Shown here: positions 1 to 35,776 of the stretch, in pieces
Numbering within the stretch: position 1 is the stretch's first letter
Layout of the letters: every line of letters begins with the position of its first letter
Origin: Promethearchaeota archaeon
GTDB taxonomy: Archaea; Asgardarchaeota; Lokiarchaeia; Sigynarchaeales; SOKP01
Assembly: GCA_016839845.1 (NCBI GenBank)
Contig: JAEOTL010000261.1
Location: 1-35,776 of the forward strand
Length of the DNA: 35,776 nucleotides
Direction: 5' to 3'
Notes under the pieces: model-generated
Told to the model about the DNA's origin: nothing
What the model saw: the letters and a program-made list of their open reading frames with translations, nothing else
Database searches by the model: none
Translations under genes and position numbers: made by a program

Positions 1-17
1 TCTTCACTTTCTTCCAT
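1..17 (-). CDS. 5' tip of a gene leaving the window
   Basis: On the minus strand an ATG at 17-15 is followed by codons for M-E-E-S-E and then the window edge. A GGAGG-containing, TATA-like AT-rich stretch lies behind it at about 45-80, so this may be the start of a gene divergent from the HgcA fusion gene. Only five codons are visible, so nothing can be said about the product and the call could be chance. Confidence 0.3.
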
Positions 18-126
18 TATAATTACCTATTTTAAATAGAGTTACAACTTATTTAAGGAGGGGAAATATATAAAAATATTGAATAGTCCAATTTTTCTCA
101 TTTTTCCAAGAAATTGAACAATTATT

Positions 127-140
127 CTAATATAATATAT
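127..140 (+). promoter_or_regulatory. TATA-like promoter element of the HgcA fusion gene
   Basis: A run of T/A (TATAATATAT core at 131-140) lies about 38-50 bases before the GTG start at 178. That is the distance expected for an archaeal TATA box with a transcript starting near 160-165 and a short leader. No clear BRE or operator repeat was recognised, so the assignment rests on composition and spacing only. Confidence 0.35.
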
Positions 141-177
141 CATTTTCACAATTAAATTAAAATTTAATTAAGAAGAA

Positions 178-1857
178 GTGATCAATATCGCCGTAACCTT
201 TATGCGTAAACTAGAACTTGAACCTGAAACTTATGATGAAAAATTTACTGCTTTAACTAAGGGTGTTAATAATGAAGTTAAAGAGTGGATCATTGAACGA
301 ATTGGGACAAATAATTCCATTTTGGAAGTTGGATGTGGTACCGGTACACTCGCAACTAAAATGGCGTTAAAAGGTAATAATATCTTAGCAATTGATAAAA
401 ATTTTCAAATGATTAACACTGCAATGAAAAATTACCCCTCAGAGAAAGACCTTAATCTTATTTATCAAATGGGAACAATTAAAGACATAGCTATAGAAGA
501 TGAATCAAAAGACGCTATTGTTAGCACATTTATGCTTTCTGAGCTAAGATCGTTCGAGCAACAAATCTTTCTAAGAAAAGCATGGAAAATGCTTAAATCG
601 GGAGGGAAATTACTGCTTGTCGCGGAGTTTATACCTTCAGGATTCTGGAAATTAAGCTTTAAATTAAAAAGATGGTGGTATAGGAAAAAATTAAGAAGAC
701 TAAGACTCCCAACCACATCTGTTGTAAAGTGGTTTTTTAATTACTTAGCACCTATAGGATTTGATGTTGTGGAGGAAAGAAATTGGGGTCATGGTTCAAT
801 TAAAGCTCTTGAACTAGTAAAACGAGATATTGAAGAAGATAAAGAACCGGGATACTATTGTCCCTCACAGAGAAAATTCAAGGGATTTCTTTCACAAATG
901 CAAATCTATAGATGCATGTTTACAGGACAATCAGATCTCGTCCCTATTGAACCAGGGATTTATAGATCTGGTAAACCTGATGAGAAATCCCCTATCATAG
1001 TAACCGCTAATTATCTATTTACTTATATTAAAGTTATGAGGGCACTCAAAGACCTCGATGCATGGGTATTATGCGTGGATTCGAGGGGTATTAATGTTTG
1101 GTGTGCTGCGAGAGGAGATGATTTTGGAAATAAGCAATTAATTGAAGCAGTTGAAGCAACCGGGATTGATAAAATTACAACTCGAAAAACGTTGATTCTT
1201 CCCCAACTCGCAGCGGGGGGTGTTGCTGCTCCATTGATTAAAAGTGAATCCCCCTCATTTCCTTTTAATATCTTATTTGGGCCTGTGTGGGCAAAGTTCT
1301 TGCCAGAATTTATAAAAACGCGACCAGCAAAGAAACCAGACAAATGGAAACTTGCTAGATTTACATCATTTCACCGATTAAGAGCATTTATGACCCATAC
1401 AACTTTCTTACTGAGAAAAATCTTTCTATGGCCAACTCTTGCTTTGCTAATATTTCTGTTAGGATTGGGCTTGGTAACACCATTCTGGTTTGGTAAATTG
1501 TGGAGTATCGGTGAAATTTGGATGTGGATCATAATTGCTAACGGGTTAATAGCTTTTCTTTTTCCTTTGACGAAGTTTACGAGGAAGTTTATTATAAAAG
1601 GAATCTTTTTTGGAATATTGAATATCCTTTTGCTAAGTGGGATAACTTGGATACTTCATCAATCTTTTCTACTTATTCTATTGAATATATGTTTTTTCTT
1701 CTGGCTAGCATTTTTCTCTACAATGAGCTTTAGTGGATATTCTATGATTACTAGCCCTGCTGAGATTCAAGAAGAATATCCGACTTTCAGAAAAATTCAC
1801 CTCCCCATGCTCATCATCGGAATCATTCTTGCAGCTGTCGGACTTGTTTTATTTTAG
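178..1857 (+). CDS. hgcA: SAM-methyltransferase / HgcA corrinoid protein fusion
   Basis: This looks like two proteins in one. Residues about 1-215 are a class I SAM-dependent methyltransferase: motif I is LEVGCGTG at 49-56, the acidic residue ending strand 2 is D73, and a motif of the form SGGKLLLVAE sits near 141-150. Residues about 250-559 match HgcA, the corrinoid protein of mercury methylation: EPGIY near 258, VTANY at 275-279, the cap-helix motif NVWCA at 306-310 with the cobalt-ligating C309, LPQLAA at 341-346, then five predicted membrane segments at about 415-438, 447-465, 471-494, 497-521 and 541-559. HgcA proteins are usually near 340 residues, so 559 fits a fusion. The cap helix reads NVWCAARG where the canonical form is NVWCA(A/G)GK. 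The gene starts with GTG; an in-frame ATG lies at 202. hgcB follows 63 bases downstream. Family membership is firm. Whether it methylates mercury is inference, because HgcA-like paralogues with other roles exist. Confidence 0.85.
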   Translation: MINIAVTFMRKLELEPETYDEKFTALTKGVNNEVKEWIIERIGTNNSILEVGCGTGTLATKMALKGNNILAIDKNFQMINTAMKNYPSEKDLNLIYQMGTIKDIAIEDESKDAIVSTFMLSELRSFEQQIFLRKAWKMLKSGGKLLLVAEFIPSGFWKLSFKLKRWWYRKKLRRLRLPTTSVVKWFFNYLAPIGFDVVEERNWGHGSIKALELVKRDIEEDKEPGYYCPSQRKFKGFLSQMQIYRCMFTGQSDLVPIEPGIYRSGKPDEKSPIIVTANYLFTYIKVMRALKDLDAWVLCVDSRGINVWCAARGDDFGNKQLIEAVEATGIDKITTRKTLILPQLAAGGVAAPLIKSESPSFPFNILFGPVWAKFLPEFIKTRPAKKPDKWKLARFTSFHRLRAFMTHTTFLLRKIFLWPTLALLIFLLGLGLVTPFWFGKLWSIGEIWMWIIIANGLIAFLFPLTKFTRKFIIKGIFFGILNILLLSGITWILHQSFLLILLNICFFFWLAFFSTMSFSGYSMITSPAEIQEEYPTFRKIHLPMLIIGIILAAVGLVLF

Positions 1858-1920
1858 ATAATCATATAACATAAATAAGATCAAAACTACAATTTACTTA
1901 GAGAATTAAAAAAAAAGGAT

Positions 1921-2226
1921 GTGCTTAAAATAACCTTAAAACCAGCATCGATAGGTATTACAATAAATCTCCCAAAAATATCAATATCTCCCGATCTCTG
2001 TACAGGATGTGGAGTTTGCGGTGAGGTGTGTCCATTCGGCATCCCTCAACCAGATAATAATGGAAAATTCGAAATTTTGGAACCTGAGAGATGTACCGAA
2101 TGTAGTGCTTGCAAGAGGAATTGTCCTGCTATGGCGATTCTTTTACAAGAACGTAAAGGATGTGGATGCCTATGGGATGCTCGAGCTCGTTTAAAAAATC
2201 CACAAGGCAACACTTGTTGTGGTTAA
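1921..2226 (+). CDS. hgcB: HgcB-type 2x[4Fe-4S] ferredoxin
   Basis: A 101-residue ferredoxin with two CxxCxxCxxxC clusters (C27/C30/C33/C37 and C58/C61/C64/C68), a GCGC at 80-83 and a vicinal cysteine pair C99-C100 one residue from the end. Two clusters plus an extra conserved cysteine and a C-terminal Cys-Cys are characteristic of HgcB, which donates electrons to reduce the corrinoid of HgcA and is thought to handle mercury thiolate. Its position directly after the HgcA-containing gene supports the call. It starts with GTG at 1921. The GGAT just before it is very close, so initiation signals are weak. An overlapping ORF in another frame (2009-2194) is a shadow. The gene converges with the nitroreductase gene, leaving only 35 bases between the two stops. 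Confidence 0.82.
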   Translation: MLKITLKPASIGITINLPKISISPDLCTGCGVCGEVCPFGIPQPDNNGKFEILEPERCTECSACKRNCPAMAILLQERKGCGCLWDARARLKNPQGNTCCG

Positions 2227-2261
2227 AATAAGAAATATTTTTTACTACATTTCTTTTCTAT

Positions 2262-3071
2262 TTATTCTAATTCTTCTAATCCTCTAGTTTCCATTAGGGG
2301 TCGAGGGGGGATTCGATAAAACCTTACGGCAGGATATCCTATAATGATGACTCCCCATACTCTATCCTCGATGCCAAATAGCTCTTTCTTTGCTTCCTTT
2401 TTATTATTTAAAAACACATGCGCCATCCCAATCCAGCATGATCCTAATCCCAACGATTGAGCACTAAGCATCCCCTGCGTAAGAGCGATTGTGGAGTTCA
2501 TAGCATCAAATTCATAATCTGAATAAAGAATTATTAAATGTGGTGCTTTATAAAAAACAGGGTCTCTACCTCGTTCTCTCATGAGTTTTAAACCTTGCTT
2601 ATATCTCTCAGTTGTTGCTGGATCTGAGAGCATCTCATCAATGATAAGATCTGAAAGTGTTTTTATTTTTTCATCATCAGAAACTATAAGGCATTTCAAT
2701 CTGCGAATATTTCCCCCAGTAGCAGCATAACTCATGGTTGCAACAATCTTTTTCATAACTTCTCGTGGAACTTTTGTCGCTTTATACTGTCTTATAGATC
2801 TCTTCCCACTCATAAATTTATGCAATGTTTCATAGGGGATTAAATCATGAACTTTCGTGCCTTTCTCGAATTCAATTGTCTCTCCAAAATTTTTAAAAGA
2901 AATTGCATCAACGGGGCATTTCCCAATACAGTGTCCACACAAGTTACAGAAATTATAGGGGTCTTCAAATTTGACTCTCTCATTTTCCCTATCATTTCTT
3001 ATATAATAGCATGAATATAAGCAGTTTTTGCAATATGTGCATTTTTCATAATCAATCTCTAACATCGGCAT
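2262..3071 (-). CDS. Ferredoxin-nitroreductase fusion flavoprotein
   Basis: 269 residues. The N-terminal part carries two 4Fe-4S motifs (C11/C14/C17/C21 and C42/C45/C48/C52, the latter followed by proline). The rest is a nitroreductase-family FMN domain beginning with RSIRQY at 91-96 (the usual FMN phosphate contact) and ending with the GVIIIGYPA strand. Such proteins pass electrons from ferredoxin-type clusters to FMN and on to an unknown substrate; the substrate cannot be read from the sequence. The start at 3071 is supported by a strong Shine-Dalgarno (GGAAGGAG, 3077-3084 on the minus strand) five bases upstream. The gelsolin-domain gene ends 18 bases before it on the same strand, so the two probably form an operon. 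Confidence 0.85.
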   Translation of the reverse strand: MPMLEIDYEKCTYCKNCLYSCYYIRNDRENERVKFEDPYNFCNLCGHCIGKCPVDAISFKNFGETIEFEKGTKVHDLIPYETLHKFMSGKRSIRQYKATKVPREVMKKIVATMSYAATGGNIRRLKCLIVSDDEKIKTLSDLIIDEMLSDPATTERYKQGLKLMRERGRDPVFYKAPHLIILYSDYEFDAMNSTIALTQGMLSAQSLGLGSCWIGMAHVFLNNKKEAKKELFGIEDRVWGVIIIGYPAVRFYRIPPRPLMETRGLEELE

Positions 3072-3089
3072 GATTTCTCCTTCCCAAAG

Positions 3090-3911
3090 TTAATCAAGAT
3101 AGTTTTTTTTGATTAGATGATCCATTTCCGCATTTAACCAGCATAATTCATCATAACTACAAGAGGATCGGAATACATCTTCTGCTTTTCTCTTAATATC
3201 TTCAATAGAAGGCATTTTGAGACTCATTTTCTGAATCTTTTCTGCTAGTATCCAGCATAATTCATCATAAGAATATTTCTTTAAGGAAAGATAATAAGCC
3301 GCTTCCCTAATCTGAGTTTTAAAATCTGATTCATCCTCTTGTTCGATATCTTCCTCTATATACGATTCCTCTTCTAATTCGACATCTTCCTTGATTTCAA
3401 CTCCTTCTGGTTTAGTATCAAGTCTAACGAAACTAGCTGCTTGAGCTGGCTTTTCTTCTTCTACATCAGTCCAAGGGCCTCTATAATCGTGAATTTGTTG
3501 TAGCCAATTTTTGATTTTTGTTTCAGGGCTATCTTCTCGTTTTTCAAGTGTACCATCGAGTCCTATTGATGCGATACTTTCTGGAGGTGTATCAAACACA
3601 AACTCAGGTCTTCTCTCTACACTCTTACCTGGAATCAAACCCTTCTTGAAGCTGTCCATCATAGATAAAAATGATCCATACTCTCTTTTTTCCTTCATGA
3701 TGAGAATTTTTGCAGATCCCCCACGCTCTTTATCAATTTTTCGTGCTATATTAGCTGTGATATCTTTCTTGGTTTGATCAACGCTAAATCCAACCCAAAT
3801 GTAGATTGTATTTTTTTCTTCATCATCCACAAGATACACATCTGTTTCTTCAAATCTTAAACGATCCAAGTTGACTAGTTCTCCTTGCTCCCCAATCTTA
3901 TATAATTGCAT
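3090..3911 (-). CDS. Gelsolin-like domain protein with C-terminal YDELCW repeats
   Basis: The N-terminal ~100 residues resemble one gelsolin repeat: a strand of the form VYLVDDE, then IYIWVG, then a helix and a KILIMKE strand. These proteins bind actin in eukaryotes, and Asgard archaea encode single-domain relatives acting on their own actins. A long acidic, disordered-looking linker follows (about residues 140-200, rich in E and D). The C-terminal ~75 residues contain two copies of a SYDELCW-x-x-AE motif 38 residues apart (near 217 and 255, numbered from the GTG start). I do not recognise that module. The start is ATG at 3911; a GTG three codons earlier (3920) is equally possible. It is the first gene of an apparent operon with the nitroreductase and is divergent from the cupin gene. 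The actin-related role is inferred from the domain. Confidence 0.7.
   Translation of the reverse strand: MQLYKIGEQGELVNLDRLRFEETDVYLVDDEEKNTIYIWVGFSVDQTKKDITANIARKIDKERGGSAKILIMKEKREYGSFLSMMDSFKKGLIPGKSVERRPEFVFDTPPESIASIGLDGTLEKREDSPETKIKNWLQQIHDYRGPWTDVEEEKPAQAASFVRLDTKPEGVEIKEDVELEEESYIEEDIEQEDESDFKTQIREAAYYLSLKKYSYDELCWILAEKIQKMSLKMPSIEDIKRKAEDVFRSSCSYDELCWLNAEMDHLIKKNYLD
3138..3270 (-). repeat. Two 19-base direct repeats inside the gelsolin-like gene
   Basis: The same 19 bases occur at 3138-3156 and 3252-3270, 114 bases (38 codons) apart and in the same frame. On the minus strand they encode Y-D-E-L-C-W. Identity at DNA level, including third codon positions, suggests a fairly recent internal duplication or selection on the module. 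Confidence 0.7.
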
Positions 3912-4025
3912 TCCACTCACTCATATGAAAATTCTTGTAATATAAAAATAAATACAATTTTAGTTTAAAAATGTTTAGAGATCTTCTGATATTTATACAG
4001 ACATCACTTTTGGAAACATGTTCGA

Positions 4026-4040
4026 ATTTAAATATATATA
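4026..4040 (+). promoter_or_regulatory. TATA-like element of the cupin gene
   Basis: A TTTAAATATATATAG stretch sits about 55-70 bases before the cupin ATG, in the divergent region between the cupin and the gelsolin-like gene. Position and composition suit an archaeal TATA box with a short leader. No operator repeat was identified. Confidence 0.4.
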
Positions 4041-4094
4041 GACCATATCTTTTTTTAAGTTAAGAACTAAAAAATTATAAAAAATGAGAGATAT

Positions 4095-4421
4095 ATGAGT
4101 GAAAAGGATCTTTTAGCTCAAGTGTTTAATTTAGATGAAATGTTGGCTTATCAAGATGGCTCTGTTGTAAGCAGAACTTTAATTAATAAGAATATTGGGA
4201 CGGTTACGTTATTCTCTTTTGATAAAGGTGAGGGATTAAGTGAACATACCGCACCATTTGATGCACTAGTATATGTTTTTGATGGAGAGGCAGAAATTTC
4301 TATTTCTAAACAAGCACATCTTGTGAAGAAGGGGGAAATGATAATTATGCCCGCCAATGAGCCACATGCTTTACAGGCTAAAGAAAAATTCAAAATGTTG
4401 TTAGTAATGATAAAAGCCTAA
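4095..4421 (+). CDS. Small cupin-domain protein
   Basis: 108 residues, the size of a stand-alone cupin_2 barrel. Cupin motif 1 is visible around residues 49-70 (GEGLSEHTAPFDALVYVFDGEAEI) in reduced form, with a single histidine in the EHT segment and the usual G-E-A-E turn. Motif 2 is the PANEPHAL segment near 92-99 with its conserved proline and histidine. Such proteins bind a metal and act as isomerases, dioxygenases or ligand sensors; the substrate is not evident. It has its own promoter region and is followed by a very short ORF on the same strand, so no pathway is implied by context. Confidence 0.8.
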   Translation: MSEKDLLAQVFNLDEMLAYQDGSVVSRTLINKNIGTVTLFSFDKGEGLSEHTAPFDALVYVFDGEAEISISKQAHLVKKGEMIIMPANEPHALQAKEKFKMLLVMIKA

Positions 4422-4504
4422 GATCTACAAGCTATTGGAATTTAACAAGATTTCAGTCAAAAATTTAAATAAAATTTATATTATTCTTTTTCTCTTTTAA
4501 CCTT

Positions 4505-4669
4505 GTGAACGAAAATAATATCTCCGATGAAGAGTTAGAAGAAAAACTCGAGAAAGCTTTAAAAGAAACCGAAGACAAGAAAAATGTCTTCAGGATTATT
4601 CAAGGAGAAAAGGAATCCTTAAACTTGAAAGAAAAAAGATTAAAAAAAACACATAAATTGAAATTTTAG
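4505..4669 (+). CDS. Small charged protein, 54 residues
   Basis: An open frame from GTG 4505 to TAG 4667-4669 encodes 54 residues, very rich in lysine and glutamate (about half the residues charged), beginning M-N-E-N-N-I-S-D-E-E and predicted to be mostly helical. Composition and codon use look like the real genes around it rather than like the AT-rich spacers. The gap between cupin and MFS genes would otherwise be 285 bases. No family was recognised. A weak TATA-like tract precedes it at about 4465-4485. Moderate confidence only, because it is short. Confidence 0.45.
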   Translation: MNENNISDEELEEKLEKALKETEDKKNVFRIIQGEKESLNLKEKRLKKTHKLKF

Positions 4670-4706
4670 TTCACGCTATATAGAATTTCATGAGTTTAAT
4701 AGTAGA

Positions 4707-5954
4707 TTAGTTTGGGACTTCATTTCTATTAACTCGTCGTGCTAATAAGTATAATAAAGTTACAGTTATAACGAAAAGAATAGATATTCCTAAAATGGTA
4801 AGATATATCCCGGTTACCCCAAATTCAGAGTAGATCGGTGCCAGTGTCGTAGGAACTAAGGCAATTCCGATAAAATAACCGGCAGTAAGTAGTCCAGCTA
4901 ATGCTCCACGCCTTTCTGGTGAAAGAATTTGACTATAGTATGTAATTGCGGGAAATAATATTCCCCCTGCTAGTCCAGCAATTATCCATCCTACTGCTAA
5001 ATATATAAACACCTGTGGTTGAGTAATATCACCAATTAACAATAAAATTGCTAGGGAGACAAACAATAGGATAAATCCAATAATTAAAGGGATTGCTGGA
5101 TCTTTTTTTTTTATAATTAATCCTGTTAATCCCCCTGTTATCGCAGCCCCAACTCCAGCTATCCCTAATATGGATCCTACTATGCTCTCATCTATAACGG
5201 GTGGGGGTCCTGAGAGTATCCTAGATGTCCAAATATTGAGTGCTAGGTAAGTATGTGATATTAGAAAGGCTGAAAATATCATTATTACAACCACCAATCG
5301 ACGTAATTCTACAGAGAGTTGTGAAAATAGTGTCCTGACTCCTATTTCTGAGGAAATTTTTTGAGGAGGGCGTTTTGTAGTTATCAAATAGACAAAACCG
5401 AAAATGGTAATTGCGATAAAAAGTATGTATATTGATCGCCACCCAATTGCAATCATTTGAGAGGCAATTACAGGTCCCACTCCCACTCCCAGATTAGCAC
5501 TAGCACCAAGATACCCCATTTTTTTAGGGATGTTGGGTGGAGCTGTAACATCTGTCATTAAGGCGATTAGTACGGGATTAATAAAACCAAATCCTATTCC
5601 GCTTAAAATATTTGCTACAGCATACATCTCTATTGAAATCGATGAAGCTGCTAAGATCATCCCAACACCAAACAAAACTAAACCAAATAATAATACAGGG
5701 AATCTTCCCTTGATGTCTGAAATAGCTCCCGAAAAAAGTTGAGTAACTGCAAACGGGAACATAAAAGCAGGGATAGCAACAAGAATCGAGGTTTGGGTTA
5801 CGCTGAATTCTGTTGCAAGCGTGTGAAATAACACCACAATAACGTTCCCTGTTAAAGGTCCGAAGAAAAATAGAATATAAATTACTATTTCCAGAAATCG
5901 GGGAGTTCTACTAGATTCGATTATTTCTTTCTTATTTCTAGAATCAGAAGACAT
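4707..5954 (-). CDS. Major facilitator superfamily transporter
   Basis: A 415-residue, very hydrophobic protein with about 12 predicted membrane helices in two halves, separated by a charged loop near residues 190-215 (the TKRPPQK region). The conserved MFS loop between helices 2 and 3 is present as SGAISDIKGRFPVL near residue 78-91, matching the G-x-x-x-D-R/K-x-G-R-R type motif. A second, weaker form (SPERRGALAG) sits near 343-352 in the C-terminal half. It resembles drug/proton antiporters such as the Bcr/CflA type, but the substrate cannot be assigned. It is monocistronic and divergent from the beta-CASP gene. Confidence 0.85.
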   Translation of the reverse strand: MSSDSRNKKEIIESSRTPRFLEIVIYILFFFGPLTGNVIVVLFHTLATEFSVTQTSILVAIPAFMFPFAVTQLFSGAISDIKGRFPVLLFGLVLFGVGMILAASSISIEMYAVANILSGIGFGFINPVLIALMTDVTAPPNIPKKMGYLGASANLGVGVGPVIASQMIAIGWRSIYILFIAITIFGFVYLITTKRPPQKISSEIGVRTLFSQLSVELRRLVVVIMIFSAFLISHTYLALNIWTSRILSGPPPVIDESIVGSILGIAGVGAAITGGLTGLIIKKKDPAIPLIIGFILLFVSLAILLLIGDITQPQVFIYLAVGWIIAGLAGGILFPAITYYSQILSPERRGALAGLLTAGYFIGIALVPTTLAPIYSEFGVTGIYLTILGISILFVITVTLLYLLARRVNRNEVPN

Positions 5955-6145
5955 GTTTTTATTATCATCTTTTAATCTATTTAAAGTATATTCTTATAGT
6001 TTAGGCACTTAACAAATTAATAAATTGCGTTTAATACTTGGGACTCCATAAATAAATAGATCCCTCATACTCATATTAAAGAGAATGAATTTCCTTTGTA
6101 TAACTTAAGATAAAAAATTTAATCTCCCTTCACATTTGTTTTTCG

Positions 6146-7672
6146 ATGAAAATGACATCCATAACGATTTATGATGGTGCTAATACAATTGGTGGAAATA
6201 AAATCTTTGTTGAAGAAAATGGAAAAGGATTTTTTCTTGATTTTGGTATGAATTTCAAGACATATGAAGTATATTATCAAGAATTTTTGTCCTCTCGTTC
6301 CATAAGGGGAATCTATGACCTTTTTCAGCTTAATTTAATACCTAAACTTAATGTTTATCGAAAAGATCTAATTCCTTTAGATTATAAGATCTCCTCTTTT
6401 CCCAAATTGAATGTTGAAGCTATTTTATTAAGTCACGCACATATGGATCATTTTGGTAATATCGGGTTGCTCAACCCTGAATATCCGATAATATGCTCTC
6501 CTACTACTCTAATGCTCCTCAAAGGAATATTAGATTGTTCAACTCCAGCACTTGGATCTGATGTTGTCTATTATTCATTGAAAAATCCTAAAAAAGACGG
6601 TAGAATTCTGGAAACTGATAGAACAAAGGATGTTGGGAGGGATTTTGTTCTAACTCATACTTTTTCCGATAAACTTACAGATTTTATGGAAACCTATTTA
6701 AAAAGTAGAAAAAAATTAGAAGAGGGGAATATATCTCAGCTCAAAAACTTCTCCCTTCCCTTTGATATTAAACCTTTTGAGGTAGATCATTCGATTTATG
6801 GTGCTACAGGTTTTATTATTTCAGGAGATACTTCAATTGTTTATACTGGTGATTTTCGTTTACATGGGAAAAAAGGGAAAAAAAGCGAAAAATTTATTCG
6901 CGAAGCAAAAGATGCTTCAATCCTTATTATAGAAGGCACAAGAGCAGCTAAGAAAGATATTAGTGAGTCAGAAGATATCGTGTATGAAAATTGCAGAAGA
7001 ACTGCTGAGTTAGCAAAAGGACTTATTATCGCAGACTTTTCTGCTAGGAATTTTGAACGACTTGAAACATTTCGGAAAATTTCAGATGGAATCGGGAGAT
7101 CTCTTGTTGTTACTTCTAGAGATGCCTATCTACTTTCTGCAATTGAAAACACTGAAGGGGTGAATTTAACTGGTGATCTCCTAGTGTTTGGCGAATTAAG
7201 ATCAATGAAACGGAATTGGGAAGATGTATACTTGAAAGGGAAGTCTGATATTCATTATGTTGATCCTAAGGAGATCTCAAATAATCCCGAGAATTATCTG
7301 TTGTGTTTTTCACTATTTGATATCAAAAACTTATTAGACATTAAACCGAAAGATGGAACTTATATTTATTCATCTAGCGAAGCCTTTGAAGAAGAAAGCG
7401 AGTTCGATTTTGTTCGCTTATACAATTGGCTCACATATTTTGGTTTCAAAATTTATGGTTTTGATATTGTTAATGATCATGGAAAACCCAAACCAACATT
7501 CATGAAAGGATTTCATGCTTCTGGGCATGCATCCAGAAAAGATTTACTTTGGGCAATTGATACTATTGACCCTGAAACTATAATCCCTGTTCACACTGAC
7601 AACCCGAACTGGTTTAAAGAAAATGTTGATAACGTTCTAATAATAAAAAATGGAGAAACATGCAAACTTTGA
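6146..7672 (+). CDS. Beta-CASP metallo-beta-lactamase, RNase J-like
   Basis: 508 residues. The metallo-beta-lactamase zinc motif is HAHMDH at 97-102, a further acidic ligand is in YTGDFRLHG near residues 233-241, and the C-terminal region has GHASRKDL followed by PVHTD near residues 457-481, matching the beta-CASP motifs of RNase J/CPSF-type nucleases (SGHA...PVHGE in typical members). This points to a zinc-dependent exo/endonuclease acting on RNA. It is longer than typical archaeal RNase J (about 450 residues) and has an unusual insertion near residues 40-85 before the zinc motif, so it is a divergent member and RNA substrate use is inferred. A second ATG (6152) is two codons into the frame and could be the true start. 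Confidence 0.75.
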   Translation: MKMTSITIYDGANTIGGNKIFVEENGKGFFLDFGMNFKTYEVYYQEFLSSRSIRGIYDLFQLNLIPKLNVYRKDLIPLDYKISSFPKLNVEAILLSHAHMDHFGNIGLLNPEYPIICSPTTLMLLKGILDCSTPALGSDVVYYSLKNPKKDGRILETDRTKDVGRDFVLTHTFSDKLTDFMETYLKSRKKLEEGNISQLKNFSLPFDIKPFEVDHSIYGATGFIISGDTSIVYTGDFRLHGKKGKKSEKFIREAKDASILIIEGTRAAKKDISESEDIVYENCRRTAELAKGLIIADFSARNFERLETFRKISDGIGRSLVVTSRDAYLLSAIENTEGVNLTGDLLVFGELRSMKRNWEDVYLKGKSDIHYVDPKEISNNPENYLLCFSLFDIKNLLDIKPKDGTYIYSSSEAFEEESEFDFVRLYNWLTYFGFKIYGFDIVNDHGKPKPTFMKGFHASGHASRKDLLWAIDTIDPETIIPVHTDNPNWFKENVDNVLIIKNGETCKL

Positions 7673-7745
7673 TATTAAAATATCTATGAATGATTATCTT
7701 TTTATAAATTTAAAAAATATTAGAGCAGCAATATGTTATCACTAC

Positions 7746-7868
7746 TTAGAAGTAAAAAGAGGCACTACCAAGCCATACAATCAAGATAAAAGCAGTAACA
7801 ACAACAATTGCTCCAATTATATTATTCTTTTTTTGCTTAATCAAACCAAATAATTCACGGGCACTCAT
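7746..7868 (-). CDS. Small single-pass membrane protein, 40 residues
   Basis: On the minus strand ATG 7868 to TAA 7746 gives 40 residues. A short charged N-terminus with lysines (K-Q-K-K near 11-14) is followed by one strong membrane helix (about 17-34) and a very short tail, the layout of a tail-anchored micro-protein such as small translocase or complex subunits. I cannot match it to a named family; a Sec-type subunit is possible but not shown. An overlapping plus-strand frame (7650-7853) is asparagine-rich and looks non-coding. Confidence is limited by size. Confidence 0.4.
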   Translation of the reverse strand: MSARELFGLIKQKKNNIIGAIVVVTAFILIVWLGSASFYF

Positions 7869-8106
7869 GTCCAACTTTGTTAATTACAATATTTATTAGT
7901 GCAGATTATATTTTTTACCATAGAAGAAATTACAGATTTCAACACCTAATGGATTAAACTCTAATTTTATGACTCTTTTCTTTTGAATTGGCATATTACC
8001 CACGAATTTAAAATTATAAATCCAAAAAATCGAAGTTTTATATTTTATAATCCTTTTAGATTCCTTAAATAAATGAATAACGTATCGAGAAAATAGATGA
8101 TTTATT
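7869..8106. other. AT-rich spacer with no gene seen
   Basis: These 238 bases lie between the putative small membrane protein gene and the flavin reductase gene. I see no convincing ORF, no tRNA-like fold and no strong inverted repeat. The part nearest 8107 probably contains the promoter of the flavin reductase gene (TATATTTTATAA at about 8039-8050). Confidence 0.5.
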
Positions 8107-8691
8107 ATGACAAAAAATAAAATTCGACCGGGAGTTTATTTATACCCCATGCCCGTCTCAGTTATCGGGACCAATGTGAATGGTAAACCGAATTTTATGG
8201 CCTTAGCGTGGGTAAATATTGTTGAATACAAACCACCAGTCTTTGCGATTGCTTCGTATGAAACACATCATACCAATGTTGGAATCAAAGAGAATGGGAC
8301 CTTTAGTGTGAATATCCCTTCAGAAGAAATGGTGGTAGCTGCTGATTATGTAGGACTAGTATCAGGTAAGGAAGTAGACAAATCAGATGTGTTCGAGGTG
8401 TTTTACGGAGAATTAGAAACAGCTCCTATGATAACAGAAGCTCCTATAAATGTTGAATGTAAGGTTGTTAAAACTATAGATACTAAAGAATTTACCGGCG
8501 CAGAAAAAGGTCATGAGATTTTTATTGGAAGAGTGATAAACGCCTATGCCGAAGAGAAATATCTCACAAATGAGATACCAGATATTAAAAAAGTAAAACC
8601 ATTTGTGTTTTCAATCGACAATAATTATTGGGAAGTAGGAAAACATCTAGGAAATGCGTTTAGTATTGGAAAGGATTATAAGAAAAAATAA
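8107..8691 (+). CDS. Flavin reductase-like (flavoredoxin) protein
   Basis: 194 residues, the typical size of the flavin reductase-like FMN-binding split-barrel family. The N-terminal segment has the family pattern P-x-P-V-S-V-I-G-T near residues 15-23, followed by NFMALAWVN (29-37), H-H-T-N-V-G near 55-60 and FSVNIPS near 67-73. Members bind FMN and act as flavoredoxins or FMN reductases in anaerobes. The partner is unknown; the surrounding FeS and ATC-hydrolase-like genes suggest a general reductive role. It is followed on the same strand by the ATC-hydrolase-like gene 60 bases later, so co-transcription is possible. Confidence 0.85.
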   Translation: MTKNKIRPGVYLYPMPVSVIGTNVNGKPNFMALAWVNIVEYKPPVFAIASYETHHTNVGIKENGTFSVNIPSEEMVVAADYVGLVSGKEVDKSDVFEVFYGELETAPMITEAPINVECKVVKTIDTKEFTGAEKGHEIFIGRVINAYAEEKYLTNEIPDIKKVKPFVFSIDNNYWEVGKHLGNAFSIGKDYKKK

Positions 8692-8740
8692 TAAATACAA
8701 TATAATCACTTACTCAAATTAAAATAATATACAAAATAAA

Positions 8741-8745
8741 GGTGA
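8741..8745 (+). promoter_or_regulatory. Shine-Dalgarno GGTGA before an ATT start
   Basis: AAAGGTGA ends six bases before ATT 8752. This is the spacing expected for a ribosome-binding site and is the main positional evidence that translation of the following gene begins at the ATT codon rather than at TTG 8863. Confidence 0.5.
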
Positions 8746-8751
8746 CAATAA

Positions 8752-9282
8752 ATTTCTAATGAATTTAAGGGATTCACTAATGATGATCTTCTTGAGGCTT
8801 TACGAGAGCAAAAAGAAATTGGGAATAAGTATAAAATCCCCCACTTCAATTTATTTGCGAGGTTGTTTTGTAGTATATCTGAAGAAGTAATTAATTCCTT
8901 TGGAGAAAAAGGGAGAGAAGCAATAGTTAGAGCAGTACAGCAATTTGGAAAAAGAAGAGGGGAAGAAATAAGACAACTTGTTATTTCGAAAGGAAAAGAG
9001 TTGACACTTAAGAATTTCTTAGTATATAATACATTTGACTCTAGTGAAACAACAAAATATAAAATTGAGATTGTAGAAGGAAATGTGGAAGTTGTCATAA
9101 GGAGTTGTGTTTTTTGTGATGGCTGCAAAGATTGGGGTAAAGAAGATGTAGGAAAGATATATTGCGAGCATGTTGACACAGCTATTTTAAACGGGTATAA
9201 CCCTGACATTAAATTTGAGATGCCATCTTCTCTTACTAGCGGTGATAAACGTTGTATTCAACGATATATTGTTAAGAGTTAA
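8752..9282 (+). CDS. ATC hydrolase-like protein (L-2-amino-thiazoline-4-carboxylate hydrolase family)
   Basis: The C-terminal part has the family's cysteine/glycine pattern: C-x-F-C..., then YCEHVD-x-A-x-x-x-G-Y-N-P, then SGDKRC near the end. Family members are annotated as L-2-amino-thiazoline-4-carboxylic acid hydrolases, but most are uncharacterised, so the substrate is uncertain. The first ordinary start codon in frame is TTG at 8863 (139 residues), yet the frame stays open upstream to a stop at 8749-8751 and those 37 codons read as good protein (FKGFTNDDLLEALREQKE region). I place the start at ATT 8752, giving 176 residues. A one-base insertion after a GTG at 8742 would also explain it. 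It follows the flavin reductase gene on the same strand. Confidence 0.7.
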   Translation: MSNEFKGFTNDDLLEALREQKEIGNKYKIPHFNLFARLFCSISEEVINSFGEKGREAIVRAVQQFGKRRGEEIRQLVISKGKELTLKNFLVYNTFDSSETTKYKIEIVEGNVEVVIRSCVFCDGCKDWGKEDVGKIYCEHVDTAILNGYNPDIKFEMPSSLTSGDKRCIQRYIVKS

Positions 9283-9355
9283 ATTCTTATAACGTAAATA
9301 GCATCTAAATTCCTCCATGGATAGTTTTATATTAATTTTAATCTTAGTATAACCT

Positions 9356-10486
9356 ATGACAGAAGTGGATAATTATGAAATTGTAAGGCAAAAATTGGTA
9401 ATAGGCCCTATTAAGACACCAAAACATAGAAAAGTTAAAAAGCTAATGAAGGTGTTCTGGAATGAAGAAGAGATTAAACTTCTTTCTCACTTTGAACCAG
9501 CAGATCAATGGACTTCTCTCAGGCAATTGCAAGAAAGATCTGGTTTATCTAAGGATGAAATTAAACAATTACTCAAAAAACCCTTAAGAAAAGGTACAAT
9601 ATCAAAGCGGGGAACAAAATATTGTCTTGATCCAATTCTACCTGGCATTTTCGAAAAATATTTTCAGAGAAGCGCAGACACAGAAGAGAATATAAAAAAG
9701 GCGGCGAATTTATATTGGGATCTTTTTAAGGAAGTAGCACCACAAGGCTCCTTTAATGAAAAGGGGTGGAGACCGTTAAGACCAATACTTCCCCTTGAAG
9801 CTCAAGAAAAATTAATTGAAATTAATGAAGATTTTGATGTTGAATCACAAACTTTACCCTACGAATCTGTAAAGAATTTAATTGATAATCATGATCAATT
9901 TGCTTCTATCACATGTCAGTGCCGTCTTATTGGGGAGCTTTCAGGAGAACCATGTGAAGTAGCACCTGCCGAGATGGGATGCTTTGTAGCCGGTGCAGCT
10001 GGGAAAATGATGGTTGATTTAGGAGTTCGCGGGGCAAAATTGATGACCAAAGAGGAAGCTATCGAATTTCTTAAAGAAACAGAAAAAAGAGGCTTGGTAC
10101 ATAATGCTGTTTTTGATAAAGGTAACGAATCTTCGGTGTTTGTTTGCAATTGCTGTGGATGTCATTGTGGGGTGTTATTTCCCCCTAAATTATTCATGGA
10201 GGCTGCAGTTCCATCGAACTATTCTCCTAAAATGGATAATGGACTCTGTACTAAATGTGAGACGTGCATGAGAAAATGCCCCCAGGGTGCGATATATCAC
10301 CAATTTCCCATAAAAGCTGACTCATCTGATGAGGAGATGGTAGTTAGAGAAGAATACTGCATCGGATGTGGAGTTTGTGCTGCTAATTGTCCTAGTGATG
10401 CCATTAAAATGGTAAAAACACGAGACAATGTTGCCCCTGATAGAGCACTAATCGGTAATAAAACATTTACCGAAATGTTACAATAA
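9356..10486 (+). CDS. Winged-helix / multi-[4Fe-4S] oxidoreductase-like protein
   Basis: 376 residues. Residues about 35-90 look like a winged helix (WTSLRQLQERSGLSKDEI). The middle holds clustered cysteines (C187, C189, C200, C209 and a VCNCCGCHCG block at 263-272). The C-terminus has two ferredoxin motifs: C298/C301/C304/C308 and C335/C338/C341/C345, each followed by proline or by an alanine/serine-aspartate turn. This is a known but poorly characterised family of FeS proteins in anaerobic bacteria and archaea; the middle cysteines could bind a further cluster. It probably transfers electrons. The winged helix suggests DNA or protein binding, perhaps redox sensing, which is inference. A nine-T tract follows the stop. 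Confidence 0.7.
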   Translation: MTEVDNYEIVRQKLVIGPIKTPKHRKVKKLMKVFWNEEEIKLLSHFEPADQWTSLRQLQERSGLSKDEIKQLLKKPLRKGTISKRGTKYCLDPILPGIFEKYFQRSADTEENIKKAANLYWDLFKEVAPQGSFNEKGWRPLRPILPLEAQEKLIEINEDFDVESQTLPYESVKNLIDNHDQFASITCQCRLIGELSGEPCEVAPAEMGCFVAGAAGKMMVDLGVRGAKLMTKEEAIEFLKETEKRGLVHNAVFDKGNESSVFVCNCCGCHCGVLFPPKLFMEAAVPSNYSPKMDNGLCTKCETCMRKCPQGAIYHQFPIKADSSDEEMVVREEYCIGCGVCAANCPSDAIKMVKTRDNVAPDRALIGNKTFTEMLQ

Positions 10487-10496
10487 ATAGTTGTAA

Positions 10497-10505
10497 TTTT
10501 TTTTT
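10497..10505 (+). terminator. Poly-T terminator after the multi-FeS gene
   Basis: Nine consecutive T residues begin about ten bases after the stop codon at 10486, followed by more T-rich sequence. Archaeal RNA polymerase terminates on such T tracts without needing a hairpin. No stem-loop was found. Confidence 0.4.
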
Positions 10506-10687
10506 CCTCTTTTTCTTGTAAATCAATTTTAGTCTATATTACTAAAAATATAAAAAAAAAGGGAATATGAAAGATGTAAAATAATCAAAAGAAGAAGTTT
10601 TATATCCCTTTATTGTCTATTTCCTATCTTGCAAAATTCCTAATTCTTAAAACTATTACTAACCTTTTTATTAAATAAATAAATTTA

Positions 10688-10942
10688 TTAATAAAATGAT
10701 TTTCGGCCACGGGTATTTATTCTAGGTCCCTTTTGAGTGACTTTAACATCACTAGCTTGAGGTCCCTTCTTTCCCTCGGTGATTTCATACTCTACGATAT
10801 CTCCCTCATATATAATTTTGAATTCGTCTCCTTCTCCTGTAATGGAGGTATAGTGGACGAATACATCTGGGGAACCATCGTCAGGGGTTATGAAACCGAA
10901 GCCTTTCTTACTGTTAAACCATTTTACTGTTCCAGCTGGCAT
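10688..10942 (-). CDS. Cold-shock domain protein
   Basis: 84 residues forming one OB-fold cold-shock domain. The start [15 protein letters not shown] contains the RNP1 motif (KGFGFI at about 13-18) and VFVHY near 27-31 is RNP2. These bind single-stranded RNA or DNA and act as RNA chaperones. The C-terminus has a short basic R-G-R-K extension that may help nucleic-acid binding. The family is widespread in bacteria but uneven in archaea, so this may be an old acquisition. It is monocistronic, with AT-rich flanks on both sides. Confidence 0.92.
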
Positions 10943-11092
10943 TTTTCATAAAACCTTACTACATTCAAATCAATTAACACACTAGAAAAAGTGCATTAAT
11001 CAAGATATTTAAGTATTCCAGAGTAATATATTTTACTAAAAAATGATTTAGTAATCTATTTCCTACTTTAATGGTGATAATAAATCAATTAG

Positions 11093-11473
11093 TTAAAGCG
11101 AATGAGCCATAAACCACTCAAAAACCGGTGGGAGATTTTCTATAATTCGGTATTTTATTTCGTTGTGTAAAAGTAATACGAATATTTCATTTAATCCCCT
11201 TACATGTTGGTAAATCTCTTCACTGGAAATCTCTTTTAAAGTGTTTTTTTCTTCTACATCTATGTAAAAGATTGAAAATTCATCAATCTTCGCATATTCG
11301 GGTCCCCAACTGTATTCAATCTCCTCTAAAACCAGAAGTATAAATTTTTGCAAATCCTCTTCAAGAGATATAAACCCATCCAATGTGCTTATCTCATCTT
11401 TGTAAAGTACGAAAAAATTGGCGGTTACCTCTGGAGGTTGATAATTCTGCATAATTTTCTTAAAATCAGGCAT
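11093..11473 (-). CDS. Hypothetical protein, 126 residues
   Basis: No family was recognised. The protein is acidic, mixed alpha/beta by eye, with no signal peptide, no membrane segment and no cysteine motif. Residues about 18-60 and 95-115 are rich in hydrophobic-plus-glutamate helices and there is an IFYIDVEE strand near 68-75. It may be a small binding or scaffold protein. It lies next to the Ras-like GTPase gene but divergent from it, so a functional link is possible, not shown. The ORF is real-looking in length and composition, with ATG at 11473. Confidence 0.6.
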   Translation of the reverse strand: MPDFKKIMQNYQPPEVTANFFVLYKDEISTLDGFISLEEDLQKFILLVLEEIEYSWGPEYAKIDEFSIFYIDVEEKNTLKEISSEEIYQHVRGLNEIFVLLLHNEIKYRIIENLPPVFEWFMAHSL

Positions 11474-11753
11474 GGTTAAAAGATTATATCTATATGAATC
11501 AAGAGAATCAAATCATCAATTTTCTTCTACTAATTATAAAAAAATAGCTCTTTTGTATCTTGGATAAATATTTTAAACTTATGGCATCTGACTTAAAAAC
11601 ATTGTTAATTGAGAGAAATTACACCATAGTCATCCTCAATTTAGGATTTATACCGAGTGTATGTAATCAGTTTAAGTAACAAAATATTTAATGATATATT
11701 TCCACCTTAATTTTAAAAGGCTAAAATTCTATAGCTATATTGACAGGGTTACT

Positions 11754-12290
11754 ATGGGAGCAAAGACTAATCTATTTAAGATATGTATTGTCGGCGATCA
11801 TGGAGTAGGGAAAAGTACTCTACTACATCAATATTTAGAAAGAAGATTTATTTCAAATGTTCAATCCACAATTGGTTCTAACTTTTTTGTAAAACGCGTG
11901 AAACTCCCAAATGTAAAGAATTATATCACTTTACAAATATGGGATTTAGCTGGTCAAGATCATTTTAGATGGGTTCGGCAAGCTTTTTATAAAGGAGCGA
12001 AGGGAATAGTCTATGTATTTGATTTATCTCGGAAAGATACTCGCGAACATATTGAAGTATGGAAAGAGGAAGTGGAAAGAGCAGCTGGTTTTCTCCCTAA
12101 TGTGTTGGTAGGAAATAAACTGGACTTAGTTAACTCTAGCGTAAAAAATACCCCCGAAGAAATTGCTAATGATATTATCCGTGCATTAAAATCATGCCTG
12201 TATACTGAAACAAGCGCCAAATTAGGTACCGGTGTTGATAATGTGTTCTTCAAATTAACTACGGAAATGAATAGGAGTTATAATCGATAA
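11754..12290 (+). CDS. Ras-like small GTPase
   Basis: With the start at ATG 11754 the protein is 178 residues, the normal small-GTPase size. All five G motifs are visible: P-loop GDHGVGKS at 14-21 (G1), the switch I threonine in QSTIG near 37-41 (G2), WDLAGQ at 63-68 (G3, with the catalytic glutamine), NKLD at 121-124 (G4) and TSAK at 153-156 (G5). Asgard archaea have many such Rab/Ras-type GTPases with likely roles in membrane or cytoskeleton control. An ATG at 11691 would add 21 residues that are not typical of the family, so I reject it. There is no C-terminal cysteine for prenylation; the end is NRSYNR. It is followed 54 bases later by an MBL hydrolase gene. Confidence 0.92.
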   Translation: MGAKTNLFKICIVGDHGVGKSTLLHQYLERRFISNVQSTIGSNFFVKRVKLPNVKNYITLQIWDLAGQDHFRWVRQAFYKGAKGIVYVFDLSRKDTREHIEVWKEEVERAAGFLPNVLVGNKLDLVNSSVKNTPEEIANDIIRALKSCLYTETSAKLGTGVDNVFFKLTTEMNRSYNR

Positions 12291-12344
12291 AAACCATTCC
12301 TATATAAATTTTCGAATCTTTACCTAATTCTGAGGAATAAAAAT

Positions 12345-13226
12345 ATGGAATTTAGTGAAATTTCTGATAACATAGTTGTTATGTATTCCCCTAAGGAACA
12401 TTTTTCTTTCAATAATGCCCCACAAACAGTACCAATAGCTTGCATTTCTCTTCCTGATAATCTAATCTTTGTAGATTGCGGTGCTTATCCAGACATAGCA
12501 CTTAAATTTCGTCACGATATGGAGATTAAGTTCCAGCAAAAAGCAACCTACTTATTACTCACTCATACTCATTGGGATCATATCCTCGCAATTGACGTTT
12601 TCGAAGATATTGACATAGTTGCATCTGAAATGGGAATTCAAGATTTCGGAAGTTTCATCAAAGTTTTAAAGAGTAAAACCCCAGATAAATGGCCGACCAT
12701 TTTAAACACCGAAGAAGAGGAGATAATCCAAATCTTAAAAAACATGAAAATGGTTTTACCTAATATTAGTGTAAGAGAGGAATTCAAGATTGGGGATGAT
12801 GTTATTTTCCGCGTAATTGGGGGTCATAGTGTTGATTCTGCTGAGATTTATATCCCTAAAAAGAAAACACTTTTTGCAGGGGATAATCTTGTAGAGTGTT
12901 ATTCGCAGATTCCAGGAAATCCAGACGAGACAATGAGAATATTAAAACACTGGGAATCATTGGATCTCGGATTTATCGTCCCAGGTCATGGAAAAATCGT
13001 AAAGAAGGATTTTTTAATGAAGCTTACGTCATATTTTGAAAATTTGATATCTACATTAGAAGAACTTATTAAACAGAATATTCCTCGAAAGGAAATAATA
13101 TCTCATCCCAACTTACCTGACTATTTTGGAAGAAAACGTCCAAATTGGGCAGAGGGATGTTTTCCAAATTCAAACTGGATCGAAATGACAATAAGAAGTT
13201 GGCTTCGTTACTTAAAACGTAGATGA
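12345..13226 (+). CDS. Metallo-beta-lactamase-fold hydrolase
   Basis: 293 residues with the metal-binding motif HTHWDH at 74-79, a further histidine in GGHSVD near 163-168, an acidic ligand in FAGDNL near 180-185 and PGHG near 211-214, so all metal ligands of the glyoxalase II-type fold are present. It should be a zinc- or iron-dependent hydrolase or lactonase; the substrate is unknown. The C-terminal ~80 residues are helical and charged, with a WAEGCFPNSNW stretch near 266-276 that I do not recognise. It follows the small GTPase gene on the same strand. Confidence 0.85.
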   Translation: MEFSEISDNIVVMYSPKEHFSFNNAPQTVPIACISLPDNLIFVDCGAYPDIALKFRHDMEIKFQQKATYLLLTHTHWDHILAIDVFEDIDIVASEMGIQDFGSFIKVLKSKTPDKWPTILNTEEEEIIQILKNMKMVLPNISVREEFKIGDDVIFRVIGGHSVDSAEIYIPKKKTLFAGDNLVECYSQIPGNPDETMRILKHWESLDLGFIVPGHGKIVKKDFLMKLTSYFENLISTLEELIKQNIPRKEIISHPNLPDYFGRKRPNWAEGCFPNSNWIEMTIRSWLRYLKRR

Positions 13227-13353
13227 TAGAAATCTTTCTTATGTCATCAAACCCTAGGAATGGAAATAAACTTTTCAAGAAAAAGATAAAAATCTAGACT
13301 TATTAAATTACTAAGATACTGAATTGAATTTCTCGTTTAACAAGGGCTAGAAG

Positions 13354-15630
13354 ATGAAAGAAAAGCACGATACAAATTTTGAAACTGAACTCTTAAGATT
13401 GATACAACCGACGAGTCAAGAGAAAAGGCATGATATTTATGAACTGCTCAATCTAAAACGAGAATTTCTTGAAAAAAATGTCCATAAATTATCCCTATTA
13501 GATGTTCCCAAAGAACTAACAGAAAACGTCTATAAATTCCTCCTTGAATTCTTTAGTTTTTATTATATTTCAGGTTCTTTTATAGGTACTCGAAAAAGTA
13601 AAATTAAGAATGATAAGGGAAAACCGTTTGATGGGGAAGATGTAATTCTTTATTGGACAACTCAAGATCAGCACTATATTAAATCCATCGAATCTACAAA
13701 AGATTCTGGAAGGAAAGAAACTCCGGATTATTTTATTCATAAGAACCTACGACAATTTTTAAATCAGGAATTACGTGATTATCTCGGGCATACACTTTTT
13801 CCACCAGAGAAGGTTACCAATCTTGATGTTGATAACTCAAAAATGGTTTTCAATATTGTTAATATCGTTAAACGAATAGCGAGTGAGATTATTGAATTAT
13901 TAGCTCAATTTGAGAACTTCCAATTACAGTTATGGAAAAAAAAGAAGTTCGTACTAAAAACAAATTTCATAATTACGCTAGATAAGATCGAAGAATATAC
14001 GTCTAAATCATTCCTTGACGGCATTATACCTGAAATTGTTCGCAATAAGTTACAAATTCAAGAATGGAAAGAGCTATTTAAAACCAAAAGTGCTATATTA
14101 GATGAGAATACCATTATGGGAAGTGATAAACTAAGAACACTCCCCATAGATACAAAATTCTTTGATGAAAACTTTAAGTGGAACTTACTTACAGCTCTTA
14201 CTAAAGATTTTGCTTTGGACGATATTTTAGATGGGACTCTTATTAAAAGCGATAATATTCATGCGTTAAATTTAATTATGAAAAGATTTAGGGAACATGT
14301 CAACCTAATTTACATCGATCCCCCCTACAATACAGGACACGATTACCCTTTCTTTAAAAACACCTTTTTGGATTCCTCTTGGCTAGGTCTGATGTATGAC
14401 AGGTTAAATCTTGCCCAAGAATTGTTAAACAAGGAAGGAAATATGTTTGTAAGAATCGATCACAATGGTAATCAGTATGTCAGATTTTTATTAGATTTGG
14501 TCTTTGGGAAAATCAGCTTCAGAAATGAAATAATAGTTAATAAAACTAAAGCTAAGCAACAAATAAAAAAACCCTTTATTCAACAAACTGAAAGCTTGTT
14601 TTTCTATTCAAAAAGTGAGGACTATTATTTTAATCAACTGCTAACGCCTAGGAAAAACCCACAATGGTATGAACTCCTTGATCTTCCCAGAGCTAATGAA
14701 ACTCCCAGAAGAATTCTGGGAAAACTGTTTTATCCTCCTAAAAAGAGGCGATGGGGATTATCTCAAGAGAGAATTGATTTATTTGAAAAGAATAAAAAGA
14801 TACGGATAAATAAGGAAAAAAGTTACGTTGATTGTCGCGGAATTACCATGAACGAAAAACCCGAATTGTACTATGATACTGAACCAATTAGAAATGACTG
14901 GTTGGATATCCCAGGATACTCTCAAACCCATAAATTTCCAACAGAAGATGCTGAGGAATTGTTAAAAAGAGTTATAGAAAGTGGGTCTAAAACCAACGAC
15001 GTTGTATTAGATTATTTTTCCGGTTCGGGTACAACTATTGCTACGGCACATAAAATTGGGAGAAAGTGGGTGGGGATTGAGAAAGGGGACCAATTTAATA
15101 AGTTTATCCTCCCAAGGATGAAAAATGTGCTCAGAGGAGAAAAAACAGGGATTTCAAAAATGATTGACACAAATAAGGGGGGATTCTTCAAATATCAATA
15201 TTTAGAGCAATTCGAAGATTCCATTGAAAATGTTGCGTTTGATGATCTTGTGAATAAAAATTTGCGAGTTATAAAATATTTTGAGGATCCCTTTAACTAT
15301 ACCTATAAGAGTTTCAAAAATGACCAATCTCAAATAATTAATGTAGACCTAATTGAAACATTCAATTATATATTAGGATTAACCCCTACACAACTAAGTA
15401 GTATTGAGGAAAATGGAAGATTATATCTTTTCATTGAAGGAACCTTAGATGAAAAGGTGATTTTAGTAGTTTGGCGCTCACTCATTGATCTAGATTATGA
15501 CAGCGATATAAAGATTATTCAGAACTATTTAAATAATAGTGACTATAGTCAACTTTATCTAAACGGGAAGAATCTAATAGAAGAGTCAATTTCTATAGAA
15601 AAAGAATTTACAAAATTGATGTGGGTGTAA
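13354..15630 (+). CDS. Type III Mod-like site-specific DNA methyltransferase (orphan)
   Basis: 758 residues, a large beta-class amino-methyltransferase. The catalytic motif IV is DPPY at 322-325 (DPPYNTG), and the SAM-binding motif I is DYFSGSGTT from 553. The order IV-before-I is that of type III Mod and related adenine methylases. The N-terminal ~300 residues contain the ILYWTTQDQHYIK element near 98-110, similar to the N-terminal domain seen in large type III Mod proteins. The region between IV and I is where the target-recognition part lies, and a C-terminal domain starts with the FFKYQYLEQFED element near 609-620. No Res helicase/endonuclease gene lies beside it; the neighbours are an MBL hydrolase and an MFS protein. 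It therefore looks like a solitary methyltransferase with an epigenetic or protective role. Confidence 0.88.
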   Translation: MKEKHDTNFETELLRLIQPTSQEKRHDIYELLNLKREFLEKNVHKLSLLDVPKELTENVYKFLLEFFSFYYISGSFIGTRKSKIKNDKGKPFDGEDVILYWTTQDQHYIKSIESTKDSGRKETPDYFIHKNLRQFLNQELRDYLGHTLFPPEKVTNLDVDNSKMVFNIVNIVKRIASEIIELLAQFENFQLQLWKKKKFVLKTNFIITLDKIEEYTSKSFLDGIIPEIVRNKLQIQEWKELFKTKSAILDENTIMGSDKLRTLPIDTKFFDENFKWNLLTALTKDFALDDILDGTLIKSDNIHALNLIMKRFREHVNLIYIDPPYNTGHDYPFFKNTFLDSSWLGLMYDRLNLAQELLNKEGNMFVRIDHNGNQYVRFLLDLVFGKISFRNEIIVNKTKAKQQIKKPFIQQTESLFFYSKSEDYYFNQLLTPRKNPQWYELLDLPRANETPRRILGKLFYPPKKRRWGLSQERIDLFEKNKKIRINKEKSYVDCRGITMNEKPELYYDTEPIRNDWLDIPGYSQTHKFPTEDAEELLKRVIESGSKTNDVVLDYFSGSGTTIATAHKIGRKWVGIEKGDQFNKFILPRMKNVLRGEKTGISKMIDTNKGGFFKYQYLEQFEDSIENVAFDDLVNKNLRVIKYFEDPFNYTYKSFKNDQSQIINVDLIETFNYILGLTPTQLSSIEENGRLYLFIEGTLDEKVILVVWRSLIDLDYDSDIKIIQNYLNNSDYSQLYLNGKNLIEESISIEKEFTKLMWV

Positions 15631-15714
15631 TTAATACAACCTCAAAAAATATCGGAAACTATATGAGATATTTTATATTTACCTCATTAACTACAAATTA
15701 AATGGTTTGACATT

Positions 15715-16962
15715 TTGGATTCAAACAATAACTCACCTCACAATTATCGAACCTGGCCGATTTTTCTCCTTGCTTTTATAAGATTGTTTTATGTCTCAAT
15801 TTTTGAGAGAGGTTTATCAAATTATCTTTTATATGATATAGGGATCAGGGAAAGCACGTTAGGATTTATTTCTTCTGCGGGAGCTATTACATATATATTT
15901 GCGCCCATCCTTGGAATATTCTTAACAAAGAAATTCTTAGGCATTCGGAAAGCTCTAATTTTAAATTCAATTCTTACACCCTTATTAACTGGAGTACAAA
16001 TACTATACCCTGAAGCATGGTTTTTAATTATCTGTCGAGTTTCATTAGGGTTATCAATGGGCTTATTTTGGCCGAATTGTCTTAATCTGTTGAGTAAATG
16101 GCAAAAAGTAAGTACTCTTGAAAGATCTAAGAAGAATTTTGGAGCTTTTAATTTTTCCTGGAATTTTGGCTTTATAGGTGGACTTCTCGTCGGTTTTGTC
16201 TGGACACTCTTTCTGAGTGACTATTTTGCCATGATGGTTGCTTGGATTTTATCATTTTCTTTAATCCCAGTAAGTTTTTTCATAAAAGGGGAGGAAAAAT
16301 CAGAGAATGGAGAAGAACCAATAATATATCAAACAGAGGATCCTCTTTCTCACTTAGATATTGAGCAAGATCTAAAAATTAATCCTCAAACTCCTATGAT
16401 TATTTATCCAATTCTATTCTCTTGGGCAGGTATAGCCTTCCTTACCATTTCTAAATCAATATTCAACTTTGGCTATCCAATTTTATTGAAAGATTTTTTT
16501 CCTGTTAACACTCCTTCTTATATGACTTATTTGGTGCAAGGAGGAATGCAGCTAATGCAACTTGGAGGATTAACATGGATTAATTCAATGAAAATAATTA
16601 AGAGGAAAACAGCTTCCTTAATAAGTGTTTTATTGGTTATGGTGGGAGCACTCGCAATTATTCTTGTAGGCAATATATGGTACATTTCTGTCATAACAGC
16701 CATTATTGGACTTTTCTTGGGTTTGATCCACGGCACAGGGATGAAGATCATGCTTGAATATGGGACCGCAAAAAACACAACAAAATATTCAACCATAAAT
16801 GAAATTTTAATCGGTGCTGGTTTTGGGATCACCCCAATTATAACTGGTTATGTCGTTGAAACCCAAATCTATGCAATTCACGTATTTGTTATAGTCTTAG
16901 GAATTTTCATCTTCTTGTTCCTATTGTACATATCCCGAAATGTTAAAAAAGATTATAATTAA
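15715..16962 (+). CDS. Major facilitator superfamily protein
   Basis: 415 residues with about 12 predicted membrane helices, a charged cytoplasmic loop at about 188-225 dividing the two six-helix halves, and MFS-like loop features near residues 70-85 (KKFLGIRKA). The substrate is not identifiable. The start is unclear: the first usual codon is TTG at 15715, and the frame is open a further eight codons to a stop at 15688-15690, with an ATT at 15697. No clear Shine-Dalgarno precedes either. It sits between the orphan Mod gene and iorA without obvious relation to either. Confidence 0.8.
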   Translation: MDSNNNSPHNYRTWPIFLLAFIRLFYVSIFERGLSNYLLYDIGIRESTLGFISSAGAITYIFAPILGIFLTKKFLGIRKALILNSILTPLLTGVQILYPEAWFLIICRVSLGLSMGLFWPNCLNLLSKWQKVSTLERSKKNFGAFNFSWNFGFIGGLLVGFVWTLFLSDYFAMMVAWILSFSLIPVSFFIKGEEKSENGEEPIIYQTEDPLSHLDIEQDLKINPQTPMIIYPILFSWAGIAFLTISKSIFNFGYPILLKDFFPVNTPSYMTYLVQGGMQLMQLGGLTWINSMKIIKRKTASLISVLLVMVGALAIILVGNIWYISVITAIIGLFLGLIHGTGMKIMLEYGTAKNTTKYSTINEILIGAGFGITPIITGYVVETQIYAIHVFVIVLGIFIFLFLLYISRNVKKDYN

Positions 16963-17123
16963 CCTCTTAAAGATTCTCTCTTCTTTGATTCTTCTATTTT
17001 ATTTCTTTTTAATATTTAATCACGTAGAAATCTCATAATTGAATAGAGATTATAAATAATAATAGTCAGAATTATATTTTAATGACCATACCAATCCTAA
17101 ATGATTTTATGTGATATATATTT

Positions 17124-19112
17124 ATGATTTCGGATGTTATCTCTGAAGAAAAAACAAAAGCCTTCCTATTCTGTAATGAAGCTATCGTTCGAGCAGCTCT
17201 CGAATCTGATGTTAAAGTTGTTGCATTCTACCCTGGGTCACCCGTTTCTGAAATTTTAGATACTTTCTTTCAAATTTCTGATAAGTTTAACATTAAGATG
17301 GAAGTCGCTACTAATGAAAAAGTCGCTCTTGAAATTGTGGCAGGAGCTTCAATGGGAGGACAACGTTCTCTGACAGCTTTGAAAAGTGTAGGATTAAACG
17401 TTGCTTCAGATACTTTTTTTAGTTTAGGGTATACTGGAATAAATAAAGGGTGCGTGCTGGTTTTTGCTGATGATCCGTATTGCCACTCATCTCAGAGTGA
17501 GGAGGATGGTCGTTTTTTCGCGGAAAACTCTTACATACCGATGTTAGAGCCTACTGATCCTGTCGAAGCCAAAGAAATGGTTAAAAAAGCATTTAATCTG
17601 TCAGAAGAGTTCAAAACTCTCGTTTTAATTAGAACTACTACGCGAATAAATCATCAATCGACTGTTGTACCCTTAGATCCATTGGAAAGAACAGAATTTA
17701 CACCTTCAAGTTTTAGAGCATTTAATAAAAAGTATGCAACTGTGGGATCAAAAGCGAGAGAACTAAAAACAAGGATGCTTGAGAGAAGAGATAAAATAAA
17801 AAATGCTTTCGAAAAATCTCATTTTAATACAATAACTAAGGGGGATTTAAACCATGGAATTATTGTATCAGGAGTGTCTTACAACTACGTTAAGGAAGTT
17901 TGTAGTAAATTAGAAATTAATCCACCTATCCTAAAGTTGGGAACGACCTATCCCCTCCCCACTGATTTAATTGGAAATTTCATTAAAAATTTGAGTGGCG
18001 TAATTATCGTAGAGGAACTTTCCCCGTATTTAGAGTTAAGAGTAAAGGCATTAGCTAAAGACTTTAATCCTGGTGTCCTGATATATGGGAAAGAATCCGG
18101 ACATTTTAGTGAAGCATTTGAATATAATATTCCCATAGTGTTTGATGCATTAAAAGAAATATACCAGATTGAAACAGACACAGATTATAATGCAACTTTA
18201 GAGAAACGAAATAAATTAAAATCCCTTCTCCCCGTGAGAATTCCTGTATTCTGTCCTGGATGTCCCCATCGGGCAACCTTTTGGGCTCTTAATAGAGCAA
18301 TAGGCGGAAAATCAAATAAAATAGCTTTTATCAATGATATTGGGTGTTATTCGATGCTGCTTCTGAATAAAGATATCTATAATAAAATGAATGCGGATGA
18401 TTTACTCCTCGCTATGGGAGCAACTCTGGGGACAGGGAGTGGAATATCGTTAGCAGTTGAAGAAAAAGTAGTATCCGTAATAGGAGATAGTACTCTTTTC
18501 CATGCGGGATTACCAGGAATGGTGAATATATGTAATAACGATGAGGATGTGATTGTAGTTGTACTTGACAATTCGGTCACTGCTATGACCGGTCAACAAG
18601 CTAACCCTGGTACTGGGTATGGTCCTTCAGGAATTCCAAAACACAAAATTATAATTGAAGACATTTTAAAGGGAATAGGATTCAAAAATTTAGTGATAAC
18701 CAATTGTTTTGATGCGAAAAAATCAATCCCCGCTTTCAAAAACGCTCTGGAACAGAAAGGTCCATCCATTATAATATCTAGAGGTCCTTGCGCATTATGG
18801 AATGACAGGAATAAGAGAAAACGAGGAGAACAAATACAGCCATATTTTGTAGATCAATCAGTTTGCAGAAAATGTCATACTTGTATGCGAGATTTCTATT
18901 GTCCTGCCATAAGTATGGAAACTGAATCTTCCCAATACATTGACTCAAATGATAAAACTTGGCAGGGGTATTCTTCCTATATTTCGAATGAACTGTGTGA
19001 TGGATGTGGGGTATGCTCAATAATATGCCCTTACACTGATCACGAGGACCGCACTGATAAGGATGTTATAAAACCCTATGAACAACAAAGGGAGGTGCGA
19101 CATGACGTATAA
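17124..19112 (+). CDS. iorA: Indolepyruvate:ferredoxin oxidoreductase, alpha subunit
   Basis: 662 residues, close to the usual IorA length. The N-terminal pyruvate-ferredoxin oxidoreductase-like domain begins with AFYPGSPVSEI near residues 35-45. The thiamine diphosphate motif is GDSTLFHAG near 454-462 with its partner LDNSVTAMTG near 482-491. The C-terminal ferredoxin part has CRKCHTC near 580-586 and CDGCGVCSIICP near 626-637. With IorB it oxidatively decarboxylates aryl pyruvates (from Trp, Phe and Tyr) to aryl acetyl-CoA, reducing ferredoxin, in anaerobic peptide breakdown. Its end overlaps the start of iorB by 11 bases, so the two genes are translated from one message. Confidence 0.95.
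   Translation: MISDVISEEKTKAFLFCNEAIVRAALESDVKVVAFYPGSPVSEILDTFFQISDKFNIKMEVATNEKVALEIVAGASMGGQRSLTALKSVGLNVASDTFFSLGYTGINKGCVLVFADDPYCHSSQSEEDGRFFAENSYIPMLEPTDPVEAKEMVKKAFNLSEEFKTLVLIRTTTRINHQSTVVPLDPLERTEFTPSSFRAFNKKYATVGSKARELKTRMLERRDKIKNAFEKSHFNTITKGDLNHGIIVSGVSYNYVKEVCSKLEINPPILKLGTTYPLPTDLIGNFIKNLSGVIIVEELSPYLELRVKALAKDFNPGVLIYGKESGHFSEAFEYNIPIVFDALKEIYQIETDTDYNATLEKRNKLKSLLPVRIPVFCPGCPHRATFWALNRAIGGKSNKIAFINDIGCYSMLLLNKDIYNKMNADDLLLAMGATLGTGSGISLAVEEKVVSVIGDSTLFHAGLPGMVNICNNDEDVIVVVLDNSVTAMTGQQANPGTGYGPSGIPKHKIIIEDILKGIGFKNLVITNCFDAKKSIPAFKNALEQKGPSIIISRGPCALWNDRNKRKRGEQIQPYFVDQSVCRKCHTCMRDFYCPAISMETESSQYIDSNDKTWQGYSSYISNELCDGCGVCSIICPYTDHEDRTDKDVIKPYEQQREVRHDV
19090..19097 (+). promoter_or_regulatory. 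Shine-Dalgarno that fixes the iorB start
   Basis: GGGAGGTG sits inside the 3' end of iorA, four bases before ATG 19102. It shows that iorB starts at 19102, not at the upstream in-frame ATG 19078, and that this organism uses Shine-Dalgarno-led initiation for internal operon genes. Confidence 0.85.
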
Positions 19113-19701
19113 CATAATGACTTGTGGGGTTGGCGGTCAAGGCTTAATGCTTGTTTCTAACATCTTGGGTCTAGCTTGTGCGGAATTCGGACTAAATATA
19201 AGAACTGCTGAAACTCATGGTTTAGCCCAACGTTCAGGTTCTATTTACACCCATATTCGGATTGGAGAAAAGGTTTTTTCGCCATTGATTCCTTATGGGG
19301 AAGCAGATGTTTTACTCGGAATGGAAGCTATTGAAACGTTAAGATATATTGAGTACTTAAAACCTAATGGGAATATAATTCTTAATAATTATATTTGGCA
19401 TCCTGTCCAAAGCACATTTGAGCGAGTTAAGAATCCTAAAACTCAATATATAACAACAAAAACGATACAAGACCAACTTAAAATAGTCACTAAGAAAATC
19501 CATTTGATTAATGCCTTAGAATTAGCAAAAAAAGCCGGTCACCCTCTCACTTCGAACGTTGTATTACTAGGTGCTCTCGCAAAATCTGAGAAATTTCCCG
19601 TGAGTGTAGAGCAATTAAGAAAAATTATCCCAAGAGTTGTACCAAAAAAAGCAATTGATGCCAATTTGAGAGCGCTGACCTTAGGATTTGAAGCAGGTTA
19701 A
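19102..19701 (+). CDS. iorB: Indolepyruvate:ferredoxin oxidoreductase, beta subunit
   Basis: 199 residues from ATG 19102. The sequence carries the 2-oxoacid oxidoreductase gamma-domain hallmarks: CGVGGQG near 8-14, AETHGLAQRSGS near 35-46 and LLGMEAIETLRY near 72-83. It is the partner of IorA, completing the heterotetrameric enzyme that turns indolepyruvate and related aryl pyruvates into acyl-CoA with ferredoxin as acceptor. The strong ribosome-binding site within the end of iorA points to coupled translation. The gene converges with the MBL gene, with only six bases between the stops. Confidence 0.95.
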   Translation: MTYNIMTCGVGGQGLMLVSNILGLACAEFGLNIRTAETHGLAQRSGSIYTHIRIGEKVFSPLIPYGEADVLLGMEAIETLRYIEYLKPNGNIILNNYIWHPVQSTFERVKNPKTQYITTKTIQDQLKIVTKKIHLINALELAKKAGHPLTSNVVLLGALAKSEKFPVSVEQLRKIIPRVVPKKAIDANLRALTLGFEAG

Positions 19702-19707
19702 TATTAC

Positions 19708-20625
19708 TTATTTTTTCTTTCTCTCTAGATAATCCACAATTCCACGAATAGAGTTTCTAATAAAAAAGAGTTCTTTTATTCTAGAATCTTCATCCATCGT
19801 ATTTACTGAGGTAAAATATTTATCTCTCTCTGTTAGTTTTTGTATTACTTGGTCGAAAAAATTTTGAGCATTCCTAATATCAAATAATTCATCAATTACT
19901 TGAATCCATAGATTGACTTGTTCCATAGCAATTTTCAGAAATTTATCAGCGTTTTCTTTAGCCCCATGATGAGCATAGCAAATCATGTGTTTAGAGAGAT
20001 CTTCAGCTAATAATTTTTCTATTGAGGTAATTGTACTTGCATAACTGAATACAGGGGGAGTTGCAGGACGCATGAAAATCCCCTTAGGTATAGGAATATT
20101 TACTCCAGCAGCTTCTCCTATAAATAATAACTTATCGAACAGATAAGATAAATGATGGGGTGCATGACCGGAAGTGTCAATCACTTTTATTCTACCATCA
20201 TCGATATACTCTTGATAAAGTATTCGTTCTTCGGGAACAGGTGTAATGTTCCCATATAATCTGGCTACTTCTCCAAGTACTTTTATGCTCCCCTCATATA
20301 ATTTTGCGGGGTTTATTAGATGTTTAATCCCCTTAGGATGACAGATAATTTGGGCTTTAGGGAAAGATTTAATTAATTCTCCCACTCCCCCCGCATGATC
20401 TATATGAATATGCGACAAGAAGATGTATTTAAGATCGTTTTCTTTGATTTTTAACTCCTTTAATGCATATTTCAAACTCTCTATTGATGATGTTGGTCCT
20501 GTATCTACAAGAAAGCATAAACTATCATCCTTGTAAGCCCAAGAACTCAAAATGCTTGTAAAATTAGTTCCTTTGAGATCTAATTGAATATCATGCAAAC
20601 TGGGTGAAATCCTAACAATTTTCAT
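19708..20625 (-). CDS. Metallo-beta-lactamase-fold hydrolase
   Basis: 305 residues with the metal motif HIHIDH near 72-77, GHAPHH near 173-178 supplying a further ligand, and FIGEAAGV near 189-196 where the bridging acidic residue normally sits as D; here it is E, an unusual variant. Such proteins are glyoxalase II-like thioesterases, lactonases or related hydrolases. The ~60-residue C-terminus is helical and rich in charged residues. It is a different subfamily from the MBL proteins at 6146 and 12345, so the window carries three distinct MBL-fold genes. Substrate unknown. Confidence 0.8.
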   Translation of the reverse strand: MKIVRISPSLHDIQLDLKGTNFTSILSSWAYKDDSLCFLVDTGPTSSIESLKYALKELKIKENDLKYIFLSHIHIDHAGGVGELIKSFPKAQIICHPKGIKHLINPAKLYEGSIKVLGEVARLYGNITPVPEERILYQEYIDDGRIKVIDTSGHAPHHLSYLFDKLLFIGEAAGVNIPIPKGIFMRPATPPVFSYASTITSIEKLLAEDLSKHMICYAHHGAKENADKFLKIAMEQVNLWIQVIDELFDIRNAQNFFDQVIQKLTERDKYFTSVNTMDEDSRIKELFFIRNSIRGIVDYLERKKK

Positions 20626-20759
20626 TATTATAAAATCATTTTTTATCCTTCTAGTGATAAGATAATAAAAGAATATATTTGGTTTATTATTTGTGTAAGC
20701 AATATTTCTGTTCTTGAGTTCTTTCTTTATTAATAAAGAGCTTCTAATTTTTAAGAAAA

Positions 20760-20773
20760 AATATTATATATAA
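20760..20773 (+). promoter_or_regulatory. TATA-like promoter, duplicated unit 1
   Basis: A TATTATATATAAAC stretch lies about 55-67 bases before ATG 20827 and is preserved in the second unit at 21497-21510. Conservation of this stretch while the leader between it and the gene has diverged supports a real promoter role. Confidence 0.5.
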
Positions 20774-20826
20774 ACAAAATCCAACAAATAGCCATAAACA
20801 CATACAAAAAGAAGGAATGATAAAAA

Positions 20827-21324
20827 ATGTCAAAAAGAAGTATTCTTCTCGGCTTATCAATTTTTATGGCTATATTTCTGTCATTTACTGCTATAAATGT
20901 AAAAGCAAACCCTCCAAGTAATATGAGCTTGAGTTATAATTCTAGTACTGATCAACTTAATGCAACCATTACTCATCTTACCGGGGGTACACCTGGTCAT
21001 TTTATAGAAAGTGTAATCATTAGAGTAAATGGAACCATAGTACATTCAGAAACATATGGAAGTCAGCCAAGTCCTACTACATTCACATATCAATATCTTA
21101 ATATTATAGCTAACATAGGAACAACAATCCAAGTTCGAGCAAATTGTAGTTTTACAGGGGACGTAATAACCAGAACAATCAACTTAACAGGTGATAATGG
21201 AATATCCCCCGGGGATTCCATACCGGGATATCTTGGGATTTGGATAGGTTTAGGTATATCCATCGGGATATTGGCACCTTTACTATATAAAAAAATAAGA
21301 AAGGGAAATTTATCATGGGCTTAG
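20827..21324 (+). CDS. Secreted, C-terminally anchored SOR-like domain protein (copy A)
   Basis: 165 residues: a signal peptide (residues 1-27, K-R then a hydrophobic core ending V-K-A), an extracytoplasmic beta-rich domain (about 28-130) and one C-terminal membrane helix (about 137-156) followed by K-K-I-R-K, so the domain faces outside. The domain has a H-F-I-E-S-V-I-I-R-V-N-G pattern near 59-70 followed by V-H-S, reminiscent of the Ig-like superoxide reductase/desulfoferrodoxin-type fold; that assignment is tentative. A clear AAGGA ribosome site stands 10 bases before ATG 20827. The downstream b561-like gene starts inside its last codons. It is a paralogue of the protein at 21563. Confidence 0.65.
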   Translation: MSKRSILLGLSIFMAIFLSFTAINVKANPPSNMSLSYNSSTDQLNATITHLTGGTPGHFIESVIIRVNGTIVHSETYGSQPSPTTFTYQYLNIIANIGTTIQVRANCSFTGDVITRTINLTGDNGISPGDSIPGYLGIWIGLGISIGILAPLLYKKIRKGNLSWA

Positions 21325-21458
21325 CAGAACTACTTCAATTACCTCACTTTCCGGTAATGCTCTCCGCAATTATTTTTCTAACTCTTTCATTAGTTATGGT
21401 TATACTTCATAAACCCAAGCAATGGTTTCGGATACACGTAATATTTGCTGCAACTTAG
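21315..21458 (+). pseudogene. Truncated copy of the b561-like membrane gene
   Basis: The frame from ATG 21315 encodes 47 residues nearly identical to the first 47 of the intact gene at 22039 (both begin M-G-L then ELLQLPHFPVMLSA, with only two differences) and then meets TAG where sequence matching the leader of the duplicated unit begins. Only the first membrane helix and the start of the second remain, so it should not function as the full protein. The near-identity of protein sequence suggests the duplication is recent or under selection. Confidence 0.8.
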
Positions 21459-21496
21459 TATTTATTAATTAATAACTTCTAATTTCTAAGAAGAAA

Positions 21497-21510
21497 AATT
21501 ATATATATAA
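21497..21510 (+). promoter_or_regulatory. TATA-like promoter, duplicated unit 2
   Basis: The TTATATATATAAC stretch matches the element at 20760-20773 at the same relative position, about 55-65 bases before the aligned start codon at 21563. Confidence 0.45.
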
Positions 21511-21562
21511 CAATGTCAATAAATTACACATTATAATCTAATAAAAAGGACGTTGATAAATT

Positions 21563-22048
21563 ATTTTTAAAAAAAGCATTTTTGTCGGTTTTTTGTTGTT
21601 TATGGTAATGTGCCTTTCAATAGGGGTTATAAAAGTTAGTGCTAATCGGCCAAGCAATATGATTTTAAGTTATGATAATGATACCGATCAACTTAATGTA
21701 ACCATGACCCATCTTACAAGTGGCTCTCCTGGTCATTACATTGATAATGTAACTATCAGGGTCAATGGAATCATGGTGCATTCCCAAACATATTCGAGTC
21801 AACCTAGTTCCACTACCTTTACTGATCAATACCTTAGTATTGTGGCTGATATAGGAGACACAATTAATGTATGGGCTAGGTGTCATTTTTCCCATGATAC
21901 ACTCACTGGACAACTTGTTGTTGGGGCACCTCCAGGGAGTTCAATACCGGGATATCTTGGGATTTGGATTGGTTTTATTGTGTGCATAGGAATAATGACA
22001 CCCCTAATATATCAAAAAATAAGAAAAGGAAATTATTCATGGGGCTAA
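21563..22048 (+). CDS. Secreted, C-terminally anchored SOR-like domain protein (copy B)
   Basis: Paralogue of the protein at 20827, with the same layout of signal peptide, beta-rich outer domain with H-Y-I-D-N-V-T-I-R-V-N-G, and a C-terminal helix after SIPGYLGIW ending K-I-R-K. No ATG, GTG or TTG gives a full signal peptide: the first usual codon is TTG 21593, which removes the basic K-K-S n-region. The frame is open upstream, and the ATT at 21563 aligns with the ATG of copy A (I-F-K-K-S-I against M-S-K-R-S-I). I place the start there, giving 161 residues; ATT 21560 or a one-base shift from TTG 21553 are alternatives. AAGGA at 21546-21550 is the likely ribosome site. Confidence 0.65.
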   Translation: MFKKSIFVGFLLFMVMCLSIGVIKVSANRPSNMILSYDNDTDQLNVTMTHLTSGSPGHYIDNVTIRVNGIMVHSQTYSSQPSSTTFTDQYLSIVADIGDTINVWARCHFSHDTLTGQLVVGAPPGSSIPGYLGIWIGFIVCIGIMTPLIYQKIRKGNYSWG

Positions 22049-22419
22049 CAGAACTTCTTCAATTACCACATTTTCCTGTAATGCTTTCAGCAGTTATTTT
22101 TCTAACTCTTTCACTCGTCATGGTAATTCTTCATAAACCCAAACAATGGTTTCGGATACACGTCATATTTGCAGCAACAGGTGGAATCTTAACAATTATT
22201 GGGCTTATAATATTAGCTGGATTTCTATTAACTTTAAACCATGCGATTCTCGGAGTAATAACTTTTTCCGCTTTAATAGGAACTCTTATAATCGGTAGTA
22301 TTGCGGTTAAAACGAAAGTTAAGAATTTAAGATTGACACATATTTGGATGAGCCGAGTAGTATATATAATTACTTTGGTCACGGTTGTTCTTGGAATCAG
22401 TTTCTTTTTCTTAATTTGA
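22039..22419 (+). CDS. Cytochrome b561-like four-helix membrane protein
   Basis: 126 residues from ATG 22039 with AAAGGA eight bases upstream. Four predicted membrane helices (about 14-31, 41-63, 68-90, 103-125) and histidines at 11, 32, 41, 68 and 101, several at helix ends, the arrangement of haem-b membrane proteins of the b561/ferric-reductase kind. Haem binding is inferred. The start overlaps the end of the preceding secreted-protein gene by 10 bases, so the two are translationally coupled and probably work together: an outer domain plus a membrane electron carrier. A frame starting at 21964 would add residues from the preceding gene's other frame and is rejected. Confidence 0.6.
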   Translation: MGLTELLQLPHFPVMLSAVIFLTLSLVMVILHKPKQWFRIHVIFAATGGILTIIGLIILAGFLLTLNHAILGVITFSALIGTLIIGSIAVKTKVKNLRLTHIWMSRVVYIITLVTVVLGISFFFLI

Positions 22420-22492
22420 TTTTTTTTATTTCTATTTTTTATTGAAATTTAGGCTTAAACCATTATTTTTCTTTCATTTGTTTTCGGTACAA

Positions 22493-22503
22493 ACATTTAT
22501 ATA
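22493..22503 (+). promoter_or_regulatory. TATA-like element of the HTH/ARPP-1 operon
   Basis: ACATTTATATAGG-type sequence about 70 bases before ATG 22570, preceded by a T-rich tract. Placement suits an archaeal promoter with a leader of about 40 bases. Confidence 0.4.
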
Positions 22504-22569
22504 GGAAAGTTGATAATATAATTTTACAGTAAAAAAAGTTTTTACAATACAAATTTATGTGAAAAAAAT

Positions 22570-22986
22570 ATGGCTAAAAAAGAAGAAAAGAAAAAAAAAC
22601 CCATTTTTGAAAAAGTTGGAATCGTGTTCAGGAGCCCTGTACGAGCAGATATTATGAGAGAACTTTCAGATACTCCTCAAAGGCCCAAGAAACTTGCTGA
22701 TAATATTGGTGTCCAGAAACAGAGTATAAATTATCATTTGAATGCTCTGAAAAGGGGAGGATTAATACGGACTCATTCCGAAGAATTAGATGAAGCAGAG
22801 ATCCCTAAGGAAAAAGGAACGAGAATTAATGGGATTAGCGATGAGGGAAAGCTGAAAGTTAGCTATGGAGTAGAACTGACTAAAAATGGGAAAAATATAG
22901 TAAGCCAATTTATTGATCCCCTCTATGAGGATAAAAGTGGGGTTCAGAAAAAAGATAATAAAATTAATAAAAAGGAGGATGAGTAG
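22570..22986 (+). CDS. Winged-helix (ArsR-like) transcription regulator
   Basis: 138 residues. After a lysine-rich start (K-K-E-E-K-K-K-K-K), residues about 15-85 form an ArsR-type winged helix: SPVRADIMRELSDTP, then KKLADNIGVQKQSINYHLNAL as the recognition region, then a wing (LIRTHSEE). The C-terminal ~50 residues are charged, with no visible ligand-binding domain or metal cysteines. It is followed after two bases by the ARPP-1 gene, whose AGGAGGATG ribosome site lies in its own 3' end, so the two are co-translated and it probably regulates or partners the next gene. Confidence 0.8.
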   Translation: MAKKEEKKKKPIFEKVGIVFRSPVRADIMRELSDTPQRPKKLADNIGVQKQSINYHLNALKRGGLIRTHSEELDEAEIPKEKGTRINGISDEGKLKVSYGVELTKNGKNIVSQFIDPLYEDKSGVQKKDNKINKKEDE

Positions 22987-22988
22987 GT

Positions 22989-24032
22989 ATGAAAAATGAA
23001 AGTATTTTAATTACAAAATCACTGTTTGAGAATCCTTTAGGTTTCCTAAAGTTAGGCAATCCTCAAATTCATGATAATATGACAATTATCCCTATCATAG
23101 TTCAAGATGATAAGTTCATAGACTTTATAAGTATTAAAGAAGCTGAAGAGCTAGGAGTAGTAGAAATAGTTGAAACAGGTTCAGTAAATCAGTTGGAAGT
23201 CATAAACAAAGGTGATAAACAAGTTTTGATTCCCTTTGGAATGACAGTACATGGTGGAAAGCAAGATAGAACAATTTGGGAACCCATTTTGCTTCCAGTA
23301 GGAGGGAAGCATCGTATCCATAACAGTAATCTTGGATCAAGTAGTCAAAAATATACAATTCCTGCAAAATGTATCGAACAATCACGGTGGAATTATACTG
23401 GAGGGCAGGGATTTAAATCCGCAAAAAGGAGAGTCCACCCAAATGTTGCTTATGAAGCAATCTCTGCTGCTGGTCAAGGTGCTGTATGGGAAGAAATTCA
23501 ATTTCATAGATCTGAAATGAAATATGCTTCGAATATTGCACCTACACAAAGTTATCTTGATATGACAAAAAAATCCGAAAAACAAACGAACGCAATTGTT
23601 AAGAATTTCGAGAATTTACAAAACCAGTGCGGAATTGCCGTTTTTATCAGTGGTGAGTTTATAGGTATTGAATTTTATGCGAATCCAGAAGCATGGAAGA
23701 TGATGAGTGAAGACATTCTTCAAGCTTTTGCCATTGAAGCATTAAGGTTTAAGGAAAAACCCTTTACTAGAGAGAATATCACCTTTCATGATGAATTTAT
23801 CTCTGCCTTGCGTAAATTAGATTTAAAACTTTCCGAGAGGAAAGGAATTGGACTTGGTAATGTAGTTGAGTTTAAAACAGACGATAACAAGTGGCGTGGT
23901 ATTACTCTTGTTCATAACGGATCGTTAGTGCAGTTTTACTTAGTGTCCAAACGAGGTGGAGCTCAGCATCAACATCGACCTGAAGGGAATATCCAATTTC
24001 AAACCATAGTAGATCAACGCTATACCATTTAA
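22989..24032 (+). CDS. ARPP-1-like domain protein
   Basis: 347 residues. The sequence shows the order seen in the ARPP-1 (ADP-ribosylglycohydrolase- and rhodanese/phosphatase-associated) family: a FISIKEAEELGVVEI segment near 38-52 (the family has YLTLDEAL...VEVTE), then VLIPFGMTVHGGKQDRTI near 79-96, then a LLPVGGKHRI segment near 101-110, then the IPAKCIEQSRW segment near 124-134. The function of the family is unknown; it occurs near signalling or nucleotide-processing genes. The C-terminal half is extended and includes a GAQHQHRPEG stretch near 324-333 with several histidines. It sits two bases after an HTH gene and is followed by a T-tract terminator. Confidence 0.6.
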   Translation: MKNESILITKSLFENPLGFLKLGNPQIHDNMTIIPIIVQDDKFIDFISIKEAEELGVVEIVETGSVNQLEVINKGDKQVLIPFGMTVHGGKQDRTIWEPILLPVGGKHRIHNSNLGSSSQKYTIPAKCIEQSRWNYTGGQGFKSAKRRVHPNVAYEAISAAGQGAVWEEIQFHRSEMKYASNIAPTQSYLDMTKKSEKQTNAIVKNFENLQNQCGIAVFISGEFIGIEFYANPEAWKMMSEDILQAFAIEALRFKEKPFTRENITFHDEFISALRKLDLKLSERKGIGLGNVVEFKTDDNKWRGITLVHNGSLVQFYLVSKRGGAQHQHRPEGNIQFQTIVDQRYTI

Positions 24033-24050
24033 GGGGTCTCAAACACCCTA

Positions 24051-24063
24051 TTTTTTTTTTTTT
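24051..24063 (+). terminator. T-tract terminator with weak hairpin
   Basis: Thirteen T residues follow a short AGGG...CCCT arrangement (stem of four, loop of about ten) directly after the stop codon at 24032. The T run alone is enough for archaeal termination. Confidence 0.55.
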
Positions 24064-24107
24064 CTGTTCTTAAAAACCCATTTTAAGCATTCTTAATTAA
24101 AATTATT

Positions 24108-24749
24108 ATGGATATCACTACGATTTTAGTAGCTTATGGTATATTATTTATTGGTGAATTGGGAGATAAAACTCAACTAATTGTTTTCAACCTAGCTTTA
24201 GAGTATAAGAAATTCTATAAAGTTGGTATAGGAGTAACATGTGGATTTGCACTCATAGTAACTATTGGTGTATTTCTGGGAACTATTATTACGAGATTTG
24301 TCCCTCTCTTTTTAATTTCATTCATCTCGGGAATTGTTTTTATTATTATTGGAATTATCGAAGCGATAGGTTTAAAGAAACTTTTTATAGAGAGAAGGGA
24401 AAGAAAAGCTGTTCAACGAGAAGATGCTGATGATCAAGTAGAAATTGAACCAGAAGTGCCTTCAAAATTAGCAAGTCTAAAAAAAAACCCGTATATCACA
24501 GGATTTGTCTACATCTTTTTGATGGAATTAGGAGATAAAACCCAGATCCTTACCATCACACTTGCATCGATCTATCAGTTCCCGTTTGCAATTTGGTTAG
24601 GATCATTCTTAGCTTTGGTATCTGTAGCATGGATAGGAATACTTCTAGGAGCTGTTGTAGCTCGATTGATACCAAAATTCTATTTGAAAATCATTTCCAC
24701 ATCAATCTTTATTATTGTCGGGATTCTAATCCTTGTATCATCCCTTTGA
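24108..24749 (+). CDS. Gdt1/UPF0016 family cation transporter
   Basis: 213 residues with two copies of the signature E-L-G-D-K-T-Q (GELGDKTQ near 17-24 and MELGDKTQ near 142-149), one in each half of six membrane helices, with a charged loop near 95-125 between them. The family (TMEM165/Gdt1/MneA-type) moves Mn2+ or Ca2+, usually by exchange with protons. The duplicated motif makes the family call secure; the ion specificity is inferred. It converges with the membrane protein at 24756-25361, with six bases between stops. Confidence 0.9.
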   Translation: MDITTILVAYGILFIGELGDKTQLIVFNLALEYKKFYKVGIGVTCGFALIVTIGVFLGTIITRFVPLFLISFISGIVFIIIGIIEAIGLKKLFIERRERKAVQREDADDQVEIEPEVPSKLASLKKNPYITGFVYIFLMELGDKTQILTITLASIYQFPFAIWLGSFLALVSVAWIGILLGAVVARLIPKFYLKIISTSIFIIVGILILVSSL

Positions 24750-24755
24750 ATGAAA

Positions 24756-25361
24756 TTAATTAGAATTTTGTCTACCCGATTTTAAAGAATATTTCAGAAT
24801 TCCTGCACCAAATAATGCTCCTAAAAGAAAAGGGATAAGAATCTGGAGCCATAATAAATTAAAGGGTAATAAATATGTAGGAGGCTCATGTTGAAGATTT
24901 TCTGGGAGTGTTCTTAGATAATATGAAATTGCAGATGTTATCCATGTATAAGACCAGGCTATAAAAGTAGCAACTCCAAGCCACTTGCAATTCTTATAAA
25001 TAAACGGCTTTCTGAAATATGAAGAAATTGTCTTAGTCACAATTATCCCAAAAACGATAAAACTAGGCCACACATGAAAGTTGTAACTTATACTTGTTAT
25101 TTCAAAGGGAGGTTCATTGAAAAATATTCCTCCGAAAAATCCTACTGTCCCCGCAAATAATCCGAGAAAATATAATAAAGTTGCAAATGCCCCAAAAGTC
25201 CGATGAGATCTAGATAGTACTTCATTAGTTTTTAGAAGTGCCCTCTTTTTCTTATAATATCCCGCATACCAACCTGTTGCTGCTTGGACAGTTGCGCACA
25301 TACAACCAAGCATGGTTATTATCGTATTAAATTCCGCTGTAGAATAAGTAAGTCCAGCCAT
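24756..25361 (-). CDS. Multi-span membrane protein, possibly b561-like
   Basis: 201 residues, about five predicted membrane helices. Histidines at 53 (SHRTFG) and 96 (NFHVW) fall near helix ends on opposite sides of a helix pair, a pattern that would suit haem binding, and the layout resembles cytochrome b561-type or DUF4079-like proteins. No signal peptide cleavage site and no soluble domain. The resemblance is weak and the family is not certain. Its spacing and orientation give no operon clue; it converges with the Gdt1-like gene and diverges from the ferritin-like gene. Confidence 0.5.
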   Translation of the reverse strand: MAGLTYSTAEFNTIITMLGCMCATVQAATGWYAGYYKKKRALLKTNEVLSRSHRTFGAFATLLYFLGLFAGTVGFFGGIFFNEPPFEITSISYNFHVWPSFIVFGIIVTKTISSYFRKPFIYKNCKWLGVATFIAWSYTWITSAISYYLRTLPENLQHEPPTYLLPFNLLWLQILIPFLLGALFGAGILKYSLKSGRQNSN

Positions 25362-25477
25362 AATTAAATTAAAACCTCATCTTATTTGAAATTATTTAAT
25401 ATTTTATAAGAAATAACATTTTTAATTGAATCTTATTATTTCTCTATGCTAAATTTAACGATTTGAGATGATATAAA

Positions 25478-26458
25478 ATGCTAAAAGTAAGTAATGAATA
25501 TTTAGATCTTCTAAATAAAGGTGTCGCTCGAGAGATGCAAGTTTCTGCCCAATATATGCTACAACATACAAAGATGGAGAAATTGCTCAGAAAAGTCATT
25601 AAAGAGAACATTCTATTAGATTCAACAACGTATGATGAATTTGGGAAGATTCTCAAGGATTTTGCTATTGAAGAAATGAAACATTTAGCTGCCATAATGG
25701 AAAGAATATACATTTTAGGTGGTGAAGCCACGACAAAACCGGATCAGGTAACCATTGGTAATTCCATAAAAGAATTTGCCCAAATAGGAGTTAAAGCAGA
25801 AGAAGAAGCCCTTGAAATGTATCGAACCATCATCGAGGCAGCCAAAGAAAATGGGGATCTTAAAACTTGGGGTTTGTTTACTCAAATTTACAGTGAAGAA
25901 GAGGAGCATTTGTTAAAATTTCAGGATTATAGTGAGGTTCTTGATGAACCTGATTTAGGAGAAACTTCAGAATCAGAATGGAGATCAATTTTCAATGATT
26001 CTGATTACATTGCTTTATTAAACAAAGCCCTGGCTGCCGAGATCTCAGCAAATATCCAGTATACCATCCAGCATGAAAAAGCCGAAGGATTAGAACGAAT
26101 GAGGCGAAAGAAAGATCCACTCGAGGTAGTTACGGGAAAAAACAAGGCAAGTGTTGTTTCTGGAATGCTTAAAACAATTTTTCTTCAGGAGATGGAGCAC
26201 ATGGAAAAAATTGCCGAAAGAATCTTTGAAATCGACAGAGAAGCTCTTGCTCAAGTGGATCCCCTCCCAGAGATTGGAGAGAATGTTGATGACTTCATCA
26301 CACTGGATAGAGAAGCTGAGAATTATGCGATTGTTCTTTATAGAAAAATTATTGAAGAAGCAACCAAAAAAGGAGACATCAAAACAAAACGTATGTTCGA
26401 AGACATCATTCAACAAGAAGAAGAACATTACTGGATGTTTGATGATTTTCTACTATAA
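25478..26458 (+). CDS. Tandem ferritin-like double-domain protein
   Basis: 326 residues made of two homologous four-helix-bundle domains (about 1-158 and 165-326). Domain 1 has E19, E66-x-x-H69 (AIEEMKHL), E109 and E141-x-x-H144; domain 2 has the matching E188, an EMEH quartet near 228-231, a REAENY glutamate and an EEEH near 314-317. Both diiron sites therefore look complete. Single domains of this sort store iron (bacterioferritin/Dps-like) or act as diiron oxidases and peroxidases. A fused pair would form one half-shell of a dimer within a chain. The AT-rich terminator follows. The function in iron storage is inferred. Confidence 0.75.
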   Translation: MLKVSNEYLDLLNKGVAREMQVSAQYMLQHTKMEKLLRKVIKENILLDSTTYDEFGKILKDFAIEEMKHLAAIMERIYILGGEATTKPDQVTIGNSIKEFAQIGVKAEEEALEMYRTIIEAAKENGDLKTWGLFTQIYSEEEEHLLKFQDYSEVLDEPDLGETSESEWRSIFNDSDYIALLNKALAAEISANIQYTIQHEKAEGLERMRRKKDPLEVVTGKNKASVVSGMLKTIFLQEMEHMEKIAERIFEIDREALAQVDPLPEIGENVDDFITLDREAENYAIVLYRKIIEEATKKGDIKTKRMFEDIIQQEEEHYWMFDDFLL

Positions 26459-26472
26459 CTTATCTTTTTTTG

Positions 26473-26495
26473 AAAAAGTCAAACTTTTTTTTTTT
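26473..26495 (+). terminator. Hairpin plus T-tract terminator of the ferritin-like gene
   Basis: AAAAAGT-CAA-ACTTTTT forms a perfect seven-base stem at 26473-26489 and runs into T residues up to 26495. It lies 15 bases after the ferritin-like stop at 26458. Confidence 0.6.
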
Positions 26496-26556
26496 ATTAA
26501 TTAATAAAATAGTTCTATAGATACAATTTTTGTCTAGAGTTTAGACATATTAGGTC

Positions 26557-26568
26557 AAAAAAAAAAAA
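26557..26568 (-). terminator. T-tract terminator of the hydrolase gene
   Basis: A run of 12 A residues on the plus strand (T on the minus strand) lies about 35 bases past the stop of the minus-strand hydrolase gene. A small inverted repeat (TGTCTA-GAGTT-TAGACA, 26531-26547) lies just beyond it. The two convergent genes thus each have their own T tract. Confidence 0.5.
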
Positions 26569-26602
26569 GGAAAGATTTTAGTAATAATTTTTTTAGGGGG
26601 GT

Positions 26603-28435
26603 CTATAATCCTGCGCCCCATACTGTTCCAACACTAAAGAACCAAACAGTGATAATAGCCGCGAATAATGATCCAAGATAAATCCTTCCCGTCTTACGGT
26701 AGAATATAATCATTACACCATAAAGTAATGCTGATAAAGGAATTACCGAGAAGAGTTGTAGTGGCATTATCGGGTTAAACCACCAACCTGCATAGGGATA
26801 TTGGGAGATTGCTACGCCGATATACTGAATTAAGACTAGTATTATAAGTCCTGCTAGCATTGAAAAGCATGTTTTCGCCCACCAAATTAAATGGGTTTTT
26901 AGAGATGTACTTGAATCACTTTGGCGAATTTGACCAAATAAGAATATTCCTCCATTTATTAAGAAAAACGGTATGAAGATCGGCAAATATAGCAAGAACA
27001 TTAAGAATCTATGTGGTGTAAACATCTTAGCAAAAACCCAAATCGCTCTAAATTCAATCAAGAAGAATGTTTGGAATATGCTTACAAGCATGTACATCCA
27101 CCCAAATAGCGCTATAGCTAGGAGTGCCGTCTTTCCAAATATTTGTAAGCCCCCTTTCCAGTTGCTGCTAAATTCCTCGCTATATGTCACCCCGAGATCG
27201 TATAATTTTATACTACCTCTGTCTTTTCTATTGAAAAGAATAAACCATAAACTTACGAGAAAAGTAGCAGCAGCGGCAGTTGTCAAATAAAACCCTAGGA
27301 AGTTGTTCATCATTCCCATATTTAATGGTTCTTGGAACTCCCAGTGTTCATCAGCGTGAGTAAACAGACCATAAAATAATCCTGCGATAACAGTATTAAC
27401 AGTAGCAAAGATCCACCAATACATTTTGCTAGTTGTGGGAATCCGTTCAGGCATAGGTTGTTTTACTTCATTGAAAAATTTAGTTGAAAGTAACAGTTGA
27501 GCTAAGAAAATAACAGACACAAATGAAGCCAATAAGGCGATTCCACCAAATGCCTCAACATATAAATATGTTTGAGTTGGAATAGCAGCAATAGCCCATG
27601 CTTGATTTTCTGTCATACCCATTAAAGCTTGTAGCATCCATGCGGTGATTTCAGCAGTACAACCAGGATCAAATGTCAATCCCGGATGGGTTACTCCATA
27701 AGCTAGATGTTCCCGATAACTCGTATTAAGTGAAAAATCACCGTAAGTGGTGTCAACAACGGCAGGTGTGAGTGGAGGTAAGCCGGCGTTTTGTCCAGCT
27801 ATGAGTAATCCTTCTGCTATAACTTGATCAACTGTCAAATCTTCACTATATCCTCCATAGGTATACCATTCTTCATATTCAGCCCAAAGGTGTAAAACAT
27901 TATGGGTAACATTGAAATTGTGAAGTGCAGGAGGGAAAGATTGGAATGCGCATGCATCATGGTCAGGATTAGCCCCAGCTAATTGTTCACCAACAATATA
28001 ACCCATAGAATGTCCATATATTCCCATCCAATCTCCATCAACAAATGGTAAGGTTCTCATCCAATCATAGGCAGCATCGGTTCCTTGAAGATACCAAGTC
28101 AATTCACCACCAGAATCACCATGACCGATTTCATCAACAGTTAATACGACAAAACCTGCTTTTGCTAACTCTATGGCTGCAGGTCTTTCAATATCTTTAT
28201 CATTATTATATCCATGTATACCTATAATCCCCGGAGCTGGATTAAACATATTCACATTTTTTGGGCGATAGAGTTTGCCAACAACTTTACTGGAAGTAAA
28301 TTCATCGAAGATTGCAACTTGTTGGACATCGATTGTATTAAAATCTGTTTGAAATTGAGCAGCGATTGTACCTGAGGTAATAACTACCGCGATTGAGATT
28401 AAAAAATACAGTTTGGTTCGTTTGTCTTTTTCCAT
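26603..28435 (-). CDS. Membrane-embedded alpha/beta hydrolase
   Basis: 610 residues from ATG 28435 (GAGG nine bases upstream). An N-terminal anchor (about 9-26) precedes an extracellular alpha/beta-hydrolase domain of about 40-230 with GIHGYN near 71-76, the nucleophile elbow GHSMG near 141-145 and a catalytic-base region with VLHLWAE near 181-187. Residues about 285-605 add eight or so membrane helices. Hydrolase plus large membrane domain is unusual; the substrate could be a lipid or peptide ester, but this is inference. A TTG at 28444 would add three residues and lacks ribosome-site spacing. It diverges from the S1P-lyase-like gene across about 270 bases. Confidence 0.7.
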   Translation of the reverse strand: MEKDKRTKLYFLISIAVVITSGTIAAQFQTDFNTIDVQQVAIFDEFTSSKVVGKLYRPKNVNMFNPAPGIIGIHGYNNDKDIERPAAIELAKAGFVVLTVDEIGHGDSGGELTWYLQGTDAAYDWMRTLPFVDGDWMGIYGHSMGYIVGEQLAGANPDHDACAFQSFPPALHNFNVTHNVLHLWAEYEEWYTYGGYSEDLTVDQVIAEGLLIAGQNAGLPPLTPAVVDTTYGDFSLNTSYREHLAYGVTHPGLTFDPGCTAEITAWMLQALMGMTENQAWAIAAIPTQTYLYVEAFGGIALLASFVSVIFLAQLLLSTKFFNEVKQPMPERIPTTSKMYWWIFATVNTVIAGLFYGLFTHADEHWEFQEPLNMGMMNNFLGFYLTTAAAATFLVSLWFILFNRKDRGSIKLYDLGVTYSEEFSSNWKGGLQIFGKTALLAIALFGWMYMLVSIFQTFFLIEFRAIWVFAKMFTPHRFLMFLLYLPIFIPFFLINGGIFLFGQIRQSDSSTSLKTHLIWWAKTCFSMLAGLIILVLIQYIGVAISQYPYAGWWFNPIMPLQLFSVIPLSALLYGVMIIFYRKTGRIYLGSLFAAIITVWFFSVGTVWGAGL

Positions 28436-28708
28436 AAAAAGCAAACCTCAAAATGTCTTTTTTTTTTATTATATCAAGAACTATTTTTATTAGTTTTTTA
28501 TTAGATTGCAATTCAAATTAATTATCATGTTATTTATATAGTTTTTTCTTTATTTTTGAAATACGATTAATTGAACAAAAATTAGGAATTTGTGAATATT
28601 TTTCAAGAGTATCCTTTTTTTTTTCCATTAGGTTTACAACTTAAAAAAGTTTTAATTTACTAATAATTTAAGTCAATAAAAAGTCGAATAGCTGATTAGT
28701 GAGAGTTT

Positions 28709-30046
28709 ATGGTTAGACCAAAAGTAACTTTACCAGAAAAAGGGATACCCGAAGAAAATTTATTTGCAGTCATGGAAGATCTTCGAAAGGAGGATACCAA
28801 TTGGAGAGAAGGAAAAGTATGGAGTCTAGTGTATCATGCAACAGACAAGCATACTGAGATGCTTAAGAAAGCATATACGATGTTTTTTTCTAAGAATGCA
28901 CTCAGTCCAATTGCGTTCCCAAGTCTGAAAAAGTTCGAAATTGAAGTTATTTCTATGGCAGTCGACATATTTAATGGAGATAAAAGGTGTTGCGGGAGTA
29001 TGACTTCGGGAGGCACAGAAAGCATACTAATGGCAATTAAGACCTATCGAGATTGGGCAAGGGATAAGTTTCCAAATATAAAAGAACCAGAAATGGTTTT
29101 ACCAAGCTCTGCTCATCCTGCTTTTGATAAGGGAGCAGATTATTTCGGCGTAAAATCTGTACGAGTGCCTGTTGATGAAAAAACCCATCGAGCCGATGTA
29201 GAGGGTATTAAAAAGGCCGTTAATGAGAATACAATTCTAATTGTTGGTTCTGCCTGTGATTTCCCGAGAGGCGTGGTTGATCCAATTACAAAATTAGCCC
29301 TCATTGCCCAAGAAAAAGGATTACCACTGCACGTTGACGCTTGCCTTGGTGGTTTTATGTTACCTTTTGTAAAGAAACTGGGGTATGACGTACCTGATTT
29401 TGATTTCTCTGTTCCAGGGGTTACTTCTATCTCGGCAGATGTTCATAAATATGGTTATGGAGCAAAAGGAGCATCAACTATTCTCTATCGTAAAGAAAGA
29501 ATTTGGAAGTACCAATTTTCTGTCTATACTGATTGGTCGGGAGGGATTTATATATCTCCTTCAATGAGAGGAACTCGCCCAGGAGGAGCACTCGCAGCAG
29601 CTTGGATTGCTTTGAGAGCACTAGGAACTGATGGGTATTTAAATCTAGCAAAAATCGTAATGGGTACCTCAAAAAAGTTAATGAAAGGAATCAATGATAT
29701 CCCAGAACTCTATATTATCGGTGAACCCGTGATGAGCGTTTTTTCCTTTACATCCGATACGATTGATGTATATAATTTAGGAGATCTTATGGATAAGAAA
29801 GGATGGCACCTTGATCGTATTCAATTTCCAAATGCACTACATATGATGGTAAATCCTCATCATGCCGAAATTGTTGAACCGTTCCTAAAGGACCTTAAAG
29901 AATCTGTTCATGAAGTTGTAGAAAATCCAGGAAGTACGTCTGATGGGGATGCAGCTATTTATGGGATGGTAGCTAGCTTGCCTGACAGGGATAAAGTGAA
30001 GGATTATATTATTAACTTTTTGAAGAGTCAATATAAAATAAAATAG
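28709..30046 (+). CDS. Sphingosine-1-phosphate-lyase-like PLP enzyme
   Basis: 445 residues, a group II-type PLP enzyme. The cofactor lysine is K247 in SADVHKYGYGAKG, the glycine-rich GGTES is at 101-105 and the pyridine-nitrogen aspartate is D210 (HVDACLGGF). The downstream DWSGGIY (~273-279) and RPGG (near 291-294) segments match sphingosine-1-phosphate lyase more than glutamate decarboxylase. S1P lyases cleave phosphorylated long-chain amines to an aldehyde and phosphoethanolamine; the eukaryotic form has a membrane anchor, absent here. In an archaeon with ether lipids the natural substrate is unclear. It is monocistronic in the plus direction. Confidence 0.82.
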   Translation: MVRPKVTLPEKGIPEENLFAVMEDLRKEDTNWREGKVWSLVYHATDKHTEMLKKAYTMFFSKNALSPIAFPSLKKFEIEVISMAVDIFNGDKRCCGSMTSGGTESILMAIKTYRDWARDKFPNIKEPEMVLPSSAHPAFDKGADYFGVKSVRVPVDEKTHRADVEGIKKAVNENTILIVGSACDFPRGVVDPITKLALIAQEKGLPLHVDACLGGFMLPFVKKLGYDVPDFDFSVPGVTSISADVHKYGYGAKGASTILYRKERIWKYQFSVYTDWSGGIYISPSMRGTRPGGALAAAWIALRALGTDGYLNLAKIVMGTSKKLMKGINDIPELYIIGEPVMSVFSFTSDTIDVYNLGDLMDKKGWHLDRIQFPNALHMMVNPHHAEIVEPFLKDLKESVHEVVENPGSTSDGDAAIYGMVASLPDRDKVKDYIINFLKSQYKIK

Positions 30047-30075
30047 TTAGATATTTCATCAATTTTGACTTTTAT

Positions 30076-30816
30076 TCAATCTTCTTTATGTTCCCACCAG
30101 TAGGGGATTCCCAGTTTAATTAATTCTCCATAATCTAACAATAATATGTAATCCTCCATTATGGAAAACGCAAAACCTCCAAGATAATCTATCCAGCGCT
30201 CATCGGGAGGGAGACCAAACCACCCAAATCTAAATATTGATATATGAAAATCATGAGAAATAAAGATATTGATACCCCCTTCAGGGATATTCTCAATTTG
30301 GCTCCAGATTTGCTGACCACCTTTCTGGTAGAAAGGGAGTGCTGGTGACCATAGATCTGGGGGATATATTCCTGCTAAATAACGAAGAATAACTTGCTGT
30401 GCACCATATTTGTTATATTCATCTAAAAATGATTGCATGTTAATACCAATCCCAAGAAGAGCCTCACATTCTCCGATAATAAAACCCTTCCCGTTAATCT
30501 CTGAAAATCCTTGGTAGATTTTTTCCGCAGTTTCTTTACAACGGTTACGAGGGCTGTGAAATAATCGAATTGGTTTCTTTAAGGGTAATTTTTCTCCAAA
30601 CAGTTTAGCCATATCTTTTCCTAATGGTGTTAACTCCATATTTGCTTTTTTTAGGTCAGTTTCATTCACCATTTCTGGCTCATTTCTTTGAGAATGTCTC
30701 ATTACAATAGTTATCTTTGAATCAGCGGGAAATTTACTAAGTCCTTCGATAATCCATCTTGTTTGGGCTGTCCATGCACTTTCCTCCCAAACTTTATTAG
30801 AAATATTCTCAGACAT
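30076..30816 (-). CDS. Histidine phosphatase superfamily protein
   Basis: 246 residues from ATG 30816. The family signature is M-R-H-S-Q-R-N near residues 39-45, where the usual form is RHG; here glycine is replaced by serine (RHS). A second arginine and histidine needed for catalysis are present (HSPRNR near 87-92 and FISHDFH near 186-192). Substrates range from phosphosugars to phosphoproteins; none can be assigned. A TTG at 30852 would extend it 12 residues and is less likely. The gelsolin-PH-like gene ends about 50 bases upstream on the same strand, so the two may be co-transcribed. Confidence 0.75.
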   Translation of the reverse strand: MSENISNKVWEESAWTAQTRWIIEGLSKFPADSKITIVMRHSQRNEPEMVNETDLKKANMELTPLGKDMAKLFGEKLPLKKPIRLFHSPRNRCKETAEKIYQGFSEINGKGFIIGECEALLGIGINMQSFLDEYNKYGAQQVILRYLAGIYPPDLWSPALPFYQKGGQQIWSQIENIPEGGINIFISHDFHISIFRFGWFGLPPDERWIDYLGGFAFSIMEDYILLLDYGELIKLGIPYWWEHKED

Positions 30817-30866
30817 GATTTCTTTTTTTTTCAGTAATATAGAATAAACCAATTTTAATATTGCGA

Positions 30867-31805
30867 TTATTTTCTTCTTACAAAAGTAAGTTTCCCAATT
30901 TCCGTGGGGATTTCAGCCTTAAATGGGAATTCTATTGTGAGTATATCAATTAAGTTATTATATTCTTCTCGGGTAAGTCCGTCAAAAAGAAAAACACAGG
31001 CTCCACTCTTCTCAGGTTCAGCATTAAAACACATATCATACATCCCATTTACTTCTTGAATCTCAAAAGATCTAAGCCCATTAATATCCAAAATAGAGAC
31101 CTGCCCGTGCCATTTAAAATATTTATCTGATATTCCAGAAAAATCATAAATTTCATTAAATCGATTATTAGTTATGATTTTCTTGTTGGTTATAACTTCT
31201 CTCTTCTCAAAAATTTCCTTTTCAACTTTATCTAATTTAGCAAGCCGTTTAACTCGATTTTTATATCTCTTGTTTTTCAGAAGGGATTTAACCCAATTCA
31301 ATGAAATTTTTTGAGAAACACTCTTAATCCATAATATTTTCTCATCAGCATCCAAAAACTGTTTAATTTCGTCAGGTTTTGAGGATTCAGAAAACTCAAC
31401 TTTTGTTTCAAGTATTTCTTGCTGTTCTAAACGTTCCCGAGCAGAATTACTTAATATAACTTTATCTTCGAGTTTTTCTTCCACTTCCATCGATTCCAGC
31501 CCAAAAACATTTAAAAATTCTTGAGCCTCATCACCTTGATCTATGGATACTATTTTACATCGGTGATACCCACTTTTCATTAGCTCTCCTTGAACTTCTG
31601 TAGCAATTCGAGAGCCTAGAAATCTTTTCCTAACAGATGATTGTGCACCCTTCCATAAATAGATCCGCCTTATATCTTCTCTAACAATCAATAGCACTTT
31701 TTCTGGATGTAGATAATAGCTAAGCTCTCCTTTATCTATCGCTATTTTATTCTTATCCCCAGAGTCCTCTATTTCAAAAACCATAAACTCTTGATACTCT
31801 GACAT
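30867..31805 (-). CDS. Gelsolin-like plus PH-like domain protein
   Basis: 312 residues. Residues about 20-105 look like a gelsolin repeat (LLIVREDIRRIYLWKG at 38-53, then a helix and the CKIVSIDQG strand). After a charged linker, residues about 145-300 show a LDADEKILWI segment and EVITNKKIITNNRFNEI near 203-217, the pattern of bacterial PH-like domains (EKIL..., VITNKRII). A gelsolin module linked to a lipid- or membrane-associated PH-like module suggests attachment of actin-like filaments to membrane, which is inference. It starts with ATG 31805 and is followed by the histidine phosphatase gene on the same strand. Confidence 0.6.
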   Translation of the reverse strand: MSEYQEFMVFEIEDSGDKNKIAIDKGELSYYLHPEKVLLIVREDIRRIYLWKGAQSSVRKRFLGSRIATEVQGELMKSGYHRCKIVSIDQGDEAQEFLNVFGLESMEVEEKLEDKVILSNSARERLEQQEILETKVEFSESSKPDEIKQFLDADEKILWIKSVSQKISLNWVKSLLKNKRYKNRVKRLAKLDKVEKEIFEKREVITNKKIITNNRFNEIYDFSGISDKYFKWHGQVSILDINGLRSFEIQEVNGMYDMCFNAEPEKSGACVFLFDGLTREEYNNLIDILTIEFPFKAEIPTEIGKLTFVRRK

Positions 31806-31972
31806 ACTATTTTCGAGTTTTTAATAAGAAGTTTTTATAGTATTCATTAAATTCCACTATTTTAAACTTATATAATATACATCTATTTATCTTCGATGAC
31901 ACAAAATTGAATTGTCGCAAATAAAAATTGCAATAACCTATTCACAAATTTATAGATAAATATAAAAAAAAA

Positions 31973-32341
31973 TTATTTAGCGTTGGGATCTTCTTGCATC
32001 ATCCCTGTTAGGATGCCTTCTGGGTCTTCGAAGTAAGCCAACCAGCCTACTCCGGGAACAACTTGTTTGGGTCGTACGATTTTTCCACCATTTGCTTCAA
32101 CCTTTTTGACTGCTGTATCAACATCTTCAACATCTATAGTATTTACTACATGAGGGAAACTTTCTGGATCTTGACCTAATCCCCCATCTATTCCAGGTTC
32201 CTTTTCATCACCCGTCATTATGAGCCAATAATCCATTGGACCTTCCCATTTCTGAAATTTCCAGCCAAATACAGTCTCATAAAACTTGATCGTCTTTTCA
32301 ACATCCTTCACATTTAGTTCAAAATGGACAATTCTCGGCAA
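31973..32341 (-). CDS. VOC family (glyoxalase/dioxygenase-like) protein
   Basis: 122 residues from TTG 32341, the typical size of one VOC (vicinal oxygen chelate) unit. The start M-P-R-I-V-H-F-E-L-N-V, F-Y-E-x-V-F-G-W near 20-27 and Y-F-E-D-P-E-G near 105-111 match the family. A GAGGAAAG ribosome site nine bases upstream of the TTG (32348-32355 on the minus strand) supports this start; an upstream ATG at 32443 would add 34 residues of poor quality. Members bind a metal and are often glyoxalases or resistance proteins; no substrate can be named. Confidence 0.85.
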   Translation of the reverse strand: MPRIVHFELNVKDVEKTIKFYETVFGWKFQKWEGPMDYWLIMTGDEKEPGIDGGLGQDPESFPHVVNTIDVEDVDTAVKKVEANGGKIVRPKQVVPGVGWLAYFEDPEGILTGMMQEDPNAK

Positions 32342-32468
32342 TTTGTACTTTCCTCGGTAATTTATAATTATATTCAAATAATAACCCTCAAATTGGGTTA
32401 AAAAATCTTTGTTTAATAATATAAAAATTTTGCACAGAATCATAGTTTAACTGATGAAATTGAAAACA

Positions 32469-32942
32469 TCACCAGCAAGTAGGATCAAAATATTTTTTAT
32501 ATTTCTCTAGCCAAGCACATTTTATATATGTAGTATAATCTTCTGTAATTTCTTCTCCTGGTTGAATGTCCCTGTTAGTGATAGAGTTAACTGAGTTTTC
32601 CTCAATAGATCCAGTATTTGGTGTATATGAATGGTTTACAAATTTAGCATCATCTAAACAAAAGACAAGAGCATCAAGTTCCATATCATAGTACGAATAA
32701 GTGAGGAGAGCATTTATATAATCGTCTATAAGGGGTAATTTTTTTGATGAATCAAGCACCTCGAATTGGTGCTTTGTCACGATTAAGACATCTTGTGATC
32801 GAGCATGCCACCAAACTGTACCTTTTGGAATTAACACTTTTGCAAATAGGCCAAAACCATGTATTTCGCTCTGTTTTACTTCTGCGAATTCCATAATTGG
32901 ATTAACAGCTCGGGGGTTATAAGGAATATTCATAATTATCAT
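32469..32942 (-). CDS. SET-domain protein
   Basis: 157 residues, essentially one SET domain. The HGFGLFAK near 28-35 (first SET strand), FVNHSYTPNT near 101-110 (the N-H pair and following turn) and GEEITEDYT near 129-137 (the catalytic tyrosine region) are the three core SET motifs. A cysteine-rich post-SET is absent apart from C142 and C156. SET proteins methylate lysines; in prokaryotes, targets include chromatin-like and ribosomal proteins. This size matches small bacterial and archaeal stand-alone SETs. Targets are unknown. ATG at 32933 is an alternative start. Confidence 0.82.
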   Translation of the reverse strand: MIIMNIPYNPRAVNPIMEFAEVKQSEIHGFGLFAKVLIPKGTVWWHARSQDVLIVTKHQFEVLDSSKKLPLIDDYINALLTYSYYDMELDALVFCLDDAKFVNHSYTPNTGSIEENSVNSITNRDIQPGEEITEDYTTYIKCAWLEKYKKYFDPTCW

Positions 32943-33125
32943 CTAATACACAGATAGTAGTTATATTTTGAAATAATGACGAAGAATTTAATATATTAAC
33001 TCTAGAAATCGGATAGGTTTTTATCAAAAAAAGAATATGATTCAAACATAATTTTAAACTTAAAATCCAATTTAATCTGAGACTATTAATAACTTAAATA
33101 ATAGTCGGTTGAATATAAGAAACTA

Positions 33126-34094
33126 ATGGAGTTAACTTGGAGAAACAAACAAAAGGTAGTATTTTATAATTTTGATGAAAACACGAATGTGTTAAAACCG
33201 ATTTGGGTTGAAGAAGAGGAATTTCAGTCAATGAGGTCCTTTTCTTTTGAGCTCCAGAGGACAATTGGAGATAGTTCTTCAGGGAATAGACTCATTTTAG
33301 GTGATAATCTATTATCCCTCAAAGCATTAACAATGGAGTTAGAGGGAAAGGTAAAATGTATTTACATCGATCCTCCATATAATACAGGGTATACGTTCAA
33401 TACTTACGATGATAATTTTGAGCACACTGAATGGCTTGGAATGATGTATCATCGAATAAGATTGCTCTATGAATTATTGCATGAACAAGGGGTTATATTT
33501 GTCCAACTTGATGATCTTGAGCATACTTACTTAGAGATAATAATGAATTCTATCTTTAAGGAAGAAAATAAAGTTGGTACAATTATCTGGAGAAGGAGAC
33601 AATCCCAGGCAAACCTGTCTGGAACCCTCTCTTCTATTCACGATTACATCCTAATTTACTGCAAAAATAAAAAGGAATTACATAACACTTCTCTTAAAAG
33701 TAACCTTTGGGTAGATACTTCAAAGTATGGGTATAACCAGAGAGCATCTGAAGAAATCGAAAAATATTTTGGGGATAAAACCGCATTCGGTACGCCAAAA
33801 CCCGAGTTGCTTTTATATAAGATTTTAAAAATGGCGACTCGAAAAGGTGATCTTGTTTTGGATTCTTTTCTTGGTTCTGGTACTACAGCTGCAGTGGCTC
33901 ATAAGATGGGGAGAAGATATATTGGAATTGAAATATCCCCCGCGGCTTTTGCCTTATCGGAGAGGCGAATCCATAGAATCATTACTGAAAAACCTCAAAC
34001 CGATATCGGAATTACAAGAGCAGTCAATTGGAAGGGCGGTGGTGGATGCGATATTTCTGCATTAAATTCACCCTATAAAGTGGAGGGAAATTAA
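33126..34094 (+). CDS. Catalytic subunit of a split beta-class DNA methyltransferase
   Basis: 322 residues, much shorter than usual Mod proteins. Motif IV is D82-P-P-Y (IDPPYNTG), followed by the EWLGMMYHRI segment, and motif I is D246-SFLGSGTT, the full catalytic set in Mod order. Between IYCKNKKEL (near 177-185) and LWVDTSKYG (near 194-202) there are only about eight residues, where Mod proteins have a target-recognition domain of over 100 residues. So this subunit should bind SAM and transfer methyl but cannot recognise a site on its own. The next gene, one base downstream, carries the missing region in degenerate form. Confidence 0.85.
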   Translation: MELTWRNKQKVVFYNFDENTNVLKPIWVEEEEFQSMRSFSFELQRTIGDSSSGNRLILGDNLLSLKALTMELEGKVKCIYIDPPYNTGYTFNTYDDNFEHTEWLGMMYHRIRLLYELLHEQGVIFVQLDDLEHTYLEIIMNSIFKEENKVGTIIWRRRQSQANLSGTLSSIHDYILIYCKNKKELHNTSLKSNLWVDTSKYGYNQRASEEIEKYFGDKTAFGTPKPELLLYKILKMATRKGDLVLDSFLGSGTTAAVAHKMGRRYIGIEISPAAFALSERRIHRIITEKPQTDIGITRAVNWKGGGGCDISALNSPYKVEGN

Positions 34095-34095
34095 A

Positions 34096-35358
34096 ATGGC
34101 TGAAGACTCTCAAATTCCTAATGAGGACTTATCTTTACAATGGCTTCATAAAAATGACACAGTTTCTTTCAAAATCAATGAAAAAAATGAGATTACTAAT
34201 GTAAAATGGTTAGAAGGAAATAACAAACCTAATGCAAAATCATTTAAAATAGTTCAAATCGAAAGCTCTACTTATGAACCTGTGTCATTATCTGAAAATC
34301 TTTATAATTGTATTATTCAGGGAGACTATTCGAATACATTGACAGCTCTCTCTGATAAGTATGTTCACACCAATAGTTTAAATAAACCCCAATGCGTGAT
34401 ATTTTCCCCCCCCCTCCATTTCCAAGATAAATCTCTTAATTTTTTAACTTCAGAGCATTTTATCTCATTCTGTAGGAACCTGATCTCTAAGATCCATCAT
34501 TTAATTAAAGACACTGGATTTATAATAATACATACGTATGAAGCTCATTATTCCAAACTCAAAATCATCTTGGATGAAACTTTTGGTCGAAAAAATTATG
34601 TTGGAACCATCATCTGGAAGAAACTTGAGCAAAGTAAGTTGTTCTCTCACGTTAAGGTAGGGCCAAATCTTTACTATAAATCCCCTTTTGACTATATCTT
34701 ATTATATAGTAAAAATGAAAATCTTCGAAAATTTAACAAATTTCCTCCTACTGACACCCTCTATAAAAATCCTGATAATGACCCTAGAGGTCCATGGGAA
34801 TCTCGTCCCTTAGTTGCATCAGAAAAATCGTCAAATGAAGAATACACTTACACTTTCAAAAATGGATTACAAATTACTCGCAAATTTAGGTACGCCAGAG
34901 AAACCCTTAGAAGATATGAACAAGAAAACCGAATTCATTTTACTAAACCTAAAACTGGTCGGGGAATTCCCCGGTTAAAAATATTCTTTTCAGATAGGTT
35001 AAAAACTTATAAGGATACTGGTGAGGGAGGCACTACCCCCAATTCTCTTTGGGTTAATACAAAAGAATATGGTTCTATACAAACTCTCTTACTCAAATTA
35101 AAAGATCATCCTACAGTATCCATTCATCACCCATTTAGGACGGAAAAAGTGTACAAAAAATTATTCTATTTAACCACTTCTGAAAATGATGTAATCCTAG
35201 ACTGCTTTAGTCAGTTAGGAATTGTGTTAAAATCTGCTAGTGATCTAAAACGAAAATGGATAGGAATAGAACCTAATGGTTTTAATATATTTGAAGGCCT
35301 TATTCCGTGGTTGACTTATTATTCCCCCTTTAAAATATACCATTTAGTAAGTGACTAA
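34096..35358 (+). CDS. Recognition-type, catalytically dead DNA methyltransferase subunit
   Basis: 420 residues, homologous to the preceding protein but degenerate: motif IV is F-S-P-P-L-H (103-108) instead of DPPY, and motif I is D369-C-F-S-Q-L-G instead of F-x-G-S-G, so SAM binding and catalysis should be lost. Unlike its partner, it has a large insert at about 177-310 between the LEQSKLF and SLWVNTKEYG segments, with a RGPWESRP element (231-238) and a basic IPRLKIFFSD near 291-300, the place of a target-recognition domain. ATG 34096 follows the partner's stop by one base. An unusual nine-C run (34406-34414) lies in the degenerate motif IV. Confidence 0.82.
   Translation: MAEDSQIPNEDLSLQWLHKNDTVSFKINEKNEITNVKWLEGNNKPNAKSFKIVQIESSTYEPVSLSENLYNCIIQGDYSNTLTALSDKYVHTNSLNKPQCVIFSPPLHFQDKSLNFLTSEHFISFCRNLISKIHHLIKDTGFIIIHTYEAHYSKLKIILDETFGRKNYVGTIIWKKLEQSKLFSHVKVGPNLYYKSPFDYILLYSKNENLRKFNKFPPTDTLYKNPDNDPRGPWESRPLVASEKSSNEEYTYTFKNGLQITRKFRYARETLRRYEQENRIHFTKPKTGRGIPRLKIFFSDRLKTYKDTGEGGTTPNSLWVNTKEYGSIQTLLLKLKDHPTVSIHHPFRTEKVYKKLFYLTTSENDVILDCFSQLGIVLKSASDLKRKWIGIEPNGFNIFEGLIPWLTYYSPFKIYHLVSD
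34406..34414 (+). repeat. Nine-C homopolymer in the dead-subunit gene
   Basis: CCCCCCCCC inside an AT-rich gene, exactly at the codons for the degenerate motif IV (serine-proline-proline-leucine). A one-base slip would shift the frame and truncate the protein. It may be a slippage site or an assembly artefact. Confidence 0.6.
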
Positions 35359-35776
35359 TCAATCCCTACAAGAATTTTAAAATATTTTCTAATATCATTT
35401 AAACGGACGAAGAAAGCAGGAGTTGTTTGCTTATATTTTATATATTCATCACCAAATCTCTGAATTAACTCCTTCTCTTCGACAAGTTTTATGTGCAGTG
35501 TCATGCCAATTAAAAAAATTATAAAAAAGATAAAAGAATAAAGAGAGAATCGAAGGAACATAGCACTCATTCCAAACATTAATAAGCTATGATAAGTAGG
35601 ATGCCTTAAAATCGAGTAGATTGCATGATTTTGTATTTGTGATTCTTCAGGATAAAACAAATAAATTAACGACATATAATCCCATCCAAAGGCTAATAAA
35701 GCCCTCCTAATTACCATAACTCCAATAATTAATGTTGTCAGAGATAATATCAAGAGAATTCCAGAGAATATATTAA
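35355..35776 (-). CDS. ICMT/PEMT-like membrane methyltransferase, 5' truncated by window edge
   Basis: The frame is open from the stop at 35355 to the end of the window; TTG at 35753 is a possible internal start but good membrane sequence continues upstream (I-F-S-G-I-L-L-I), so the start is probably outside. The visible C-terminal part has the family's Y-S-I-L-R-H-P-T-Y near the ligand site, a helix pair, and EEKELIQRFGDEYIKYKQ near the end, typical of isoprenylcysteine carboxyl methyltransferases and phospholipid methyltransferases. Its natural substrate is unknown. Its stop overlaps the stop of the dead Mod subunit by a few bases in convergent orientation. Confidence 0.8.
   Translation of the reverse strand, partial: NIFSGILLILSLTTLIIGVMVIRRALLAFGWDYMSLIYLFYPEESQIQNHAIYSILRHPTYHSLLMFGMSAMFLRFSLYSFIFFIIFLIGMTLHIKLVEEKELIQRFGDEYIKYKQTTPAFFVRLNDIRKYFKILVGID

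What the first reader, a model, noticed from the sequence alone, without database searches (positions are those of the whole stretch)
178..1857. SAM methyltransferase fused to an HgcA corrinoid protein
One 559-residue chain carries a complete class I SAM-methyltransferase fold (LEVGCGTG) and a complete HgcA (NVWCA cap helix, five membrane helices), followed by HgcB. Canonical HgcA is about 340 residues with no such domain. Fusion is strong evidence for direct methyl delivery between SAM and the corrinoid. I recall recent biochemistry proposing SAM as the HgcAB methyl donor, and recall that methyltransferases (named CpaM in annotation) occur next to HgcA-like proteins; neither was checked here. 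The fusion would be a natural Rosetta-stone version of that link. It could also mean that the protein methylates something other than mercury.
Basis: partly seen in the sequence, partly recalled or inferred. Interest (0 to 1): 0.9.

Follow-up and report, generated by a model that had tools for sequence, protein, structure and literature searches.

The report
Methyltransferase fused to HgcA-like corrinoid protein
Many Asgard archaea carry one protein that joins a SAM-using methyltransferase to a relative of the mercury-methylating protein HgcA, probably a built-in methyl feed to vitamin B12 for methylating a toxic metal or metalloid; it belongs to a second branch of the HgcA family that motif-based mercury surveys screen out.

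Summary
Window 178-1857 is one open frame (559 aa): a CpaM-type SAM methyltransferase, then an HgcA-like corrinoid domain (cap NVWCAARG) with five predicted membrane helices; an HgcB-like ferredoxin follows (1921-2226). It is no frame error: the 120 listed of 596 homologues all carry both parts, and 56 of 74 Asgard pattern hits have this layout. It is not canonical HgcA: it misses the curated cut-offs and the GK of the cap motif. Among 166 HgcA-like genes from three phyla, cap lysine occurs without CpaM 77 times and with it never; of 84 decided genes without the lysine, 80 have CpaM fused or adjacent. Conversely, 42 of 44 CpaM loci read have an HgcA-like partner; two are cut by contig ends. 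All fusion orders occur, including CpaM-HgcA-HgcB in one chain. On the tree this is one deep split, so not many independent events. Many Loki relatives lie among ars genes (ACR3-like, ArsR, ArsC, ArsM), and the separate HgcB keeps the metal-handling cysteines. Best reading: a relay from SAM to corrinoid to a soft metal(loid), arsenic or mercury.

The parts
178..1857 (+). CpaM-HgcA fusion gene, 559 aa
   Evidence: one open frame; homologues
196..810 (+). CpaM-type class I SAM methyltransferase domain (residues 7-211)
   Evidence: NF043040 136.9 bits; BLASTP 35% identity over 157 aa to the separate CpaM of a Bathyarchaeote
325..345 (+). SAM-binding motif I, EVGCGTG (residues 50-56)
   Evidence: translation; G52, G54, G56 at 99-100% of 78 CpaM domains
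811..945 (+). linker between the two halves (residues 212-256)
   Evidence: gap between the model matches
946..1362 (+). corrinoid-binding domain, CFeSP/HgcA type (about residues 257-395; end is approximate)
   Evidence: CdhD 51.4 bits, HgcA model, PDB CFeSP chains
1093..1116 (+). cap-helix motif NVWCAARG (residues 306-313; Cys309 corresponds to Cys93 of ND132 HgcA)
   Evidence: translation; literature numbering PMC7305189
1420..1851 (+). membrane domain, five predicted helices (residues 415-558)
   Evidence: hydropathy only
1921..2226 (+). HgcB-like 2[4Fe-4S] ferredoxin, 101 aa
   Evidence: NF040864 54.4 bits, translation
2215..2220 (+). C-terminal Cys-Cys pair of the HgcB-like protein
   Evidence: translation; family counts

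Best explanation
A membrane-bound methyl relay. (1) The HgcB-like ferredoxin reduces the corrinoid held by the HgcA-like domain to Co(I) (inferred from homology). (2) The fused CpaM domain binds SAM and passes its methyl group to Co(I), giving a methyl-corrinoid with Cys309 as lower ligand (inferred from fusion, strict gene linkage and reported HgcAB chemistry). (3) The methyl group goes to a thiol-bound soft metal or metalloid brought by the HgcB cysteines (Cys73 equivalent and C-terminal pair; inferred). In many Loki relatives the ars gene setting points to arsenic; mercury is not excluded. Shown here: the fusion, the linkage, the split of the family, conservation of the cap and HgcB cysteines, and the ars neighbourhood of part of the family. 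Not shown: any enzymatic step or any substrate.
For: CpaM (scoring E at most 1e-45 with NF043040) and HgcA-like go together: 42 of 44 loci read have HgcA-like fused or next door, the other 2 cut by contig ends (these loci partly overlap those). Every arrangement exists: CpaM-HgcA|HgcB, CpaM|HgcA-HgcB, CpaM-HgcA-HgcB, and CpaM|HgcA with no ferredoxin beside it. CpaM is absent from 77 of 77 decided loci with the canonical cap lysine. Motif I glycines are at 99-100% of 78 CpaM domains. Literature positions Thr60, Thr66, Val91 (B12 contacts) and Cys93 map by constant offset of 216 (no ND132 alignment was made) to T276, T282, V307, C309, invariant in 27 fused-family sequences; in the wider 81-row set V307 and C309 are invariant and T276 and T282 at least 90%. 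Separate Asgard HgcB have a Cys about 5-18 residues after the second cluster motif (Cys73-like) and at least two further tail cysteines in 50 of 50 counted (1 of 51 dropped for unknown letters); one-chain forms have the Cys73-like residue in 0 of 16 Asgard, 3 of 6 Desulfobacterota, 0 of 1 Thermoproteota. SAM donates methyl to HgcAB in vitro (PMC11588087). Ars genes within 6.5 kb in 31 of 57 loci: ArsR 27, ACR3-like 21, ArsC-like 6, ArsM 2 (families checked).
Against: Canonical HgcAB is reported to take methyl from SAM with no such domain, so CpaM is not needed for that chemistry in general. No structure could be predicted, so reach of the SAM site to cobalt is untested. The cap/CpaM correlation rests on essentially one evolutionary split (1 change on the tree). 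ArsM, a direct SAM arsenite methylase, sits nearby in 2 of 57 loci, so a second arsenic methylase is less obviously needed there. The 13 loci nearest to the window (65-77% identity: L001-L009, L028, L033, L041, L044) have ACR3, ArsC or ArsM in none and ArsR in 2, and the window starts 177 bases upstream of the gene. The ACR3-like genes beside the fusion score 257-282 bits, under the curated cut-off of 282.8, while the copies over the cut-off in the same 14 genomes are elsewhere, so the linked pump may have another load. Ars genes are also reported next to canonical hgcAB (PMC7438021).
Confidence: 0.5

Rival explanations
1. The CpaM domain does not methylate the corrinoid. It acts after or beside it, for example adding a further methyl to the HgcA product or modifying another partner, while the HgcA-like domain gets its methyl group itself from SAM or from a pterin.
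For: Canonical HgcAB takes SAM methyl without CpaM (PMC11588087); class I methyltransferases act on many substrates (general knowledge); ArsM occurs nearby in 2 of 57 loci.
Against: Linkage to HgcA-like proteins in 42 of 44 loci read, with every fusion order, and variation in the CpaM-linked clade at 20-23 positions fixed in canonical HgcA, among them the equivalents of the cap Lys and of Lys280, Asp284 and Arg287 (window numbering), fit a takeover of methyl donation better.
Confidence: 0.23
2. It is simply a mercury methylase: an Asgard HgcAB with an extra domain, making methylmercury.
For: HgcB keeps the Cys73-like residue and tail cysteines (50 of 50) reported as needed for mercury methylation (PMC7305189); the cap Cys is kept.
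Against: Below the HgcA and HgcB cut-offs; cap GK replaced; deep separate clade. Two organisms with fused hgcAB, a form that resembles the one-chain sister group here, did not make methylmercury (PMC5893877), though their own genes were not examined here. Ars genes lie near 31 of 57 relatives.
Confidence: 0.2
3. Assembly or frame error joining two genes.
For: Draft metagenome sequence; a few database entries with the ARG cap lack the methyltransferase part although their longest contig is 8.5-35 kb (P0124, P0125, P0142), unexplained.
Against: Cap and CpaM in one frame in 56 of 57 loci L001-L057 (the other starts at a contig end) and in all 120 listed database homologues.
Confidence: 0.01

Closest known systems
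HgcA/HgcB of mercury methylators (NF040863, NF040864)
   Same: CFeSP-like corrinoid domain, NVWC cap with Cys ligand, predicted five membrane helices, 2[4Fe-4S] HgcB with Cys73 equivalent and Cys pair
   Different: adds an N-terminal SAM methyltransferase; cap lysine replaced by glycine; below curated cut-offs; separate clade; no CpaM in 77 of 77 decided canonical loci with the cap lysine
HgcAB_like fusion protein (NF043039) with CpaM (NF043040)
   Same: same side of the tree, CpaM linked, cap glycine
   Different: there HgcA and HgcB are one chain, CpaM is usually a separate gene and the Hg-type HgcB cysteines are mostly missing; here CpaM and HgcA are one chain and HgcB is separate with those cysteines
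CFeSP large subunit of the Wood-Ljungdahl pathway
   Same: homologous corrinoid domain (PDB 9fzy, 2h9a)
   Different: its methyltransferase is a TIM-barrel protein and the cap Cys is absent (PMC7305189 passages); pterin donor and lack of a membrane domain are recalled
ArsM arsenite methyltransferase
   Same: class I SAM methyltransferase, near the fusion in 2 of 57 loci
   Different: methylates arsenic directly with no corrinoid (recalled)

Membership tests
HgcA (mercury methylation corrinoid protein) | NCBIfam NF040863 score at or over 275 bits | tested here: not met
   171.7 bits
HgcA (mercury methylation corrinoid protein) | cap motif NVWCAAGK, used as inclusion filter in surveys | tested here: not met
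   NVWCAARG; filter stated in PMC7438021 and PMC5893877
HgcA (mercury methylation corrinoid protein) | cap Cys and corrinoid contacts | tested here: met
   C309, T276, T282, V307 by constant offset to ND132 positions given in PMC7305189; Ala153 not mapped; binding itself not tested
HgcA (mercury methylation corrinoid protein) | five C-terminal membrane helices | tested here: met
   hydropathy only
HgcA (mercury methylation corrinoid protein) | HgcB partner with Cys73 and tail cysteines | tested here: met
   but HgcB model score 54.4 is under the cut-off of 99
HgcA (mercury methylation corrinoid protein) | falls in the HgcA clade | tested here: not met
   100/100 branch separates CpaM-linked rows from the others; unrooted
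HgcA (mercury methylation corrinoid protein) | makes methylmercury | not testable with these tools
   needs biochemistry
CpaM (NF043040) | score at or over 180 bits | tested here: not met
   136.9 bits; a Heimdall fusion of the same layout scores 222-225
CpaM (NF043040) | associated with an HgcA-like corrinoid protein | tested here: met
   fused in one chain
HgcAB_like fusion (NF043039) | HgcA and HgcB in one chain, at or over 285 bits | tested here: not met
   168.0 bits, HgcB separate

The most novel reading that the evidence does not exclude
A further way to methylate cobalamin with SAM: a class I (Rossmann) methyltransferase built into a membrane corrinoid protein, driving B12-dependent methylation of arsenic, not mercury, in Asgard archaea; and an HgcA family that divided once into a branch where HgcA takes methyl from SAM itself and a branch where CpaM supplies it.
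Probability: 0.28. Interest if true: 0.88.

Novelty: new variant of a known kind. Interest (0 to 1): 0.72.

Why it matters
SAM was only recently reported as the HgcAB methyl donor (2024), and the text of that paper names no SAM-binding site (word search). A branch in which a SAM methyltransferase is physically joined to HgcA, and a sister branch that lacks it and keeps a set of charged residues instead, makes the question testable by comparison. It also shows that motif-filtered surveys omit an HgcA-like branch found in Asgard archaea, Bathyarchaeota and some Desulfobacterota, and points to a possible corrinoid route of metal(loid) methylation next to arsenic genes.

Tried and rejected
Frame error: rejected by recurrence. 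Chance resemblance: rejected by model scores and the tree. Contamination as the source of the Desulfobacteraceae triple fusion (L056, L170): its neighbouring ORFs were listed (as L226) but not assigned to a lineage, so not settled. A tree with CFeSP outgroup was set aside because one outgroup row came from a wrong frame; no root is claimed. The first classification script used a wrong pattern and found almost no genes; one search replaces it. The AU test did not reject one origin of the window-type fusion (p 0.507); the test for the triple fusions did not finish. Mirror-tree correlation of the two domains (r 0.90, 52 rows, 0 of 2000 permutations) is expected from shared descent alone and is not used as proof. 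A 106-aa neighbour with a CAC motif found no family (PDB best E 0.33). Some database sequences (P0124, P0125, P0142) carry the ARG cap without the methyltransferase and could be unfused or broken copies; their contigs could not be read. Ten searches of the held library listed no paper on the Asgard fusion or on CpaM; subscription papers and preprints are not held there, and only listings and passages were looked at.

Full report
WHAT IS THERE. The window encodes, at 178-1857, a single 559-residue frame. Residues 7-211 match the NCBIfam model CpaM, 'corrinoid protein-associated methyltransferase' (136.9 bits, cut-off 180), among many generic methyltransferase models; residues 238-346 match CdhD/CFeSP in Pfam, 257-554 the HgcA model (171.7 bits, cut-off 275) and 255-512 the HgcAB_like model (168.0 bits, cut-off 285). 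The cap motif reads NVWCAARG. Hydropathy fits five membrane segments after residue 414. The next gene, 1921-2226, is an HgcB-like ferredoxin with two cluster motifs, a GCGC motif about thirteen residues after the second, and a terminal Cys-Cys before the last Gly. The nearest database entry (98% identity) is named Promethearchaeota archaeon.

IT IS REAL AND WIDESPREAD. A database search gave 596 homologues; the 120 listed all carry the NVWCAARG cap and match a CpaM profile that I built from loci of the family (at least 166 bits). One of them (P0095) lacks motif I because its start is missing or misread. A scan of one genome per species with two peptides, one of them NVWCAARG, gave 60 loci: Lokiarchaeota and kin, Sigynarchaeota, Heimdallarchaeota, Thorarchaeota, two unnamed archaea, three Bathyarchaeota and one Desulfobacteraceae MAG; the cap in these is therefore partly selected for. 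In the Asgard loci the fused frame is followed by a separate HgcB wherever the contig goes on far enough. In the three Bathyarchaeota CpaM (219 aa, 291-295 bits) is a separate gene immediately upstream of an HgcA-HgcB one-chain gene; in the Desulfobacteraceae MAG all three parts form one 629-residue chain.

THE LINK BETWEEN CpaM AND THE CAP. I searched three groups for the pattern G-x-N-[VIM]-W-C-A-[AG] regardless of what follows: 72 of 227 Asgard genomes (74 matches), 86 of 297 Desulfobacterota (91) and 3 of 300 Thermoproteota (3) matched. All 168 matches were read; 2 were not HgcA-like, leaving 166. With lysine at the eighth cap position: 77 without CpaM, 0 with, 3 undecided at contig ends. 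Without lysine: 80 with CpaM (56 fused to HgcA with HgcB separate or off the contig, 21 adjacent, 3 triple fusions), 4 without (L224 Gly, L188 Glu, L197 and L198 Ala), 2 undecided. Fisher p is 1e-41, or 7e-9 without Asgard, but the rows are related: on a tree of 84 rows, 63 of them labelled, CpaM presence needs one change, across a branch with 100/100 support and length 2.3; the cap lysine needs five. The fair statement is one deep split with faithful inheritance since, not many independent events. L224 scores 434 bits as true HgcA, so loss of the lysine alone does not define the CpaM branch. My CpaM profile was built from members of the fused and adjacent families; scores in positive loci are 143-313 and the best score anywhere in the 81 negative loci is 45. 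Flanks were about 4-6 kb each side for most Desulfobacterota loci, and about 1.5 kb for 25 of the Asgard loci and one Thermoproteota locus, all of which were positive.

THE CONVERSE. Searching for CpaM itself (NF043040, E at most 1e-45) in 121 genomes of the Bathyarchaeote class, 297 Desulfobacterota and 222 Asgard gave 51 places, 44 of them with sequence in hand: 42 have an HgcA-like gene fused or next door (one of these, L312, is cut and scores only 35 bits), the other two end at a contig end; the eighth cap residue is Gly in 41 of 41 visible caps. These loci overlap those in part. This search finds high-scoring CpaM, so most window-type Loki fusions (132-146 bits) fall under its threshold. 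Of six weaker places read, two (L274, L275) sit next to HgcA-like genes with no ferredoxin in the listed neighbours, two are cut by contig ends and two have no HgcA. The one-chain partners are NCBI's HgcAB_like family (358-448 bits in six tested, two of them triple fusions) and the separate methyltransferases are CpaM over the cut-off (247-277 bits in four tested). Six Loki genomes (G011, G124, G127, G128, G133, G138) hold both a window-type fusion and a CpaM next to a one-chain HgcAB_like gene, and G190 and G205 hold a window-type fusion and a triple fusion, which suggests two jobs.

RESIDUES. Eighteen positions are fixed (at least 93%) in both branches, including P267, N278, G304 and N-V-W-C-A-A. 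Some 20-23 positions fixed in the no-CpaM branch vary in the CpaM branch, among them the equivalents of window positions 280 (K), 284 (D), 287 (R), 302 (T), 312 (G) and 313 (K); only two positions (G313, K386) go the other way. K, D and R at 280, 284 and 287 are also at 100% in 51 further HgcA-like database sequences of mixed, mostly unnamed origin. They could belong to SAM use in canonical HgcA, or to the HgcA-HgcB contact: in the published model Gly96, next to the cap lysine, touches HgcB Arg58 (PMC7305189, passages). I cannot tell these apart.

SUBSTRATE. Separate Asgard HgcB proteins have a Cys73-like residue (a loose test: any Cys 5-18 residues past the second motif) and at least two tail cysteines in 50 of 50 counted, with a CC in the last ten residues in 41; canonical Desulfobacterota HgcB 62 and 60 of 63; one-chain Asgard forms 0 and 3 of 16, one-chain Desulfobacterota 3 and 0 of 6. 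Reported mutations make Cys73 essential and the tail pair jointly important for mercury methylation (PMC7305189, passages). On the other hand, within 6.5 kb of 57 loci (L001-L057, one of them bacterial) there are ArsR-type regulators in 27, ACR3-like pumps in 21, ArsC-like in 6, ArsM in 2, at least one in 31 (a clustering count gave ArsR in 32 of 58). Curated models on examples: ArsR 66.6 bits over 55; ACR3 257 and 282 just under 282.8; ArsM 347 and 363 over 263; ArsC 115 and 131 under 174. Within 3 kb, counting loci over 6 kb long, ACR3 13 of 40 and ArsR 24 of 40 for Asgard window-type fusions, against 3 of 78 and 9 of 78 for canonical Desulfobacterota loci; the profiles were trained on Asgard genes, which biases the ArsR count most. 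One-chain loci with flanks showed ArsR in 1 of 7 and ACR3 in none (Asgard adjacent 1, Asgard triple 1, Desulfobacterota adjacent 5). In 14 Loki genomes that I chose knowing some had linked ACR3, there are 16 ACR3-like genes; seven genomes have one beside the fusion, in six of these it is the only copy, and the copies over the curated cut-off are all elsewhere. The 13 loci nearest to the window lack ACR3, ArsC and ArsM, with ArsR in 2; several have a Cys-bearing MarR-type regulator or a flavin reductase instead. So arsenic is the leading substrate for part of the family, and for the window itself the acceptor is open. Ars genes have been reported next to canonical hgcAB too (PMC7438021, passages).

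MECHANISM. The most likely working is HgcB-driven reduction to Co(I), SAM methyl to Co(I) by the CpaM domain, then transfer to a thiol-bound soft metal(loid). Steps one and three are by homology with HgcAB; step two is inferred from linkage. Zheng et al. report that HgcAB itself makes methyl-Co(III) from SAM (PMC11588087, sections 6 and 9 read). CpaM could therefore be a faster or more specific replacement, a reactivator, or do something else.

WHY IT MAY HAVE BEEN MISSED. McDaniel et al. used an E-value of 1e-50 and a score of 300 as cut-offs and then removed sequences without G(I/V)NVWCAAGK (PMC7438021, passage); others screened with the same or a similar motif (PMC5893877; PMC7536318, NVWCA(A/G/S)GK). 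The window protein scores 171.7 with NCBI's HgcA model and lacks the motif. Two organisms with fused hgcAB, Methanococcoides methylutens and Pyrococcus furiosus, made no methylmercury above controls (PMC5893877, passages). NCBI already names CpaM and HgcAB_like as families, so the association is known to annotators; the ten library searches listed under Tried and rejected showed no paper on CpaM, the Asgard fusion or this split.

LIMITS. No structure could be predicted. No rooted tree. Only three phyla were read for gene context. MAG contamination was not tested. All function is inferred.

Noticed in passing
L056:1409-3295 (same gene in L170, L226, L288): Desulfobacteraceae MAG with a 629-aa CpaM-HgcA-HgcB triple fusion; the same genome (G007) also has an HgcA with cap NVWCAASK and no CpaM (L169).
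   Followed up: partly
L081 (L229), L161 (L228), L318: Asgard triple fusions of about 640-650 aa; L318 has the unusual cap NVWCSSCG.
   Followed up: partly
L001 and L005: One Loki MAG (G012) carries two window-type CpaM-HgcA genes.
   Followed up: no
window 3090-3920 (-): Protein of 276 aa without a Pfam hit, conserved close to the fusion in 9 of 58 loci (window included); part of it resembles gelsolin repeats by eye (recalled, not tested).
   Followed up: no
window 2262-3071 (-): Nitroreductase with N-terminal ferredoxin directly downstream of the HgcB-like gene, convergent.
   Followed up: no
window 11691-12290 (+): Ras-family small GTPase (Pfam Ras 1.8e-40), in keeping with an Asgard genome.
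   Followed up: no
L015:3260-3577 and relatives in 18 of 58 loci: Small protein with a CAC motif just downstream of HgcB, no family found; possible metallochaperone.
   Followed up: partly
L224: A gene scoring as true HgcA (434 bits) whose cap lysine is glycine, with no CpaM nearby.
   Followed up: partly
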